A stretch of 64,000 nucleotides of DNA from Enterococcus malodoratus ATCC 43197. Lineage in GTDB: Bacteria > Bacillota > Bacilli > Lactobacillales > Enterococcaceae. Below are positions 1 through 64,000 of this stretch, piece by piece. Position numbers and translations under genes: made by a program. The stretch spans positions 992,001 to 1,056,000 of the forward strand of contig NZ_KE136482.1 in the NCBI RefSeq assembly GCF_000407185.1, given 5' to 3'. Within the stretch, counting starts at the first letter, position 1, and the number at the start of each line of letters is the position of its first letter. A model generated the notes under the pieces. It worked only from the letters and a program-made list of their open reading frames with translations. It made no database searches and had not been told where the DNA came from.

Positions 1-58
1 TTTATCAATTTTTGGTTTGTACCTGACGATTTTTTTGAATAGTTGGTGATACAAAAAA

Positions 59-95
59 GCAGAAACTATCCTATTGATGATAGTTTCTGCTTTAT
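59..95. terminator. Bidirectional rho-independent terminator
   Basis: A perfect 12-bp stem (59-70 with 79-90) encloses an 8-nt loop. A-rich sequence lies on the left and T-rich sequence on the right. It sits downstream of the K+ channel gene on the minus strand and could also stop a plus-strand gene left of the window. Positions 1-54 show nothing else I can support. Confidence 0.75.
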
Positions 96-161
96 GTATG
101 CACAGTTACTTGTTCTATTGATTTGAATTTGCAAAATCGATAAACCTGTCAGAAGACCGTA

Positions 162-527
162 TCACATACTTGAATCTTTCATTTTTTCGTCACTATGCTT
201 TTTTCTTTGATGGTACTCGACTAACGCGCGGTTAAAATTGGCGATCAATGCCGTAATAATCCCAACACCTACCAGCACATACACGATTGAAAAAAGTTTG
301 CCTAAAGCGGTATGGGGCGACAAGTCTCCATAACCGACAGTCGCCAAAGTCATGACTGAAAAATACAACGCGTCTAAATACGTCATCCCTTCAATATTAT
401 GGTAGAAAACCGTCCCAATCATGAGGATGAACAGGACCGCCAGCATAATCGCCTTTTGCTCCTCTTGGCGAAAGAGAATTTTTAAAATATGCCATAAACT
501 TCTAAATAATAGTGCGAATGCAACCAT
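162..527 (-). CDS. Two-TM potassium channel protein (Ion_trans_2 type)
   Basis: Small K+ channel subunit of about 121 residues, expected to assemble as a tetramer in the membrane. The selectivity filter TVGYGD is visible at residues 63-68. It lies between a first membrane helix (about 28-41) and a second (about 78-95), with a hydrophobic N-terminal stretch before them. There is no RCK/TrkA_N regulatory domain, only a charged tail rich in Lys and Asp. An upstream in-frame ATG exists at 548, but the Met at 527 has the better Shine-Dalgarno (AAAGGCGG, 5-nt spacing) and is preferred. A decayed 3' fragment of a second, related channel lies near 11.7 kb. Channel family is secure from the filter; ion preference and role are inferred. 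Confidence 0.85.
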   Translation of the reverse strand: MVAFALLFRSLWHILKILFRQEEQKAIMLAVLFILMIGTVFYHNIEGMTYLDALYFSVMTLATVGYGDLSPHTALGKLFSIVYVLVGVGIITALIANFNRALVEYHQRKKHSDEKMKDSSM

Positions 528-726
528 GAGAACCGCCTTTCTGATCATGCTCGTGCGTTTTGGCTTTCTTATTTCCTATTTTGACCACTTCATTAATATT
601 TTAGCAGATAATGCACATAACCTGAATATCTCAACCAACTATTAATGACCACATTCATTGACTTGCTTGAGTTATAAGCTACCCTTTACCACCATAAATA
701 CTGAACCAACGCGATTTGAAATTAAA

Positions 727-758
727 GTAAACTTTATTTTTTCTTTTTTAAAGTTTAC
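727..758. repeat. Perfect inverted repeat upstream of the K+ channel gene, possible operator
   Basis: Arms of 10 bp, GTAAACTTTA and TAAAGTTTAC, are separated by a 12-nt T/C-rich spacer. The repeat lies in the intergenic region between the channel gene and the large surface protein gene. It could be an operator for a dimeric regulator or a weak hairpin. I cannot assign the regulator. Confidence 0.4.
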
Positions 759-780
759 CTTTTATCCGTTTTATGGCATC

Positions 781-810
781 AAAAAAGCAGCAATCATTAC
801 TGATCACTGC
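781..810 (-). terminator. Rho-independent terminator of the surface protein gene
   Basis: Imperfect 10-bp stem (787-796 with 801-810; 8 of 10 positions complementary, the other two G-U or near-pairs) with a 4-nt loop. On the minus strand it is followed by six T residues. It lies 14 bases downstream of the stop at 824. Confidence 0.7.
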
Positions 811-823
811 CTACTAACTATTT

Positions 824-3346
824 CTATCCATTGATTTTATTTTTGCGTTTCTTCAAATAAATCAAAACAATTCCAACAATACCCATGCCAGCAATGATTG
901 GTAAAACAGTGGATTCTTCTCCCGCTCTCGGGTACGCTTTGACTTGTTTTGGATACGTTTTTGCGTATTTGGGATAGGTCTTCACTTGTTTTATCGCTTC
1001 AGGACTCGTAGGTGTTCCCGTTTCTTGAGTCGGTACCATCACTGCCTGCCATTTTGGATACAGGTTCAAGGATTGCATGATCGGTTGTTTGCTGTCAAAG
1101 GGTTCGGTCAGCTTTTCATCAAGGAACCAACCGGCGAATTTATAGCCTTCGCGTGTAGGATCTTTTAGCTCCGTTAATTGTTCGCCCTCGTTTATTCTGA
1201 CGATTTTTGTTGTCCCATCTGGATAATGGATCGTAATCGTGAGCTGCTGTTTAAGAATATCCACCGTAATATCCGTTGGTTGCACCATTTGGTAGTTCTC
1301 GGCTTCCTTTCCAGCGAGCTGGATAGTAGTCGTAACGGCTTTGTTTTGACCGATCGCCTTATCAGCTATAACTCCTTCTCCAAGTGCGTAGCTGACGTCA
1401 GCTTTATCGGCCTCAATCACACCTGTGAGTTTAGCGTTTGTATCGTCCAATTGTACAACTAATGAGTCGTTGACCGGACGATTAATCGCTTTGACACCAG
1501 TAATCGAAACTTTCTTTTGGTTGATAGTCCCTTGAACCGCACCGATTGTAAGCTTGTAATTTTTGGTTTTAAAGCTTGGTGCAGTTGAGTCCAGAACGGC
1601 TCCTTCGACCCTCACCGGCTTGTTTGTTCCAACTTTTTTATCCGTAAATGCCGCCTTAGCTTTATCGATAGCTAACGCTAACGGTTCTGAACTTAACTGC
1701 CGATCGAATGTCAGATTAGTCGGTTGCAGAAGCTCCGCATCTGTCTTTCCGTTGTACGTTTTATTTGCTGTCTGCAAGCCGTTGACCGTGATCGATCGCG
1801 GTGTGATCGTTCCTGCAGCTTCATGGGTGTACGAAGGAACGACCTGATAATTCTCACTATCAGCGCCCGATAAACGAGTCTCGGCCGCTAAAATTTCTTC
1901 TGTGTAGCTGCCTGTATCCTTGTCAGCAGATTTGTGATTAACTGTCACCTGATCGCCAGAAATCAAGTTGGCCGGTCTTCCGATAAAGGTTAACTCAGTA
2001 CCATCATATTCTTTACTGGCGGGTTCCCAATTAATCTTGCTGACCTGTTTCGGGGTAATCGTAAACGTCTCGCCATTCGCGATGTCTTCTTCATAACCAG
2101 GGAATTCCGTAGTTTCAGGATAGTGATACTTCACGGAAAGATTGTATACACCAGCGTTTCGCGGTTGTTGCACACTTGCTGCTTCGACCCCTCTTTGATA
2201 ATAGAAGTCCACATAGTCCTTCCAGGCATCAGGAATAGCTGAAAAGGGTGTCTGCGGATTCCCATCGTAAGTCACGGGCGCTGTTTGACCTGCAGCTGCC
2301 AATAGGTCCTCTATCTGAGAATTTTTGATTACTGTCGCCGATCCCACTGATGAGGGAATCATACCGCCATTTTGGTAAATGAAGCCATTCGATAAATCTT
2401 TTACCAGGCCGCTATTCATCGAAACAATTGATCCTCCGGACATCGTATTGATTGTTCCGCTATTAAAAATACCCAAGATGCCCCCGGTCATTGAGTCGAT
2501 TTCACTAGGAGAAATCATAGCTTCTACGAGTCCGCCATTTAAATTCCTGATTTTTCCGCCAGTGAGATTTACGATGGAGCCGCCGTTCATTGACTCAATC
2601 GTCCCACCAGCAAATGTTCCTAGACTGCCTGAGTTCATCGCGGTGATCAGTGTTCCGAAAGTCACAATCGTGATACTGCCGCCATTCAAATTTTTAATGA
2701 TCCCATTTTTGACGGTTCCCATTTGTCCGCCATTTTCTATAATATCAATCGTGCTATCTTGAAATTTATTAATAACACCTCCAGTTACTCTACCTATTTT
2801 ACTGTTAAAAATGACTGACTGGATTTCGCCACCACTCATCGCAGTGACTGTTCCGCCAACCACTTCCGCAATGGTTCCGCCAGTCATCTCTGTGATCGTT
2901 GCATTTGATACATGATCTCCAATCGATCCGCCAGCAACCAATTTATAGAATTTTCCTGATGTTGTTGCATTCAAATAATTAGAAACAATTATTGGATTAT
3001 CCGCCGAATCACCCGTCCCATTCTTAGGAGAAGCCTCTGGAACTGCCCTTGTATTAACGGTTTGCCGATCATTTTCTGCTTGTATACTCGCCTCATCTGA
3101 TGAGGCGGAAGTAGAATTCCGATCAACGGCTGATGTTTCACTCGATGATGATATTTCCGTGTTTTCCGAAGACTTTGCGGCTTCTGTTAACGAATTCGAT
3201 GATTGCTTTACCGTGTTTATACTTTGACTGATCTGGGTTTCGGTCGGTTCCGTTTGGGTCCCCGCATAAATAGTTTGCGCCGGTAAGAAACTATGATGCA
3301 GCAGAATCGTTAACGTCCCAATGACCGCCCACTTCCTTTTTTTCAT
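824..3346 (-). CDS. Large cell-wall-type surface protein with beta-solenoid repeats, MBG/YDG-like and Listeria-Bacteroides repeat domains
   Basis: Predicted secreted, probably sortase-anchored protein of 840 residues. A signal peptide (about 1-29) is followed by a Ser/Thr-rich linker to about 115. Residues about 125-340 are a short-period repeat built on GG-[TS]-I and a hydrophobic position every 8-10 residues (such as MTGGTI, MSGGSI, MNGGSI), which suggests a beta-solenoid. Then come MBG/YDG-type modules (about 340-690, with GTITPRSITV-like boundaries) and a Flg_new/Listeria-Bacteroides repeat containing REGYKFAGWF (about 700-765). The C-terminus has three YPK/YPR motifs, a YPRAGE sequence, a hydrophobic helix and a KKRKNK tail. 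That is sorting-signal architecture, but with Tyr for Leu and Ala for Thr compared with LPxTG. A GGAGG site precedes the ATG. Function is probably adhesion (inference). Confidence 0.8.
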   Translation of the reverse strand: MKKRKWAVIGTLTILLHHSFLPAQTIYAGTQTEPTETQISQSINTVKQSSNSLTEAAKSSENTEISSSSETSAVDRNSTSASSDEASIQAENDRQTVNTRAVPEASPKNGTGDSADNPIIVSNYLNATTSGKFYKLVAGGSIGDHVSNATITEMTGGTIAEVVGGTVTAMSGGEIQSVIFNSKIGRVTGGVINKFQDSTIDIIENGGQMGTVKNGIIKNLNGGSITIVTFGTLITAMNSGSLGTFAGGTIESMNGGSIVNLTGGKIRNLNGGLVEAMISPSEIDSMTGGILGIFNSGTINTMSGGSIVSMNSGLVKDLSNGFIYQNGGMIPSSVGSATVIKNSQIEDLLAAAGQTAPVTYDGNPQTPFSAIPDAWKDYVDFYYQRGVEAASVQQPRNAGVYNLSVKYHYPETTEFPGYEEDIANGETFTITPKQVSKINWEPASKEYDGTELTFIGRPANLISGDQVTVNHKSADKDTGSYTEEILAAETRLSGADSENYQVVPSYTHEAAGTITPRSITVNGLQTANKTYNGKTDAELLQPTNLTFDRQLSSEPLALAIDKAKAAFTDKKVGTNKPVRVEGAVLDSTAPSFKTKNYKLTIGAVQGTINQKKVSITGVKAINRPVNDSLVVQLDDTNAKLTGVIEADKADVSYALGEGVIADKAIGQNKAVTTTIQLAGKEAENYQMVQPTDITVDILKQQLTITIHYPDGTTKIVRINEGEQLTELKDPTREGYKFAGWFLDEKLTEPFDSKQPIMQSLNLYPKWQAVMVPTQETGTPTSPEAIKQVKTYPKYAKTYPKQVKAYPRAGEESTVLPIIAGMGIVGIVLIYLKKRKNKING

Positions 3347-3671
3347 TGAAGTTCCTCCTCTAAATCGTTCTTTTTCAAATAAAAATCCTATTAATAAAGA
3401 AATTAATTTTCTCTTATCTTTATTTTAATTTGTATGAAGCGAATTTCGTTCACTAAGATAAGCTTATTATACCCAAAATTATTACTTATTTTAATCAAAT
3501 TGGGTTTTTGGTAATATTTCTATAATTCCGATCAGAAAAAAATGTTTTTTGACTATTCTTCAATAGAAATCATTTTGGAGCTAAATCACTAGATCATCCG
3601 CTATATAAGTTTCTTTGCTACTACTTTGTTCTCTTGCCTGCTAAAATAAAGACGTAAAGGAAGTGTTCGAG
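3347..3671. other. Intergenic region, no gene recognised
   Basis: About 325 bases of AT-rich sequence between two divergent genes. It must hold promoters for both the surface protein gene (minus) and the DUF488 gene (plus). A loose repeat ACCCAA...TTGGGT followed by five T residues lies near 3470-3520. It is too weak to call as a terminator. Confidence 0.4.
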
Positions 3672-4022
3672 ATGTTGCAAATAAAAAGAGCTTATCTTCC
3701 AGCGAGTGATTCAGATGGTTTTCGTGTACTGGTTGATCGCTTATGGCCGCGGGGAAAATCCAAAGAGACCGAGAGCATTGATTTGTGGTTAAAGGAGATC
3801 GCTCCAAGTTCCGAGTTAAGAAAATGGTTCAATCATGAAGCGGAAAAATATCCTGTCTTCGCGACTAAGTATCGTGAAGAACTGCAATCAGGTACGCAAA
3901 AAGAGGCTTTGATTAAACTAAAATCCACTATCAAAGAACACGAAATAGTGACTTTGATCTACGGCGCAAAAAATGAGATTCAAAACAACGCACAAGTATT
4001 GTACGAACTGCTAAACAAATAA
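3672..4022 (+). CDS. DUF488 family protein (YeaO-like)
   Basis: Protein of 116 residues matching the DUF488/YeaO family: an N-terminal IKRAY, then VDRLWPRG (about 20-27), W-x-KEIAPS and a C-terminal region with LIYGAKN. The family's function is uncertain. The longer reading from a GTG at 3663 is less likely, because AAGGAAG gives good spacing to the ATG at 3672. The gene stands alone and shares a terminator with the convergent napA gene. Confidence 0.85.
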   Translation: MLQIKRAYLPASDSDGFRVLVDRLWPRGKSKETESIDLWLKEIAPSSELRKWFNHEAEKYPVFATKYREELQSGTQKEALIKLKSTIKEHEIVTLIYGAKNEIQNNAQVLYELLNK

Positions 4023-4023
4023 A

Positions 4024-4067
4024 AGCAGGAAAAACCGCCGAGTATGGCTGGTTTTTCCTGCTTTTTT
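4024..4067. terminator. Bidirectional terminator between the DUF488 gene and napA
   Basis: A perfect 13-bp stem (4024-4036 with 4050-4062) is followed by a T run on the plus strand and preceded by As that serve the minus strand. It separates two convergent genes. Confidence 0.85.
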
Positions 4068-4075
4068 CGTTCACT

Positions 4076-5224
4076 TTAAGAATAGATCTTCTTCGTAAAA
4101 TATTTCAATAAAAACGGTGATGATAGGGTCGTAAACAAGATTACGAGAATAAAGGCGGAGTAATATTCCTTAGTGACGAGCTGGGCCTGATAGCCTAGCT
4201 GCACGATGATCAAAGCCATTTCTCCTCTTGAGATCATCCCTGATCCCACCATCAAACTGCTGTGATTACTAAATCCCGCAAGCTTACTGCCGATAAATCC
4301 GCCAAGAAGTTTTGAGATAATCGCAAGAATCGTCACTATTACAATCAGCAGCAATTGATTACTAATCCCATTAAAGGATATTTCCAAGCCGATACTGACA
4401 AAAAAGACGGGAATAAATACCGCATATCCGATCGCTTCGACATTGTGCTGAACATCTTTCCAAACGTTCGTCTGACCAATCGCGACACCTGTAAAGAAGG
4501 CCCCAATTACCGAACTCAATCCGATAAAATCAGCCAAGTAAGACATACTCAAACATAGAATCAGCGAAACAATGATCACTGAAGACTCCGCCAGCAATTT
4601 TTTACTAAGTCTCATCAAATAAGGCGCACCCCACCGAATCAAGAAAAAGATCGCCGCAAAGAACAGAACCTGTTCGATCAGCATGATTCCAAGCGGATTG
4701 TCATTACCGCTTTTCGCGCCTAAGAAAGACATACTTAAACTTACAATCAATACGACTAAAATATCATCCACCACAGAAGCCCCGAGAATCGTTGAACCTT
4801 CCTTGGTATTGATCACATTCAGCTCTTTCAACACTTCGACCGAGATCGAAACGGAGGTCGCCGCCAAAATCAAACCTAAGAAAAAGGATTCGTTCCAAGC
4901 GATATGAAACACATTTCCGCCTAAAGTTCCTAATAAAACAGGAAACACGATTCCTAAGACCGCCACATACATTCCCGGTCGGAAGTATTTTCGCAGCAGC
5001 GAGAGATCACTCTCAATTCCGGCTAAAAACATTAGTAAAATCACACCGATCTCAGAAAAATCCTCCACTAAAATATCTGGATGAACCAATTTTAGGCCGG
5101 CACTTCCTAATAAAATTCCGACAAGCAATTGCCCGATCACCGCAGGTATGCCAAATCGTCGTGAAAAATGACTGGCAATCGTGGTGCTGATCAAGATCAA
5201 ACATAAAACACCAATAAATTCCAC
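4076..5224 (-). CDS. napA: Na+/H+ antiporter NapA (CPA2 family)
   Basis: Integral membrane cation/proton antiporter of about 382 residues with around a dozen hydrophobic segments. It exports Na+ in exchange for protons. The paired aspartates of the ion-binding site are in GASVVDD (about residues 153-154). The sequence follows the E. hirae NapA protein, as I recall it, almost segment for segment (EFIG start, VIGQLLVG, VLKELNV, SRGEMALI, LKYFTKK end). An ATG at 5233 sits directly on the GAGGGG ribosome site. A GTG at 5224 gives normal spacing and the expected Met-Glu-Phe-Ile-Gly start, so I prefer it. The gene is monocistronic, with a terminator shared with the DUF488 gene. Confidence 0.93.
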   Translation of the reverse strand: MEFIGVLCLILISTTIASHFSRRFGIPAVIGQLLVGILLGSAGLKLVHPDILVEDFSEIGVILLMFLAGIESDLSLLRKYFRPGMYVAVLGIVFPVLLGTLGGNVFHIAWNESFFLGLILAATSVSISVEVLKELNVINTKEGSTILGASVVDDILVVLIVSLSMSFLGAKSGNDNPLGIMLIEQVLFFAAIFFLIRWGAPYLMRLSKKLLAESSVIIVSLILCLSMSYLADFIGLSSVIGAFFTGVAIGQTNVWKDVQHNVEAIGYAVFIPVFFVSIGLEISFNGISNQLLLIVIVTILAIISKLLGGFIGSKLAGFSNHSSLMVGSGMISRGEMALIIVQLGYQAQLVTKEYYSAFILVILFTTLSSPFLLKYFTKKIYS

Positions 5225-5352
5225 TTTCTTCATCCCCTCAGATTAATAACATTACTAGTGTTTAGTACATACTTATCAAGGATAGCGAAAAAAGTATAGA
5301 AAGAAAAATAATCCGATTCTACGAATTCAGAAAACAGGTGTGTATATCTAGC

Positions 5353-5396
5353 TTAAAAATACCTTCGAACTTTCAAGCGATAACGCCGATAGCCTT
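5353..5396. repeat. Left copy of 44-nt direct repeat flanking the toxin block
   Basis: These 44 bases match 11759-11802 with a single mismatch (T at 5371, C at 11777) in the same orientation. The right copy is the last 44 bases of the methyltransferase-like gene, so the left copy is a displaced gene end upstream of napA. This is the pattern left by integration into a gene 3' end or by a duplication. The rest of 5234-5592 is AT-rich and holds the napA promoter region and the toxin terminator. Confidence 0.85.
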
Positions 5397-5524
5397 TTTC
5401 AAATTTTTTTTAAATATAACAAGTTTCTGTTCCTAAATGACAAGCTTTCCCTTCTACTTCTCTGTTCACTTTCTTCTGCCAAGTGTGCAGTAGACTTATA
5501 TCACCTAGTTGTACCTGTGCAGGA

Positions 5525-5555
5525 CGAAAAAAAGGAATCGAATAACTCGATTCCT
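5525..5555 (-). terminator. Terminator of the toxin-like gene
   Basis: The 9-bp stem AGGAATCGA/TCGATTCCT (5533-5541 with 5547-5555) has a 5-nt loop and is followed on the minus strand by seven T residues. The same stem sequence recurs at 11596-11618 at the other end of the block. Confidence 0.8.
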
Positions 5556-5592
5556 AAGACGATACGGTCGTTTTCCTATTTGATATGTTTAT

Positions 5593-6813
5593 TTAAGCAA
5601 GACCTTCTGTTTTGGCTACAGGATCTTCTATAGGTTTGACAGTTAGACCTAAAAGACCTTTAGAAAATTCATATGAATTCTTCCAATGCTCTTTAGCCGT
5701 ATTTATATTAGCGCGAATCTCAGATGAATTAATTTTATCAGTAGAATCCTCTAGCCTCTCCTTAAGATTTTTTAATTCTCCATTGAACAAATTCCAAGAA
5801 GTTAAAAATGTGATAGTTTCGGCTATAGCTTTATCAGCACTTTTTTGTACATCACTTACCGATAAACTTAAAGCTGTTAGCGCTGCTAATGTACCATCGA
5901 GTTGGCGAATCTTGTCCTCTTGTTTTGCAATTTCTCTACGTGCTTCTTTAACTTTCGCCTCATATACTCCCCAAGATATTGCGCCGCCAGCAGTTAAAAG
6001 GACTCCCACACCTACTAATATCCCTCCAGCAAGTTTTGTCACAAATGTAGGTTCAGGAATTACTAACAGCCCCAAGCCAGCAATTACTATACCTGATCCA
6101 ACTCCGACCAATACTTGTCCGGTTCCAACATATGTTTTATATTTTTCTATCTCATCACTACATTTCTTTTTCAAATCATCAGCTGTCTTCTTGTCAGAAT
6201 CAATAATTCCTTTCTCAGTAATTATTATATCTGATTTTTTCTTTAGATTTCCGTTGGCTTTCGAAAACTCATTGATCCATGCCTTCAACTTTCCCTCGCA
6301 CAACGTTACATTTTTAACAATATCATCTGTTTTTTTGATTAGCATTGATAAACCGCTCGCTATGTTCTTCCTATCCTTCTCAGACTTAATGTCTTCAAAC
6401 GGAGCATATTTTTTTAGGATTTCATTGATTTCACTAGTAACATTTGAAAATAGCGGTACAAAGGCTAAAACAGAACGGGGTATTGAATTCGTAATTTCTG
6501 CTGCTAAATCTGTATTCCATTTATTTGATACTGTCTGCACTCCTTTGTATACATCCTGTAACTCCTCATACCATTTTGGTTTAGGAGTCACTGGATTAAA
6601 GATGGAGTTTTGTATCGCAGTACACGACTCTGTTATTTGTTTCAACGATAAATAGGCAGTCGCAATTTGAACATTCTGTGCCTCATCAGCGCCTAATGTT
6701 AATTCAGACTCATTGCTGTTTAATAAGACAATTTTTTTTGACGGGTTTCCATCAACTATAGTAGCAAACTCTTGAGGAACTATAAATTTTCTAAGTTCGC
6801 TATCATCTGGCAT
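5593..6813 (-). CDS. Alpha-pore-forming-toxin-like protein (XaxA/YaxA, ClyA superfamily)
   Basis: Protein of 406 residues without a Sec signal. It has long amphipathic helical stretches (about 45-230 and 285-385) around one hydrophobic hairpin at about 232-285, rich in Gly, Val and Leu and broken by IPEP. That is the layout of ClyA-type alpha-pore-forming toxins. The post-hairpin motif ALSLSVSD (about 314-321) resembles the ALSLSFSD segment I recall from Yersinia YaxA/Xenorhabdus XaxA. Length also fits that family's A subunit (about 400). HBL/NHE enterotoxins are the main alternative, but they normally carry signal peptides. No B-subunit gene is visible. The ATG has no clear Shine-Dalgarno, and translation may be coupled to a tiny upstream ORF. 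It lies 88 bases downstream of the secreted modular protein gene and has its own terminator. Confidence 0.65.
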   Translation of the reverse strand: MPDDSELRKFIVPQEFATIVDGNPSKKIVLLNSNESELTLGADEAQNVQIATAYLSLKQITESCTAIQNSIFNPVTPKPKWYEELQDVYKGVQTVSNKWNTDLAAEITNSIPRSVLAFVPLFSNVTSEINEILKKYAPFEDIKSEKDRKNIASGLSMLIKKTDDIVKNVTLCEGKLKAWINEFSKANGNLKKKSDIIITEKGIIDSDKKTADDLKKKCSDEIEKYKTYVGTGQVLVGVGSGIVIAGLGLLVIPEPTFVTKLAGGILVGVGVLLTAGGAISWGVYEAKVKEARREIAKQEDKIRQLDGTLAALTALSLSVSDVQKSADKAIAETITFLTSWNLFNGELKNLKERLEDSTDKINSSEIRANINTAKEHWKNSYEFSKGLLGLTVKPIEDPVAKTEGLA

Positions 6814-6830
6814 TAAAACAGATTCGTCAT
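6813..6830 (-). other. Five-codon mini-ORF overlapping the toxin start (TAATG), possible translational coupling
   Basis: An ATG at 6830 opens a five-codon frame (MTNLF) whose TAA stop shares its last A with the toxin ATG. A weak AGAG-type ribosome site lies about 8 bases before the mini-ORF, while the toxin ATG itself has none. This may be chance. Confidence 0.3.
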
Positions 6831-6901
6831 TCTATTCACTCTTTTCTTTTATGTTATAAAAAACTTGACAACAAAATTCTTTGTCTGCTATCACAATTAC
6901 G

Positions 6902-8575
6902 TTAATTAAACGCTGAAACCGCATATGTTGGGTATTGCCACCCTTTATCATTTCCCACCATTCTTGCGGTAAAGGGTTCGTACGACCACGCTTGAGTAAT
7001 GTTTGAAACATTATCTGTGGATGACCATGTATTTTTAGAAAACCAGATTCCACTATCTCTAATTGCTTGGAGTTCTTGTTTTGCCGGCACATACCATATT
7101 CCAGTCCGTCCCGAAGAATAGGTAGTTCCTTCCGGATTTTTTCCATCCACCCATGCGAACAATGGATAAGTGTTTTTCCAATCGAGTTGTGACGTTATAA
7201 CTGCCATGTTCGAAAGCCCGTCCGTCTCATTGGTCGCCTCTGTGCCAGCATTACTAGGACCCCATGATAATCCAGGAGAAGCCTCGGTATTCACTATTTT
7301 TCCTTCAATACCGCCCTTACTAACTTCAAACACCTTACCTATAGCTGTCGTGGAATCGCTAGGATCGGGATAATAGTCACCTATTTGATAAACCACTGCA
7401 ACTTCAAACTCAGCCACCAGCGTCACTGCATTTGCTGGCATGTTGAAGCTGACCGTGGCGCTGTCTGTATCAGTTCCTGCTGGCAATCCAGTTGTCGTTG
7501 TCCATGTCTTAAACTTATATCCCGGGTCTGGAGTTGCTGTAACTGAGATTTTGGTCCCTTCTGAATAATCCCCGTTTTCTGTACCGGTTATTGAGCCATT
7601 ATCTCCCGCTGTGGCACTGAAAGTATGGATTTCTTCAAACTCAGCCACCAGCGTTACTGCATTTGCTGGCATGTTGAAGCTGACCGTGGCGCTGTCTGTA
7701 TTGGTGCCTGCTGGCAATCCAGTTGTCGTTGTCCATGTCTTAAACTTATATCCCGGGTCTGGGGTCGCTGTAACAGATATCTGCGTTCCATCCGCATAAG
7801 TTCCATTTGCTGTACCGGTTATTGAACCATTATCTCCTGCTACAGCGCTAAAACTTTTGACTTCAGGTTCTTTCTTCAATCCATCAAACGCCTTTTGAAG
7901 TGCATCCTTAGCACTAGTTACTTGTGCTTGCGTTACTTTCCCATTGACTAACACACTTTTTGCATGGCTTAAGGCATTTTGAAATACATTCCATGTTGTG
8001 TCGGTATAATTTTCCTTACCGGTACCCTTAACTTTATTATAAAGTGCTTGTAATTCCGTTTTATTCACTTTAGGTACGCTTGATTTTTTTGCGCCATACC
8101 AAGCAATATTTTCGTTTTTCCAACCAACTTTGATTAAATGATTCTGTTCAGCCTTACTAATCGTGTAATTATGACTTCCGGCTCTAGCGTTCGGATTATA
8201 TGCACGATACAGTGGGATCGTTTTATTTTTATCAGAATACCAGCCGACCCCTTCATTTCTCCAGCCAACTTTTACTAAGTGATCTCGTTCAGATTTATGC
8301 GGTGTGTAGTGATGATCTCCCGCATTCGGATTATAAACCCGATATACCGGGTCACCACTAGTTGGGGCATACCAGCCGATCCCCTCATCACTCCAGCCAA
8401 CTCGTTTTAACAAATCTCGTTCATGTGTGTTTGCTGTGTAAAAGTGTTCGCCGCTGTTTGGATTATACAATCGATACATATCGTTTGTAGCAGCTTCTGC
8501 CTTTGTACTTAGAAATAAACTAAATAATAAACCGATCAACAAAACACTAAGGCCAAAACTAAATCTTTTCTTCAA
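6902..8575 (-). CDS. Secreted modular protein: DUF5648 repeats, FIVAR, two InlB-type beta repeats, DUF1566-like C-terminus
   Basis: Predicted secreted protein of about 557 residues. A signal peptide ending near STKAEA is followed by three DUF5648-type repeats of about 40 residues (each with Y-R-x-YNPN, an H-x-YT and GWYA-like end). Then come a FIVAR-like helical domain, two nearly identical 77-codon bacterial beta repeats (GDNGSITG, YKFKTWTT, FNMPANAVTLVAEFE; DNA period 231 bases, 7402 and 7633), and a C-terminal module resembling DUF1566/Lcl-type domains (GIWYVPAKQEL, FSKNTWSST). There is no sorting signal. A TTG at 8575 is preferred over the ATG at 8599, because AAAGGGAGC has proper spacing only to the TTG. 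It is probably an adhesin or wall-binding protein (inference). It is likely co-transcribed with the toxin-like gene and shares DUF5648 modules with the protease at 26.5 kb. Confidence 0.75.
   Translation of the reverse strand: MKKRFSFGLSVLLIGLLFSLFLSTKAEAATNDMYRLYNPNSGEHFYTANTHERDLLKRVGWSDEGIGWYAPTSGDPVYRVYNPNAGDHHYTPHKSERDHLVKVGWRNEGVGWYSDKNKTIPLYRAYNPNARAGSHNYTISKAEQNHLIKVGWKNENIAWYGAKKSSVPKVNKTELQALYNKVKGTGKENYTDTTWNVFQNALSHAKSVLVNGKVTQAQVTSAKDALQKAFDGLKKEPEVKSFSAVAGDNGSITGTANGTYADGTQISVTATPDPGYKFKTWTTTTGLPAGTNTDSATVSFNMPANAVTLVAEFEEIHTFSATAGDNGSITGTENGDYSEGTKISVTATPDPGYKFKTWTTTTGLPAGTDTDSATVSFNMPANAVTLVAEFEVAVVYQIGDYYPDPSDSTTAIGKVFEVSKGGIEGKIVNTEASPGLSWGPSNAGTEATNETDGLSNMAVITSQLDWKNTYPLFAWVDGKNPEGTTYSSGRTGIWYVPAKQELQAIRDSGIWFSKNTWSSTDNVSNITQAWSYEPFTARMVGNDKGWQYPTYAVSAFN
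7402..7860 (-). repeat. Tandem 231-bp coding repeat in the secreted modular protein
   Basis: Two consecutive near-identical copies begin at about 7402 and 7633 and encode the two InlB-type beta repeats. Most differences are synonymous third-position changes. Recent duplication or gene conversion is likely, and the copy number may vary between strains. Confidence 0.8.
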
Positions 8576-9034
8576 CGTTCTCGCTCCCTTTCTTTTCAAA
8601 AATTTATTTCAAAAAAATATAGGTACTTTCAATCCTCCACCTCCTCAATATAATTTTTCTTCATACAACTAAAATGAGATACTCCGAAAACGGCAAGAGA
8701 TAGCCAAACGATTGCTTTATAGAAGAGCTTCTTACTCTTTAAAAAGCAGCATAGAGTCACAAATATAAAATTAATCAAATACTCTCTTTATTAATTTTAA
8801 TTTAAAATAATCGCCATTTCATTACAGAGGATAGGGTTGTTTTCAACAAAATAACGGACCCTCTTTCACTCGGAATAGGTTTTTTGTAATATAATTGTAA
8901 TATAATACGAATACTATCTGGAGCTTCACTACGTTGCATATTCTTTTGCTGTTTCATTTGAAATCACTTAAAATGAATGAGAGCGGAAACAATCCGTTAT
9001 GAACTATTTGCTGCAAAAGGAGGTTCTCATACTA
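8576..9034. promoter_or_regulatory. Divergent intergenic region with tandem 11-bp repeat and -10 element
   Basis: This AT-rich region separates the secreted-protein/toxin unit from the divergent MalT-like regulator. TTGTAATATAA occurs twice in tandem (8884-8894 and 8895-8905), ending in a TATAAT at 8901-8906 oriented toward the regulator. The repeat is a candidate binding site or a promoter with a doubled -10. No other gene is visible here. Confidence 0.4.
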
Positions 9035-11584
9035 GTGGTTTCCTATTTAATGATTGATAAATTTTTGGCTCCAGAATTGCCGACTATCTTGGCTCCGCGG
9101 GAAGAACTTATACATCACTTTGAAGCAGCGGCTAGGAAAAGAATAGTCTACGTGACTGCCCCGGCTGGTTTTTGAAAAACCGTTTCTACCAAACTTTGGC
9201 TAGATAAAGCAGTACGTGAGGTTCTTTGGATCAGCTTGGATGAGTATGATAATGCGCCGGCGGTTTTCTTCAGTCTACTATGTAAATCTCTGCTGTCTCT
9301 GCAGCCAAATAATCAGGCGATGCTCACGATTTTCAATGATCCAGCTTTTAGTATTCATCCCTTAGAGTCCGCGATTCAATTGATCAATCACTTTATCCCT
9401 GATCCAAATCAGCACGTACTCGTTCTGGACGATGCACATCTAATTACGGATAAACAAATTCGAAAAGCTTTTTTCGCTGTTCAAAAGCGACTGCCGCATT
9501 CATTTACTACGCTCATTCTGACACGTGATGATATTGATCCATTTGAGTATCGCACTGCTGGAGGAGACACCTGTTGCGAACAAATTACCATTGAACAACT
9601 TGCCTTCTCTTATGCAGAGACCAAGCAGTACTTCCAATTAAGAAAACGGGCCCTCAGTAAAACAGACATCAACAGGATTCAACAAAAAACAAACGGTTGG
9701 CCAATGGGAATCAATGCACTAGCTGCTACAGGATCAATAGAGCCAAGCTTTTCAACCAAAGGGTTCTTCCACGAGTATTTCAGTAACGATATTTGGCGTA
9801 CGTTCAATGTGGAGCAGCAAGAATTTTTACTTAAAACCTCTATTGCAAAAAGAATCACACCCAAACTGGCAGATCAATTGACCGGCCGAACCGACAGTCA
9901 AGACATTTTAGAGGATTTATGCACGAGGAATTTTTTTATTATTCGCTATAGCAAAGACCATTACCGCTATCATCAGCTTTTCATCGATTTTTTACAGGAG
10001 CAGCTCATGAAGCAAGAGCGTGCAAACGTCGCGCAGCTGTACAAAACTGCTTCAAACTACTATTTGGCACAAAATGAAATTTTCATGGCCCGGGGATTCG
10101 CACTGAAAAGCGGAGATCAATCAACCATTCAACAGGTGAATTATCTGATCGAAGGCGGCGGCCATACACAAACAACTATTTCCGTCAAAGAGTTCATCAA
10201 TGTTTTTTGTACGCATTCAGTCAATACTTTATTTTCGCAAAAGGAGTTCCCTTATCCCTATCTGTATTCACAGTTTGCCGGCTATTATTTTCTGGTAGGT
10301 GACGCTTTGATGGCTGAGTACTGTTTCGATCAGATTGAAGTAAATCTGCCGATGATTGCTGAGAAGTATCCAGAATTTTTACCGGATTCATTATTGATCA
10401 CCCTTATTGATTCCCGAAAAAAACTTGGACAGATCGTTAAGAAACTGCTCAAATATCCGGTGATAAAAAAATTTGAGAGTCGTTTAAAGTGGAGTACACT
10501 GACCATGCAATTGCCCTTTTTTCATCGTTCCTGTCGGGATTTCGCCGATTTGAAGCAGTTGTCTGCTATCCAATTTCCAACGTTTCTTGTCCAGTCGATC
10601 TTTGGCGACCGTGGAACCATCTTATTACTTTTAACTAAAGCAGGAATTTTGTATGAGAAGAATCAATTAGATAAAGCGTTGGGGGTTGTTACAGAAGCAG
10701 GACGCTTACTTCAAAAGCAGAAAAATGATGAGGAAACGACCTTCTGCTGTTTGATGCTGCAGGCGGCGATCTATGCTGCGCTGCCTGATTCAGCAAATCA
10801 TTTCTCGGACGCTCTTACGTTGGCTCGAAAGTTCTCCCAAAACGCCAATCAGACCTTCCAAGAAAACAATCAGGCCTTTGAGACGGATTTAGCTCTGCAT
10901 AACGGCAATCAGACTGCCGCGAACGATTGGTTGCAGGCAAATTTCTCAGATGATATAGAAAATTTGGCGCTTTACCGAATTTATCAGCATTTTATAACGG
11001 CTCGTGCTCTACTCATTTCTAACAAGACCGTCGAAGCAGCAGCCTTTTTAGAGCGACTAAGAGAGCTTGCTGAAGGCTTTCATCGCCCTACAGATGCCGC
11101 CGAAGCCACCATTTTACAAGCAATTTTGGCCTGGAATATCAATCATCAGCGGAAAGCTGTTTCTTATCTAGAATCTGCGTTGATTATCTTGCAGGAATCC
11201 GATTATCTGCGTGTTGTCGCTGCTGAAGGAGCCGCTATTTTGCCTATCCTAAATAAGCTTCGATTACTAATTATCAGCGGTAAAAAAACATCACTCGTTG
11301 ACCTTGGTTTCTTAACGAAGTCCATCACATTAGCAGAACAGTATGCAGCAACACAAAAAGGGATTGCCTGCCATATTCAAACACCGCGAGTCAAACTGTC
11401 TAAGCAGCAACACACAATGCTGAAGCTCCTATCACAGGGTTACAAAAACTCTGAGATCGCTGAAATGACCGGTTTGACAGTCCATACAATAAAGTTCCAC
11501 TTAAGTGCTGCTTATCGCAAGCTTGGCGTAACCAATCGAAAAGACGCCATTCTAGTGGGAAAAAAGAAAGGCCTGCTTAACTAA
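9035..11584 (+). pseudogene. MalT/LuxR-type (LAL) transcriptional regulator interrupted by a stop in Walker A
   Basis: Large signal-transduction ATPase with a C-terminal LuxR helix-turn-helix, about 849 codons from a GTG at 9035 that has AAAGGAGG upstream. The N-terminus reads through ILAPREEL and VYVTAPAGF, then meets TGA at 9173-9175. KTV follows, so the Walker A motif GFGKT has lost its second Gly codon (GGA to TGA is the simplest path). The frame stays open from there to 11584, with a Walker B-like VLVLDDAH, a long helical-repeat middle and a C-terminal LuxR HTH (SEIAEMTGLTVHTIKFHL). The remaining open frame has only weak starts, such as TTG at 9236, and would lack the P-loop. It is divergent from the toxin unit and plausibly its former regulator (inference). 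Confidence 0.8.
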
Positions 11585-11590
11585 ACACAG

Positions 11591-11624
11591 AAAAAAGGAA
11601 TCGAGTTCTTCGATTCCTTTTTTT
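11591..11624. terminator. Terminator after the MalT-like gene
   Basis: Stem 11596-11604 with 11610-11618, 5-nt loop, then a run of T residues on the plus strand. It carries A residues on the other side, so it can also serve the minus-strand K+ channel remnant. The stem sequence is the same as that at 5533-5555. Confidence 0.85.
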
Positions 11625-11629
11625 ACACA

Positions 11630-11757
11630 TTATCGTCTGTGCTCCTCGTAACGTTTTTTTTGATAATATTCAGCTAACGAACGATTGAACATTCGGGATT
11701 AGCGTCATAATGATCTCCGCCTCAATTAAGACATATACAATGGAGAGAAGTTTTTCA
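11630..11757 (-). pseudogene. 3' fragment of a second K+ channel gene, frameshifted
   Basis: The minus strand encodes KLLSIVYVLIEAEIIMTLI and, after a one-base shift near 11695, FNRSLAEYYQKKRYEEHRR followed by a stop. These align with the second membrane helix and tail of the channel at 162-527 (KLFSIVYVLVGVGIITALI, FNRALVEYHQRKK). The pore and first helix are missing. The fragment abuts the right copy of the 44-nt repeat and is a decayed paralogue. Confidence 0.75.
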
Positions 11758-11758
11758 T

Positions 11759-11802
11759 TTAAAAATACCTTCGAACCTTCAAGCGATAACGCCGATAGCC
11801 TT
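11759..11802. repeat. Right copy of 44-nt direct repeat
   Basis: The final 44 bases of the methyltransferase-like gene, including its stop codon. They are repeated once with one mismatch at 5353-5396 in the same orientation. Confidence 0.85.
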
Positions 11803-12322
11803 CCCCAAAAGTCGTCACTAAATACTTCTCCTCACCCCGAATTTGCTGATCAAACAAAATAATCGCCAGCAGCGCCGTTAAAATCATCAATATATTCGGG
11901 AAAACGATCGCCAATCCCAAATACAATAAATCAAAAGCAACAAACGCCGGATTGCGGCTGAAACGATAGATCCCAGTAGTCACCAGTTCGGTCCGCTGAG
12001 CGTCATTAAATCCTGCACGCCAATTCAATCCCATCGCTCTGACAGCGATAAAAAATACCATTACACTTAAGAAGATCAGCCCTAACCCAAAACAACGCCC
12101 CCCTGTTCCATTCACTTCAAATAGAAAAGGTGCGAGAAATTGAATCACGCCACCGATTCCTGTCATGATCCGCAAAACGATTTCAAAATACTTCTCGCTT
12201 GAATTTGCTTTCTCTCCCAACAGATTTACCGTAATTCCTTGCCGTTTCAGCATCAATGCCTTTCCCAGATAGATCAGATAAAAAGCTGATACACCTAAAA
12301 ATGCAGCAATCCTAACCATCAT
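11759..12322 (-). CDS. Isoprenylcysteine carboxyl methyltransferase-like membrane protein (ICMT/PEMT family)
   Basis: Membrane protein of about 187 residues with four to five hydrophobic segments and the family signature GIYRFSRNPAF in the C-terminal half, where S-adenosylmethionine-dependent methyltransferases of this family bind cofactor. The bacterial substrate is unknown. The start at 12322 has AAAGGAGG seven bases upstream; the longer frame from 12349 runs through that ribosome site and is less likely. The last 44 bases are duplicated at 5353-5396. A candidate operator repeat lies upstream at 12361-12386. Confidence 0.8.
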   Translation of the reverse strand: MMVRIAAFLGVSAFYLIYLGKALMLKRQGITVNLLGEKANSSEKYFEIVLRIMTGIGGVIQFLAPFLFEVNGTGGRCFGLGLIFLSVMVFFIAVRAMGLNWRAGFNDAQRTELVTTGIYRFSRNPAFVAFDLLYLGLAIVFPNILMILTALLAIILFDQQIRGEEKYLVTTFGEGYRRYRLKVRRYF

Positions 12323-12360
12323 TTCGTTTCCTCCTTTACTCAAACTCACATGATTGTATA

Positions 12361-12386
12361 TTCATATGTTTATTATTTCATATGAA
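12361..12386. promoter_or_regulatory. Inverted repeat TTCATATG-N10-CATATGAA, possible operator
   Basis: A perfect 8-bp palindromic pair lies about 40-65 bases upstream of the methyltransferase-like start. Such spacing suits a dimeric repressor of the ArsR or TetR type, but no such regulator gene is adjacent. Confidence 0.4.
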
Positions 12387-12494
12387 CATTTCCTCGTCAA
12401 GAACAAATCTGCTAACTCATTTTAAAAGGGGCAGCTGATTTGTTTCCCAAAGGAAAAGAACTATCCTGTTAGCAAAAGAAAAAATCCGCAAAAT

Positions 12495-12531
12495 AACACC
12501 CAATGACCGTTCAACATAGCCATTGGGTGTT
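12495..12531 (-). terminator. Terminator downstream of the 160-residue hypothetical gene
   Basis: A perfect 11-bp stem (AACACCCAATG, 12495-12505, with 12521-12531). T tails on both sides are short and interrupted, so strength is uncertain. Confidence 0.6.
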
Positions 12532-12573
12532 TGATTATCTTTGTAATTTTTTGTGTTCCTTTAACAAATGGTC

Positions 12574-13038
12574 CTATTTCACTTTAATATCCTCAATGTT
12601 GTCTGTAATAATCCAGTCATCCATATTTTTTTCTCGATTATAGTAAAACGGTTCAATCTTCTCTAAATGGCTAACTTCATAGATTCCTATGCATTTTTTC
12701 CCATACCATCTAGTTTTTTGTTTTTCAGATAAATTGAGCTCCTGACCAAAACCTTTAATGAATTCCGTCGATTCTTCCGGAGTCATTTTGTATTTCTCAC
12801 TCACCTTGGTTAAAACACCGCGATGAGTGATTTCCATTTTTCCACCCTTTTCAACAAAGTATAGGATATCGTTCTCTTTTGCTCGTCCACCCAGCGGACT
12901 CTTTTTGCCAGCCGCGCCGCGAATGATCATTGATTTTTCACCATTGATCAATTTTTCAAGTTCCTTTCCTTCGTTATCCAAATAGACCAAATGCTCCGCT
13001 TGCCCTTCTCTTTTTTGGTACCAATCTGTATTAACCAT
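12574..13038 (-). CDS. Conserved hypothetical protein, about 154 residues
   Basis: Not recognised as a named family. It is soluble and charged, with a block ENDILYFVEKGGKMEI (about 55-75) that could be a PUA/ASCH-like beta fold, and an acidic Lys-rich end. There is no signal peptide or membrane segment. The Met at 13038 is preferred over 13056 because a GGGGG site lies about nine bases before it. The gene is followed by a hairpin terminator and has no obvious operon partner. Confidence 0.55.
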   Translation of the reverse strand: MVNTDWYQKREGQAEHLVYLDNEGKELEKLINGEKSMIIRGAAGKKSPLGGRAKENDILYFVEKGGKMEITHRGVLTKVSEKYKMTPEESTEFIKGFGQELNLSEKQKTRWYGKKCIGIYEVSHLEKIEPFYYNREKNMDDWIITDNIEDIKVK

Positions 13039-13270
13039 TCCTTCAGCCCCCATCATCTATAAAGCATTACTACTAATTACTTTATAGTAATATGGGAAAA
13101 ATTTCTACTCAATTTCTGGGTCAGAATTGGTAACCCGCCAACGCGCTTATTCTAATCATATATCCACTTCTTTATCTAAGTCATACAATCCACAATTCTG
13201 ATTTTCAAAGAAGCTTATAGCTAAAATAGAGGAACTATCAGCCTCTTTTTCGCTAGAGTGATTTTCAAAT

Positions 13271-13297
13271 TGAAAAAAGCCGCGGAACCTCCGCGGC
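13271..13297 (-). terminator. Terminator of the transporter/arylsulfotransferase operon
   Basis: GC-rich 7-bp stem (GCCGCGG, 13279-13285, with 13291-13297) and 5-nt loop, followed on the minus strand by six T residues. Confidence 0.85.
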
Positions 13298-13309
13298 CTT
13301 TCCCTATTC

Positions 13310-14938
13310 CTAATCCAACTGATACGTCCACTTCCCATTATAAAGCGAAAGCCGCTCCGCGCGATAAGCCCAAGCGCTAGTTGGAAAATCAGTGAGGTCA
13401 GCATCGAAGACGGTCTCGCCTTCTTCGGTAACTTCCAGAATCGAACTTGTCTGGCCTTCGTCTCGATAGCCAAAATTGACTAAACGGTTGCCGGTGCTGT
13501 TTAAATAGCGGGCACTGCCGATGATTTTGGTGTAATAGGCTTTACCTAGTTCTTCACCGAAAGTCCAGACTTCTTCGATCGTCATTTCTTTTTCGTCGAT
13601 GCGGACTTGGCGAGCTTCCGAGTATTTTTCTGAGGTCGCTTCATCTCCGCGAGTGACCGAAATATTGTTGTCGTAATACAGAATATCCGTTGTATCCGCA
13701 TTATCATCCTGATCAGGCAGGACGATCGCCGCATGTTGTCCGCCGCTGGCTTTGACATCGCCAGCTAAAAAATACTTCTGATAGCTTTGCGGCCATCCGT
13801 CACTGTCCCCCATGATCCATTTGATCTCGGAAGTATCATAGTCAATTTTCATAATCGTATCTTGATGCCTCCCCGAAATAATTATGCTGTTGTCTGCTTC
13901 GTCATACTCCACCGAATTTTGGTGGAACCAGTCAATTTTGCCATCCTCACGGCTCGTTGAATCGTAGTCTTCGTAAAAAGCCTCCGGCAAAACATCCTTC
14001 AAATCGATTGTTTTCTCGATCTCGCCAGTTTCACGATTCAATTCGATCATCGTATCTTCAATGTAATTACTGCCGTCATTGACCGTCAGCAGTAAATTAC
14101 CGTTTGGCAGCTCGATGCCGTCGTGATGGATGACCGTCATCTCTCCTTCACTTTTACCTGTATCATTTGCGGCGCTGGAGCTGGAAAAATCATAACGCTT
14201 GTAGATTTTCCCCACATAGTCCGTTTCCAACAGCACATTGTAGGTATCGGCATCGTTGCTTTCCTTCGTAAGATAGAGTAAATTACCGTTGCTTAATTCC
14301 TTAAAAATATGACTATTATAGCGAGTTGAATACCAGCGCACATCGCCATTTGCATCAAAGGCATATGCGCGCTTCGTACTCGGAACGACAAAGGTCAACT
14401 CGCTATCGCCCAAGTCCATTTTGGATGTATCGGCTTCTTTGACATCGATATTCGCGATGGAATCCGGCAGCGTTCCTGTTTTAATCGCCACCGTTTTTTC
14501 CACGCTGTTTCCAACCTCATCGGTCAAAGTCACCGTTACTTCATTTTCTGTATCCGCATATAGTCCCAAAACCGGAAGACTATGCTCTGTTGTATAGTCT
14601 TCAGAATTATTCTTGATCGTCGTGTTCTCGTCTTTGCCTGCGACAGAAATCTCGACCTTCATCGCTTCATCCGTTTGAAAAAGCAGAAGCGCCGAAAGTG
14701 GGCTGGCACCGTAAGGATCAAGCTTTACATACATATTGTCTTCATCGTACTCGCCGCTATTCAACAGTGACTGGTACCTTTTTTCCTTTTCCGTCTGATC
14801 TTCCTGCCACTCTTCATTCAAGGAAACGGAAAGCTGATCTATTGCCGTTTCATTTGACACCGTGCCGCTCACACCGCATCCTGCTAAGGAAACTGTCAAA
14901 CCAATAAAGCAGCTCATCTTCTTTAAGGTTGCCTTCAT
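13310..14938 (-). CDS. Arylsulfate sulfotransferase-like lipoprotein (ASST family)
   Basis: Lipoprotein of 542 residues with a type II signal peptide ending in LAGC, so probably attached to the outer face of the membrane. The body is a beta-propeller of the arylsulfotransferase family: an N-terminal Ig-like domain, then repeats including HHDGIELPNGNLLLTVND and FHQNSVEYDEADNSIIISGR, which carry conserved His residues of the type used for sulfate transfer. Known ASSTs move sulfate between phenolic compounds without PAPS. It is the last gene of the permease-ATPase-ASST operon (26 bases after the ATPase), a GAAGGAGG site precedes the ATG, and it ends at a strong terminator. Its substrate here is unknown. 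Confidence 0.82.
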   Translation of the reverse strand: MKATLKKMSCFIGLTVSLAGCGVSGTVSNETAIDQLSVSLNEEWQEDQTEKEKRYQSLLNSGEYDEDNMYVKLDPYGASPLSALLLFQTDEAMKVEISVAGKDENTTIKNNSEDYTTEHSLPVLGLYADTENEVTVTLTDEVGNSVEKTVAIKTGTLPDSIANIDVKEADTSKMDLGDSELTFVVPSTKRAYAFDANGDVRWYSTRYNSHIFKELSNGNLLYLTKESNDADTYNVLLETDYVGKIYKRYDFSSSSAANDTGKSEGEMTVIHHDGIELPNGNLLLTVNDGSNYIEDTMIELNRETGEIEKTIDLKDVLPEAFYEDYDSTSREDGKIDWFHQNSVEYDEADNSIIISGRHQDTIMKIDYDTSEIKWIMGDSDGWPQSYQKYFLAGDVKASGGQHAAIVLPDQDDNADTTDILYYDNNISVTRGDEATSEKYSEARQVRIDEKEMTIEEVWTFGEELGKAYYTKIIGSARYLNSTGNRLVNFGYRDEGQTSSILEVTEEGETVFDADLTDFPTSAWAYRAERLSLYNGKWTYQLD

Positions 14939-14964
14939 TCACTTCCTCCTTCATCGATTTGCTT

Positions 14965-15624
14965 CTAAGAAACTTGACTAAACGCTTGATTTTTCAGCTC
15001 ATACACCACATCGCACGCTTTGGCGACTTCCTGTTCGTGGGTGACTAAAATAATACATTTCTGCTGTTCATGAGCGATTTCCTGAAACAGTCTGACGATT
15101 TCGCCAGAAGTTGCCTCATCCAAGTTTCCGGTTGGCTCATCGGCAACAATCAACTCATGTTCACAACATAAGGCACGCGTGATTGCGACCCGCTGTTGCT
15201 GACCACCAGATAAAAGGGTGACTTTTTTCTCAGCCAGCTCTTTAGTGATGCCGACCTTTTCTAAATTAGCCAGAGCATACGCTTTTTTATCTGCCTGCTG
15301 GCTTTGCGCAATCTCCATCGCGGTCACTACGTTGTCCACCGCGGATAAATACGGCAGTAAGTTATACGCTTGGAAAACAATCGACACATCCTTGCGGCGA
15401 TATTCCCGTAAGCCGATCTTTTTCAGCGAGGTATCGTTGTATAGAATCTCGCCGCTTTTCGGTGTATCTAGCCCTGCGATCAGGGATAAAAAAGTCGTTT
15501 TCCCTGACCCGCTGGTACCAAGAATGGCGTACATTTTGCCTTTTTCAAAAGTTAGATTGACCTTTTCAAATAATGGTCCGTTGTTTTCATACCAGTAACC
15601 TAAATCCTTCGTTGATAATGTCAT
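14965..15624 (-). CDS. ABC transporter ATP-binding protein (MacB/LolD type)
   Basis: ATPase of 219 residues for the adjacent FtsX-like permease. Walker A GTSGSGKTT (about 35-43), the signature LSGGQQQR, and Walker B with LIVADEPTGNLD (D-loop region) are all present. The permease stop lies 19 bases upstream of its ATG, and AAAGGAGG precedes it. MacB-type pairs usually export or extract lipophilic or peptide substrates across the membrane by mechanotransmission. The link to a sulfotransferase lipoprotein is by operon position. Confidence 0.92.
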   Translation of the reverse strand: MTLSTKDLGYWYENNGPLFEKVNLTFEKGKMYAILGTSGSGKTTFLSLIAGLDTPKSGEILYNDTSLKKIGLREYRRKDVSIVFQAYNLLPYLSAVDNVVTAMEIAQSQQADKKAYALANLEKVGITKELAEKKVTLLSGGQQQRVAITRALCCEHELIVADEPTGNLDEATSGEIVRLFQEIAHEQQKCIILVTHEQEVAKACDVVYELKNQAFSQVS

Positions 15625-15643
15625 AAAAAAATTCCTCCTTTGT

Positions 15644-17137
15644 CTAAGAAATCAAGATTTTCTTCGGATTTAATCGCAGAATCCCAGCTGATGATAAGAC
15701 GATCGAGAATAAACTGATGCCTAATCCGATCCCTGCAAGACTTAAAATTTCTGTCGGCTGCATTGAGATATTCAGTTCTTGGATTTCTTCTGATTGGGTA
15801 AATGGATTGCTGCCCATTTGACCGCCGCCGCGCGGACCGCCATTGCCGCCGCCAGGCGCTTGACCTTGACCAGGTCCGCCGTTTCCTGCTGCATCGGCTT
15901 GTCCATCGGTATTTTGAGAAGTCGTTTGCTGGCTCAACAATTGATTGCCCACCGCATTGCCCACAACGTTGCCGCTAGCCGCCGCGATACCTAAGGCAAA
16001 GATCATGCAGACAAAGATTTCCACGAAGAATTGTGAAATGACTTTGACCCGTGATTCGCCTAATGAAAGCAGTACACCAATCTCATATTTTCGTTCGCGG
16101 ATTGACAGCATGATGATCAGCGTTAAAATAATCACTCCAGCTGCCGCGACTAAGATCACGATATTTTTCGCAAAGCTCGAAACGTTGTTCAATGGCTGCA
16201 GCATTTGTTGGTACATTTGATCATTGGTTTCTAAACTAAAGGTATCTGTATCGATTAATTTGTTGGCTTGCTTAACGAAACTGTCCATATCTTTCGGATC
16301 GGTTAAGTTGTAAACAGCCGAATCGATCGTTTTTCCATCAGAACCAGCCAACGTATTGACCATTGTATAAGAAGAAAAGATCGTATTAGCCGGGTTCATA
16401 AAGTTGAAACGTGCACTCATACTATCGCCAGAGTTACTCGTTTTATAGATCCCTTTGACCGTCGCTTCGACGTCCTTATCGTTGCTGTCTTTAATTTTGA
16501 ACGTGTCGCCGACGCTTAAATCATTGGCTTCGGCTAAGCTTTGTTCGATCAGCACATTATTGCTGCCTTCATCTTTTGAAGTAATCGCCTCACCTTTTAC
16601 CAGACTGGCGGTTCCGGATGAAAATTCACTATACGCACTGCTTTGGGATACCCCTTTGATCTGAAAATCTCCTTGGCTCATGCCGTCAGGGGCACCTTGT
16701 CCGCCAAATCCGCTGGCCTGCTCATCAGATGATGCCTCTTCACTATCGCTATCACTCGAGATCGGTGTGATCCCTGTGCTTTTGTCCGCTGAGGTGCTAG
16801 CTTCAAATGAGTAAGATTTTACATTTGAAAGCTTGGCAATTTTTTCTGCGTCACTCAAATTAACGGGTGTCCGTTCAAAGCTGCCCGGATCAGGCCGCGT
16901 CGTTTCTTCATCAGAATCTGTTTCCGACTGCTGATTGAACATCGCCTCCCGATTGGTCGATAGCGTTACTGTCGCTCCGACACTTTTTTTCGCATTCGTC
17001 GTCGCCAGTTCGGCGCCGCTGCGGATCGTTAAGCCCGCTAAGACAAAAATTAAGATTGCTGAAAAGACGGCGATCATAATGATGCTGCGTCCTTTCTTTG
17101 CCCAAAGGCTTTGAGTGGCCCGTTTGATATAGTTCAT
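15644..17137 (-). CDS. FtsX/MacB-like ABC transporter permease
   Basis: Permease of about 497 residues: one N-terminal membrane helix after KKGRSIIMIAVFSAIL, a large extracellular domain, then three C-terminal helices (one with ILVAAAGVIILTLIIML, one after FFVEIFVCMIF, one at the end). Two low-complexity extracellular stretches stand out: a Ser/Glu/Asp-rich part and a Gly/Pro/Gln-rich loop (GGPGQGQAPGGGNGGP). The ATG at 17137 has AGAGGAGG upstream, so the longer frame to 17221 is rejected. It is the first gene of the operon and diverges from the two-component genes at 17373. A triple TTAAG repeat lies in its promoter region. Confidence 0.87.
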   Translation of the reverse strand: MNYIKRATQSLWAKKGRSIIMIAVFSAILIFVLAGLTIRSGAELATTNAKKSVGATVTLSTNREAMFNQQSETDSDEETTRPDPGSFERTPVNLSDAEKIAKLSNVKSYSFEASTSADKSTGITPISSDSDSEEASSDEQASGFGGQGAPDGMSQGDFQIKGVSQSSAYSEFSSGTASLVKGEAITSKDEGSNNVLIEQSLAEANDLSVGDTFKIKDSNDKDVEATVKGIYKTSNSGDSMSARFNFMNPANTIFSSYTMVNTLAGSDGKTIDSAVYNLTDPKDMDSFVKQANKLIDTDTFSLETNDQMYQQMLQPLNNVSSFAKNIVILVAAAGVIILTLIIMLSIRERKYEIGVLLSLGESRVKVISQFFVEIFVCMIFALGIAAASGNVVGNAVGNQLLSQQTTSQNTDGQADAAGNGGPGQGQAPGGGNGGPRGGGQMGSNPFTQSEEIQELNISMQPTEILSLAGIGLGISLFSIVLSSAGILRLNPKKILIS

Positions 17138-17190
17138 ACTGCTTCCTCCTCTAATCGCTTCGTCATTCTTCATGTGACTGTTTGTAGAAT

Positions 17191-17220
17191 AGTTAAGCTG
17201 GCTTAACCGAAGCTTAAGCA
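17191..17220 (-). promoter_or_regulatory. Triple TTAAG direct repeat upstream of the transporter operon, likely OmpR-type operator
   Basis: On the minus strand TTAAGCTTCGG, TTAAGCCAGC and TTAAC follow each other with 11- and 10-base periodicity and run into TATTCT, a possible -10. OmpR/PhoB-family regulators bind such helical-turn direct repeats. The divergent response regulator at 17373 is the obvious candidate. Confidence 0.5.
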
Positions 17221-17372
17221 CAACGCAAAAAGTTTTAAGGTTGATTTAGGAAAGCATGGTAAACTGAGTGAGTATTAATGAAGAAAGAACGCTCATTAGA
17301 TTTAGAGCTTTATAAATTTGTGTGCAAGCGGAAAATACTTTCCCTAACACGAAAAAGGAGTGCAAACGTTCG

Positions 17373-18047
17373 ATGATAAACCTATTAATAATAGAAGATG
17401 AAGCGACGCTTTCAGATAATATCAAGGAGATAATTAGTGACCTAGGAGAAATCAAGCAGGTCTATGATGGTGAAGAAGGCTTGTTTGAAGCAGAAAGCGG
17501 TGTTTACGATCTGATTTTGTTGGATTTGATGCTGCCGGGGAAAAACGGCTACGAAGTCTTAGCGGAATTACGGAAAAAGAATATCCAGACACCGGTCTTG
17601 ATCTTGACCGCAAAAGATAGTCTAGAGGATAAAATCACAGGATTTCAAAAAGGCGCCGATGATTATTTAACGAAACCTTTTTATCGCGAAGAATTGATCA
17701 TGCGGGTCAAAGCCCTATTGAAACGCTCGCTGGGATTGTTTGACGAGAATCAAATCGTCTATAAAAATATCAGCTGCAACCTCGCAACAAAAGAAGTAAC
17801 GGTCGACGATAACGTGCTGCCGATTCAAGGAAAGGAATTTGATCTCTTGGTTTATTTCATCCAAAATAAGGGCGTGATCTTAACCAAGGAACAAATTTTT
17901 GATCGCATTTGGGGCTTCGATTCTGATACGACCATCACCGTCGTGGAAGTCTACATGAGTCATTTACGTAAACATCTAAAACTGACCGGCGCCGATCAAT
18001 TGTTTAAAACATTGCGGAACGTCGGCTACATCTTACAAAAGGATTGA
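17373..18047 (+). CDS. OmpR-family response regulator
   Basis: Response regulator of 224 residues. The receiver domain has the acidic pocket in IIEDEATL (residues 6-9), the phospho-acceptor Asp in [10 protein letters not shown] (about 50-53) and Lys in DYLTKPF. A winged-helix output domain (about 130-220) ends in HLRKHLK...TLRNVGYIL. The ATG at 17373, with AAAAAGGAG 12 bases before, is preferred over the GTG at 17322. The kinase gene starts four bases after its stop. It is divergent from the transporter-ASST operon, which it probably controls. Confidence 0.92.
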
Positions 18048-18051
18048 CGCT

Positions 18052-19371
18052 ATGAACACAGAAATTTCGAGAAAACAACGCCTAAAATTTTTCTTCATCA
18101 ATGTCGCGGCCTTTGCCGTGATTTTCCTCCTGCTCGGGTTCATAACCCTGCAGCTGCTGCAAAGCTCCGCCTATCGGCAAACGGACCTTTCCTTAAAGAA
18201 GATGGCGGAAAGTGAGCATTTGATCCAAATGGAGATCAATCGCTACCAGCAAGGCAATCCGTTTTTGTCTCAGCAGCCGCCGAATGAACAGGACATGGAC
18301 CAGATTCCCGACGGAAAAAATCGGTTCAATACTCAAATCATCCTGTGGTCAAAGGATGGCAAAATTTTGAATAAGGAAGTGATCGGCGGGCGCTTCACTG
18401 AATTAGAAAAGTTAAGCTTGAATACGAAGCAGCTCGATTCCATCCAAGCCCTGAATCTGAAGAATTCGTCAGATTCAGCGCAAAAATTGTCCTTCCGTTC
18501 CTATACGATCAAGGCCGAGCAAAACAACGGGATCGCCTATATTCAATTTTTGGCCAACACCAACCAAATCGCGGATTCGATGAAGACCTTCGAAACAATT
18601 TTGATTCTCTGTATGATCGCCTTTTGGCTGATTTCTATCGGGATAAGCTTCTATATTTCAAAAATGAACATGCAGCCGATCATGAATTCTTGGCGCAAGC
18701 AGCAGGAATTTGTCGAGAATGCTTCCCACGAATTGCGCACGCCGCTGGCGATCATTCAAAACAGCCTGCAGCAATTGTTCACTAGACCGGATCACACTAT
18801 TCTGGAAGAATCCGAACCGATCGCCCAAGCGTTGAATGAGACGCGGCGGATGAATAGCTTGACCGAAGACCTGCTGATTTTGGCCCGCAGTGATTCTAAT
18901 CAGCTGCTTTTGCAAAAAGAAGACGTCGATCCAAAGGCCTTCATCCAGCAATTAGCCCAGCCCTTCCAAGAAATCGCTGAAATGAACGACAAACAATTCA
19001 TTCTGGAAAACTTTGCGGATCAGTCGATAGCGGTCGATGAGAAACGCATCCATCAGGTCCTCGTGATCTTGCTGGACAACGCTTTGAAATATACCGAGGC
19101 GAAAGAAAAAATCGTCCTGCAATCTGCGATTTCTAATGATAATTGGCTGATTGAAGTCAAAAACAACGGGCCATCCATCAGCGACGAAGACAAGAAACAC
19201 ATCTTCGAACGCTTTTATCGGGAAGATCGCTCCCGCTCTAAAGAAACCGGCGGCTACGGCTTAGGCCTGGCCATCGCCAAACAAATCATCAACCAGCATA
19301 AAGGCAAGCTGACCGTTCGTGATTGGCAGCCAAAGGGCGTCGTGTTCCAAATTCGATTGCCGCTGAAATAA
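18052..19371 (+). CDS. Sensor histidine kinase
   Basis: Membrane kinase of 439 residues. Two membrane helices (about 13-33 and 180-200) enclose an extracellular sensor domain of about 145 residues rich in Gln and Asn. The H-box is NASHELRTPLAII with the phospho-accepting His, the N-box is DNALKY, and the G-boxes include GGYGLGLAIAK. It is cotranscribed with the response regulator and followed by a strong terminator. The ligand is unknown. Confidence 0.92.
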   Translation: MNTEISRKQRLKFFFINVAAFAVIFLLLGFITLQLLQSSAYRQTDLSLKKMAESEHLIQMEINRYQQGNPFLSQQPPNEQDMDQIPDGKNRFNTQIILWSKDGKILNKEVIGGRFTELEKLSLNTKQLDSIQALNLKNSSDSAQKLSFRSYTIKAEQNNGIAYIQFLANTNQIADSMKTFETILILCMIAFWLISIGISFYISKMNMQPIMNSWRKQQEFVENASHELRTPLAIIQNSLQQLFTRPDHTILEESEPIAQALNETRRMNSLTEDLLILARSDSNQLLLQKEDVDPKAFIQQLAQPFQEIAEMNDKQFILENFADQSIAVDEKRIHQVLVILLDNALKYTEAKEKIVLQSAISNDNWLIEVKNNGPSISDEDKKHIFERFYREDRSRSKETGGYGLGLAIAKQIINQHKGKLTVRDWQPKGVVFQIRLPLK

Positions 19372-19407
19372 AAAACGATCGAGCCATTCAACTGGTTCGA
19401 TCGTTTT
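19372..19407. terminator. Bidirectional terminator between kinase and ANT(6)-like gene
   Basis: 14-bp stem (19372-19385 with 19394-19407; one mismatch) with A and T tracts on both sides, shared by two convergent genes. Confidence 0.85.
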
Positions 19408-19408
19408 A

Positions 19409-20257
19409 CTATTTATGCGCCTGAATCCACTGCTTCACTTCTGACACTAATTCCTCGGGATATGAATAATCATAATGCGCAGCCAATTTACGTGATAAGT
19501 CTTCATAGAGCGTGATCGTTTCTTGCAACGCACGCCAGCTATCCGCTGCGTCAAACCTTCCGAACACACCGTTCAACTGCTGAAAAACATCCTGATCCAC
19601 CCATTCGGAAATAAAGCGGCCGGCATGCCACGTATCGTAACTCTCTCCATGAACCATTTTTTCATACCATTCGATCGTTTGCAGCAGAACCTGTTTGCAT
19701 TCCGCATCTCGCAGCTTAGCCGTCCATAGCTCATTTCGTACGATTTGTTTCGCTAAATAAATCGCCAGAAACCAAAACGTATTCACGGTGAACGCGAAAC
19801 CTTCCGCAGTGATTGGAGAGGAGTCCGTCTTCTCAAATTGCTCAGGAATCAATCGCTGAGCTGTCCCTGTTTTATCCAAAAGAATGCGCGAACCGCGTCG
19901 GAACCAGTCCAACGGCACACCCTTAGCCGCTTGTTCTTGGAAAACCGTCAGCGAATCAATCACAAAATCAACTTGATAGCCGCCTTCGAATAACGACAGC
20001 CACTCTAACCCTCCTCCGCCATTTTGAAATGGGATCGCGGTATTCAGGTTGCCGAAGTTTCTGATCCAATTATTTTCGTTGAGGTATTGCTTCGGATCAT
20101 CCACATAAAGCAAGATATCCAAGTCTGAATACTCATCCGCCGCATGATCCAGCCGCGCCCGCGAACCGGCGACATACGCAACATGCACATCCGTTTGTTC
20201 CCGACCCCATTCAATAAAGCGCTGTTCGATCTGCTGATAGAACTCTTCACTTTTCAT
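19409..20257 (-). CDS. Aminoglycoside 6-adenylyltransferase-like protein (ANT(6)/AadK family)
   Basis: Nucleotidyltransferase of 282 residues. The catalytic core is VAGSRAR (about 30-36) followed by YSDLDILLYV (about 43-52) with the metal-binding Asp pair, and a third acidic position in QVDFVID (about 94-100). The helical C-terminal half is typical of the Adenyl_transf family, whose members adenylylate streptomycin. It lies in a chromosomal context without mobile elements, so it may be an intrinsic housekeeping relative like Bacillus aadK. Resistance cannot be read from the sequence. AAAAGGAGG precedes the ATG, and the HAD gene lies 39 bases upstream. Confidence 0.83.
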   Translation of the reverse strand: MKSEEFYQQIEQRFIEWGREQTDVHVAYVAGSRARLDHAADEYSDLDILLYVDDPKQYLNENNWIRNFGNLNTAIPFQNGGGGLEWLSLFEGGYQVDFVIDSLTVFQEQAAKGVPLDWFRRGSRILLDKTGTAQRLIPEQFEKTDSSPITAEGFAFTVNTFWFLAIYLAKQIVRNELWTAKLRDAECKQVLLQTIEWYEKMVHGESYDTWHAGRFISEWVDQDVFQQLNGVFGRFDAADSWRALQETITLYEDLSRKLAAHYDYSYPEELVSEVKQWIQAHK

Positions 20258-20296
20258 AATCCACCCTCCTTTTTACTCAGATGAACGGAATAAAAA

Positions 20297-21070
20297 CTAG
20301 ATCCAGCCAAATTTCAGACAGGCGTTATAGATTCCATCATCAACATTGCGATCCGTCACATAATCGGCCTGTTCCTTCAAATCAGCTACCGCATTTCCCA
20401 TCGCGATACTGGTCCAATTTTTATCAAACATCACCAGATCATTCACGTCATCGCCAAAGACCACCACGTCCTTTTGCGGTCTAGCAAAATAATCCAATAC
20501 ATCGAGAATCCCTTGCTTTTTATTATCATGCTGGCACATCGTATATTCAGGAACAAAGCGCAGCTTCGCGAATTTCGTCGGTTCGGGAATCAAATGGTCC
20601 TTTTCCTTCGGCAAGGCCAAATAGAATTTGAAGATATCTGCCACTTCATCCACGTTGAAGGCCGGATCAATGAAATATTCTGTCGGCTCCTGTCTTGGCC
20701 CAACCTGTTCTCTAAAAAGATCATTCTGAGCATACACTTTCTCCGAGTCATCCGTCGCAACCAACACACCGATGCCTTTTTCCGCAGCCTGATGAATAAC
20801 AGCTAATGCCTCTGCTCTATCCAATGGCGTATTTTTCACCAATTTATTTTTGATGACTACACCCATCCCGCCAGAACAAACCATATTTTCTAATCCAAGC
20901 TCGCTCAATAAATTGCGGCATTTATAATGCGCACGCCCGGTCGCGATCGACACAAAATGTCCATTCTCTTCTAAAAGCTCCAATGTGCGTTTTGCACTAG
21001 GAACGACCTGACCAGTCCTTCGATCCGTCAACGTCCCATCAATATCAAAGAAAAAAAGTTTCTTATCCAC
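20297..21070 (-). CDS. HAD-IIB family sugar-phosphate phosphatase (Cof type)
   Basis: Phosphatase of 257 residues. HAD motif I is FFDIDGTL (nucleophile Asp near residue 9), motif II is SIATGRA, a Lys follows in the cap region, and motif IV is VVFGDDVNDLVMF. Cof-type enzymes hydrolyse small sugar phosphates or FMN-like substrates, and the exact one is unknown. The start is GTG at 21070 after GGGGTGG. It may be cotranscribed with the ANT(6)-like gene that follows. Confidence 0.88.
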   Translation of the reverse strand: MDKKLFFFDIDGTLTDRRTGQVVPSAKRTLELLEENGHFVSIATGRAHYKCRNLLSELGLENMVCSGGMGVVIKNKLVKNTPLDRAEALAVIHQAAEKGIGVLVATDDSEKVYAQNDLFREQVGPRQEPTEYFIDPAFNVDEVADIFKFYLALPKEKDHLIPEPTKFAKLRFVPEYTMCQHDNKKQGILDVLDYFARPQKDVVVFGDDVNDLVMFDKNWTSIAMGNAVADLKEQADYVTDRNVDDGIYNACLKFGWI

Positions 21071-21202
21071 TCTTTATCCACCCCTTCAACCTCATCACAT
21101 TTTTCACTTATTGTATCACACCCAGTAAACCGAAAAACTGATTCGAAAGATCCTTCACCATCATTCAATGCCCAAAACTTACAGTAAATCTGATTGATTC
21201 AC

Positions 21203-21242
21203 AAAAAAAGATACCGGAAAACAATTCGTGCTTCCCGATACC
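21203..21242 (-). terminator. Terminator of the TauE-ppnP operon
   Basis: 11-bp minus-strand stem using three G-U pairs (21232-21242 with 21210-21220), followed by seven T residues on the minus strand. Confidence 0.6.
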
Positions 21243-21267
21243 CATTTCTCTTTTCAGTTAAAACCGC

Positions 21268-21582
21268 CTAATCCTCAGTGACATAGTAACATGTGTAATC
21301 AGCATATTTTTCGATCTTCACTTGAAAGGCACTGTTTGCTGGAACAATGAACTCTTCGTTTTCGCTAACTGTTTTCCATGATTCCTCATTAGGCAGCAAA
21401 ACAGTCATCGCACCCTGTGTGACCTTCATAATTTCTTTTTTTTGAGTATTAAACGTATAACTTCCTTCCAACATAAAGCCCAGCGTAACAGCCTCGCCGT
21501 TTTCCAAATGAAGCGTTCGGCTGGTAACCTTCCCGTCAAAATAAATATTTGCTTTTGCTTCTACTTTTGCATTCTCAAACAT
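21268..21582 (-). CDS. ppnP: Pyrimidine/purine nucleoside phosphorylase PpnP
   Basis: Small cupin-fold enzyme of 104 residues of the PpnP (YaiE, DUF1255) family, which phosphorolyses several nucleosides to base and ribose-1-phosphate. Family features are NIYFDGKVTSRT near residue 13, GFMLEGSYTF, and the closing block FIVPANSAFQVKI ending in YTCYY. Its length matches the family. It sits 24 bases after the TauE/SafE gene with AAAAGGGG before the ATG, so the two are probably one transcript. Confidence 0.88.
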   Translation of the reverse strand: MFENAKVEAKANIYFDGKVTSRTLHLENGEAVTLGFMLEGSYTFNTQKKEIMKVTQGAMTVLLPNEESWKTVSENEEFIVPANSAFQVKIEKYADYTCYYVTED

Positions 21583-21606
21583 ACTCTTTCCCCTTTTTAT
21601 AAAATT

Positions 21607-22491
21607 TTAGGCATTCCGTGCAACTTTTGTTTTATAGCTCTTTTGCAGATAAGTCAGACCTGTAAAGATAATAACTACGATCACAATCCATGTAAGAGCC
21701 GTGATATCGAGCCCCGTCACGAATTTCGCAGCGATAATAACCCCAATAATTCCGCCAATAGTAATACCAAAACTCAGTTTTCTAGCATACTCATTGGTTT
21801 TAATAAAATTGATACTGGCAACCGGCATTAATGCGGCACAAGAGGCCGACATGATTGGAAAAGCCACCAACGGACTCAAACCCAACATATAAACCATCGC
21901 CATACAAGGTGCGTATAACCCAACACCCATCGTCATAAGTGCTCCTAAAATAAAGTTCCCAATAATACCAATAATCAATTTGACTCCCGTTAACCCCGTA
22001 GCTACATTTCCTTCTCCAAGAATATTGATCATGCCGGTTTGTTTTAACGTCATTAAAATCGCCGTCAAAATCAACGCCAGTCCCATCACAAATTGAACCT
22101 TTTGCTCTGGAAGACCCGTAACATATCTCGAACCGATCCATGAACCAACAGTAGCCGCAGCAACCAATAAAAATAATGTCAATGGCTCAACCTTTACCAC
22201 GGTGATAAAAATAAGCGCTTCCAACAAACAAGACAATGCGTGGCTGACATTCAAGGTTCCCGGCAGCTTTCGATCGTCATCTAACTGTCTTGTAACCTTC
22301 ACTAAAAGCGTCGTCGGAGCAAAAGCACCGATACCTAACGTATCAAAAAAATCGGTAATAAAGCCGATCCCGATGGAAATCGGCATACTTTCATTTCCCA
22401 GATTTTTTCTGTGCTTGAAAATGTCCCTGCCGAAGACACTTACATGTAGACCAATGAATCCGACCAATACAACTAGTAAAACTGTTTTCAT
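21607..22491 (-). CDS. TauE/SafE family membrane transporter
   Basis: Membrane protein of 294 residues with about eight hydrophobic helices and the TauE/SafE (formerly DUF81) pattern: GIGFITDFFDTLGIGAFAPT in the first repeat and a second glycine-rich half (GLYAPCMAMVYMLGL). The family exports sulfite, sulfonates or other small organic anions. Pairing with a nucleoside phosphorylase suggests another substrate, such as a purine-derived anion (inference). It is first in the operon, has AAAAGGAG before the ATG, and lies downstream of a structured leader ending in a T run. Confidence 0.85.
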   Translation of the reverse strand: MKTVLLVVLVGFIGLHVSVFGRDIFKHRKNLGNESMPISIGIGFITDFFDTLGIGAFAPTTLLVKVTRQLDDDRKLPGTLNVSHALSCLLEALIFITVVKVEPLTLFLLVAAATVGSWIGSRYVTGLPEQKVQFVMGLALILTAILMTLKQTGMINILGEGNVATGLTGVKLIIGIIGNFILGALMTMGVGLYAPCMAMVYMLGLSPLVAFPIMSASCAALMPVASINFIKTNEYARKLSFGITIGGIIGVIIAAKFVTGLDITALTWIVIVVIIFTGLTYLQKSYKTKVARNA

Positions 22492-22515
22492 CTTTTAACT
22501 CCTTTTGAAAATTTA

Positions 22516-22594
22516 TTAAAAAGAGCCGCTATCCTGTACTTGACCCAGCCTTGTGCGTTCCTATAAGTACAGCTCTCACTTCACAGCGTCTCTT
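22516..22594 (-). ncRNA. Candidate structured 5' leader / riboswitch-like attenuator of the TauE-ppnP operon
   Basis: On the minus strand, an outer stem AAGAGACGCU/AGCGGCUCUU (22585-22594 with 22521-22530, one A-G mismatch) encloses a perfect inner stem CUGUACUU/AAGUACAG (22565-22572 with 22534-22541). The asymmetric internal loop is purine-rich and the 23-nt apical loop is G-rich. The outer stem is followed by five U residues, then 24 bases later the Shine-Dalgarno. This is the shape of a ligand-controlled terminator. I could not match it to a known class, including purine, THF, SAM or preQ1 riboswitches. Confidence 0.45.
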
Positions 22595-22664
22595 CTTTTC
22601 ACTTTATCGATTTAAATCACCCAACTAAACACATCTGATCACCTTTTCCGATTAAAACACCACT

Positions 22665-22684
22665 AATTTCATTTAAATGAAATT
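22665..22684. promoter_or_regulatory. Perfect 20-bp palindrome, likely operator
   Basis: AATTTCATTTAAATGAAATT is fully self-complementary. It lies about 75 bases upstream of the candidate leader RNA of the TauE-ppnP operon, a position suited to a repressor or activator dimer. No regulator is identifiable from the site. Confidence 0.5.
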
Positions 22685-23108
22685 ATTAATATCGAAATAT
22701 TATCGGTTATTGACGAATCCATCCAAATTAACGACGCTAATTTTTTCAATAATTGAATCCGAATTCTCAAAAATCTGATAAATAAAAAATGTGAACCATC
22801 GAACTTTAAATCGCAATCGAAGCTTCATTGATACTTCCAAACTACGACGACATACGACTATGAAAACAAATACTATTACTAACATCCAAAAAACATTCAC
22901 TAAGCACTGCTTAAACTCGATTCAACTGTCGATAAGTTACTATCAAGCAAATAATCAAAATTTCGATAAACATTTGTTACGAAATTCACATTTAACGAGA
23001 AAATAAAAAGAATTTGTGCCTATTTCCCGAAATCTCACCGCTTTATTCGGTACTCCTCTTGTCATTTGCAATTATAGTCATAAAAAAAGTTTTTTTCAAG
23101 ACTTTTTT

Positions 23109-23159
23109 CATTATTATGAATAATCACTCTATTCATCCGCAAATAATTTCATAATAATG
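23109..23159. repeat. Perfect 12-bp inverted repeat with nested 7-bp repeat
   Basis: CATTATTATGAA (23109-23120) and TTCATAATAATG (23148-23159) are fully complementary. Within the loop, ATGAATA and TATTCAT pair again. It lies about 210 bases upstream of thyA. It could be a cruciform, an operator pair or a small element remnant. Confidence 0.45.
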
Positions 23160-23370
23160 ATCAACTCTCTTTCTATCGTTAAACGATTACTGGACTCTGA
23201 TCAAAAAAGATTTTTATCAAAAATGGCTAGACCAATCCAGACTTAGAAACTTTTTTCTTCTATAAAAATCAGGCTTTACTGTAACCAGATGATTCCTAAA
23301 GAATTTTTAATCCACGAATCGGCCGGAATGTGTTAAACTCAGACAAAAGCAAAAAAAGAGGAGAATTCTT

Positions 23371-24246
23371 GTGACTGAATATACTGGCTTCGACAAAATT
23401 TATCGCGACATCGTCATGGATATCATTGAAAATGGCACCGATCAAGACCCTGCTTTGGTGCGGGCAAAATACGCCGATGGCAGCCCTGCCCCAACTCGTT
23501 TTATCCAAGGCGTGAATTTTAAAATTACTCCAGAAGACGGTATTCCGATTTTAAAATCAAAACGCGTATTCCAAAAGACTCCCTTAATCGAATTGGAATG
23601 GATCTGGCAAGAATTATCCAACGACGTGACGTGGCTGCAAGACCACAAATGTAAGGTCTGGAACGAATGGACCGACGAAAACAATACGATTGGTAAAGCA
23701 TACGGCTACCAGTTAGCAAAAAAATGCCGCAAGCTGCCTGACCACGCTGAAAAACTGAACCAAGTCGAATACGTTCTGCATCAATTAGAAAACAATCCCG
23801 GCTCACGCCGCATCATGACCAGCTTGTGGGATGTTGACGATTTAGACGAAATGACGCTAGAACCTTGTGTCTGGGCTACCAACTGGAAAGCCAACAAGGG
23901 CATCCTTGATCTGCATGTCAAACAACGCTCTGCCGACATGGCCCTAGGCAATCCATTTAACGTTTATCAGTATGCCGTCTTACACCGCCTAATCGCTGAT
24001 CAACTAGGCTTTGAATTAGGTACGATGCACTGGTCGATCGATGACGCTCATGTTTACGACCGCCACATCGATGCCTTGAAGGATCAATTATCACAACCAG
24101 TTCCTGACAGTGAACCAACATTGGTTTTACCTGATAAATTCGACGCTGACGGCAATCAACGTTCTTTCTTTGAACGCCGCATGTCCGATGCAAAACTGGA
24201 AGGCTACGAAAATAACGGCGTGATCAAGTATGAGATCGCGGAATAA
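23371..24246 (+). CDS. thyA: Thymidylate synthase
   Basis: Enzyme of 291 residues that methylates dUMP to dTMP with methylene-tetrahydrofolate. The catalytic Cys166 is in LEPCVWATNW, dUMP contacts are in QRSADMALGNPFNVYQYAV, and phosphate-binding Arg residues are in GSRRIMTSLW. The PCVW context resembles the Bacillus subtilis/phage phi3T branch of ThyA rather than the common PCH branch (from memory). The start is GTG at 23371 after AGAGGAG. No dihydrofolate reductase gene follows, unlike the common thyA-folA pair. A terminator lies at 24272-24302. Confidence 0.95.
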   Translation: MTEYTGFDKIYRDIVMDIIENGTDQDPALVRAKYADGSPAPTRFIQGVNFKITPEDGIPILKSKRVFQKTPLIELEWIWQELSNDVTWLQDHKCKVWNEWTDENNTIGKAYGYQLAKKCRKLPDHAEKLNQVEYVLHQLENNPGSRRIMTSLWDVDDLDEMTLEPCVWATNWKANKGILDLHVKQRSADMALGNPFNVYQYAVLHRLIADQLGFELGTMHWSIDDAHVYDRHIDALKDQLSQPVPDSEPTLVLPDKFDADGNQRSFFERRMSDAKLEGYENNGVIKYEIAE

Positions 24247-24271
24247 AAATTTATAATTAGCGTTTACTTAC

Positions 24272-24302
24272 GTTCCTTCCTCTTGTGAAGGGACTTTTTT
24301 TT
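24272..24302 (+). terminator. Terminator of thyA
   Basis: 8-bp stem (24272-24279 with 24287-24294, one G-U) followed by eight T residues. Confidence 0.75.
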
Positions 24303-24323
24303 GATGTAGCCGTCCTTCCCAAA

Positions 24324-24354
24324 TAAAAAAAGGACCAATAATTAAATTGGCCCA
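24324..24354 (-). terminator. Terminator of the LysR gene
   Basis: Stem 24332-24339 with 24346-24353 (one G-U pair on the RNA), then seven T residues on the minus strand. Confidence 0.7.
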
Positions 24355-24379
24355 GTTACTACTGATTATTCACTAATTT

Positions 24380-25261
24380 TTACCCAATAACCTCTTCAAT
24401 CAGCGACAAAAACAGCCGCATTTGCTTGGTAACATACTTGTTTTTATGATAGGCGTACAGAGCGATGATTTCCTCGTCGAGTTCGGTGGCTACTGGAATC
24501 AACGTTCCCTGCGCCAATTCTTCGGTTAACGCAAATTCTGGCAAATAAGCGACACCCATGCGGCTCATGACGTTCTTTTTGATGGCCTCCGCGCTCCACA
24601 ATTGCATCGAACAATTCAACACGATATCGCGTTCCTTTAAATAATGATCGATCGCTTCTTGAAAAACACTGTCGGGATAATAGCTGATCAGATCGATCGT
24701 CTTTTTCTGCCCCGGTGTCGTGAAATCAAGCACCTCAGGATCTTCTTCAGGGGAGGCAATCAACAGCGCCTTAAAACGAGATAAAACCGTGCTCACGATC
24801 GAGCTGTCCTCCCCGCTGACATCATAGTGAATACCAATATCTACGCTGCCATCCAGCACACCTGCCCGCACACTGTCACAATCCTGGATCAAAATAGACA
24901 ATTTTACCTGTGGCGCCGCTTCCTTGAACCGCTTCAAGACCGGCTGCATCTTATAAATCAATAGCGTTTCAGGCATAGCAACCACCAATGTGCCCTTCAA
25001 TTCATTCATTTCCTTCTCGCAATTGTACAGTGAATCCATGGCATGCAAGATCGCATCGACATGCGGCAATACACTTTCCCCCGCCTGCGTCAGCACCATC
25101 TTTCGTCCAACCTTTTCAAATAATTGAAGCTGCAGCTCTTCCTCTAGCTGTTGAATGTGAAAAGTAACAGTTGAAGGCGCATAGTTCAGTTCACGCGAAG
25201 CCCCTTGAAAACTCCCTGTCCGTAAAATCGTTTTAAACGTCTGCAAATATTTCAAATCCAT
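24380..25261 (-). CDS. LysR-family transcriptional regulator
   Basis: Regulator of about 293 residues. The N-terminal winged HTH is LKYLQTFKTIL through APSTVTFHIQQLEEELQLQLFEK. A LysR substrate-binding domain follows from about residue 90 (LVVAMPETLL, DGSVDIGIHYD, MGVAYLPE). The ATG at 25261 has AAAGGG eight bases upstream and is preferred to a GTG at 25270. It is divergent from the EamA transporter gene, the usual LysR target arrangement. Confidence 0.9.
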   Translation of the reverse strand: MDLKYLQTFKTILRTGSFQGASRELNYAPSTVTFHIQQLEEELQLQLFEKVGRKMVLTQAGESVLPHVDAILHAMDSLYNCEKEMNELKGTLVVAMPETLLIYKMQPVLKRFKEAAPQVKLSILIQDCDSVRAGVLDGSVDIGIHYDVSGEDSSIVSTVLSRFKALLIASPEEDPEVLDFTTPGQKKTIDLISYYPDSVFQEAIDHYLKERDIVLNCSMQLWSAEAIKKNVMSRMGVAYLPEFALTEELAQGTLIPVATELDEEIIALYAYHKNKYVTKQMRLFLSLIEEVIG

Positions 25262-25392
25262 TTTCTTCACCCTTTATTCGGCATTGTCGAATCATCATTT
25301 CTAAAGATTCGAATATTCAAAACCTTTTATTAGTGATAGTTTATAGGAAAGGGAATGTTCTTGCAAGGACATTCGGATTTAAGAGGTGCAAA

Positions 25393-26355
25393 ATGAACAA
25401 AACATTACAAAAAACCAGTACAGTTACAATCTTGGCCCTCATTTGCTGTGGCCTATGGGGGAGCGCTTTTCCCTTCGTTAAAGTCAGCTATGAATGGTTC
25501 CATATTCAAGGAATTCCCAGTCAAATCCTGTTTGCCGGCTATCGCTTTTTCCTTTCCGGCGTGCTGACCTTCATCATTGGCTGCTTAATAGAAAAACGAT
25601 TGCTGACCATCAAACGTACATCGATTCCCGCCGTCTTTGGCCAAGGTCTGCTGCAAACGACGATCCAATACGCTTTTTTCTATATCGGGCTGGCTCACAC
25701 CACTGGGACGAAAAGCTCCGTCATTGATGCCTCCAGCTCCTTCATCTCGATTATCGCGACACATTTTTGGATCAAATCAGAACGAATGACTTGGACAAAA
25801 ACGATTGGCTGTACTCTGGGCTTTCTTGGCGTGATCGTCATTAATCTGACCCCCGGCTCGTGGGAAAACAGCTTTCAATTCAAAGGCGAAGGTCTGCTGT
25901 GCATCACCGCAATCGCTTATGGACTAAGTACCGTCACTTCAAAAATTCTGACCGATCGCGAACCGCCCGTAGCAATCACCGCCTATCAATTGCTTTTTGG
26001 CGGCGGCACTCTGATCGTGATCGGCTGGTTAATGAAGGGCTCGGTTGGTAGCTTTGACACAAAAGGTCTCATACTATTCGCCTATCTAGTCTTTTTATCC
26101 GCCGCAGGCTTCGGCATCTGGACGCTGCTATTAAAATACAATCCAGTCGAAAAGGTTGCCATCTTCGGCTTCACCATTCCAGTATTCGGTGTCGCCCTAT
26201 CCGCATTGCTGCTAAATGAAGTACTTTTCTCCATGCGTAATCTGCTTTCACTACTGCTTGTTTCGGCAGGCATTCTGATCGTCAATCGCAACCAGAAAGA
26301 ACGAGAAAAAACCGGTGAACGTTTATCACGAAAAGAACATCCGCTTGGAAGATAA
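25393..26355 (+). CDS. EamA-family (DMT superfamily) transporter
   Basis: Membrane protein of about 320 residues with ten predicted helices in two EamA repeats. The first starts at ALICCGLWGSAFPFVKVSYE and the second near LCITAIAYGLSTVTSKIL. DMT transporters move metabolites or amino acids outward, and the substrate is unknown. The ATG at 25393 has AAGAGGTG upstream; a longer frame from 25333 is rejected. It is probably controlled by the divergent LysR regulator. Confidence 0.88.
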   Translation: MNKTLQKTSTVTILALICCGLWGSAFPFVKVSYEWFHIQGIPSQILFAGYRFFLSGVLTFIIGCLIEKRLLTIKRTSIPAVFGQGLLQTTIQYAFFYIGLAHTTGTKSSVIDASSSFISIIATHFWIKSERMTWTKTIGCTLGFLGVIVINLTPGSWENSFQFKGEGLLCITAIAYGLSTVTSKILTDREPPVAITAYQLLFGGGTLIVIGWLMKGSVGSFDTKGLILFAYLVFLSAAGFGIWTLLLKYNPVEKVAIFGFTIPVFGVALSALLLNEVLFSMRNLLSLLLVSAGILIVNRNQKEREKTGERLSRKEHPLGR

Positions 26356-26377
26356 ATTAAATAACTGACCAACAAAA

Positions 26378-26422
26378 AAACTGTCACAACGAGCAGATGA
26401 TTCCCGCTAATTTTGACAGTTT
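26378..26422. terminator. Terminator between EamA gene and C39-like protease gene
   Basis: 9-bp stem AAACTGTCA/TGACAGTTT (26378-26386 with 26414-26422) with flanking A and T tracts, probably used from both sides. Confidence 0.7.
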
Positions 26423-26492
26423 ATTTATTCGGATTACACTTCTCTTAACGAAGTAATCGTGCCCTATAGTTTGGCAGATTAGTCAAACTACC

Positions 26493-28073
26493 TTAACTAA
26501 TTCCAATCGCGCGACCATCCCACTCTTTAGCAAAGTCGGTAATCGACACCCAGGCCATCGCACCACGATCATAAGTCTTATTCGGACCACCCGATCCAGC
26601 TTTCGCGCTTGAGCTATAGTACAACGGATCATACACTAAGAATTTATTGTCCTTGTATCCAGCGATGACCTTGCAATGATTGCGGATCGTGTTCGCTTGA
26701 TACGAAGAATAGCCATAATACAAAACAGGATTGCCATTAATGATCCGGTCAACAATATTCTGCGTGCTGATATTGCTGATATTCGACACATTCTTATACC
26801 ATTTCTTCGCATAATTCGCTAGAGAATCCGGAGTGATGACCCAGCCGAAACCAGCCCCCGTATAAACATTCCCCTTCTGTCCGCCCTTATCATTCGGATA
26901 CATCGGTAAATGATCTTGCACATATTTCAGATCGACATTTTTCCCCTTATATCTCAACAACATCGTCATCGAAGCCCCTGCACAGCCCCAAGGACTAAAG
27001 ACAGGCACATATTGACTCACATACGGCACATTCAACGTTCGTTGTACTGGCGCAATCGGCTGTGCCCCGCCTAACGTGTACCAAGAAATCCCTTCATTTC
27101 TCCAACCAACCTTTATCAACGCATTTCGTTCACTTAAAAGCATCGTGTAATGATGAGAACCTGCTCCTCGCGAATTCGGGTTAAACACACGATACATCGG
27201 CATCCCAGCCCAAGGCGTGTGCCAAGCAATCCCTTCATAGCGCCAGCCAGAGCGTTTCAAATTATCTCTTTCTTTCCCATCAAGCGTAAAGAAATGCTCG
27301 CCCGAATTCGGATTATAAATTCTAAATAATTGTCTGCCAGACAAAGGCACCCGCATACTGATTCCTTCATAACGCCAGCCAAGCTTCACCAAATAATTTT
27401 TCTCATTCAAATTCATGGTGTGCAGATGTTCCCCAGAATTCGGATTATACACACGATAAATCGCAATTGTCGGAGCTGCGGCAGCTTTCGTTTCCGCTTT
27501 TGGAGCAGACGCAACCGCTGCTTTTGGTGCAGCCGTGGCAGCCTTTGGCGGCGTTGAAGCAACTGTATTCTTATTAGTTGTCACTTCCTGTTTAGCACTG
27601 CTATCTACAACCGGCTTTTCAACCACTTCCGGAGCATCAGGAACCGTTGAATCCCCTGTCTTGTTCTCGTCAACCTCTTTCGGATCAGTTACTTCCTCCT
27701 CATCCGTTGGTTTGGTCTCATCAGTCTCTTTCGGCTCCTCTATTGGGATCTCTTGTTCAGTAGTGCCGCCAGGCCCATCCGTCTCAGTAGGTGTACTCGG
27801 TTCAACCGGTTCCGTTGTTTCTGTTGACGGCGGCGTTTCCGCGACTTCCCCTTCCACATCATTAACTTGATTCTCATTCGAAGGAGCAGCCTCTACCACT
27901 GCTGCCGACTCCGGCTCGACTACCTGAACAACCTGCTCTTTACCAACCTCATCCGCATACGCAACATGTTCATCCGTCGCAAATGCAGAAGCACCCAACA
28001 ATCCCAAAAAGATAATCGGTGCAACAACCCACGTTTTTTTCCTCTTGTACATCCTGAATCTCTTCTTTTCCAT
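26493..28073 (-). CDS. Secreted DUF5648-repeat protein with C39-like cysteine peptidase domain
   Basis: Predicted secreted protein of 526 residues. A signal peptide (hydrophobic run WVVAPIIFLGLLGASAFA) is followed by a Glu/Thr/Pro-rich linker (to about 180) and an Ala/Lys/Pro stretch. Three DUF5648 repeats (YNPNSGEH-type) come next, then a Peptidase_C39_2-like domain with the candidate catalytic Cys in PWGCAGASMTM, His in RNHCKVIAGY and Asp in FLVYDPLYY. C39-like enzymes include bacteriocin-leader and murein-associated proteases, and the target here is unknown. There is no sorting signal, so DUF5648 may tether it to the wall (inference). AGGAGGG precedes the ATG, and a near-perfect Fur box lies just upstream. 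It shares module type with the protein at 6902-8575. Confidence 0.8.
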   Translation of the reverse strand: MEKKRFRMYKRKKTWVVAPIIFLGLLGASAFATDEHVAYADEVGKEQVVQVVEPESAAVVEAAPSNENQVNDVEGEVAETPPSTETTEPVEPSTPTETDGPGGTTEQEIPIEEPKETDETKPTDEEEVTDPKEVDENKTGDSTVPDAPEVVEKPVVDSSAKQEVTTNKNTVASTPPKAATAAPKAAVASAPKAETKAAAAPTIAIYRVYNPNSGEHLHTMNLNEKNYLVKLGWRYEGISMRVPLSGRQLFRIYNPNSGEHFFTLDGKERDNLKRSGWRYEGIAWHTPWAGMPMYRVFNPNSRGAGSHHYTMLLSERNALIKVGWRNEGISWYTLGGAQPIAPVQRTLNVPYVSQYVPVFSPWGCAGASMTMLLRYKGKNVDLKYVQDHLPMYPNDKGGQKGNVYTGAGFGWVITPDSLANYAKKWYKNVSNISNISTQNIVDRIINGNPVLYYGYSSYQANTIRNHCKVIAGYKDNKFLVYDPLYYSSSAKAGSGGPNKTYDRGAMAWVSITDFAKEWDGRAIGIS

Positions 28074-28089
28074 CTTTACCCTCCTAAAA

Positions 28090-28108
28090 AATAATGATTA
28101 TCATTATT
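28090..28108 (-). promoter_or_regulatory. Fur box upstream of the C39-like protease gene
   Basis: AATAATGATAATCATTATT on the minus strand matches 17 of the 19 bases of the classical Fur box GATAATGATAATCATTATC. It lies ten to fifteen bases before the Shine-Dalgarno, so a bound repressor would block transcription or clearance. This implies induction at low iron. Confidence 0.7.
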
Positions 28109-28537
28109 ATTAAACCATGAACCGCTCATTAATAAAAGCCCTTTCAAGAACATTAGTTACTTTATTTGTTTATTTTTGGGTTTGACAATATTTTTTAGAT
28201 ATTTAAGTGATGAATTTTTAGGCAGGATTATTTAAATACATATAGATTTGTATATTTATGAATGATCAGTTTTAAATGCCTTCGTACCCGTGTATTCTAT
28301 CTTAATTTGCCCCCTGATTGTAACGACTATCATTTAAACCCGTCTGTTGGAAAACTGAGCACTCATGATTTACAAATTCATCTCATTGCATTAATAGATC
28401 ATCCTTCGATGTAAAACACAGACTTATCCTACATTAGGTGATGCTTAAAACATTTTCTTCTCCAAATTTTTCAAAAATAAATTAAGCGAGTGCCTGATAC
28501 TTTTCCAGGTAGGTTTCATTTTTGGAGCATATAGAAA

Positions 28538-28588
28538 AGGCAACACTTAAAACAAGAGACTCTACATCCTTTGTTTTAAACGTCGCCT
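28538..28588 (-). terminator. Orphan minus-strand terminator
   Basis: 18-bp stem (28571-28588 with 28538-28555) with three G-U pairs on the minus-strand RNA only, followed by a T-rich run. This orientation fits the decayed BglG-type gene just upstream. Confidence 0.65.
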
Positions 28589-28639
28589 GCTTGATTAGTT
28601 AGACTCTCGATTATTTAATTAGTCGATGGATGTGGAGAA

Positions 28640-28834
28640 TCAAGTACTTCTTGATTTCCAATAACAATGCATTTTGAATCGATTTACCGCATTATTAATG
28701 TGATCCACCACCTCGACATAGGTATTGCCATCAAACATTCAATCAAGCTCAGCTCCGAAAGTCGGCCCTCTGCTGATCAGGATATGCTCCAAACCCTTCC
28801 TATCAATCATCAAGACAACATTGTTGTTAAAAAC
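28640..28834 (-). pseudogene. Remnant of a BglG/LicT-family antiterminator (CAT domain plus PRD fragment)
   Basis: On the minus strand VFNNNVVLMIDRKGLEHILI continues to SRGPTFGAELD and then a stop. This matches the RNA-binding CAT domain of LicT-like proteins, which typically reads NNNVVLV...G.E.I..G.GIGF. After the stop, the same frame continues with a fragment ending VEVVDHINNAVNRFKM, which resembles the start of a PRD (DHInfAieR). Start codon, most of both PRDs and the reading frame are lost. No beta-glucoside PTS genes remain nearby. Confidence 0.6.
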
Positions 28835-29168
28835 TCTTCTTTATTCTCAGCAAGTTCTCACCAGATCCCCCAGCAAACTTTCAATCGATATAATCTCCTT
28901 TTTATTGAGACTCAATCAAACATACTATTTGATCATCAAAAGACAGTATTCTGATTTTTTCTGTTAGACTTGAGCTTCCACTCTTTAAAGGTTACAATAT
29001 TCGTTAATTCGATAACCAATAAAAATACTTGTAATGTAGTTTAATTACGCACACAATTAATGTTACTACATTTCTATAGAAATAGTTATTATTTTTTTGT
29101 GATGGATATAGCAAATAGTTCAGCAAGACTATTTATTAATCGAGAAAACTCATCTGAAGGAGGAACGA

Positions 29169-31370
29169 ATGAATTCAAAGCCTTTACTTAATAAAATTTC
29201 TGATTACTTTTTTAGTATGAGTGACGAAAAATCTAAATTGACTGCAGAATTAAAAATATTAAAACAACAATTAAAAGAGCAAAAAGAGAATATTGATAAA
29301 TTGACCTCGAAAATCGAAAACAAAGAAAAACGAATGGATGAACTTAATACGCTGACAGAAACTTTAAGGAAAGAAAATGAAGTAAAAATTAGCGACAACC
29401 TTTTGCTTTCAAATAAATTGAAGGTCTATGAAGATAGATTTGGAATAATTGAAACAATACCAAATCCTACTTCTGATTTATTCTCTCCTACTGATCCTGA
29501 TGCCAATGTACTATATCATCTGATAAAATTTAATGGCGGTAATAAATTTAGTTCGGATCAATTAGCAGCTATTCGTTTCGACATGAAAACTCATTTGAGA
29601 ATAATAGCGGGAGCGGGAAGTGGAAAAACTCAAACTATTTGTGCAAAAGCAGCCTATTTAGTTCAATACCAACAGATCAAAGAAGAATCGATCGTAATGT
29701 GTACTTTTTCAAACAAAGCTGCTCAAGAAATGAATGAACGAGTCGTAAAATATATGAACGGTAATAACAAAATCAAGGTAAAAACATTTCATAGCTGGTT
29801 CAACCATGAAGTTCAGATTTTGAAAGAAACATTTCCTCATCTATCAAACGTAGGAATACCAGGGGAAATAAAAAAAGAGAAAATTGACAAAGTCATCAGA
29901 AACTTGATTAAGAAGTACAATCTATACAATTTTGATAAATTTGAAGACACGAGCATCGTAAAGCGTTTGAGTTATTGGATAAATATGGGGTTTACTGACA
30001 CAGACATCATACATTTTATTGAGGAACATTTTGATAAAGAGAATTTTTTTGAAGACACAAAACTAAGCACTGTTTTTAAACTTTTTCTAGATGAATTCGA
30101 AACAATAAAACGTAGTGATGGAATCATTTCTTTTGATGATATGATGAACAATTTGAAACTCATTTTGGAAACTGATGAAATTGCTTTAAAGTATATACGC
30201 GATAAATATCGTTATATTTTCATCGATGAATTCCAGGATATCAATTCTCTACAAAAACGAATCATTGAACTGATTTGTCCACCCGATAAAGAAAATGGTA
30301 CTAAATCAAAGACGAAATTGATTATTGTAGGTGATGACGACCAGAGCATTTACTATTTTCGTGGAGCTGAACCTAAGTACATTAAGGAGTTTGATCAAGA
30401 ATATGAACAAACCTCATTAAGTTTAATGACAAATTACCGATCAAACCTTCCGATTGTTCAAGCCGGTAACGTCCTTATTCAAAACAATGAACACGATCGA
30501 ATTTCAAAGTCTATGGTAGCGAATAATAAGGATATTTCTAACGATTGTTTTATTGCTGGGTTTGAAGACGAAAATTCCGAAGCCAACTGGATAACTGACA
30601 ATATCTTTAAACTGGCCGAAAAAGAAGAACCCTTTGCTTTCGACAATTCTCATCCAAACTATTCCGATATATTAGTTCTATATCCAACAAAATTACAACT
30701 TAGATCACTCATGAAGTACTTAACAATGAAAGACATTCCTTTCGTAACAAAAGTTGAAGACAACCTCTTAGGCATCTTTTCAATAAATTTGTTCAAAGTG
30801 CAGTTTGATTTACTTAAAAAAGCAAGAAGTGCTAAAAACAGACAGGAAAAAGAAGAAGTTCTTAAAGAATTGATTCAACAGTATGCCTCATGCTTCTATA
30901 TCAAATATGCTACTAGTGCTTCGTTTGCAAATAGATTCTTTGCTAATGAGCAATATCCCGACGAGAATATCAGTAAGGAAATTGTTCATTTTCTTGGTAA
31001 AGAGAGACGATTATCAAGTAAAGAAAAGTTTTCTTCTATGATTTTCTTTGAACAAGTAGAATCCCTGCTAAATCATAATGATTTAGATTTGAAAAAAATT
31101 GCTGATTCACTCATAAATACGCGAAAATTCAAAGCTGACTTGGACGAAGAGGAATTATTATGGTTGAAGAACGAACTATACGATAAAGAGAATTGGAAAG
31201 GTCTTTCAAATTACCATCAACAAACTGTGACGCAAAATGACAACATAAAAAAACGTTTAGATGAATATGATAGTGGTCGACTCAATGCTGTTTGTCTTAT
31301 GACTATTCATTCAAGTAAGGGGCTAGGAAAAAAGAATGTTTTTGTCAGAGGTGTTTACGAGGGTCTGTAA
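29169..31370 (+). pseudogene. UvrD/Rep-type DNA helicase truncated by an IS256-family element
   Basis: Superfamily 1 helicase of which 733 residues remain. An N-terminal coiled coil (about 18-90, Lys/Glu/Leu-rich) is followed by the helicase core: motif I AGAGSGKT (about 148-155), Ia CTFSNKAAQEM, II FIDEFQD, III GDDDQSIYYFRGA, IV NYRSN and V LMTIHSSKGLG. Motif VI (the TRA region) is missing because the frame runs into the IS end at 31361, which supplies the stop codon (GGT CTG TAA). A strong AAGGAGG precedes the ATG. Long coiled-coil UvrD proteins occur in DNA repair and in some defence loci; I see no partner gene here. The product is probably inactive as a helicase. Confidence 0.82.
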
Positions 31371-32066
31371 AGAGTTTTGTGTAAGTTCTTTTTCCTTTAA
31401 ATATAATCAGTCACGCGATTTTCAAAAAAGATGACAAATTGTGACAAAATCTGACCCCAATTTTGGACCTTCATGGTCCATTTTTTTGTAACATCCATCG
31501 TAATGAGATACAGCATTTTTAGCAGTGACTCATCCGATGGAAAGACACTTTTTGACTTTGTTGGCTTGCGAAGCTGCCGGTGAAATCCTTCAATCACATT
31601 CGTTGTGTAAATGATGCGGCGTAATTCTGCAGGATACTTGAAAAAGGTCGCTAATTCCGTCCAATTGTCCATCCAGCTTTTTGTGATAATTGGATATTTT
31701 TTACCCCATTTTTCATCAAATGTACTGAGCGCCTCCAACGCTAATTCTTCTGTGGAAGCTTTATAGATAGGCTTTAAATCAGTCGTTACCGCTTTCAAGT
31801 CCTTATAGCCGACAAATCGAATACTGTTGCGGATTTGATGCACGATACATTTTTGAACTTCTGTTTTCGGAAAAGTTGCTTGAATCGCGTCACTAAACCC
31901 TACTAGATTATCCGTACAGGCAATCAAAATGTCCTGTACTCCGCGATTTTTCAATTCATTTAACACAAGCAGCCAGAATTTTGACGACTCGTTTTCACCA
32001 ATCCATATACCTAGAACATCCTTGTAGCCTTCAATCGTTACTCCTAAAACGACATAAGCCGCTTTT
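31361..32066 (-). mobile_element. Truncated IS256-family insertion sequence
   Basis: The left end begins with GGGTCTGTAAAGAGTTTTGT, as in several IS256-family ends (from memory). The transposase C-terminal portion follows on the minus strand. The element is cut at 32066 by the IS21-type element. Its other half is not found on the far side of IS21 (34229 onward), so a deletion accompanied or followed the second insertion. Confidence 0.8.
31397..32066 (-). pseudogene. IS256-family (mutator type) transposase, C-terminal part
   Basis: The reading frame runs from the IS21 junction (KAAYVVLGVTIEGYKDVLG) through IGENESSKFW, the family block with the second catalytic Asp (ILIACTDNLVGFSDAI), KCIVHQIRNSIRFV and the C-terminal TTNVIEGFHRQLRK. 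About 220 residues of an expected 390 remain, and the first catalytic Asp region is gone. An internal Met at 31966 is not a real start. Confidence 0.88.
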
Positions 32067-32169
32067 TGTAAAGGGCCACGATAAAATGTAGGAAAAGGGC
32101 CATCGAAAATGTAGGTTAGATTTAAAATCTGATATTCTTTTTCATGAAACCATTCAAGGAGAGTGACTC

Positions 32170-33396
32170 ATGCGAAAAGATGTCTTAGAAGGAGTCTTAC
32201 GACACATTATGAACGATATTCAACCTAACTATGCAGCCATGGCCAAGCAATATAATTGTGATTACCGAACAGTCAAGCGTTACTATGAAGCTGGAACTAA
32301 AGGGGAAGTAGAACAGATCAAAAAGAGACAATCTTCTGCTCCTCTTTTATTAAGCGGTTTTGAAGAAATTATTAAAGATAAAATGGAGTTAAGCTGTTCC
32401 GCTTCTTCAATTTATTATTTTATTAAGAAAAAAGGATATCAAGGTGGCTATACCACCGTCAAACGATATTGTCGGAACTATCGAGAAAAGCGTGTAAAAA
32501 AGGCAACCATTCGAATTGAAACGACGCCAGGTCTTTCTGCTCAAGTCGATTGGAAAGAAAATATTAAGATGGTGAGTAAACATGGTGAAGTCTTTTACTT
32601 CAATCTTTTTCTATATATTCTAGGCTATTCTCGCATGAAATACTTAGAGGTAACCTTTGATCGAACCCAAGCGAATGTCTTCAATTGTTTGGTCAATGCG
32701 TTTGAGTACTGCGGGAATGGTGTTCCTCAAGAAATTTGGTTTGACAATATGAAAACAGTTGTTGATAGAAGTAAAAGCCAATTTGGTCAAACCGTTTTTA
32801 ACGAAAAATTTCGTCAATTTGCTAAAGATGCTGGATTCAATCCGATTGCTTGTCGCCCTTTTCGTCCACAAACCAAAGGCAAAGTTGAAGCTTTAGCTCG
32901 TACTGTTAACCGCTTAATGGTCTTTAACTACGAGTTTGAAAATGAGCAGGAGCTAAAACGAATCGTCTATGAGTTTATGAATGACTTAAATAATGAACGT
33001 TCTCAAGCAGTGAATAATCATCCCTCTAAGCTTCTTATAGATGAACAATCGGTGTTGCGTCCTTTCAATCGTTTAGAATTAGTCAGATATGTTTCTAGAA
33101 CCCAACACGTAATTAGAAAAGTTTCCATTGAATCCATGGTCCAATATCAAAACTCAAAGTATTCTGTTCCCGTGAAATATATTGGTAAAGAGGTAACTTT
33201 AGATGTCCGTAAGGACAGTCTATTCATTTGGTATGGCCATCAATGTATTCGCTCGCACCCATTAAGCAAAAAAACCTTAAATTATCAACGTGATGACTCT
33301 CTTGAGATTCTTCGATCTGATGTCTTCAAATACTTAGAAGACGAAGAGTTGGAGCGCTTTGTAGAAGAAAATTTAGATGCTTACGATGAATTATAA
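32170..33396 (+). CDS. istA: IS21-family transposase IstA
   Basis: DDE transposase of 408 residues. An N-terminal HTH region (YNCDYRTVKRYYEAG) is followed by the integrase core with catalytic residues in SAQVDWKENI (D), EIWFDNMKTVV (D) and PQTKGKVEALARTVN (E). The C-terminal DNA-binding part contains YSVPVKYIGK. AAGGAGAG precedes the ATG. istB starts 11 bases after its stop. Confidence 0.95.
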   Translation: MRKDVLEGVLRHIMNDIQPNYAAMAKQYNCDYRTVKRYYEAGTKGEVEQIKKRQSSAPLLLSGFEEIIKDKMELSCSASSIYYFIKKKGYQGGYTTVKRYCRNYREKRVKKATIRIETTPGLSAQVDWKENIKMVSKHGEVFYFNLFLYILGYSRMKYLEVTFDRTQANVFNCLVNAFEYCGNGVPQEIWFDNMKTVVDRSKSQFGQTVFNEKFRQFAKDAGFNPIACRPFRPQTKGKVEALARTVNRLMVFNYEFENEQELKRIVYEFMNDLNNERSQAVNNHPSKLLIDEQSVLRPFNRLELVRYVSRTQHVIRKVSIESMVQYQNSKYSVPVKYIGKEVTLDVRKDSLFIWYGHQCIRSHPLSKKTLNYQRDDSLEILRSDVFKYLEDEELERFVEENLDAYDEL

Positions 33397-33406
33397 GGAG
33401 GCTCAT

Positions 33407-34168
33407 ATGTCAAATTACCATCAGTTATTAAATCAATTATCAGATTTAAATCTTACCTGTATCAAAGAAATTTTACCTGCCCATTTAGATGAAGTAGCTA
33501 AAAATGAACAATCTCTAGTTGATTCTTTATTTGAATTAACACATCAAGAAATTAGCTATCGTAGAAAGGAGACCCAAAGAAAAATTTTAAAACGGGCAAT
33601 GTTTCCCTATCATAAACGCCTTCATGATTTTAACTTTGATTTTCAACCCAAAATCAAAAAAAGTGAAATTCAAGATTTAGTGACATTACGCTTTTTAGAC
33701 ACGTATGACAACCTTTTATTCATTGGAAATAGCGGTGTTGGAAAAACTCATTTAGCCGTTTCAATTGGTTTAGAGTGTATTGATAGAGGGCAGAGCTGTT
33801 TATTTATCACTAGTACAGAACTGGTTAATCGACTTATCCGGGCACATAAACGTGGGACAAGTGATACCATGCTCAAAAAATATGCGAGCTATTCTGTATT
33901 AATTATTGATGAAGTCGGGTATCTCCCCTTCTCAAAAGAAGGATCTAACTTACTGTTTCAACTAATTAATATGCGATACGAAAGAAAATCAACGATTATT
34001 ACAACGAATATTCCTCTGTCTCAATGGTCCGAAATTTTTGGTAATAAGAAATTGACTAATGCTTTATTGGACCGATTGGTCCATCATTCTAAAATTATTC
34101 AAATTACAGGACCTTCCTATCGAATGAAAAGTTATAGTGAAACGAAAGGAAAAGAAACGAAACGATAA
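33407..34168 (+). CDS. istB: IS21-family helper ATPase IstB
   Basis: DnaC/DnaA-like AAA+ protein of 253 residues that assembles with IstA for target selection. Walker A is IGNSGVGKTHLA, Walker B is SVLIIDEVGYLPF, and sensor 1 is ITTNIPLSQW. The ATG at 33407, directly after AAGGAGG, is the start; a longer frame from 33377 overlaps istA and lacks a ribosome site. Confidence 0.95.
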   Translation: MSNYHQLLNQLSDLNLTCIKEILPAHLDEVAKNEQSLVDSLFELTHQEISYRRKETQRKILKRAMFPYHKRLHDFNFDFQPKIKKSEIQDLVTLRFLDTYDNLLFIGNSGVGKTHLAVSIGLECIDRGQSCLFITSTELVNRLIRAHKRGTSDTMLKKYASYSVLIIDEVGYLPFSKEGSNLLFQLINMRYERKSTIITTNIPLSQWSEIFGNKKLTNALLDRLVHHSKIIQITGPSYRMKSYSETKGKETKR

Positions 34169-34266
34169 AGAGAAAACTACCTACAATTTCAATGGCCCAA
34201 AACCAACATTTTATTATGGCCCTTGACACAGTTTATCAATAACCCTGCACAGCCATTTTTTAAAGC

Positions 34267-35076
34267 TTATATTTCGCTATTTTCAAACGTCCGGTTTTCT
34301 TCCAGCAAACCAAGAGATTTCTTTGCATAGAAGTAACAGACAATCAAAAGAATTGAGATCGTTAGTATTCCTGTCTCGCCTACTAGATACGGTTTGTTTT
34401 GACCGCTAATAGATTGGTCCAGTAAAACTTGAATGACGAAATTATGTGTAAAATGGAAAAATGCTGCTGGCCAGACGCTTTTTGATTTGAGACTTAAATA
34501 GGACATCGGATAAGACATGGCGATACATTGGATAACATAGATTGGGACTTGATACCAAATCGGAATACTAGACACATAGCCTGTAATTATCAGCGGCAGA
34601 TGCCAGATAGCCCAAATACAGCCCGTGAGAAATGCTCCTTTGTGATAACCAAAAAGTTTGAACATTTCACGATTCAAGAAACCGCGCCAGCCGATTTCTT
34701 CGCCTAAAGCCGTAATAAAAAAGATCGATACATACAGGATCAGGATCAATGGCTGACTTAAAAGAGTCCCGAGTGTATTGCCTGTAATGACATCACTTCC
34801 CCGCATAATCAGATAGATTCCATAAGACAAAAGACTATATAAAAGTGGAATCCCTATGCCTAATAACACGTAGTTCAGTTTAAAAGCTTTCAGGTTAAAA
34901 ATCTTATCCTCGCGATAATAAAGCCGCTTAACGATTATCGCAGCTACTCCTGGACACCACATTAATAGATTTGCCATATTCATTAGTTGATAGTTGATAA
35001 TAAGGACATAGAAGATTGAGCTTAATGCAAAGCAGATAATCAGATATGCGATCACTGATTTTTTGGTAGTTTTCAT
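34267..35076 (-). CDS. CPBP-family intramembrane metalloprotease (Abi/CAAX type)
   Basis: Membrane protein of 269 residues with about eight helices. The active-site motifs are EEIGWRGFL (about 125-133), a His in WAIWHLPLI, and FHFTHNF near the end. CPBP proteins occur as bacteriocin self-immunity factors and near ABC exporters. It is the last gene of the ATPase-permease-CPBP unit, 63 bases after the permease. The IS21 right end lies 38 bases beyond its stop, so its original terminator and downstream neighbour are lost. Confidence 0.87.
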   Translation of the reverse strand: MKTTKKSVIAYLIICFALSSIFYVLIINYQLMNMANLLMWCPGVAAIIVKRLYYREDKIFNLKAFKLNYVLLGIGIPLLYSLLSYGIYLIMRGSDVITGNTLGTLLSQPLILILYVSIFFITALGEEIGWRGFLNREMFKLFGYHKGAFLTGCIWAIWHLPLIITGYVSSIPIWYQVPIYVIQCIAMSYPMSYLSLKSKSVWPAAFFHFTHNFVIQVLLDQSISGQNKPYLVGETGILTISILLIVCYFYAKKSLGLLEENRTFENSEI

Positions 35077-35139
35077 AAAAGTCTCCTTTCGAAAGTTGAA
35101 ATTTTTATTTGTTAAAAGCCCACGATTTTCATTTCTTTT

Positions 35140-35931
35140 TTATGTGACGTCTGCGTTTGAATACAGTCGTGATCCAATAAACAGCAGAAGTGCATCCAAG
35201 CTAATCCAAAATAGGAGAACCATACCCACATACATTAGAGGAAACTCCCAAAATCTAGACAGCATAGAAAATGCGGACAGCGGGTCACAAAGTGTCAGCC
35301 ACTCAGCTTTCGGAAATAGCTGATAAATTTGATAAGTGAAGGATGGAAAGGCGATCAAGCCGATTAAATAAATCGCAATGGTGATACTTGTTTTCTTGGT
35401 AAAAACAATCAGCCCATTGGCGATAGCAATCATCCCGATATACAACGGAACAGATAAGATTATCTGAACTAAAATTCTCATGACTTGAGTTAGATTGAAA
35501 CCGCCAAATCCAAATAAAATCGTTCCTGCGACGAAACTTACTACTAAACATAACAGCGTATAAGTTAGGCAACATAGAAGTCCAGTAATACATTTTGCGA
35601 AATATACCTTCTTGCGATCAACAAAATAGGACAAGCTGTTGCGAATGGTCCCGGTAGAATATTCTGCACCCAGCACGGCTACAGCAAAGGCCAGAATAAA
35701 GAATGGGAATAGGCCATCATCCCGCATCTGCTGAACAAACTCCGCGCCATTTCCAGATAATGATCTTGCAGCACTGGCAGTAGATTGAACACCCACACCT
35801 CCAAAACCGCTGCTGGAGCCGAGCATGTTGACGCCTGTAATCACGATGATGATCATTCCCGCCAGAAAGACATTGCGAACTGCGGCCCCTTTTTTTATGC
35901 GAAAAATATCTGATTGAATGATGTTGGTCAT
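35140..35931 (-). CDS. ABC-2 type transporter permease (BcrB/LanE-like)
   Basis: Membrane protein of 263 residues with six predicted helices and a Gly/Ser-rich extracellular loop after the first helix. The topology matches permeases of bacitracin and lantibiotic resistance transporters; EYSTGTIRNSLSY is a common motif of this permease type just before the third segment. It begins 13 bases after the ATPase stop. Confidence 0.82.
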   Translation of the reverse strand: MTNIIQSDIFRIKKGAAVRNVFLAGMIIIVITGVNMLGSSSGFGGVGVQSTASAARSLSGNGAEFVQQMRDDGLFPFFILAFAVAVLGAEYSTGTIRNSLSYFVDRKKVYFAKCITGLLCCLTYTLLCLVVSFVAGTILFGFGGFNLTQVMRILVQIILSVPLYIGMIAIANGLIVFTKKTSITIAIYLIGLIAFPSFTYQIYQLFPKAEWLTLCDPLSAFSMLSRFWEFPLMYVGMVLLFWISLDALLLFIGSRLYSNADVT

Positions 35932-35944
35932 TGGTTATTCTCCC

Positions 35945-36862
35945 TCATGCTATTTCATCTATTACGCTGATGAAATAGTCTTCCAAATTTATTTTTGTTT
36001 CGTTTGATGAATAGATCTTTATGCCGTTCGAACTCAAAAGTTCGATCACTTTTGACGTGTCCTTATGGAAGTCAAAAAGCCGGATTTCCTCTGTAGAATG
36101 AACCTCGATTTTTTTCGTATTCATCGCCGAGTGAATGATTTCTTCAGCCTTCACGGCGCTGCTCACCTTCATAGTGATATAGCCCTGCGTATTTTTCTCT
36201 AGCTCTTCTTTGGTAAATTCCTTCAACAGCTCACCGTGATGAATAATGCCGTATCTCGTGGCTATTTGAGTAAGCTCTGAAAGAATATGGCTGGAGATGA
36301 GAATGGTGATTTTTTTCTCGCGATTTAGCTTACTGATAATTTCACGAAATTCGATCATTCCCGTCGGATCTAATCCATTGATCGGCTCATCTAGGATCAA
36401 TAATTCAGGCTCGCCCATGATTGCTAACGCAAGACCCAAACGCTGCTTCATTCCAAGAGAAAACTGGTTGAACTTTTTACTTCCAGTCGCATCCAGATTG
36501 ACTAATTTTAGAACACGCTCGATTTCATTTTCGGCTGTGATCTCTCGTTGGATGCGGTAATATTCCAGATTTTCCCGTGCCGTCATTTTAGGAAAGAAAG
36601 CAGGCGTTTCGATCATTGCGCCAATTCTTTTCCTTGCTAAAATTAACTCCCGCTCGTCACTGCTTCCAAAAAGTTCCAGATTTCCGCTTGTTGGGTGGAT
36701 CAGTGAAGTGATCAAACGTAAGAGGGTGGTTTTGCCGGCTCCATTTTGTCCGATAAATCCGTAAATATCTCCCTGATTCAACGTCATATTTATATTTTTT
36801 ACACCTGCGCCTCCGGAATATTTTTTTATTAAATTGTTCGTTTTTAAAATCGGTTCCCTCAT
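35945..36862 (-). CDS. ABC transporter ATP-binding protein (BcrA/LanF-like)
   Basis: ATPase of about 305 residues: Walker A GQNGAGKTT, signature FSLGMKQRLGLA, Walker B LLILDEPINGLD, His-switch in ILISSHILSEL. A C-terminal domain of about 85 residues is typical of BcrA-type ATPases for bacitracin or lantibiotic resistance. The ATG at 36862 follows GGGGAG at eight bases, so an upstream in-frame start at 36889 is rejected. It is first in the operon and driven by a promoter of the shared TTCATTATAG type at 36910-36935. Confidence 0.9.
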   Translation of the reverse strand: MREPILKTNNLIKKYSGGAGVKNINMTLNQGDIYGFIGQNGAGKTTLLRLITSLIHPTSGNLELFGSSDERELILARKRIGAMIETPAFFPKMTARENLEYYRIQREITAENEIERVLKLVNLDATGSKKFNQFSLGMKQRLGLALAIMGEPELLILDEPINGLDPTGMIEFREIISKLNREKKITILISSHILSELTQIATRYGIIHHGELLKEFTKEELEKNTQGYITMKVSSAVKAEEIIHSAMNTKKIEVHSTEEIRLFDFHKDTSKVIELLSSNGIKIYSSNETKINLEDYFISVIDEIA

Positions 36863-36909
36863 TTGATGACTCCCCTTCTGTTTGCACACCTTTGAAATGT
36901 GGTGGTCTT

Positions 36910-36942
36910 ACTATAGCGATTCAACCTATAATGAACCTTGAA
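36910..36942 (-). promoter_or_regulatory. Regulon promoter A (ABC operon)
   Basis: Minus strand: TTCATTATAG, ten bases (GTTGAATCGC), then the -10 TATAGT at 36910-36915. A second half-repeat GTTGAA directly follows the first, giving the direct-repeat spacing of an OmpR-family site. The inferred transcription start is about 40 bases before the ATPase ATG. Confidence 0.65.
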
Positions 36943-36963
36943 TCGTCATTTTATTTTGACGCA

Positions 36964-37001
36964 AAAAAATCTATTCATTTGTTTCAACGAATAGATTTTT
37001 T
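36964..37001 (-). terminator. Terminator between the 28-residue peptide gene and the ABC operon
   Basis: Perfect 13-bp stem (36964-36976 with 36989-37001) with A/T tracts on both sides. It makes the small peptide gene an independent transcript. Confidence 0.8.
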
Positions 37002-37084
37002 AAATTTTTATAGTCCGTTTTCTCTTTTTTTAGAGGAAAGATAGCCTTATTTACGCCTAATATATTCTGACCGCCTCCAATCAC

Positions 37085-37171
37085 TTATTTAGTACCGTTG
37101 CGTCCTTCTGAAAAAATCACGTTAATGATGATGGTGAGAATCAATGACAGTACGATGGATCGTATAAACAT
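37085..37171 (-). CDS. 28-residue hydrophobic membrane peptide
   Basis: Small ORF with an ideal AAAGGAGG site seven bases before the ATG. The product starts MFIRSIVLSLILTIIINVIF and ends in a polar tail SEGRNGTK, so it is a single membrane helix with a short hydrophilic end. It has its own promoter of the shared type (37214-37252) and its own terminator (36964-37001). This makes it a deliberate gene rather than chance. It might be a signal or accessory peptide of the kinase or transporter, or a toxin-like peptide. I do not recognise the family. Confidence 0.65.
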   Translation of the reverse strand: MFIRSIVLSLILTIIINVIFSEGRNGTK

Positions 37172-37213
37172 CTCTTTCACCTCCTTTTCGATATTGCCCT
37201 TGATATGACTGTC

Positions 37214-37252
37214 ACTATACCTCGGCTAACTATAATGAACCTATAATTCAAG
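37214..37252 (-). promoter_or_regulatory. Regulon promoter B (28-residue peptide)
   Basis: Minus strand: TTGAATTATAG, then GTTCATTATAG, ten bases (TTAGCCGAGG), then the -10 TATAGT at 37214-37219. The geometry TTCATTATAG-N10-TATAGT is identical to promoters A and D. The inferred start is about 36 bases before the peptide ATG. Confidence 0.65.
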
Positions 37253-37284
37253 AGACAATTTATAGTTAGCGAACTTCTCCAAAA

Positions 37285-37318
37285 TAAAAAACACCCGCCA
37301 ATCAAAATGGCGAGCGTT
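37285..37318 (-). terminator. Terminator of the two-component genes
   Basis: 11-bp minus-strand stem with two G-U pairs (37308-37318 with 37290-37300), then six T residues. It lies 15 bases after the kinase stop. Confidence 0.75.
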
Positions 37319-37332
37319 CTAGCGAATAATTT

Positions 37333-38640
37333 TTATTTTTTTGAAAACTGCTTCTTTAGCGGCAAACGAATTGTAAATACCGTTGTCTCATTCACTGTAC
37401 TTTCGACGTCAATTTTTCCACCTAGTTGATCAGCGATACCTTGCGCAATGGATAATCCTAAGCCATAGCTGCCTTCATATTTTTGCCGAACCTCATTCGT
37501 ACGGTAAAATCGATCAAAAATCTTCGGCAGATCCTCATCGGTAATCCCATCACCGGTATTTCGAAAAGTGATTATCCCCTCACGTCCTTTTGCTTCAACT
37601 GAAACATCGAACGCCCCATTTTCATTCGTGTATTTGCTGGCATTATCAATGAAAATATCGAAAAGCTGCTGCAATAAGACCTCATCAGTTTTTACTATTA
37701 CTTTTGCCATGTTTTTATTAATTAAAATCTTTTTTTCTGCGAATTTCGTTTCATAATTGGACAAGGCGTTCGTAAGCAGCTGATCGATTTGTACATTGGT
37801 AATAGTCAATTGATCAAAGCTGTTATCGGCTTTGGCGACTGTAAGCAATTTGTTCACCAGTCCATTCATTCGTTTGGTTCCGCTGGAAATATTGTTCAGC
37901 CATTTTATCTGCTCACTGATCGTCTCTTCTTGACTAGAATAAAGCACATCGACATTCGTTGAAATGATGCTTAGCGGTGTCTTTAACTCATGAGAAGCAT
38001 CCGTTATAAACTGCTTTTGCTTTTTCCAAGCCTCTTCGACTGGATGAAGCGCACGATTCGTAAAGAAAATAATGACTAAAAAGAAGAAAAGCAGTAATCC
38101 GATCCCTACGATAATTAGAGTCATCGCCAGAGAAGACAAATTCTTTTTCGAGTCCGTGATATCTAAAAAACGCATAAGATACGTCTCATCATTCTCGCCG
38201 TTAGTCTGATCACTACTGCCATAATCAAAATTTGCAATAGCTGGAGCGACAACGTATTGCCATTCCCGTCCGTTCATTTTTATAACGCCGCCGTCCTGAT
38301 TCTTCCAAGCATATTTTGCTGCCTTGTTGTATTGATCCTTTGTCAGCTTCAGGGCAGAATCGATCATGATTGGCTTGCCGGATTTGTTCACCAGCATATT
38401 GAAATAAACCCCGGCCCCCGTCACGATGCGGTTGATTTCCATGGCATCCTCGCTCTTTTCATCGAAGGTCACCTTGCCGCCAGTGATCCGCAGCTGCTCC
38501 GCCTGATTCAATTTTTCGTAGTTATCCGACTTTTGATTCAGATAGGTCGTGACAAAAATAGCTGTGAAAGCCGCAATCAAAATAATCGCCACAAGCCCTG
38601 TCGTCATCGCGATCAATCGTTTCCTAAACTGATTAATCAT
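37333..38640 (-). CDS. Sensor histidine kinase of the BcrAB-like module
   Basis: Kinase of 435 residues. Membrane helices at about 8-30 and 170-195 flank an extracellular sensor of about 140 residues. The H-box is DASHELKTPLSII, the N-box is DNASKY, and the G-boxes are RNTGDGI and YGLGLSIAQGIA. The ATG at 38640 overlaps the response regulator stop (ATGATTAA) and has AAGGG upstream; a GTG at 38649 is an alternative. It is cotranscribed with the regulator. The ligand is unknown; the context suggests a membrane-active antimicrobial. Confidence 0.92.
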   Translation of the reverse strand: MINQFRKRLIAMTTGLVAIILIAAFTAIFVTTYLNQKSDNYEKLNQAEQLRITGGKVTFDEKSEDAMEINRIVTGAGVYFNMLVNKSGKPIMIDSALKLTKDQYNKAAKYAWKNQDGGVIKMNGREWQYVVAPAIANFDYGSSDQTNGENDETYLMRFLDITDSKKNLSSLAMTLIIVGIGLLLFFFLVIIFFTNRALHPVEEAWKKQKQFITDASHELKTPLSIISTNVDVLYSSQEETISEQIKWLNNISSGTKRMNGLVNKLLTVAKADNSFDQLTITNVQIDQLLTNALSNYETKFAEKKILINKNMAKVIVKTDEVLLQQLFDIFIDNASKYTNENGAFDVSVEAKGREGIITFRNTGDGITDEDLPKIFDRFYRTNEVRQKYEGSYGLGLSIAQGIADQLGGKIDVESTVNETTVFTIRLPLKKQFSKK

Positions 38641-39325
38641 CGGCGTCACCCTTAGAAAAATCCAAACGATAACCTAGATTCCGCACCACTTTGATCTGAG
38701 TCATACTCTCGACTTGCTTCAATTTCTTTCTTAAAAGAGAGACTTGCATCTCCACATGATTGTATTCAGCATCCGAATCATAACCCCAAACCTTCTCTAG
38801 GATTCGATCCTTAGAAGATAGCTGCGGATAATTAGCAACTAAGATTTCTAAAATATTCGCCTCTTTTCTAGTTAAGGCTAGTTCGCCAGTTTGAGTTTTT
38901 AAGCTCAGATTGTAGGGATTCAGTTCAAAATCACCAAAGGAAAGAATCCCATCGATTTTGAATTCGCCTTTTCGTCTGCTCAAAGCCTTCAGCCGAGCCA
39001 GCAGCTCTTGATATTGGAACGGTTTGCAGAGATAATCGTCTGCGCCACTGTTTAAACCGTCCACGCGATCATCCAGTTCTCCCTTTGCGGTCAACATAAG
39101 GATCGGAATTTCGATCCCAGCTTCCCGCGCTTCTGTTAAAATCGTCAAACCATCCTTTTTCGGGAGCATAATATCTAAGATTGCCAAATCATAAACTCCT
39201 GAAAGTAAGCAATCGAATCCATACTCGCCATCTTCTGCTATATCAACTAAGTATCCTTGTTTTTTTAAAATTTGAGCCGTTGCTTCGGCCAGCATCGCCT
39301 CATCCTCAACTAGTAAAAGTTTCAT
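38633..39325 (-). CDS. OmpR-family response regulator of the BcrAB-like module
   Basis: Regulator of 230 residues. The receiver has VEDEAM (acidic pair), the phospho-acceptor Asp in LAILDIMLPKKDG and the Lys in DYLCKPF. The winged-helix domain ends ...QVSLLRKKLK, VVRNLGYRL. Its own promoter is of the shared TTCATTAGAG-N10-TATAAT type, so it is likely autoregulated. It is the best candidate for binding all four such promoters in this module. Confidence 0.93.
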   Translation of the reverse strand: MKLLLVEDEAMLAEATAQILKKQGYLVDIAEDGEYGFDCLLSGVYDLAILDIMLPKKDGLTILTEAREAGIEIPILMLTAKGELDDRVDGLNSGADDYLCKPFQYQELLARLKALSRRKGEFKIDGILSFGDFELNPYNLSLKTQTGELALTRKEANILEILVANYPQLSSKDRILEKVWGYDSDAEYNHVEMQVSLLRKKLKQVESMTQIKVVRNLGYRLDFSKGDADD

Positions 39326-39358
39326 CCATCGTCCTCCTTAAAACTGAGACTCTTTTTA

Positions 39359-39390
39359 ATTATAACGAATGAACCTCTAATGAATCTTGA
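39359..39390 (-). promoter_or_regulatory. Regulon promoter C (two-component genes)
   Basis: Minus strand: TTCATTAGAG, ten bases (GTTCATTCGT), then the -10 TATAAT at 39359-39364. The TTCAT half-site repeats 11 bases later. The inferred start is about 27 bases before the regulator ATG. Confidence 0.65.
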
Positions 39391-39489
39391 ATTACAAAAA
39401 TAACCCGCATAATAAAATATTTTTTTAACTATCTGATAGAAAACTTGTGTTCATTTACAGCGAATACCATTTATCTCCCCAAACTACAG

Positions 39490-39516
39490 CTTCATTATAG
39501 GTTCACCTATTATAGT
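39490..39516 (+). promoter_or_regulatory. Regulon promoter D (Asp-box repeat protein)
   Basis: Plus strand: TTCATTATAG, ten bases (GTTCACCTAT), then the -10 TATAGT at 39511-39516. The inferred start is about 25 bases before the ATG at 39548. Confidence 0.65.
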
Positions 39517-39547
39517 GAGCGCATAAAATTGAAATGAGGTCGTTCGT

Positions 39548-40519
39548 ATGAAAAACAGAAAACCAACCAGCAGCTCCTACAAATCACACTCCCCTTGGTC
39601 CACTGTTCTAAGAGATATTCCGTTCACAATTAGAGTCATCGTGCTCACAATAGTGATTGGGCTTTCCGTTGTATCCTACAATATCGGCAAGGCAGTAACT
39701 GAAGCAAAAGCTACTAGTCAAACAGAAGTAACCTTTCCAAGCAAGCGAACCAAAAAAACAACAGTAGACGATGTAAAAATCCGGCGGAACAATGATCGTT
39801 GGGAATTTTCTTCTGATGAAGGAATCTCGTGGTCAACGACACCACCTGATGGTATTTACGAAGACGCCGATGGTCGCTTACGCTACAAAAACTCAAAATC
39901 AGAAAGGATCAATAATACCTCTAGTGAAGATACTTTCAAATTCCCGTTCAGTGACAAAAAGGGAAATAGCATGATCATGAAACGAGAAGAAGATAAATGG
40001 AAATTCTCTTCTGACGGCGGAAAAACTTGGTCAGAAGAAAAGCCTGAAGGTGTGGAAATCGATAAAAATGGGAAATTAACTTGGAAAAGTACGGATGGAA
40101 AAAAAGTTTCTGAATTTGATCCAAAAGAAAATCAGTGGAAATATTCAGAGGATGGCGGAAAGACTTGGTCAGATCCGTTAAAAGAGATAGAAGATTGGCT
40201 CGAGAACGGTTTTACTGTTCCCGTTGAAGACGGTGTTTCGATGAAAATCAAAGATGGAAAAATCCAGTATTCGACTGACGGAGGAAAAACCTGGAGCGAA
40301 GAGGCTCCTGAAGGCTTTAATGATAAAATACAATCCGTGATCACCAAGCAATCCGATGACGGAAAAACCCTTTACTCTACCGATGGAGGAAAAACTTGGT
40401 CGGAAGAAAAACCCGAAGGCTACGAGATTCCCAGTGTACAAGATATCTTAGATTCTATCCCGGATGATCTTGTACCAAAGGACGAAGATTTAGGCGAAGG
40501 TGAATCTACAGCAATTTAG
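39548..40519 (+). CDS. Membrane-anchored protein with five Asp-box (BNR-like) repeats
   Basis: Protein of 323 residues with one N-terminal membrane helix (about 25-46, after a basic stretch) and an extracellular repeat region. Five copies of an Asp-box type motif are visible: SSDEGISWS, SSDGGKTWS, SEDGGKTWS, STDGGKTWS and STDGGKTWS, most followed by EE-x-PEG. Asp boxes (S-x-D-x-G-x-T-W) occur in beta-propellers of sialidases and sortilins, but five short repeats without an enzymatic domain suggest a small binding or structural surface. A GAGGT site precedes the ATG. It is transcribed divergently from the two-component genes behind a promoter of the same type, so it is an output of the module. 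Confidence 0.72.
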   Translation: MKNRKPTSSSYKSHSPWSTVLRDIPFTIRVIVLTIVIGLSVVSYNIGKAVTEAKATSQTEVTFPSKRTKKTTVDDVKIRRNNDRWEFSSDEGISWSTTPPDGIYEDADGRLRYKNSKSERINNTSSEDTFKFPFSDKKGNSMIMKREEDKWKFSSDGGKTWSEEKPEGVEIDKNGKLTWKSTDGKKVSEFDPKENQWKYSEDGGKTWSDPLKEIEDWLENGFTVPVEDGVSMKIKDGKIQYSTDGGKTWSEEAPEGFNDKIQSVITKQSDDGKTLYSTDGGKTWSEEKPEGYEIPSVQDILDSIPDDLVPKDEDLGEGESTAI

Positions 40520-40528
40520 CCAAAACAA

Positions 40529-40573
40529 ACAGGAAAGCCTCCCCTCGTTCACGATGAAATGGAGCTTTCCTGT
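40529..40573. terminator. Bidirectional terminator between Asp-box protein and GNAT genes
   Basis: 10-bp stem (ACAGGAAAGC, 40529-40538, with 40564-40573) extended by a bulged CTCC/GGAG pairing, with T-rich sequence on the plus side. Confidence 0.65.
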
Positions 40574-40589
40574 ATTTATTTTGAAAATC

Positions 40590-41108
40590 CTACAGCATCA
40601 AACCCATCACATATAAATGATAGTATTCACCATCAATCAGCGTAGTATTCTTCAATTCTCCTTCAATTTGAAAACCAAATTTCTTATACAGTTCGACTGC
40701 CATTTGATTATCTGTTCGAGTATCCAGCTGAACTTTGGTCGTCACGCCGTTCGATTTAGACCACTCTAACAGCTGGCGGATCAATTCACTGCCGATACCT
40801 TGACCTTGATAGTTTTCAGTAACCACAATACCAAGCTCTCCACAATGTCTTGCCTTGATTTTGTTTCCAGAAGTAATCGTTCCGATACCGATAATCTGAT
40901 CATCTGCCACCGCTAAAAGCATGACCGAATTTGGCTGCTGTTCGGTACTTATGATGTTCGCTTTTTGCGCTTCCACATCTAACGGATACTCATCCTCCGT
41001 AAAACTCAAATAGGTCGTCTCACCGCCGACACGATTATAAAAAGCGACGATCTCCTCCGCGTCTTCCAAGACAGGTTTCCGGTAGACTACTTTGTCCTTC
41101 AAATTCAT
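40590..41108 (-). CDS. GNAT-family N-acetyltransferase
   Basis: Acetyltransferase of about 172 residues. Motif A is LGIVVTENYQGQGIGSELIRQLL with the acetyl-CoA pyrophosphate loop QGQGIGS. The later VELYKKFGFQIEGEL block is typical of RimJ/RimL-like or YhhY-like enzymes. The substrate is unknown. The ATG at 41108 has AAAGGGG six bases upstream; the longer frame to 41150 is rejected. Confidence 0.87.
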   Translation of the reverse strand: MNLKDKVVYRKPVLEDAEEIVAFYNRVGGETTYLSFTEDEYPLDVEAQKANIISTEQQPNSVMLLAVADDQIIGIGTITSGNKIKARHCGELGIVVTENYQGQGIGSELIRQLLEWSKSNGVTTKVQLDTRTDNQMAVELYKKFGFQIEGELKNTTLIDGEYYHLYVMGLML

Positions 41109-41255
41109 TTTATACCCCTTTCCAAAACCTATTAGTGAAAACGAATTCACTGTATATCAATGAAATTGTATGTTGCAGAAATAGGCTTGTCAATATCTCT
41201 ATTCCAAACTAAAAGCAACAGGACCGGTTTTCTCCTGTGAATACATAGTCCTTAA

Positions 41256-41582
41256 GGCTTTTATCCATCGGATGCACACATAAACGAAGTAGCATCTTTT
41301 ATTTCAATTACTAGTCCTCCAACAACGATTCAAGTGAGTGCGGATGGGTCTGTCACAGATGTAAAAGTAACCACTGAACTCAAACTTTCAGTTAATGATG
41401 TTAGTAAACCAAGCAGTGAGTTCTTCACCAACTTCAACGGAAATGATACAAAAATCTATGCTTATTTGAATGGTACTGGAAATATTGTCTTGGCTTTTAC
41501 CCCGATTGGACACAGTGGTCCTTATACATCGGTTGGTTGCAGCAAAGGAATGTTTAAGTTAGACACAGATAATAACAAATAG
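41256..41582 (+). pseudogene. 5'-truncated gene fragment of unknown function
   Basis: An open frame without a usable start or ribosome site runs from just after a stop at 41253 to a TAA at 41580-41582. It reads GFYPSDAHINEVASFISITS onward, with an extended beta-rich pattern (VTDVKVTTELKLSVND) and a C-terminal SVGCSKGMFKLD. A clear plus-strand terminator follows at once. The upstream part with start and possible signal peptide is missing, so this looks like the 3' part of a lost secreted-protein gene. I do not recognise the family. A TTG or GTG start inside (such as GTG at 41334) is possible but unsupported. Confidence 0.5.
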
Positions 41583-41611
41583 ACCTGTGGGGATTGCCCA
41601 CAGGTTTTTTA
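41583..41611 (+). terminator. Terminator of the truncated gene
   Basis: Perfect 9-bp stem ACCTGTGGG/CCCACAGGT (41583-41591 with 41597-41605) followed by six T residues on the plus strand. It may also slow transcription leaving the LCP gene. Confidence 0.8.
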
Positions 41612-41620
41612 TTCGTTCAT

Positions 41621-42571
41621 CTATTTGGTCGCCAACTGTTCCTTCAACAGTGTTTGGATTCTGGTCAATTCTTCTGGTGAAAGGCGTTGATAGGAAACGT
41701 CATCCTGCATGAAGCCTTCGCCTTTGGCTTGTTCAGATTCTACTTTACTGAAGGCCGGGCGATATTTTCTTGCTAATAGTTCGGCATCCTTGAAGCTGAC
41801 ATCGGTCTTAACATTGCTGCCCAGACTTGCCAATATCTCTTGATAGCTGCCTAGTCCTTTGATACTGACCGTCTGCCTCATGATCCCCGTAATCACTTGT
41901 CGTTGGCGGGCTTGCCGACCATAATCGCCTTCTGGATCATCGTACCGCATGCGGACATATTTTAAAGCTCTGCTTCCGTCAAGTCGCTGCGGCCCTTTCG
42001 GAAAATCAGTTCCTTCATAGGAGAACGCAAAAGGATTAGAAACATTGATGTCTCCCACTGCATCAACCAGCGCCTCAATTCCCGCCATATTGATCGATAC
42101 ATAGTAATGGATCGGTATGTCTAATAATTTTTCTACCGTCGCGATCGTCATAGCGGTTCCTCCGAAGGCATAGGCGTGATTGATCTTATCCATTGATTGA
42201 TGGCCGACGATTTCAACATAGGTATCTCGTGGCAAACTAACCAGCACCGTTTTTTCTGTTGCCGGGTTAACTGTCGCCACCATAATCGTATCGGAGCGCC
42301 CCTGATCCGTCCGATCTAAAGCGCCCGTATCTACTCCTAAAAGTAAAATACTGAAAGGTTCCTTTTGCTTTAGATCAACCTGCGTAAGGTTTTGTGCTCG
42401 CTTGACTGGCTCATAGGCTTCATCGGTTGTTTCCTTCACATCATAAAGCACCTTCGCGCCAATCGCTGTGATCAATAGAACCACTACCAGCAGCATACTA
42501 ACCAACATGAGCAGAATCTTTCTCAGTCGCTGTTTTTGATTAGGACCTTTTCTGTTTTGCTTTTTTCCCAT
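41621..42571 (-). CDS. LytR-CpsA-Psr (LCP) family glycopolymer ligase
   Basis: Membrane-anchored enzyme of 316 residues that transfers lipid-linked glycopolymers to peptidoglycan outside the cell. One N-terminal helix (about 18-42) follows a basic tail. The LCP core shows LLLGVDTG, RSDTIMVATVNP, SLPRDTYVEI, the Asp/Arg pocket in KINHAYAFGG and the RMRYDDPEGDYGRQARQRQVI block with catalytic Arg residues. It is the last gene of the polysaccharide cluster and probably attaches that polymer to the wall. Confidence 0.92.
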   Translation of the reverse strand: MGKKQNRKGPNQKQRLRKILLMLVSMLLVVVLLITAIGAKVLYDVKETTDEAYEPVKRAQNLTQVDLKQKEPFSILLLGVDTGALDRTDQGRSDTIMVATVNPATEKTVLVSLPRDTYVEIVGHQSMDKINHAYAFGGTAMTIATVEKLLDIPIHYYVSINMAGIEALVDAVGDINVSNPFAFSYEGTDFPKGPQRLDGSRALKYVRMRYDDPEGDYGRQARQRQVITGIMRQTVSIKGLGSYQEILASLGSNVKTDVSFKDAELLARKYRPAFSKVESEQAKGEGFMQDDVSYQRLSPEELTRIQTLLKEQLATK

Positions 42572-42604
42572 TCATTCTCTCCATAGTTATCCAGTATCTG
42601 CACC

Positions 42605-43705
42605 TCATTGAAAAGCCTGTGCCAGTATATCGGCAATCCGCTCACTTGCATGTCCATCGCCGTATGGATTCGCTGCTTGAGCCATTTTTTTGTAAGCAGC
42701 CGGATCTTCCAGCAATGCTAACGTTTCCCGATAGACCGTCGCTTTTTTTGTACCAATAAGCTTTAACGTACCCGCTCGGATTCCTTCGGGGCGTTCGGTT
42801 GTATCTCGCAATACCAACACCGGAATTCCAAGTGATGGCGCTTCTTCCTGAACACCACCAGAATCAGTCAGAATCAATTCACAGCGTTGAGCAAAATTAT
42901 GAAAATCGAAAATATCCAACGGCTCGATCAGTTGAACGTTCGCTAAATTGCCGAGTTCCTTTTTCGCCAGATTTCGAACTTGCGGGTTTTTGTGCATCGG
43001 AAAAATGATCTCGACTTCTTTTTTCTCTTTTGCTAACTGCGCCAAGGCTTGAAAAACTTCGGTCATTGGTTCGCCAAGGTTTTCTCGACGATGCATCGTT
43101 ACCAGAATGCGAAACTTGCCATTATTAGGTAAACAGGGATGTGAATAATCTGTATCTATCGTATATTTCATCGCATCGATCGCAGTATTCCCCGTGATGA
43201 AAATCTGATCTTCTTGATGATTTTCCTTCAGCAAATTTACCGCACTTTCTTCTGTGGGCGCAAAACAAAGATCTGACAAGGCATCTACCAATTGACGGTT
43301 CATCTCTTCTGGAAAGGGGGAGTATTTCTTCCAAGTACGCAGACCGGCTTCAACGTGTCCGATGGTGATTTGTTGATAATAAGCGGCTAAAGCGGCCGCC
43401 AAAGTGGTAGTGGTATCGCCATGAACCAACACAATATCTGGAACATCTGCTTGCAGGATCGGTGTCAGTCTATCAATGATCCACACCGTCACATCACTTA
43501 AGCTCTGATTTTCCTTCATGATCTTCAAGTCATCGTCTGGTGTTATCTCAAAAAAATTCAGTACCGGAGCCAGCATATCTCGATGCTGCCCAGACACAAC
43601 GACCTTTGATTGAAAACGCGGGTCATTTTCTAAGGTCTTGATTATTGGTGCCATCTTGATTGCTTCTGGTCTCGTACCAAAAATCGACAGTACTTTTATT
43701 GGCAT
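42605..43705 (-). CDS. wecB: UDP-N-acetylglucosamine 2-epimerase (non-hydrolysing)
   Basis: Cytoplasmic enzyme of 366 residues that interconverts UDP-GlcNAc and UDP-ManNAc for glycopolymer synthesis (WecB/MnaA type). Signature segments are FGTRPEAIKMAP, SGQHRDML, HGDTTTTLAAALAAYY, GHVEAGLRT, VTMHRRENLGEP and TDSGGVQEEAPSLG. The ATG at 43705 has AGGGAG six bases before it; the longer frame to 43726 is rejected. It lies between the lipoprotein and LCP genes in the cluster, behind a 15-bp hairpin at 43750-43785. Confidence 0.93.
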   Translation of the reverse strand: MPIKVLSIFGTRPEAIKMAPIIKTLENDPRFQSKVVVSGQHRDMLAPVLNFFEITPDDDLKIMKENQSLSDVTVWIIDRLTPILQADVPDIVLVHGDTTTTLAAALAAYYQQITIGHVEAGLRTWKKYSPFPEEMNRQLVDALSDLCFAPTEESAVNLLKENHQEDQIFITGNTAIDAMKYTIDTDYSHPCLPNNGKFRILVTMHRRENLGEPMTEVFQALAQLAKEKKEVEIIFPMHKNPQVRNLAKKELGNLANVQLIEPLDIFDFHNFAQRCELILTDSGGVQEEAPSLGIPVLVLRDTTERPEGIRAGTLKLIGTKKATVYRETLALLEDPAAYKKMAQAANPYGDGHASERIADILAQAFQ

Positions 43706-43749
43706 ATGTATCTCCCTTTTATCCAAGAATTTGTCCGTTACAACAAAGA

Positions 43750-43785
43750 ATCTTGAAGAAGAGTTTGAACACTCTTCTTCAAGAT
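43750..43785. terminator. Strong hairpin between lipoprotein and epimerase genes
   Basis: Perfect 15-bp stem (43750-43764 with 43771-43785), 6-nt loop. T tails are short on both strands, so it may attenuate, stabilise or be a processing site rather than a full terminator. Confidence 0.55.
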
Positions 43786-43878
43786 CTTCAAATTTGGTAC
43801 ATCAATCAAGCGAATTGAGGATCTAAATAATAAAAGATCGATTGTGTTTTGCGTAATAACGGTCAATGAAAAAAGCTA

Positions 43879-44361
43879 TTATTTTAGGTCCCATGTTTTA
43901 AGAGCTTTGTCTGCTGGAGCATATTCCAATTTTGTTGGTTTTTCTCCTGGCTCAATCAAATAATACAATTTGCCCTTAGAAGCTTTTTCCGGCTCTACTA
44001 CACCGCCGAAAGCTTCCATTTCCTCAGTTACGTTGTATGTTTTATCCTTTTTATCTGTCACTAAGCGAAAATCAATCGCCCCGATACCTCTATCTTCGGT
44101 ACCAATATTTTTATACTCCACGGTAAAGGTAATCAGCTGCTTTGGTTTTTTAGCTTCGTTGACAGATTCACTGCTAGATACTTCAGTGATTTTCATTTCA
44201 ATCCCATCCGCTGTGAAAGGTGTGTTTAAGCCATCTTTTACTGCGACCTTGGCAACCGAGACCGATGTTGCTCCGCTGTCCTTCGTTTCCTTGTCGCCAG
44301 CTGAACTGCATCCAGTTAAGATAAAACAAACTGCAATGATACTCAATAATAATTTTTTCAT
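43879..44361 (-). CDS. DUF4352-type lipoprotein
   Basis: Lipoprotein of 160 residues: signal peptide with lipobox LTGC (Cys about residue 18), a short Ser/Asp/Thr linker, then an Ig-like beta domain of the DUF4352/telomeric-repeat-factor type (KQLITFTVEYKNIG, DFRLVTDKKDKTYNV, KGKLYYLIEPGE). Such domains occur in surface and stress proteins of Firmicutes, and the role is unknown. It follows the large Ig-repeat gene by 16 bases, so the two are probably cotranscribed. Confidence 0.75.
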   Translation of the reverse strand: MKKLLLSIIAVCFILTGCSSAGDKETKDSGATSVSVAKVAVKDGLNTPFTADGIEMKITEVSSSESVNEAKKPKQLITFTVEYKNIGTEDRGIGAIDFRLVTDKKDKTYNVTEEMEAFGGVVEPEKASKGKLYYLIEPGEKPTKLEYAPADKALKTWDLK

Positions 44362-44377
44362 TCAAAATCTCCGTTCG

Positions 44378-47254
44378 CTAGTTCACTTGAACTGTTTTTC
44401 TATCTAATTCAATTCCATCTGGTCCATAGGCCACTAGATAAGCATTGTCGCCTTTTTTAATAGCATTTCCAACATAGTAGCTGAAAGTCCCATTCTTGAA
44501 GGTTCCACCTACTGAAACTAACCCATTATTTACATAAAGACGCGCTTGTTTCACATCGCCTACATAAATACCAGTAACCTCAATAGCACCAACAGTGTAA
44601 GTATTTGGTGAAATGGTCCCTTTGTAAGAAGAGCTTGTGAAAGCAACCTTCACATTTTCTTGCAGCAACACATCATCTGTTCCATAAGCATTCATGATAA
44701 CAACGTCGCCTTCTTTGATACTGCTGCCAACATAGTAAGTGAATTGGCCGTTTTTAAAGGTTCCGCCCCAAGAAATAACATTGCCGTTTACAGATAGGCG
44801 CGCTTTCTTCACATCACCGGTATAGGTTCCTGTGATTTCTCCGTTGCCGACTGTGTACTGGCTTGGTGTGATTGTTCCTTTTTGTGCAGGAGCTTGCTTG
44901 ATAGTAACAGCATTGTTTTGAGAAACTAATGCATTATTTTGGTCATAACCGTTGATAAATACGCTGTCGCCAGCTTTGATTCTTGATGGTCCTACCCAGT
45001 AAGTGAAGCGTCCGCCGCTAAAGGTTCCGCCTAGAGATAAAACAGTTCCGTTAACGATAACTTTGGCTTTTTTCACATCGCCCGTGTACGTTCCAGTAAT
45101 GTATTCATCACCTACAGTGTAGCTGTCTGCTAACATACTTCCAGAGGTAGTTGATTCTACTTGAACCGTTTTGCTGTCCAACTCATTGTCTTCTGAACCA
45201 AAAGCAACTAAACGAACATTAGAGCCTTTTGCAATCACATTTTGCCCCACGTAGTAAGTGAATGTGCCATTTTTAAAGGTTCCGCCTTGTGAAATCAAGT
45301 TGTTATTAACATACAACTTAGCTTTCTTCACATCACCCGTATAGGTTCCAGTAATTTCGACATTTCCAACAGTGAATTTATTCGGTGTGATCGTTCCTTT
45401 TTCCTCTGGTGCGGCAACGATATTGACTTTATTATTTTGGCTTAACACATCACCATCTACGTCGTAACCATTGATTAAAACACTGTCACCTTTTTTAATA
45501 GCGTTTTTGCCAACCCAGTAGCTGAATTCGCCATCTTTGAAGGTTCCGCCAAGTGCAAGAACTTTGCCGTTAACAATAACTTTGGCCTTCTTCACATCGC
45601 CGGTGTATGTTCCGCGGATGTATTCATCACCGACTGTGTAGTCATAAGCAGACATCGTTCCACTGTAATTTGAAATAACTTTGACAGTTTTCTCGTCTAA
45701 TTTATTCTTGTCTTTATCATAAGCAACTAGTACTACTTTAGAGTTTTTCTTAATTAGTCCAGTGCTTACTTCATACGTGAATTTGCCGTCCTTCAGAGTT
45801 CCGCCGCTAGATACTAAATGTCCGTCAACGTAAAATTCAAGGTAAGAAACTTTTCCTTCGTACGTACCGGTAATCAGACCTTGTCCGACTGTATAGTCGC
45901 TAGGTACGATTCCATTAACGCTCTCTTTGACTTCAACTTCGATATCCTTCGTAGTGATTCCTTTGTGGCTGTCTTCTACTGAATAAGTGATAAAATATTT
46001 ACCAGGAATATTGGTATTTACATTGTTCGATTTAATATTAATTTTTGACGTTAAATCACCATCTTCTTCATCATGAGCGGTCACGCCTTCTAATGGGTTG
46101 AATGGTTCGCCTTTTTCAATCACTTTGTTTTCAGCATTGATGACTGGCAAAGTATTTGCCGCTACAGTAACTTCAATCGTTTTAGTTGCTGATAACCCAT
46201 GACTATCAACAATTTTATAAGTCACTGGGTAAACTCCGGCTACATTGGATTTCACTTGATTGTCGATAATAGCAACATTTTTCGTGATATCGCCATCTTC
46301 TTTATCAATCGCTGAGACGCCCTTCATTGCAAATGCGCCACTGAAGTCATCGCCTAAAACAATTTTGCGGTTTTCAGCAGTTAATACAGGTTTTTCAGTC
46401 CCGTAAGCTGGATCGATTTTGGCATATTCTAGGAAACCACTAGACTCTTTTCCGCCGCCAACAGTCCAATCAATGATGTTATTGTCTTGTGTCAAGGCAG
46501 TGTTAAAATGATATTTACCATCTAATGAATTTGGAATCCGAATTTCTGTGTCTGTTACAAATCCACCTAGATCAATGTTTAATGAACAATAAACATGTGG
46601 GAAAAGCCCAATGATTGTTGTAATGCTTGGATTTTGAACGATTAATGAACAGCTTTCAGGATCTACTTTGACATCTGTTGATTTGTATTTATACGATTTA
46701 ATTGGAATCCCAGCATTGTAAGCCTTCATTTCACCTGATATATAATTGATAAAACGTGGATCTTCTAATAAAGGTTTGAATTCATTTGGCAATTTGACTT
46801 GGTAATACGTTTTATCTGCAATTCCGATATTGGCTACTTGCGTGATATTTAAATCAACGGTCAAAATACCTTCTGTTTTTTGATTATTGATCACCAATTC
46901 TTTATTTGTAGACGTTTTTAGACCAATTTTACCCCAAGCAATCAACCCAATATCCATTGGCATAATTGGACTTGCATCTTTTTGTTCTTCCGCCGCTTCA
47001 GGTGCTTCAGTACTTTCTTCTGGTACCTCGCTCGTTGGTACGGCTTTTGATTCTTGTGTTTCCTGTTCTGGTTCTGTACTTGATTCTGGTGCTGCCTCAG
47101 GTAAAGCATCTTTAGCTAAACTATCTGCTAATTCCGGAGATACCTCCTCCGTTGCTGGCGTCTTTTCTTCAGCTAAAGCCATAGCAGGCATTAACCCTGT
47201 ATTCAACAGCATCAAGCTGCTGGCACCGATTGTTAATAATTTCTTTTTCTTCAC
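44378..47254 (-). CDS. Secreted multidomain Ig-like repeat protein (two DUF5011-like and six about 80-residue repeats)
   Basis: Protein of 958 residues. A signal peptide (about 1-29) is followed by an acidic Glu/Ala/Pro linker to about 95 and a unique beta-rich domain (about 100-290). Two HYR/DUF5011-type domains follow (each with DKEDGDIT or DEEDGDLT and VTYKIVDSHG or ITYSVEDSHK). Then come six repeats of about 80 residues with the core TVGxxxITGTYTGDVKKA, GGTFKNG and a YYVG/YWVG motif, like the Ig-like modules of Listeria surface proteins. Repeats fall into two subtypes: KGTI-started with LVAYG endings, and SG(T/S)M-started with INGYD endings. There is no sorting signal or wall-binding motif at the C-terminus. 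The start is GTG at 47254 after AAGGGG. It sits inside the polysaccharide cluster after the kinase gene. Confidence 0.8.
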   Translation of the reverse strand: MKKKKLLTIGASSLMLLNTGLMPAMALAEEKTPATEEVSPELADSLAKDALPEAAPESSTEPEQETQESKAVPTSEVPEESTEAPEAAEEQKDASPIMPMDIGLIAWGKIGLKTSTNKELVINNQKTEGILTVDLNITQVANIGIADKTYYQVKLPNEFKPLLEDPRFINYISGEMKAYNAGIPIKSYKYKSTDVKVDPESCSLIVQNPSITTIIGLFPHVYCSLNIDLGGFVTDTEIRIPNSLDGKYHFNTALTQDNNIIDWTVGGGKESSGFLEYAKIDPAYGTEKPVLTAENRKIVLGDDFSGAFAMKGVSAIDKEDGDITKNVAIIDNQVKSNVAGVYPVTYKIVDSHGLSATKTIEVTVAANTLPVINAENKVIEKGEPFNPLEGVTAHDEEDGDLTSKINIKSNNVNTNIPGKYFITYSVEDSHKGITTKDIEVEVKESVNGIVPSDYTVGQGLITGTYEGKVSYLEFYVDGHLVSSGGTLKDGKFTYEVSTGLIKKNSKVVLVAYDKDKNKLDEKTVKVISNYSGTMSAYDYTVGDEYIRGTYTGDVKKAKVIVNGKVLALGGTFKDGEFSYWVGKNAIKKGDSVLINGYDVDGDVLSQNNKVNIVAAPEEKGTITPNKFTVGNVEITGTYTGDVKKAKLYVNNNLISQGGTFKNGTFTYYVGQNVIAKGSNVRLVAFGSEDNELDSKTVQVESTTSGSMLADSYTVGDEYITGTYTGDVKKAKVIVNGTVLSLGGTFSGGRFTYWVGPSRIKAGDSVFINGYDQNNALVSQNNAVTIKQAPAQKGTITPSQYTVGNGEITGTYTGDVKKARLSVNGNVISWGGTFKNGQFTYYVGSSIKEGDVVIMNAYGTDDVLLQENVKVAFTSSSYKGTISPNTYTVGAIEVTGIYVGDVKQARLYVNNGLVSVGGTFKNGTFSYYVGNAIKKGDNAYLVAYGPDGIELDRKTVQVN

Positions 47255-47319
47255 TATTTCTTCCCCTTTCTATTTTCCCTTTTTCTATTTAAAACCGCCG
47301 TGTAATCATCCATCACCCC

Positions 47320-48003
47320 CTAATATTTGTAGTATTTATAATTTCCAGCGCTCATTGATTTAGCTCCGTTGTACACAAAGCCAATCAAACGGGCTTGCGA
47401 CCGTTCGAGCAAGGTTTTACACTTCATTAAATTATTCCGTTTTGTCCGATTTTCCCGAACGACTAAGATGACGCCGTCGACCTTTGAAGAAAAGATTTGA
47501 GCATCCGTTACTACCAGTAATGGCGGTGAATCGACGATAATAAAATCGTACTGTTCCTCTAATTGCATAAAAATCTCGTCCAGCCGACTTGAATTCAGCA
47601 GCTCTGAAGGATTTGGCGGAATGGGACCCGCAGGTAGAAAATCTAAGCTTTTTACTTGGGTACTTTGAATCGCTTCCTCCGGTGAGCTTCGAGCATTGCT
47701 TAATAACGTGCTCAAGCCCTTGTTTTGACTAGAGACTAGGCTGAAAAATTTGCCTGCGGTCGCACGGCGCAGATCCCCATCAATCAGCAATACCTTTTTA
47801 TTGGTCTCGGCCATGACTACCGCCAAGTTTGAGGCGAGTGTAGTCTTTCCTTCTTCTTGCTCAGTTGATGTTACTAAAACGAGTTTTAAAGGATTGCCCG
47901 CTGAAGAGGCGAATTGAATACTGGTGCGAATATTACGGTATTGCTCCGTAATTGGTGAAAATCGATTTTCGATCGAAATCAGTCGTGTTTCTCGTTCCTT
48001 CAT
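47320..48003 (-). CDS. cpsD: Bacterial tyrosine kinase (CpsD/CapB/EpsB type)
   Basis: BY-kinase of 227 residues that controls polysaccharide chain length and assembly by autophosphorylation together with its membrane partner. Walker A is EQEEGKTTLASN, Walker A' is LLIDGDLRR, and Walker B is FIIVDSPPLL. The C-terminal Tyr cluster is YKYYKY. The partner Wzz-like protein is encoded just upstream. The matching CpsB-type phosphatase is at 60020-60778, outside the main operon. Confidence 0.92.
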   Translation of the reverse strand: MKERETRLISIENRFSPITEQYRNIRTSIQFASSAGNPLKLVLVTSTEQEEGKTTLASNLAVVMAETNKKVLLIDGDLRRATAGKFFSLVSSQNKGLSTLLSNARSSPEEAIQSTQVKSLDFLPAGPIPPNPSELLNSSRLDEIFMQLEEQYDFIIVDSPPLLVVTDAQIFSSKVDGVILVVRENRTKRNNLMKCKTLLERSQARLIGFVYNGAKSMSAGNYKYYKY

Positions 48004-48018
48004 ATTGACGCTCCTTAT

Positions 48019-48792
48019 TTAGACTCTTTTCCGTTGTCTTCTGGACACACGAAGAGAATCTTCTGATAAGTTTCTTTTCAAAAGATCTTTATCTTTGGCA
48101 GACATTTTCATATCTACACTGGTCGTATAAGGGATCATCCCTAATGCGTTGGTATTAAAAATTTCGTAGACCGCCTGCTCTGATTTAATCGTCTGATCGA
48201 CACTTGCTCGCAGCAGCACAAATAGAAAGCCGACCATCCCTCCGATAAATAAGCTCAACACTAAATTTAATTTATGATTTGGCGATATCGGCGATCGAGC
48301 TGCTGTCGCTTCAGTAGTGATCGAGATTTCACCCGGAATCTGACTCTCTGCTAAGGCCTCTTGAAATACCTGTGATGTCGTATTGGCTAAATAGGCTGCT
48401 AGTCTCGGTCGGTCACTCACTGTTCGGATGGAAAAAAAAAGTGACTCCTGCTGCTGTTCTAAAGTGATCGCCTCTCTCAATTGACTAAGCGACATGCTTT
48501 GCTTTTGCTCTGCCTCTACCTTTTCTTGCACCTGCCCCAAAACGAGGTCGCTTAATACAAGTTCCTTGTACGTTTTCACCAGCTGTAAATTGGCCGTGAT
48601 CTCGTTGGAAAGATTTTCTTCAGTCGATTTTGTCGCAGCGATCATCTGAGTTTGGGAGCTATATTGCGGAGTGATCCAAAAAAAGGAAATATACCCGCCG
48701 ATTAGTACCCCCGTGATACTGCAAAAAATAATGATCGGTAATTTTTCCTTAATTGTTTGGAACAAAAAGGATAAATTGAATTTTTCATCCAT
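48019..48792 (-). CDS. cpsC: Wzz/CpsC-type chain-length regulator and kinase activator
   Basis: Membrane protein of 257 residues with two helices (about 17-37 and 175-195) and an extracytoplasmic coiled segment (EAEQKQSMSLSQLREAI). The C-terminal cytoplasmic tail is about 60 residues and ends in basic SRRQRKRV. In Gram-positive systems this protein activates the separate BY-kinase, here the next gene 15 bases downstream. A second Wzz-like protein is encoded at 55178-55864. Confidence 0.88.
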   Translation of the reverse strand: MDEKFNLSFLFQTIKEKLPIIIFCSITGVLIGGYISFFWITPQYSSQTQMIAATKSTEENLSNEITANLQLVKTYKELVLSDLVLGQVQEKVEAEQKQSMSLSQLREAITLEQQQESLFFSIRTVSDRPRLAAYLANTTSQVFQEALAESQIPGEISITTEATAARSPISPNHKLNLVLSLFIGGMVGFLFVLLRASVDQTIKSEQAVYEIFNTNALGMIPYTTSVDMKMSAKDKDLLKRNLSEDSLRVSRRQRKRV

Positions 48793-48827
48793 AATGATTG
48801 GTTGCCTCCGATAATTTATGTACTGGT

Positions 48828-49511
48828 TTAATAAGCACCGTCACGTGTGATAATTACCAGCAAGGTTTTAAAGATAATCTGTATGTCTAACAGGAGACCG
48901 CCTTTACTTAAGTAGCTCAGATCTAGTCGAATCATCTCTTCAAAATGAAGGTTGTTGCGGCCGCTCACCTGCCAAAGACCTGTGCAGCCAGGTTTTACCA
49001 ATAATCGCAAACGGTGATACGATGTGTATTGCTCCACCTCATGAGGCAAAGCTGGTCTAGGACCGACGATCGACATGTCTCCCTTTAATACATTTACCAG
49101 CTGCGGAAACTCATCGATACTAAATTTGCGCAGAACGCTTCCGATCTTAGTGATTCGCGGATCGCATTTCATTTTGAACATGGGACCTTGTATCTCATTT
49201 TTTTCCATTAATTCTGTCAGTTGATCCTCAGCTCCTACATACATCGTTCTGAACTTATATAAAACAAAACACTTTCCATTCAGACCTACACGCGTTTGGC
49301 TGAAAAAGATCGGACCTTCTGGATCTTCCAGCTTGATCAGCAAAGCGACTACCGCGAATGGCAGCAAAAGCAGCATTAGTCCAAATAGGCTGATCATAAT
49401 ATCCATGGCCCGTTTTACTCTGCCTAAATGAAACTCAGAAACACTTAAACGCGTTTGTATTGAGACAAAAATCTCCTTGATTGACGAGTTGTTCTCATAA
49501 ATGTTATTCAT
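48828..49511 (-). CDS. Priming sugar phosphate transferase (undecaprenyl-phosphate, CpsE/WbaP-like)
   Basis: Enzyme of about 227 residues that loads the first sugar phosphate on undecaprenyl phosphate at the membrane. It has one membrane helix (ISLFGLMLLLLPFAVVALLI) and the conserved catalytic domain: GPIFFSQTRVGLNGKCF, YKFRTMY, RKFSIDEFPQLVNVLKGDMS, VGPRPALPHE and KPGCTGLWQVSGRN. The N-terminal multi-helix part of larger WbaP proteins is absent, as in monotopic types. The ATG at 49511 with GGAAG upstream is preferred to a TTG at 49565. The sugar is not predictable from sequence. Confidence 0.9.
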   Translation of the reverse strand: MNNIYENNSSIKEIFVSIQTRLSVSEFHLGRVKRAMDIMISLFGLMLLLLPFAVVALLIKLEDPEGPIFFSQTRVGLNGKCFVLYKFRTMYVGAEDQLTELMEKNEIQGPMFKMKCDPRITKIGSVLRKFSIDEFPQLVNVLKGDMSIVGPRPALPHEVEQYTSYHRLRLLVKPGCTGLWQVSGRNNLHFEEMIRLDLSYLSKGGLLLDIQIIFKTLLVIITRDGAY

Positions 49512-49628
49512 CTTCTCACTTCCAAAGGTCGGTAAAATTCCCGATGTATTTTTCTTTATTTCCAAGCCGTTGTTTCTTTAGAATAATTACAGCTAACAAG
49601 CTAATAATAGAACAGAAGACAATGGACG

Positions 49629-49650
49629 AACCGTCAAATAATTGACGGTT
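49629..49650. repeat. Perfect 9-bp hairpin upstream of the priming transferase gene
   Basis: AACCGTCAA (49629-49637) pairs with TTGACGGTT (49642-49650), 4-nt loop, followed by a short T run on the plus strand only. It lies in the 295-base gap between the regulator gene and the priming transferase gene. It could be an operator or an attenuator. No -10/-35 was fixed. Confidence 0.4.
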
Positions 49651-49806
49651 TTCTGAAATTAACCTGCGGAAAACGTCGCTTTTATTAATTAAATGATCGA
49701 TTCTCTTCCTTTTCTTTCAATTTTTGTTTATTTTTTGCTTTTTTAGCGATATCCACGTGTTGGTCGTTTCTCAAATAACCTGATTACCTCAGAAAATCAT
49801 CTTTTT

Positions 49807-50514
49807 CTACGTTCCGATTTGGATCAGGTGGTAAAAGTCATCTGAAATTTGATAGCCTCTTCCCCAGGCGGTATTGATCGGATTGCATTTCACGCCATTT
49901 TTTTCGACCTTTTCTTTGATATTGCGCACGCAGCTAGACAGCGCAGTCATTTTCGAGCTCGTTACACCCTCTTCACGCCACAGCTTTTCACAAAGCTCTT
50001 GCCGTGAAAGGTACTGTCCTTGATGCTCGTGCAAACACATTAATAAGACACTCTCGCGATTAGAAAAGCCAAAATTATACAGTGGATACTTCTTTTGTTC
50101 AGGTCTTTCCTTTCTGGAGACCGCACCGGATGATTGCTCTGTTTCTCTTGGTGTAATCGTTTGGCAAAGCTCGCGAATCTCTTCTAATGAAGCATTTACT
50201 CGAATCCAGCGATCAATGACATGCTCTGTTTGCTCCTCTTCGGTACTTTTCGTAAAGTCGCTTTCGTACTTTCTGATAATCATCGGCACATGATCGCGAA
50301 TGCCCAGTATCAGATCAACGATCTCTTGATAAGCGATCGTTTCACTTAAAATGACCGCATCAAAACACGAAAGCAGCTGCGTGGTTTCCAGACTCATCCT
50401 CTGACATTCGTTTACTAAACACGTACTGCAATACACTTCGTAATTCAACTGCTGGAGCTTGCTCTGAAAAATAGTTTCGGCTAATAGATTCTTGGTTAAA
50501 ATTAATACTTTCAT
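49807..50514 (-). CDS. Winged-helix regulator with degenerate receiver domain
   Basis: DNA-binding protein of 235 residues. The N-terminal half resembles a receiver fold (MKVLILTKNLL, then FDAVILSETIA) but lacks the acidic pair and has Ser at the phospho-acceptor position. The C-terminal OmpR-type winged helix (about 145-228) reads NFGFSNRESVLLMCLHEH, SRQELCEKLW, and ends in WGRGYQI. There is no kinase gene nearby. It lies inside the polysaccharide gene order, so it probably regulates that cluster independently of phosphorylation (inference). Confidence 0.78.
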   Translation of the reverse strand: MKVLILTKNLLAETIFQSKLQQLNYEVYCSTCLVNECQRMSLETTQLLSCFDAVILSETIAYQEIVDLILGIRDHVPMIIRKYESDFTKSTEEEQTEHVIDRWIRVNASLEEIRELCQTITPRETEQSSGAVSRKERPEQKKYPLYNFGFSNRESVLLMCLHEHQGQYLSRQELCEKLWREEGVTSSKMTALSSCVRNIKEKVEKNGVKCNPINTAWGRGYQISDDFYHLIQIGT

Positions 50515-50532
50515 GCTGTATCTCCTTAGTGA

Positions 50533-51762
50533 TTAGATTTTTTTTGCGGCTAGTTGATTGATGCTTCCGACGAATTCCTGATAGTAGCGTTTCTGCGAAT
50601 GCTGTTCTCTCCCTTTGACGGCTGCTTTACTTAATCGATCACGAAATGGATCGTCATGGATAAGCTGATCCAACCCTGCCGCAAACTTTTCAAGATAGTG
50701 CTGATCGTAATCAATCAACAGTGCACTCTTCTCACTGATATACTCTGGAATTCCACCTATTTTTGTGGCGATTACGGGAATGCCCATGGCCTGAGCTTCC
50801 ACCGCTGAAAGGCAGCAAGTTTCATGGAAAATCGACGGTATCGCGCAAATGTCTGCGGCCTTTAGATAGTAAGGAATTTGTTCTTTTTCAATATATCCAG
50901 TGAACCGTACATCGATAGGAAGCTCTTCCGCTTGAGTGATGACCTTTTTGAAATAACTATCTTTTTCACCCGAACTGTACGTGGTACCACCTAGAACTAA
51001 GAGCGTCACCTTTTCCAAAGAATCGATTCGACTCAATGCTTCTAGCAGCAGGTGTACTCCTTTGGTCTTTGTGATGCGACCGGAAAAGACGATCACTCGA
51101 TCGGTTTCATTTAACTGGAGCTGGGTACGCGCCTGCTGCTTTTCCTCATTATTTGCTAGTTGAAATTCTGCCAATTTTATCCCATTATTCACGCGATAAA
51201 ACTCCGGCCATTCCTCTGAATAAGCAATTTTTTGAGCCTGCTGATTAAGAAAGTCGCAAACAGACAAAACACCATCTAACTGCTGCAAAATTTTCTCTCC
51301 CTGATATGTCTGTGTATTCAAGTAGTCGTTGTGTAAATACACCGCCAGCTTGCCTGTGTAAAAGGACCGAATCGCAGGAACTCGCTCTGGGCAATTCAAA
51401 TCGATCAGACAATCTACAGTCTCTTCCTGTAAATACTCTTTTGTCTTTACGATTAATTCTGGATATGGAATCAGATTTTTTCTTTTCCCGGTTGCTAACG
51501 TTCTGCACTTGTTCCAACACTTTTGTATGAACCACCAAAGCGGCCGCTTTTTTGTTTCTACTGCTATTACTTGAGTATGTTGATGGGTTTGATTAAACCT
51601 AGGAATAGCGGGATCATCTGTAGACACTATAATCAGCTCCAACAATTGCTGTTTTTCGTTTTCTTCTATTAATGAAGCTAACAGAGTTTCAATTGCCCCG
51701 CCTTTGACTGCCGGAATCGGCAACGCGCCATACGTCAGCAACAATACACGCGGCCTTTTCAT
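50533..51762 (-). CDS. GT4-family glycosyltransferase
   Basis: Cytoplasmic glycosyltransferase of 409 residues with a GT-B fold. The N-terminal domain starts LLTYGALPIPAVKGGAIETL. The C-terminal domain has VFSGRITKTKGVHLLLEAL, the donor-binding ICAIPSIFHETCCLSAVEAQ (EX7E-like) and GIPVIATKIGG. The sugar and linkage are unknown. It overlaps the preceding gene by 4 bases. Confidence 0.88.
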   Translation of the reverse strand: MKRPRVLLLTYGALPIPAVKGGAIETLLASLIEENEKQQLLELIIVSTDDPAIPRFNQTHQHTQVIAVETKKRPLWWFIQKCWNKCRTLATGKRKNLIPYPELIVKTKEYLQEETVDCLIDLNCPERVPAIRSFYTGKLAVYLHNDYLNTQTYQGEKILQQLDGVLSVCDFLNQQAQKIAYSEEWPEFYRVNNGIKLAEFQLANNEEKQQARTQLQLNETDRVIVFSGRITKTKGVHLLLEALSRIDSLEKVTLLVLGGTTYSSGEKDSYFKKVITQAEELPIDVRFTGYIEKEQIPYYLKAADICAIPSIFHETCCLSAVEAQAMGIPVIATKIGGIPEYISEKSALLIDYDQHYLEKFAAGLDQLIHDDPFRDRLSKAAVKGREQHSQKRYYQEFVGSINQLAAKKI

Positions 51763-52490
51763 TTAATTTTCTCCTGTACAGTTAAGTAGACGAAATAGAG
51801 ATTTTCGAAAATATAACGTTTATACAATCGCCGCGGTTCCTTCATGAATCGGTGCAGCCATTCAAACCCGTTGCGCTGCATCCACGCGGGAGCTCGCGAA
51901 ATTTCACCGGACAGCACATCAAAGCTGCCGCCAACACCCATAATCAAATTGGCATTCAACTCGTTTTTATATTTATTTACAAACTCTTCCTTATAAGGAG
52001 AGGTCATCCCGATGAACAGCATGCGTGGTTGACAAGCGGCAATTCTTTCCACCACTGCCCTTTCCTCTTCCTGCTTGAAATAACCATGCTGCATGCCGGA
52101 GATAATCAATCTAGGATATTTCTGCTGGATTGTTTCCAATAATCTATCTAAGATTTCTTCCTTGGTTCCAAGGAAATACACCGTTAATTCCAACGCCTCT
52201 GCTTGCTTGAGCAGTTCCATCATCGTATCAATGCCGGTGACCCGATCGATCTTTTTCTTTTTAAGCCAGTGACAGGCTCGAACAACAGAATAGCCATCGG
52301 CACTAACCATGTCCGCCTGCTGAATAATTTCTCTAATCTTGGCATTGCGGCGGCTTAGAACGACCTTGTTGGAATTCACTCCGACATGTTCGATGACTTC
52401 ATCTCGTTGAATCCGATCAAGTATTTCCTCCACAGTTTCCTCTAAGTTTCCGTCATCAATCGGAAGATCAAATAGTTCAATTTTATTCAT
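51759..52490 (-). CDS. WecG/TagA/CpsF-family glycosyltransferase (GT26)
   Basis: Enzyme of 243 residues that adds a sugar, ManNAc or ManNAcA in known members, to a lipid-linked acceptor. Family motifs are HVGVNSNKVVLSRRN, SADGYSVVRA, RVTGIDTMMELL, YFLGTKEEILDRL and GVGGSFDVLSGEISRAPAW. The ATG at 52490 follows GGAGG. A UDP-ManNAc source is provided by the epimerase gene in the same cluster, which supports a ManNAc-containing polymer. Confidence 0.9.
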   Translation of the reverse strand: MNKIELFDLPIDDGNLEETVEEILDRIQRDEVIEHVGVNSNKVVLSRRNAKIREIIQQADMVSADGYSVVRACHWLKKKKIDRVTGIDTMMELLKQAEALELTVYFLGTKEEILDRLLETIQQKYPRLIISGMQHGYFKQEEERAVVERIAACQPRMLFIGMTSPYKEEFVNKYKNELNANLIMGVGGSFDVLSGEISRAPAWMQRNGFEWLHRFMKEPRRLYKRYIFENLYFVYLTVQEKIK

Positions 52491-52556
52491 CTCAACCTCC
52501 ATAGCGACTCATTCTGCTCCTTCAACTACACCGATGGATGTGAGTCGTCATTTTTA

Positions 52557-53945
52557 TTATTTTGGGAAGAAATCAACAACAGCGATTAGTCCCAGGATTA
52601 GTAATTGGCTAGCCATCAAAAGCGGCTTAGAGAACGGCGGCCATTGGTTTAACACGATCTGCAAAATCAACAAACAGAATTGAAAACTCATTTTTTTGGT
52701 AGATAAACGAATATTCATTAAGCGATTCGTCTGTTTTTTCCGTAAATAGAAAATGATGAAGAAGCCCAAAGCTGAGGCCAAGGAAGCCCCATTGATACCG
52801 ATCAGCGGGATCAATAGGAAGCTGGCGATTAAGTTCACCGCCGCCCCCACCAAGGAAGTCGTCAAAACTCCCTTGGTTTTCTTGACTACGATGTACGTTG
52901 TTCCGAAAAAGCCCGAAACACAGGAAAAGAAGTTGCTCACCAGCAGCAAAGGAATATAGGCTTTGGCAAAGTAGAATTCCTTCGACAACAGGATCGAAGC
53001 CAAAGGATCTAAAAACAACAGGATCAATCCTGAGAAACACAGCAACAGCGTACTATAGTGATTGAAGACCTTTTGGTAGAATCCGCCAGCCCCCTTTTTG
53101 TGGTAATTTTCAACTGCCGATAACTGCCAAGCCTGGATAAAGATCGAACCGATCACCGAGAGTAGATTAGGGACTTTACTTGCCGCGGCGTACATCCCAT
53201 TGCTGGCTACACCAAGGTAAAAAGTCATAATAAAGCGGCTAGAAGTCGTAAGAATCCACCACATCGCAGAGTTTGGAATCAAAGGTAAGCTGTAGACGAT
53301 CAACTGCTTTCTTTGCCGAGCGGTCGGTTGATTTCCTTTTGTAACCCATGCGCTTACAGGAATATTGATCAATAAGAAAATTAGCGATAGGCTATTGGCC
53401 AGCACGAGCGACCAAAAATAAGCCGTTAACATGTTCGCCATTCGTTGAAAGAAAAGAACGCCAAAGAGTAAGGTCAGCAACGACAGCAGAATCCCGTTTG
53501 CGGCATAAATTTTCAACTTGCCGATTGCTTTCAGGTATTGCATAAGGATTAATTGAACCGATTGGATCGCCAACAGAACAAAACTCAGAAAACCTACAGT
53601 AGAAGAAACACCCCACTGCGACCCAAATAGATAAACACCCGTCAGAAAAATTCCAGTCAGCCCAAGTCCAAGCAAATTTATTTTCATCGCCGTGTTTAGC
53701 CAGTTCTCTTTTTCCTGTTGGCTTTTGCTACCCAGAACAAAACGTAAAACACCCTCTGACACACTCAGACTAATAATTGGCAGAAGCAGATTAACTGTAT
53801 TGATCAGTAGATCCGCCATGCCATATTCACTTTTGGTTAGATAAAAAGTATAAAAACCGACTAAGAAAAAAGTGATTAGTTTGCTGCCAAAACTGCCGAT
53901 AGCGAAAATCAACGAATCATTGAATAATTTCTTGTATTGATTCAT
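52557..53945 (-). CDS. wzx: Wzx-type polysaccharide flippase
   Basis: Membrane protein of 462 residues with about twelve to fourteen helices and the MATE/MOP flippase pattern (FNDSLIFAIGSFGSKLITFF, YGMADLLINTVNLLLPIISL, YAAASKVPNLLSVIGSIF). It would flip the lipid-linked repeat unit to the outer face for polymerisation by the Wzy protein. Its ATG overlaps the stop of the pyruvyltransferase gene by 4 bases. Confidence 0.88.
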   Translation of the reverse strand: MNQYKKLFNDSLIFAIGSFGSKLITFFLVGFYTFYLTKSEYGMADLLINTVNLLLPIISLSVSEGVLRFVLGSKSQQEKENWLNTAMKINLLGLGLTGIFLTGVYLFGSQWGVSSTVGFLSFVLLAIQSVQLILMQYLKAIGKLKIYAANGILLSLLTLLFGVLFFQRMANMLTAYFWSLVLANSLSLIFLLINIPVSAWVTKGNQPTARQRKQLIVYSLPLIPNSAMWWILTTSSRFIMTFYLGVASNGMYAAASKVPNLLSVIGSIFIQAWQLSAVENYHKKGAGGFYQKVFNHYSTLLLCFSGLILLFLDPLASILLSKEFYFAKAYIPLLLVSNFFSCVSGFFGTTYIVVKKTKGVLTTSLVGAAVNLIASFLLIPLIGINGASLASALGFFIIFYLRKKQTNRLMNIRLSTKKMSFQFCLLILQIVLNQWPPFSKPLLMASQLLILGLIAVVDFFPK

Positions 53946-55162
53946 AGATTGACCAAGCTTTGTCGAACCGCGTCAATCAATTGATGATTCACCTCGAAGG
54001 CTGCTCGCATCTGATCTTTACACTGCTTCATCTGGTTCATTTCCTGCGCATTATTCAATAATTTTTCTTCAACTTTTTCTGCTATGTGGTCTCTTTCAGC
54101 CGCCAGATCTTCAATCATCAGCACATCTTTTTCCAATCCAAGATTTTTGAACATCTCGACGACCTTTTGCTGCCACGACAGTCCGATGATCGGCACATAC
54201 TGTGACACAGCTACAATCATGGAGTGCATTCGAGTGCCAACGACTACATTCAACGTCTGGTATAAATCCAGTAGGTCTTCCTTGTCTTTAATGAAAACGA
54301 CATCGACTTGCGGATCTTTTTGGAAGTCAGAATAAAGTGCCTCAATCGTCTCGTAGTCCTGTACCTCAGAAGAAAATAGAATGATCTCTCTTTTGAAGCC
54401 GGATAGTTGCTGAATCAACTTTCTCATTTCCTCCAAATAACGCTGATAAACCTTGTATGAACAGCCGGTAATGCGATAATCAATCACGCAGATCCCGATT
54501 CGCTGTTGCGAACCTTTTTGTGTTTTCAATTGCTCAAAAGGCAGCTTTGCGGGTAAAAGAAAGACCGGATCGACCGAAGCATAGGCTGCTGAATGCTGAG
54601 TATTCCTTAAATAATCCAGTGAACGGCGATCTCTAAAGGTCACATAATCGCATTTTTTCAGCGTATCAATAGCGGCCTGCTCCTGCTTTTCTGTAGAAAA
54701 AGGACCGATTCCGATCGAACTGACAACTATTGGCACCTGATGTTTCTTTGCCAAGGAAACTACTTGATCAAAACGTTGAGCAGAGAGTGTCGCTGGTGAC
54801 GAATCGAATATCGCGTTTCCTCCGCCAATAACTAAGAAATCAGTCTGCTTTAAGGCGGTTTCGAACTGTTGAATAGTTGTCGGGTCGTACATCCGCTTTC
54901 GTGATCTACGCCACTTTCCTTTACTAATGAGATTTTTCATAAATGGCATTGGCCGCAAATATTTGTAATACAAATCATGACTTTTCGAACGGCGGACCAG
55001 TTCCTGGTTAATTGTAATTTGTGATTCTTCGATGAGCTTGTAGCTGTATTTCTTCGTTTCGATGCCGATTAATAATTGCTCTGACAAGGTTTCCGCGATT
55101 AAGCGATCACCGATGTTTGAGCTGTCAATAAAACTAACTAGTAATGCTTTCAAACCAGACAC
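53942..55162 (-). CDS. Polysaccharide pyruvyl transferase family protein
   Basis: Protein of 406 residues of the PS_pyruv_trans family, which adds pyruvate ketals to sugars of exopolysaccharides or teichoic-type polymers. Visible motifs are DSSNIGDRLIAETL at the start, DFLVIGGGNAIFDS, VPIVVSSIGIGPF, YVTFRDRRSLDYL, ASVDPVFLLP and VVGTRMHSMIVAVSQYVPIIGLSW with the conserved RMHS. It implies an acidic pyruvylated polymer. Confidence 0.88.
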   Translation of the reverse strand: MSGLKALLVSFIDSSNIGDRLIAETLSEQLLIGIETKKYSYKLIEESQITINQELVRRSKSHDLYYKYLRPMPFMKNLISKGKWRRSRKRMYDPTTIQQFETALKQTDFLVIGGGNAIFDSSPATLSAQRFDQVVSLAKKHQVPIVVSSIGIGPFSTEKQEQAAIDTLKKCDYVTFRDRRSLDYLRNTQHSAAYASVDPVFLLPAKLPFEQLKTQKGSQQRIGICVIDYRITGCSYKVYQRYLEEMRKLIQQLSGFKREIILFSSEVQDYETIEALYSDFQKDPQVDVVFIKDKEDLLDLYQTLNVVVGTRMHSMIVAVSQYVPIIGLSWQQKVVEMFKNLGLEKDVLMIEDLAAERDHIAEKVEEKLLNNAQEMNQMKQCKDQMRAAFEVNHQLIDAVRQSLVNL

Positions 55163-55177
55163 TCTACTTTCCTGTTT

Positions 55178-55864
55178 TTATCTTTCATAAAAGTCCACGG
55201 TTCCAAGAGGTTCTGCCTCTACAAGTGCTTGCAGGGCCTCTGGTGTTCGCAGGAACTTTCTTTCATATAAGTAAGACCAAATAAAGCTGCAGGAGGTACT
55301 GAAAATGAAGCTGATAAAAAAGGCTCCAAGAACTAATCTGAACAGACTCGGCGTCCGAATCGTTTCCACCGACTGTGCGGAAAGCAGGAATACCTTTCGT
55401 GGAAGCTGACTATTCTCCACTATTTTCGGATAGCTCTTACTCAGACTCAGTGCGATTTTTTGGCTTTGCTCTGGACTATCAGTCGTCACATTTACCGTAA
55501 ACAGCTGCGAGTTGATGCTGCTGGTTACAGTTAAGGCGTTCAAAAGCGACTGTTTGCTTTGATGCGGATGTTCCTTCTGCATTTCCTGCAATACTCCATC
55601 ACTTTTCACTAGCTCCTTATAGGTTTCGATCAGCTTGATATTACTGGCTACGATCGTATTTTCCACTTCTTGTTCATCTGCTCCGTCGCCTACCTCAGCG
55701 GTTTGTTCTGTTACAGGCAATAAAAAGGAGACTTGATTGGTGTATTGAAAGCCATCTAGTAAAACGAATCCGGCACAACCAACTGCCATGCAGCATAACG
55801 TCATGACCGCGATCGTTTTCCAGCGCTGCCACAAAAATTGCAAGAAATCCTTGAATGAATACAT
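55178..55864 (-). CDS. Second Wzz-like chain-length protein (YveK type)
   Basis: Membrane protein of 228 residues with helices near 15-33 and 178-200 and an extracytoplasmic helical domain (NTIVASNIKLIETYKELVKS). The cytoplasmic tail is short and lacks a kinase. It is a diverged paralogue of the Wzz-like protein at 48019-48792. Having two suggests either two chain-length states or replacement of an old copy. Confidence 0.83.
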   Translation of the reverse strand: MYSFKDFLQFLWQRWKTIAVMTLCCMAVGCAGFVLLDGFQYTNQVSFLLPVTEQTAEVGDGADEQEVENTIVASNIKLIETYKELVKSDGVLQEMQKEHPHQSKQSLLNALTVTSSINSQLFTVNVTTDSPEQSQKIALSLSKSYPKIVENSQLPRKVFLLSAQSVETIRTPSLFRLVLGAFFISFIFSTSCSFIWSYLYERKFLRTPEALQALVEAEPLGTVDFYER

Positions 55865-55879
55865 GCCTAACTCCTCTCC

Positions 55880-56917
55880 TTACCCAGATAATGATTCATA
55901 AACGTGCTCCCAGGCTTGAAGATAAGCCGTAATCGAAAACTGATCCTCGATCATCTTTTTGGCATTCGTTGAAAATTGCTGGCGCTTTTCGTCAGAAACG
56001 AAGAAGGACCGAATCGCTTCCTCCATTTGGTCGATATCACCAGGTGTCACCAGAAAACCATTTTTTTGATCATTTACTACTTGACCAACACCGCCAACAT
56101 CCGTCGCCAAGTTTGGGATACCCGAAGCCATCGTCTCCAAGATCGCCATCGGAATTCCTTCATGATAGGAAGGAAGAAGATGCAGACTACAATCCGTTAA
56201 CAATTCTTCTTGATTTGTCGTCCAGCCATGTATCTCCACATTGTTACAACCGAGCTGTTTCATTTTTCCAATGATCTTCGGCGTTGTTTCATCGGTATCG
56301 CCATAAAGATGGAATCGGATATCCGGCAGATCATTTTGAATTCGCTTCGCGAGTGTGAGAATGTCCTGACTGCCCTTTCGCTCACAGATGCGGCCAAAGG
56401 TTAAAACATTGGTTGATTGTGTGTTATAGCAATTTTTTTGTGGAACAAAAACAGCATTATTTATCACGATCACCTTCGTCCTAGTCAGCTTTTGGTAATA
56501 CTCGGCCCACTCCTCACCTAGTGCGACGATCAAATCCACTTTGTTCAATATCCGGCGAATGTAGCGCCGCTTACTGACAGACGACTGTTCGTAAAACTGA
56601 TCAAAGTTTGGCGCATGCATATGAAAGATCGTTTTTGTTCCTTTTTTCGTCGCTTTAAGCAGTAACGCTTTTCGGTAAAAGCTGGCATCCTGCGATACAT
56701 GGAAATGAACAATTGTTTCTTCTTGTTCTCGGGTATCGATAAGCACTCGGCGAAAAGCTCGCATCGCATAGCGCAATTTGCTCTGTTCTTTCCATGAAAA
56801 GATGTATTGCATCTGCCAGTCTTGATTTTGCGGAAAGTAGTGAATGAAATTTCGAATCACGGTTGAGATACCACCCTTTCCCGAACTTTCTGGCCCTACC
56901 ATCAATACTTTTGTCAT
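55880..56917 (-). CDS. GT4-family glycosyltransferase
   Basis: GT-B glycosyltransferase of 345 residues. It starts KVLMVGPESSGKGGISTVIR, with the donor domain in LTFGRICERKGSQDILTLAK, LLPSYHEGIPMAILETMASG and GIPNLATDVGGVGQVV. The ATG at 56917 overlaps the stop of the polymerase gene (ATGA), and GAAGGAG lies before it. Confidence 0.88.
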   Translation of the reverse strand: MTKVLMVGPESSGKGGISTVIRNFIHYFPQNQDWQMQYIFSWKEQSKLRYAMRAFRRVLIDTREQEETIVHFHVSQDASFYRKALLLKATKKGTKTIFHMHAPNFDQFYEQSSVSKRRYIRRILNKVDLIVALGEEWAEYYQKLTRTKVIVINNAVFVPQKNCYNTQSTNVLTFGRICERKGSQDILTLAKRIQNDLPDIRFHLYGDTDETTPKIIGKMKQLGCNNVEIHGWTTNQEELLTDCSLHLLPSYHEGIPMAILETMASGIPNLATDVGGVGQVVNDQKNGFLVTPGDIDQMEEAIRSFFVSDEKRQQFSTNAKKMIEDQFSITAYLQAWEHVYESLSG

Positions 56918-58164
56918 GTCTGCTCCTTCTTTATTTCCTGAATGAACAAGCACATAAACCCAAACACGGTCGCAGATAACGCCGAGAAAAAGACATGCCC
57001 CACCAAGAAACTGTAAATAATCGTAAAAAGTAGTAAGAATACACAGAATTTATTCACGCCTCGTTGAACCGCCAGATTCAGAAAATAGCCCATCACTGCC
57101 AGCAAAACTAAGGTCCCGATAATTCCATAAGAAAAAAACATATCGAAGAAATCCATCTCGATTAAGCCGCCTTTTCTGCCATACCAATTCCAGCGATTCT
57201 CAAACCCAGCACCGAACCAAAAAACATATTGATTCTTAGGCAGTTGTAAAAAGTTCGCCGCCGCATCCTGCAAGTAAACATTTCTTGAACTAAGCAGCAA
57301 TCTTGGCAGATCATCCTGATACAGTGTCCGAAAATAGGCAAATCGTGCGATAACACTGGACAAGGATTCCAATAAAAGTTCTTTTCCCTTCATCAGCAGG
57401 AAAAACAGCATCCCTAACAGAAATTCAAAAATAAAAAATTGTCCATACAACGTGCGGCTCCGATAATAAAAAAGAAAATAGAATAGTAAATAGATGGAAT
57501 AGAGAACCCCTGCCAGCAACCCCGACTTTGTTCCTAAAATCAGTAGGCAATACATATTAAGGAAATACAGGGTTATTAACACACCTGCTGGGATCACCCG
57601 TTTCTCCCGTTGGATCAGAAACCAGCCGATGAAAAAAAGCATGATCAAAAAGGCATAAGCAATGTCGTTCGTCGCAAAATAGAAGCCTTTGAAACCAGCC
57701 GTATCATCATAAGTACTATTTCCCAGACCAAGCAGATACGGAATGATCAAGCCGGCAATTAACAGGACATCCAGCATAATCGTTAGCCAAACCAATTTCT
57801 TAGTGGATAGATACTCCTCAAATTGTTTGCCGAAAAAAGGAATCAGCAGGCAGAGAAAGAAGCGAATGATATAAGACAGCTCTTCTACTAATAAGGAAAG
57901 TCCTGTTTTAAAGAAAAAGGTTTGAACGATACAAATGATCGACAACGAAAATAATGTAACGAGCAGCAAAACATAATCGCCCGACCGTTTTATCCCTTTC
58001 GACAAAACACCATAAAAAATATAGGCAATAAAACCGACTCGATACACGGTTCCTAATGGAATGTTATAGCCGTAAGAGATAAACACTCCGTTGAAAACAT
58101 CTATTAAAGGAAAGAGCATTATTAACAGCAAAAAAATATTTATCTTTATCCGATCGACCACCAT
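56914..58164 (-). CDS. wzy: Wzy-like O-antigen/polysaccharide polymerase
   Basis: Membrane protein of about 416 residues with about ten to twelve helices and a large loop in the last third containing LLLSSRNVYLQDAAANF and FWFGAGFENRW, the pattern of O-antigen ligase/polymerase proteins. It would join repeat units outside the membrane. It is first in the cluster on this strand. The ATG at 58164 follows AAAAGGAG at a short distance; GTG at 58161 is an alternative. Confidence 0.8.
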   Translation of the reverse strand: MVVDRIKINIFLLLIMLFPLIDVFNGVFISYGYNIPLGTVYRVGFIAYIFYGVLSKGIKRSGDYVLLLVTLFSLSIICIVQTFFFKTGLSLLVEELSYIIRFFLCLLIPFFGKQFEEYLSTKKLVWLTIMLDVLLIAGLIIPYLLGLGNSTYDDTAGFKGFYFATNDIAYAFLIMLFFIGWFLIQREKRVIPAGVLITLYFLNMYCLLILGTKSGLLAGVLYSIYLLFYFLFYYRSRTLYGQFFIFEFLLGMLFFLLMKGKELLLESLSSVIARFAYFRTLYQDDLPRLLLSSRNVYLQDAAANFLQLPKNQYVFWFGAGFENRWNWYGRKGGLIEMDFFDMFFSYGIIGTLVLLAVMGYFLNLAVQRGVNKFCVFLLLFTIIYSFLVGHVFFSALSATVFGFMCLFIQEIKKEQT

Positions 58165-58203
58165 ACATCTCCTTTTACTATTAGAAATAGCCACATTCGT
58201 CAT

Positions 58204-58452
58204 GTAACTAACAAAATATAAATCAATAATAATTCAACAAATAACTAACTAAACATCTTTTTATGTTAATTACAGGTCGGAATTTGACAGGTAAACTTTA
58301 AGATAAAAGTATAAAATAATAACCATAAAATAAAAAAACTGATATTAACAAAACGAAAATTATTTTGTTAAACCATTTTATTGTTTATTATCATTTAATT
58401 ACTTATAACGTTTTTGACGCATTAAAGTAGTGGAAGGAGGCGCATAATAAAG
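58204..58452. promoter_or_regulatory. Divergent intergenic region of polysaccharide cluster and Mga-like gene
   Basis: AT-rich region. It contains an inverted repeat TTAACAAAA-N9-TTTTGTTAA (58345-58371) and a TTGACA at 58284-58289 on the plus strand, followed 20 bases later by TATAAA, a spacing longer than ideal. The inverted repeat is a candidate operator acting on either promoter. Confidence 0.45.
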
Positions 58453-59994
58453 ATGTTATTAATTAACCAACTTGCGGACCTATTCGACAAAGAGACGGTT
58501 ACAAAAATTAAAATTATTTATCTATTGAAGGAAAGTAACAATTGGTTGTCTATTGACGAACTATCTGTGCAATTAGAAATTAATCAGCGAACCATTTTGA
58601 AGTACCTTTCCTTTATTGAAGAAGACATCGATTCTTTTGGGTTAAACAAGGAAATCGTGTTGAAGAGTCATACTAAAAAGGGGTATTTTCTGCATTATGA
58701 CTTTGAGCCGGTCATAGAGGATTTGATCTTTCGAATCATTGAAGCGACCATCAATTATCAATTGTTAATGAGGATTTTTTTCTCAAAGATGACCTCGATC
58801 ATTCAGTTTTCACACAAGTATTACGTTAGCGAATCATCCTTATGGCGCATGATCAATAAGTTTCGAAAAGAGTTATCACCCAGAGGGATATCGATCGAGC
58901 GCCGCTCTTTGGAACTAATGGGAAATGAGATTCAAATTCGCAGATTGAGCTTCTTTTTATTGTTGAATTCACATACTAGAGGAAATTGGCCCTGCGGCAG
59001 TACGACAAAACTCATTACAGAAAAAATTATTGAACGAATCGTTCCTTTTTTTCACTTATGTTTATCTGATTTTGGCTATAAAAAGCTTTTTTGTTTGATC
59101 GCAGTAAGTATCGAGCGGACGAAAAAAGGAAAACATATTTGTTTGACCAAAGAATTATGGGAAAATATTGAAAAAAATGATCTGTTCGAACAATTTTATT
59201 GTGAGTTGAAGGATGTTCTGCCAAAGGAGCTTTATCGGCGCGATGAGGTAGGGTTTCTTTTTTTGTATATTTTTACTTTGGATGAAGTTTTTAATGATAA
59301 TTACATTCGAAAAAATTTCAGTGCCTTTCATTTCGAAAAGAAAACCCAGCTGCATCAATCCGTCGAGATCTTTAAACAACTCTTATTTGACGAGCAAAAT
59401 CTTTTCATTTCAAAGGAAGACCTAAAAATTGTCGATAAAAGTTTATACAGCGCACACCTATACGGTCAATTGTTCCAAAATGAAGAACAAACTGGCTTTA
59501 ATACATATGGACTTTGCGCACAGGCTAGCGGAGGCACTCCTCTTCATATGCAGAACCGAGCAAAAGAACTAATTCGCTTGCTTTATAAAAAGACGAATTT
59601 CGCCCTTTTTAAAGAGTCCAACTATTTGCTGTCCGTTTATACCTTACTGCTGGAATCAATCACACCGCTCCATAAAGTAGAAGAACCTTTACAGATTTTC
59701 TTAGCCTCCGATCTGTCCAACTTAGAAGAACATAAGCTGATCAAAATGATCAAAAATGAATTTATTGGACGGTTCAAACTGGAGATTTATACCCATCGTG
59801 ATTGCATGCGTGAAATCAGCTCGATTGATCTGCTACTATCGACAAGAAGGTCGTATTTAGATGAAAAACCTTTGATCCCAAATATCGTTATTCCAAGAGA
59901 ACCGACAAAGCTGGATTTTCATACGTTAGAAGAAAAACTAAATGAACTTTTTACAGTTAAAAACCAACACAAAGAGCTTGTATCCTTTTCATGA
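58453..59994 (+). CDS. Mga-family virulence-type transcriptional regulator
   Basis: Protein of 513 residues. The N-terminal HTH region (WLSIDELSVQLEINQRTILKYL, about 31-52) and a second winged HTH (SESSLWRMINKFRKEL, about 120-135) are followed by a PRD-like helical middle and an EIIB-like C-terminus (LQIFLASDLSNLEE, about 412-425). This matches Mga/AtxA-type regulators, whose PRDs respond to PTS phosphorylation. AAGGAGG lies upstream. It diverges from the polysaccharide cluster and may control it (inference). Confidence 0.85.
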   Translation: MLLINQLADLFDKETVTKIKIIYLLKESNNWLSIDELSVQLEINQRTILKYLSFIEEDIDSFGLNKEIVLKSHTKKGYFLHYDFEPVIEDLIFRIIEATINYQLLMRIFFSKMTSIIQFSHKYYVSESSLWRMINKFRKELSPRGISIERRSLELMGNEIQIRRLSFFLLLNSHTRGNWPCGSTTKLITEKIIERIVPFFHLCLSDFGYKKLFCLIAVSIERTKKGKHICLTKELWENIEKNDLFEQFYCELKDVLPKELYRRDEVGFLFLYIFTLDEVFNDNYIRKNFSAFHFEKKTQLHQSVEIFKQLLFDEQNLFISKEDLKIVDKSLYSAHLYGQLFQNEEQTGFNTYGLCAQASGGTPLHMQNRAKELIRLLYKKTNFALFKESNYLLSVYTLLLESITPLHKVEEPLQIFLASDLSNLEEHKLIKMIKNEFIGRFKLEIYTHRDCMREISSIDLLLSTRRSYLDEKPLIPNIVIPREPTKLDFHTLEEKLNELFTVKNQHKELVSFS

Positions 59995-60011
59995 ATACAA
60001 GCTCTTTGTGT
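59967..60011. terminator. Hairpin terminator between Mga-like and CpsB genes
   Basis: Perfect 17-bp stem (59967-59983 with 59995-60011). Its left arm lies in the last codons of the Mga-like gene. T tails are weak, but the position between convergent genes supports terminator use. Confidence 0.65.
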
Positions 60012-60019
60012 GTCGTTCG

Positions 60020-60778
60020 TTAAAAAAAGCGGCTACGTTTTATTTTCTGAAAGGCTGGACGTTGCACGTCATCCCCGTTCAATAGATCCTTAGTCATCTG
60101 TTCCATCGCGATCACAGTGTCCAACCCAAAACTCTTTTCAATCGCTTGATACGCCTCCTTTAAATAGAAGCCCCGATGCTGAATACTATGAGCATCAGAA
60201 GCAACCATATAAACCAGCTTATTTGCCAACATTGTGTGAGCCGTTTTTTGAACTTTTCTGCCAAAATGACCGACAATACTTGGCGCGGTCACTTGAGTCA
60301 ACGCACCCATCTCCAAATATGGCAGCAGTCGATTCGGGTCTCTAGCAAAAACTGCATTGCGTTCTGGATGCACAATAACCGGTGTATGCCCTCGTTCGAT
60401 CAGCTGGAAAAACAATTGCTCGGTAAAGGCCGGCACCTCCAAAGTTGGGAATTCGATCAATAGGTATTGATTATCTATATCAGTAAATAAAATTTTCTGA
60501 CGCTCAATCTCTTTTATTAACTCACCCGTTATACGAACCTCTTGGCCCTCATAAAGAGTGAGTGCAATCCCTCGTTGATCCAATTCCTGCTGCAAACGAC
60601 GAACCGCTGGAATGACCATTGAAGCAGGATTATTGTATTGACCATTATTATGATGAGGCGTACATAAAATATGTGTAATCCCCTGTCGAACAGCCTCATG
60701 CGCCATGATAATACTTTCATCAAGCGTCTGAGGCCCATCATCTACCCCAGGAAGAATATGACAATGTAAATCAATCAC
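60020..60778 (-). CDS. cpsB: Tyrosine-protein phosphatase CpsB/YwqE (PHP family)
   Basis: Metal-dependent PHP-fold phosphatase of about 252 residues that dephosphorylates the BY-kinase. Metal ligands lie in IDLHCHILPGVDDGP, CTPHHNN, YEGQEVRI, VIVHPERN and ASDAHSI. The GTG at 60778 is preferred (GGAG eight bases upstream; gives the usual Met-Ile-Asp-Leu-His start); an ATG at 60784 and GTG at 60787 sit too close to the ribosome site. It is separated from its kinase gene by about 12 kb. Confidence 0.92.
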   Translation of the reverse strand: MIDLHCHILPGVDDGPQTLDESIIMAHEAVRQGITHILCTPHHNNGQYNNPASMVIPAVRRLQQELDQRGIALTLYEGQEVRITGELIKEIERQKILFTDIDNQYLLIEFPTLEVPAFTEQLFFQLIERGHTPVIVHPERNAVFARDPNRLLPYLEMGALTQVTAPSIVGHFGRKVQKTAHTMLANKLVYMVASDAHSIQHRGFYLKEAYQAIEKSFGLDTVIAMEQMTKDLLNGDDVQRPAFQKIKRSRFF

Positions 60779-61009
60779 GCGCATCACTCCAAACTATCTG
60801 CTCTCTTTTTTGCAAGGAAAAAGACCACTTCACAATCACCAAATAGGTGTAAAAAGGCGTAAGCCTCTTTCCTTCGCCTGATTCTACCAAAGATCGTTAA
60901 ATTGCCCCCATCAAAAACTGTTCATTTTTCGACAAAAATATAAAAAAGGATGAACACTTTAACTTCAAGTTGATCTTATCTAAACAATAAATCTCCTTAC
61001 TTTCCAAAA

Positions 61010-61042
61010 AAACGAGAAGCCAAATGACTGGGCCTCTCGTTT
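61010..61042 (-). terminator. Terminator of the serine hydrolase gene
   Basis: 12-bp stem (61031-61042 with 61010-61021, one G-U on the RNA), followed by eight T residues on the minus strand. Confidence 0.8.
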
Positions 61043-61044
61043 GG

Positions 61045-62499
61045 TTACTTTTTAGGATAAATACTAACTGTATAAGCTGTTGCGATAAGTAAAATCGTTA
61101 GCAACGTGAATGAAACAATACCTGTGTACATACTATGTGGTGCCCAAGCACTCAATGCGAGCCATCCGCTGCTAAAGGTAATCGGAAAGACGATGATCAT
61201 AGTGATCGCTAAAATCAGTAGAAGTATTGGCAAAGCAAGCCATTTAGCGATGCTCTTTCCTGAAATCTTTCTCACTCGATGTTCCTTGCGATAACGCTTT
61301 TTGATTCTTACAAGCATAATCAGTGTGAAAACTATCAATGGAACACTGATAAAGGTAATGATGGAGAAAATGGTATCAATCGTCACCCATATATCTGATT
61401 GATAAGGAGTGATAGCTTTATCTTCCATAATATTCATGATGTTTTCCGCCATCATATTTGTGTTCACAGTTGAATTGATATTCGTTAAAACACAAACGCC
61501 CATTTGGGTACCGGGGTTGATGATGAAATTCGTGGAATAATTTTGCGTACCGCCAGAATGTTCAATCGTGCCATCATTCAGCACAAACCACCCCGCCGCA
61601 TAGCGTGTGTTTTTATCGACTTGGTGAGCTGTGTCCGGTTGGTGTGATTTCTCAATGAGCCGCTTCATTTGTGGTTTCACATCTATTGCACCTAATTGAA
61701 TTTGCAGCCACCTACTGATGTCCTTCGCGTTTGAAATAATGTAGCCTGTTGGAATCAGTGCCGGTTTGACTGCCACTTGGTAAGGGTGCGTTCTTAAAAA
61801 GGATAGCCGATTTCCTGTTATGATAGTTTCCTCTTTCCCCACTTGTTTGGGATCGGCATAGGTACTGTATAAGCCTAACGGTTCAAAAATCACTTCATTC
61901 GTAAACTCCGCGTAGCTTTTCCCTGATGCTTTTTCAATCAGCAGGCCCAATAAAACATAATTCGCATTGGCATACGCATAGCGATTGGCAGGATAGAATT
62001 CCAATTCCGCCCCTGAAAATGTTCGAGCGTATTCTTCTAGTGTCATATTGGCTTTGGCCGTCGGAAATTTCTTTTCATGATTGATAAATCCACTGGTTTG
62101 ATAGATCAAATTTTTGATCGAAATATCTTCATCAGGAATCGTCTTCCCCTCATATTTCACCTTGAACCAAGGAAGATATTTCGCAACAGGATCATCCAGC
62201 GAAAGCAGCCCTTGATCCTCTAACCATAGAACACCCAATGCAGTAAAAGCTTTCGAAGTGGACCCAATGTAATATAACGTATCCTGATCGGACGGTTGCT
62301 CCCCTTTCGAAAGAAAAGTCGCTTTATCCCCATGGATCAATCCTGTAGACACATTTGGTATTTTAGCCTTGTCTACATGCTCCTGAATCATGTCGGAAAT
62401 TTCCTCCCGCTCAGTCGCAACTGATGCCGAAGAACTTATCGAAGAAAAAAATAGTACCAACAACGTTACTAAAACCATGACATTTTTTACCCTTTTCAT
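61045..62499 (-). CDS. Serine beta-lactamase-like hydrolase / PBP-like protein (class C fold) with C-terminal membrane helices
   Basis: Extracytoplasmic enzyme of 484 residues. A signal or anchor helix at 5-25 is followed by a beta-lactamase-family domain (about 30-350) with SxxK in GSTSKAF (about 83-86), YxN in AYANANYVLLG and HSGG in EHSGGTQNYS. Three C-terminal helices (about 368-480) follow. Such proteins include D-aminopeptidases, esterases and wall-modifying FmtA-like enzymes; beta-lactam hydrolysis is not implied. GGGGG precedes the ATG. It is monocistronic, with its own terminator. Confidence 0.85.
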   Translation of the reverse strand: MKRVKNVMVLVTLLVLFFSSISSSASVATEREEISDMIQEHVDKAKIPNVSTGLIHGDKATFLSKGEQPSDQDTLYYIGSTSKAFTALGVLWLEDQGLLSLDDPVAKYLPWFKVKYEGKTIPDEDISIKNLIYQTSGFINHEKKFPTAKANMTLEEYARTFSGAELEFYPANRYAYANANYVLLGLLIEKASGKSYAEFTNEVIFEPLGLYSTYADPKQVGKEETIITGNRLSFLRTHPYQVAVKPALIPTGYIISNAKDISRWLQIQLGAIDVKPQMKRLIEKSHQPDTAHQVDKNTRYAAGWFVLNDGTIEHSGGTQNYSTNFIINPGTQMGVCVLTNINSTVNTNMMAENIMNIMEDKAITPYQSDIWVTIDTIFSIITFISVPLIVFTLIMLVRIKKRYRKEHRVRKISGKSIAKWLALPILLLILAITMIIVFPITFSSGWLALSAWAPHSMYTGIVSFTLLTILLIATAYTVSIYPKK

Positions 62500-62753
62500 A
62501 GAACCCCCAAAATAAATTTATTTTTTCATACCCATTTATCCCCTTTTTACATGAGCGTCGAAACTCTCTATTTCATTCTATGATTAAGGGATGGCAACCA
62601 CATCCGACTTAAGTAGGAAGATGGATATACTTTTTATTTTATGTTCAATAATTGAAAGGATCACAGGTAAGACTGAAATACTTTAGTTGAGCAGTAAATT
62701 ATTCGCTTAAAACCAAACAAAAAAGCAGCGTACAATTAAATGTATGAAGTGCG

Positions 62754-62795
62754 CCCCTTAAGTTAGACCAGAAAATCTAACTTAAGGGGTTTTTT
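62754..62795 (+). terminator. Hairpin at the IS3 left end, transcription barrier and ribosome-site sequestration
   Basis: Perfect 14-bp stem (62754-62767 with 62776-62789) and six T residues. The AAGGGG that would act as Shine-Dalgarno for orfA is within the right arm. It should block read-through transcription and translation from outside promoters. Confidence 0.75.
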
Positions 62796-62796
62796 A

Positions 62797-63348
62797 ATGG
62801 CCAAATATGATTATGAGTTCAAAAGAATCGTTGTCGAAGCGTATCAGAATGGTGAAGGTGGCTATCGAACGTTGGCTCGGCGCTTTGGTATTCCAGCTAT
62901 GTCGTTAGTTAAAAAATGGGTGAAAACCGCTGAAAGACTTGGCTTTAGCGCTCTAAATCGAAGAAAAGCCGAACAGACTTATTCTTCTCAATTCAAGCAA
63001 GATGTCATACACTATTATTTGACTAGTGGTGACTCTTACCTTGATGTTGCGTTGAACTACGGATTGCCATCTGGAGATTTACTCCAGCACTGGCATCAAG
63101 CATTTCTCCGCGAAGGCATGGAAGGTCTTTCACCCAAACCGAGAGGAAGACCTTCCATGACGAAGAAAAAGAAGAAAACACCAAAGAAACCGTTGACGCG
63201 TGAGCAGGAGCTGGAACGAGAAAATGAACTGCTTCGTGCAGAACTAGCATTCATAAAAAAGCTCCGAGCTTTAGGGATGACTATCCCGGATCGACTCAAG
63301 AACGAGACGCACGAATCATCCACGAACTCCGAAAAGAATTCCGATTAG
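62797..63348 (+). CDS. IS3-family transposase OrfA
   Basis: Protein of 183 residues with two HTH segments (GGYRTLARRFGIPAMSLVKKW and YLDVALNYGLPSGDLLQHW) that bind the IS ends. A Lys-rich linker and a leucine-zipper-like helix (LERENELLRAELAFIKKL) follow. A slippery A AAA AAG at 63255-63261 allows the -1 shift into orfB. Confidence 0.9.
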   Translation: MAKYDYEFKRIVVEAYQNGEGGYRTLARRFGIPAMSLVKKWVKTAERLGFSALNRRKAEQTYSSQFKQDVIHYYLTSGDSYLDVALNYGLPSGDLLQHWHQAFLREGMEGLSPKPRGRPSMTKKKKKTPKKPLTREQELERENELLRAELAFIKKLRALGMTIPDRLKNETHESSTNSEKNSD

Positions 63349-64000
63349 GAATTCTACTTGAAGCGACGAAATTTCCTAAAGCAACGTATATGTATTGGCA
63401 ACAACGCTTCAATCGTGAAAATCCAGACGCCGCATTAGAAAAAATTATTACAGAACTTTTCGAAGAAAATAATGGGAATTATGGCTATCGTCGCATTCAA
63501 ATTGCCTTGAATGAACGCGGACTAAAAGTGAACCAAAAGAAAATCCGTCGATTGATGCGTAAGCTTGGACTGAAAGGCGAGAAGTTCACACGAAAATCTC
63601 GTAAGTACTGTTCTTACAAAGGAACTGTTGGACAAGTGGCGAAAAATCGTATTCACCGCCGTTTTTATACATCGGTTCCTCATCAAAAAATCACTACAGA
63701 TACCTCTGAATTCAAGTATTTCGAACGGGACAATACGGGGCGAGTAGTAATCAAAAAACTGTACCTTAACCCGTTCCTTGATATGTTTAATGGAGAAGTT
63801 TTGTCCTACCGAATTTCAGAGACACCAACGTTAAAGGCCATTCTTGATGGTCAAAAAGAAGCCATTGACTACACTGCAGATTGTCCCTATCGTCGGACAT
63901 TCCACTCTGATCAAGGTTGGGCTTACCAGTTGAAGCAATATAGAAAACCATTATCGAATAAGAATATCTTTCAAAGCATGTCCCGAAAGGGCAACTGTTT
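63261..64000 (+). CDS. IS3-family transposase OrfB (partial, -1 frame)
   Basis: The open frame from the slippery site to the window end, about 246 codons, encodes the DDE integrase part. HTH_21 is in ENNGNYGYRRIQIAL, the first catalytic Asp is in KITTDTSEFKYF, and the second is in RTFHSDQGWAY. The third (Glu) would lie beyond the window. The product is probably a fusion with OrfA through -1 frameshifting. Confidence 0.9.

Follow-up and report, generated by a model that had tools for sequence, protein, structure and literature searches.

A seven-gene Enterococcus block with a two-component system, an adjoining Asp-box envelope protein and CiaR-type promoter boxes

The gene block and its four promoter boxes

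The window, i.e. the whole analysed stretch of 64,000 nucleotides from Enterococcus malodoratus ATCC 43197, contains a block of seven genes. All seven products named by the original prediction (CPBP protease, ABC-2 permease, ATPase, small peptide, histidine kinase, response regulator and Asp-box protein) were found. They are given here with their promoter boxes, which come from the motif scan and the matrix, and with the neighbouring hairpins.

34267..35076, minus strand: CPBP-family (Rce1-like) intramembrane protease gene, 269 aa (PF02517, E 9e-16; EEIGWR and FHFTH motifs)
35140..35931, minus strand: ABC-2 type permease gene, 263 aa (PF12679, E 3e-10)
35945..36862, minus strand: ABC ATPase gene, 305 aa (best NCBIfam model: lantibiotic-protection ABC)
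36910..36942, minus strand: box 1, exporter operon, TTCAAG-N5-TTATAG-N10-TATAGT (motif match 36907)
36964..37001, minus strand: A/U-rich hairpin 3' of the peptide gene, possible terminator (16-bp stem, -15.6 kcal/mol, z -5.6)
37085..37171, minus strand: peptide gene, 28 aa, ATG at 37171, product hydrophobic and probably single-pass (sequence, by eye)
37214..37246, minus strand: box 2, peptide, TTATAG-N5-TTATAG-N10-TATAGT (motif match 37211)
37288..37320, minus strand: terminator-like hairpin 3' of the two-component operon (13-pair stem and T tract; fold z -2.9)
37333..38649, minus strand: sensor histidine kinase (HK) gene, 438 aa (HisKA and HATPase_c)
38633..39325, minus strand: OmpR-family response regulator (RR) gene, 230 aa (PF00072 and PF00486)
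39359..39391, minus strand: box 3, regulator-kinase operon, TTCAAG-N5-TTAGAG-N10-TATAAT (motif match 39356)
39484..39516, plus strand: box 4, Asp-box gene, CTACAG-N5-TTATAG-N10-TATAGT (motif match 39491)
39548..40519, plus strand: Asp-box protein gene, 323 aa (PF02012)
40529..40573, plus strand: hairpin 3' of the Asp-box gene, possible terminator (-22.7 kcal/mol for 40510-40590, z -4.4)

The protease scores 58.4 bits against a Pfam cut-off of 22.4 and carries EEIGWR at residue 126; EExxxR is the motif of CPBP/Rce1-like proteases. The ATPase, with 218.4 bits for the lantibiotic-protection model (TIGR03740), stays under the cut-off of 309.75 and hence outside that family. An SD-like GGAGG precedes the ATG of the peptide gene, and the alternative GTG at 37180 taken by the ORF lister would give 31 aa. 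By eye, HK has two transmembrane segments with an outer sensor of about 130 aa, and the domain scan returned no HAMP match for it. The Asp-box protein starts with a signal anchor (by eye), followed by an acidic outer part with five Asp-boxes at residues 88, 154, 200, 242 and 277. Among the Pfam and NCBIfam matches listed for the seven proteins there is no bacteriocin family.

As predicted, the four promoters have a motif in common, TTCATTATAG (TTCATTAGAG once) followed by ten bases and TATAGT or TATAAT. With a pattern derived from these same four sites and up to 3 mismatches, the window contains 4 matches against 0.24 expected, a count that no shuffle out of 100 attained. Genome-wide (4.62 Mb, 5 contigs), no site other than these four matches at 0-1 mismatch; with up to 2 mismatches there are 14 matches versus 19 for the reversed pattern, and the four that were fetched of the other ten all lack the upstream half-site. 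Across 20 genomes of the genus, 21 of the 32 matches with at most one mismatch, including all 11 exact ones, lie at the block locus, and the 11 off-locus matches compare with 13 for the reversed pattern. The window shuffles, the whole-genome scan and the 20-genome scan together rule out a chance origin of the motif.

Recognition of an extra upstream half-site gives the full box, TTNNAG-N5-TTNNAG-N10-TATART, the half-sites being mostly TTCAAG, TTACAG, TTATAG or TTAGAG. Box 1, itself among the training sites, is the top matrix match in the window (46.1 bits). No usual -35 was detected: the scan, at its threshold, assigned a -35 to none of the four -10 elements, and it yielded 17 sites versus 16.3 in shuffles. 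The data support a local regulon with a common promoter box beside an OmpR-family regulator. Its description as self-contained holds at the strict motif threshold, and weaker sites may exist elsewhere.

The original prediction was to be given up if orthologous loci lacked the motif, and it came through this check: genes and boxes recur in seven related Enterococcus loci (L038, a close relative of L022, was left out of these counts). Six of the seven keep the permease, the seventh ending at a contig edge, and six keep the ATPase, which is split over two frames in L022. Box 2 accompanies the peptide in L018 and L019, and L020 and L021 have neither peptide nor box between HK and ATPase. The exporter, the CPBP protease and the peptide were seen in the own genus only and, judged from this gene content, are additions of that genus.

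The peptide transcript might act as a small RNA like the streptococcal csRNAs, and not via the peptide. Its box, -10, short transcript (predicted at roughly 240 nt) and closing hairpin do resemble csRNA genes. We consider this improbable, as conservation in L018 and L019 is seen at the level of the peptide (64.5% identity) and L024 encodes a relative of it behind a MacB-like gene.

Relation of the regulator to CiaR

The original prediction invoked the layout of OmpR-family activators, and that of the boxes agrees with the published activator CiaR. CiaR sites consist of two half-sites, NTTAAG/TTTAAG, separated by N5 and placed ten bases upstream of -10, the G of each half-site being essential (PMC3091779). 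Both of these Gs are kept at all 25 sites listed, in which the spacings were fixed by the search. The published CiaR letters (TTWAAG twice and TATAAT, at most 3 mismatches) match three of the four block sites, and 7 of 100 shuffles as well. The plain CiaR consensus is thus ruled out as a description of the sites: the layout is that of CiaR and the letters differ.

In midpoint-rooted trees, regulators linked to Asp-box genes form one clade (98/91) outside the CiaR clade; two unlinked regulators join the linked ones when more sequences are added (100/99; L019, a near-copy of L018, was left out of this second tree). The partner of streptococcal CiaR is L071, a different regulator encoded by the block's genome (99/86), and in the second tree L071 together with L072 (100/99). 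By the tree, therefore, the block regulator is not an orthologue of streptococcal CiaR. CiaR has the recognition helix VVEVYVSKVRKKL, varying by V/I changes only (PMC3091779), and that of the block regulator, HVEMQVSLLRKKL, departs from it.

The window encodes a second, CiaR-like regulator at 17379-18047, which groups with streptococcal CiaR (99/86), and a TTAAG-type box precedes the ABC operon neighbouring this system.

Could the block's boxes be read mainly by another regulator, such as this genuine CiaR-like one? It lies on the same contig, and both box types have the same half-site spacing and the same ten bases to -10. Nevertheless, we hold this to be very unlikely. The four boxes of the block deviate in their middle bases from the TTAAG type, boxes like them adjoin regulators of the block's clade in distant loci, and the recognition helices differ (VEMQ in the block regulator, VEVY in CiaR).

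The block resembles CiaRH of streptococci in promoter layout, in combining an OmpR-type regulator with a membrane kinase and in its predicted self-regulation (PMC3091779); in S. mutans the operon also encodes a third component (PMC8317062). The block differs in the position of its regulator outside the CiaR clade, in the presence of a separate CiaR-like regulator in the genome, and in a detected regulon of four local units versus 15 promoters reported in S. pneumoniae (PMC3091779). The BAS0540-BAS0541 system of Bacillus anthracis, called the closest CiaRH homologue in that species, is similar in that gel shifts showed binding of its regulator to direct repeats of the CiaR type, and different in that its predicted regulon is a scattered gene list (PMC4938410). 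The main text of that paper contains neither the term 'BNR' nor 'sialidase' (PMC4938410).

Linkage of the Asp-box gene to the regulator-kinase pair

In every one of the 15 genomes where the profile or protein search detected an Asp-box protein at the thresholds used, the RR-HK pair adjoins the Asp-box gene. Eight of these genomes belong to the own genus, three to a sister genus and four to distant Bacillota; the arrangement is divergent in 11 and an Asp-RR-HK row in 4. The protein was detected in 11 of 105 family genomes, besides the own genome in two (G330 and G236) of 398 phylum genomes, and in two (G842 and G824) of 398 class genomes, the other 38 genomes of the family of G842 yielding no Asp-box locus. 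The protein search listed 82 of at least 7999 candidates scored, and gene context covers a minority of them. The counts do not include a weak match (E 4e-4) to G051, located in a 2150-residue frame.

Orthologues of the Asp-box protein and of HK were found in the same 8 of 20 genus genomes. Because this co-occurrence may follow species relationships, we place weight on the distant loci. In all four of them, the best match to a matrix built from 25 own-genus sites, scanned over both strands of the whole fetched locus, is a box whose start lies 71-101 bp ahead of the Asp-box gene. When the spacer columns are omitted, the site ranks first in two of the four loci and second in the other two. Evidence of the fusion type comes from the kinase of L057: of 14 relatives of its sensor, 9, with its own counted, contain an Asp-box; they represent one lineage, and the search query already carried an Asp-box.

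The converse does not hold. Related kinase sensors were inspected at 46 loci in 39 of the 45 genomes matched, with 1.5-kb flanks which for partial matches reach barely past the regulator gene; within these flanks 5 loci show an Asp-box neighbour, and all 5 are rows of the search profile. No Asp-box occurs in L135-L139 (7.0-8.3 kb each), and L135 and L095 fall inside the regulator clade yet lack it. The idea that each related sensor has its Asp-box protein is thus rejected. Since the sister clade also has boxes of the same layout without Asp-box genes, the box alone does not tie the Asp-box protein to the kinase.

The Asp-box protein had been taken for an odd output of a resistance module. This has to be corrected: it is the partner common to the distant loci, and the exporter, protease and peptide were seen in the own genus only. 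Judged by linkage, the Asp-box protein belongs to the core of the system.

It might still be an output only, an acidic surface protein shielding the envelope, trapping cationic peptides or binding glycans, with direct sensing of the compound left to the kinase. Its gene stands behind a box of its own and is presumably induced together with the exporter, residues 52-323 have a net charge of -18, three of four distant relatives are likewise acidic, and many two-component systems of the wider sensor family lack it. We regard such a role as unlikely: the linkage to the two-component system (15/15) reaches further than that of the exporter, some kinases hold an Asp-box inside the sensor, and the basic charge of the fourth distant relative (+13) argues against a charge trap.

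Asp-box repeats together with a RIP motif are the hallmark of sialidases (GH33). A motif search of the protein found no RIP string, BNR_2 is under its cut-off and no other sialidase domain was detected, so that a sialidase is rejected. A glycosidase is not supported, all PDB profile matches being partial (mostly sialidases, besides a cellobiohydrolase and HCF136). The Pfam Tli3 match (41.1 bits versus 27), which would suggest T6SS immunity, spans 53 residues including one Asp-box and is read as repeat similarity. The structure model is poor (mean pLDDT 53).

A proposed third component of a CiaRH-like system

The boxes, their layout, their conservation and the linkage of the Asp-box gene can be read directly from the DNA. 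Building on them, we propose that the block is probably a CiaRH-like two-component system which controls a small local regulon and has, in the Asp-box envelope protein, a dedicated third component. Its regulator, once phosphorylated, would bind a pair of TTNNAG half-sites spaced by 11 bp, in a position where a -10 alone suffices, and would activate, not repress, four transcripts: its own operon (positive feedback), the Asp-box protein, the ABC exporter with the CPBP protease, and the 28-residue membrane peptide. Anchored outside the membrane, the Asp-box protein may contact the kinase sensor domain and work with it as co-sensor or feedback regulator. The exporter might remove the membrane-active compound by which signalling was set off, or whatever this compound damaged.

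The role supposed for the Asp-box protein would be analogous to that of CiaX for CiaRH (Streptococcus mutans) or LiaX for LiaFSR (enterococci). Like CiaX, it is, by gene order, an extra component beside RR-HK behind the same kind of box; it is an anchored protein with five Asp-boxes, whereas CiaX, by description, is a small double-glycine peptide with an SD-domain (PMC10574481). LiaX is a co-controlled envelope protein, thought to bind antimicrobials and modulate the kinase, with a putative adhesin domain in place of Asp-boxes (PMC10269926). No LiaF-type gene is among the seven of the block. The LiaFSR kinase and regulator presumably also belong to families other than those of HK and RR.

More broadly, and tentatively, since we put it at somewhat below an even chance, Asp-box proteins may constitute a previously unrecognised class of two-component third components across Bacillota. 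A secreted or anchored Asp-box hairpin array would dock on the kinase sensor or be built into it and read envelope ligands for a CiaR-box regulator, while local outputs (exporters, peptide) are exchanged between lineages. Among the open-licence papers listed, no title or opening of an abstract connects an Asp-box or BNR protein with a two-component system. Some 'sialidase-like' proteins of Gram-positive genomes may be sensor partners and not enzymes. The locus offers a compact case, with one kinase, one regulator, four one-box promoters and a surface protein whose motif lies inside the kinase sensor in other genera. It also connects promoters built like those of CiaR with a broader range of local regulons beyond the streptococci, whose recognition helices and half-sites form a natural series on which regulator specificity can be studied.

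BcrAB and LanFEG-type self-protection transporters come with their own two-component systems. The block is similar in its ATPase, nearest to the lantibiotic-protection ABC subfamily, its ABC-2 permease, its CPBP protease and the two-component system nearby; it differs in an ATPase under the NCBIfam cut-off, a single permease and the additional Asp-box protein and peptide. It is the families of the exporter, the CPBP protease and the two-component system alone that point towards sensing or resisting a membrane-active compound. Possibly, though we lean against it, the system senses the general envelope state or a divalent cation instead, the exporter being a secondary recruit. In S. mutans, calcium represses ciaXRH by way of CiaX, which has a calcium-binding domain (PMC8317062). 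Outputs also vary by lineage, with VTC-domain genes (named by eye) in Paenibacillus-like loci and exporters elsewhere. Against this reading, such a box stands in front of exporter genes in three settings: the window-type loci, the extra operon of L024, where boxes precede MacAB-like genes, and L135, where they precede genes for FtsX-like permeases.

Promoter boxes of the block

The seven genes of the block and their four promoters were found in the sequence where the original prediction had placed them. The pattern TTCATTATAG/TTCATTAGAG-N10-TATAGT/TATAAT occurs at four sites in the window (0.24 expected), and matches with no or one mismatch in the whole genome (4.62 Mb) are solely these four; at up to two mismatches, 14 matches were counted genome-wide versus 19 with the reversed pattern. 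On extending the sites, a second half-site became visible 11 bp upstream of each.

Upstream half-sites of the four boxes, each followed by N5 and then TTATAG or TTAGAG
Box 1, exporter operon: TTCAAG
Box 2, peptide gene: TTATAG
Box 3, regulator-kinase operon: TTCAAG
Box 4, Asp-box gene: CTACAG

A 33-bp matrix trained on 25 own-genus sites, the block's four boxes included, scores these boxes at 31-46 bits, the next best match in the 64 kb reaching 3.5. The boxes end 32-48 bp from the start codons. In line with the claimed lack of a usual -35, none of the four -10 elements was paired with one at the threshold of our scan, which itself performs at shuffle level. Three hairpins, lying 3´ of the kinase gene (fold z -2.9), the peptide gene (-5.6) and the Asp-box gene (-4.4), would fit separate transcription of these units. 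Taken over all its matches, the terminator scan is at chance level (6 versus 5.5).

Streptococcal CiaR promoters have the form NTTAAG-N5-TTTAAG, and the csRNA search built on them placed ten bases between second repeat and TATAAT and discarded mismatches at the G positions (PMC3091779). Block boxes share the spacing and both G positions with these promoters but differ in the middle bases. What had been described as an OmpR-type repeat overlapping -35 can thus be named more exactly a CiaR-type layout. Published CiaR letters with up to three mismatches recover three of the four boxes, an equal number being yielded by 7 of 100 shuffles.

The regulator of the block is not CiaR itself. Streptococcal CiaR, identified in our tree of 41 regulators via its published recognition helix, groups with L071, another regulator of the same genome (99/86).

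Conservation in Enterococcus and a sister genus

The locus is real, conserved and better defined than it was from the first reading. Regulator, kinase and Asp-box gene are present in all seven related own-genus loci (L018-L024); ATPase and permease accompany them in six, the seventh (L023) stopping at a contig end. Relatives of the CPBP gene occur in L018-L021 (76-84% identity) and in a related plasmid record (L141, 49%); none was found in L024 among the own-genus loci compared, L023 again being cut, and the one beside L022 (L140) is diverged and split over frames. In that genome (G005), matches to both the exporter ATPase and the CPBP protein are split in this way (L022:1076-1982 and L140:4339-5031), which may reflect a decaying copy or a faulty assembly.

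The peptide is less widespread, with relatives in three of the seven loci. In L018 and L019 its gene has its own box, in L024 it is located behind a MacB-like gene, and in L020 and L021 neither peptide nor site was found in the interval between kinase and ATPase. With up to three mismatches allowed, boxes precede most relatives of block genes in these loci; the Asp-box promoter of L024 was detected by the matrix only, at rank 3 in the locus. L024 has two extra boxes, placed before an HlyD-MacAB-like exporter operon and a small gene for a lipoprotein-like product (L024:3560-7062), suggesting that the regulon may be larger in that genome.

Among 20 genomes of the genus, Asp-box protein and kinase (E ≤1e-100) occur in the same eight, a coincidence which may partly reflect species relationships. 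In the sister genus, both promoters are matrix ranks 1 and 2 in L050 and L052, and the Asp-box promoter alone was recovered in L051. Close relatives of exporter, CPBP protein and peptide were not found in these three loci, best ATPase matches being about 30%.

The Asp-box gene and its regulator in distant genomes

The surprise of this analysis is an Asp-box protein as partner of a two-component system with CiaR-type boxes, in Enterococcus as well as in distant Bacillota. Searches with a profile of the protein's relatives gave 11 positive genomes out of 105 in the family; leaving the own genome aside, samples of 398 genomes each from the phylum and from the class added two apiece. In all 15 positive genomes regulator and kinase adjoin the Asp-box gene, divergently in 11; the four distant genomes have an Asp-box-regulator-kinase row. 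In G001 the frame of the kinase runs to position 432 and then meets a stop, near the usual end. Linked regulators of three genomes (G099, G330 and G842) are 71, 56 and 54% identical to that of the window, compared with 38, 45 and 44% for the next best regulators by score. All 15 form one clade (98/91).

The boxes are shared as well. We scanned 13.2-19.0 kb of each distant locus on both strands with the 25 own-genus training sites alone, and the top match was invariably a box starting 71, 74, 85 or 101 bp 5´ of the Asp-box gene, the runner-up lying 10.8-18.8 bits below. With spacer columns dropped from the matrix, this site is first in two loci and second in two. L053 has, between Asp-box and regulator genes, a pronounced inverted repeat with T residues behind it (L053:10838-10975, by eye), perhaps an attenuator giving more Asp-box protein than regulator.

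Half-site letters may vary with the type of regulator. Regulators with a VEVY recognition helix (L057, L058 and L136-L139) have TTTAAG or ATTAAG as a half-site in at least one box, and those with VEM(Q/H) or VEI(Q/H) have TTCAAG, TTACAG, TTATAG, TTAGAG, TTAAAG, CTAAAG and similar half-sites. L135 (VQVY; TTAAAG twice) fits imperfectly. The sequences are suggestive of helix type tracking half-site letters.

The partnership has its limits. The sensor of the kinase, used by itself as a profile (E ≤1e-8), gave matches in 16 of 398 genomes from the phylum and 36 of 398 from the class, 45 different genomes together, and an Asp-box neighbour was found in five of 46 sensor loci (39 genomes; flanks of 1.5 kb), all five being rows of the profile. 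In a second regulator tree with seven rows added, the clade (100/99) comprises 14 Asp-box-linked regulators together with L135 and L095, both without an Asp-box gene and L095 broken. A group of regulators of Paenibacillus-like and other genomes falls outside this clade. Four loci of the group (L136-L139) were scanned, and in each the top two full-matrix matches lie near the regulator start. The regulator's neighbour in the three loci read (L137, L114 and L093) is a divergent VTC-domain-like gene (by eye), and in L137 the boxes stand between the two. Since boxes are also present in this outside group, the layout probably predates the pairing with an Asp-box protein, with partners varying from clade to clade.

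L135 (850-7940) lacks an Asp-box gene; one box stands before its regulator and another before a pair of FtsX-like permease genes and an ATPase, which are followed further on by a gene for an HtrA-like protease (genes named by eye). Together with the HlyD-MacAB-like operon of L024, these boxed permeases point to exporters as recurrent outputs.

Kinase sensor, Asp-box protein and neighbouring elements

The kinase has two transmembrane segments and a sensor of about 130 residues with a conserved FLD(V/I)T end (by eye); a domain search gave no HAMP match. The Asp-box protein of the window combines a signal anchor, an acidic outer part and five Asp-boxes, with the RIP string absent and no sialidase domain above the cut-off. 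Its AlphaFold2 model is weak, with short strands and a mean pLDDT of 53. Distant relatives show an apparent N-terminal signal peptide (by eye).

In the L057 locus an Asp-box hairpin is found at the sensing end of the kinase, in addition to a separate Asp-box gene. A search with residues 60-200 of this Brevibacillus-like kinase showed an SxDxGQTW Asp-box within the sensor in nine of 14 related proteins, the query's own record included, and none in the other five. Where labelled, these nine records come under Brevibacillus, Lysinibacillus and one Brevibacterium strain, so that the embedded Asp-box may go back to a single event.

Judging from these sequence comparisons, the block is most likely a three-component system of kinase, Asp-box protein and regulator. 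Kinase and Asp-box protein together would read the envelope, and the regulator would activate its own operon, the Asp-box gene and local defence genes. Comparable third components are LiaX with LiaFSR in enterococci (PMC10269926) and CiaX, the partner of CiaRH, through which calcium represses ciaXRH in Streptococcus mutans (PMC8317062). An anchored, Gln/Gly/Asn-rich protein frame lies just 5´ of CiaR in two of four streptococcal loci, and a Pfam search of the L066 frame gave no match.

Anchored Gln/Gly/Asn-rich frames
L066: 773-1378
L070: 736-1356 from its end, reverse strand

The window contains a second, CiaR-like two-component system (14965-19371), whose regulator groups in the tree with streptococcal CiaR, and an IS21-like pair that ends some 100 bp short of the CPBP gene.

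Other features of the window
17186-17217, minus strand: TTAAG-type box with TATTCT (one match, 0.02 expected)
17379-18047: regulator
18052-19371: kinase, with a divergent FtsX/MacB-type ABC operon in the same region
32170-34168: IS21-like istA and istB (named by eye)

A related locus (L038), whose neighbours are LCP-like and epimerase-like just as they are in the window, is present on the E. raffinosus plasmid pF162_2_1. As the contig of the window (1.188 Mb) is about as large as this plasmid (1.186 Mb), the module may reside on a megaplasmid.
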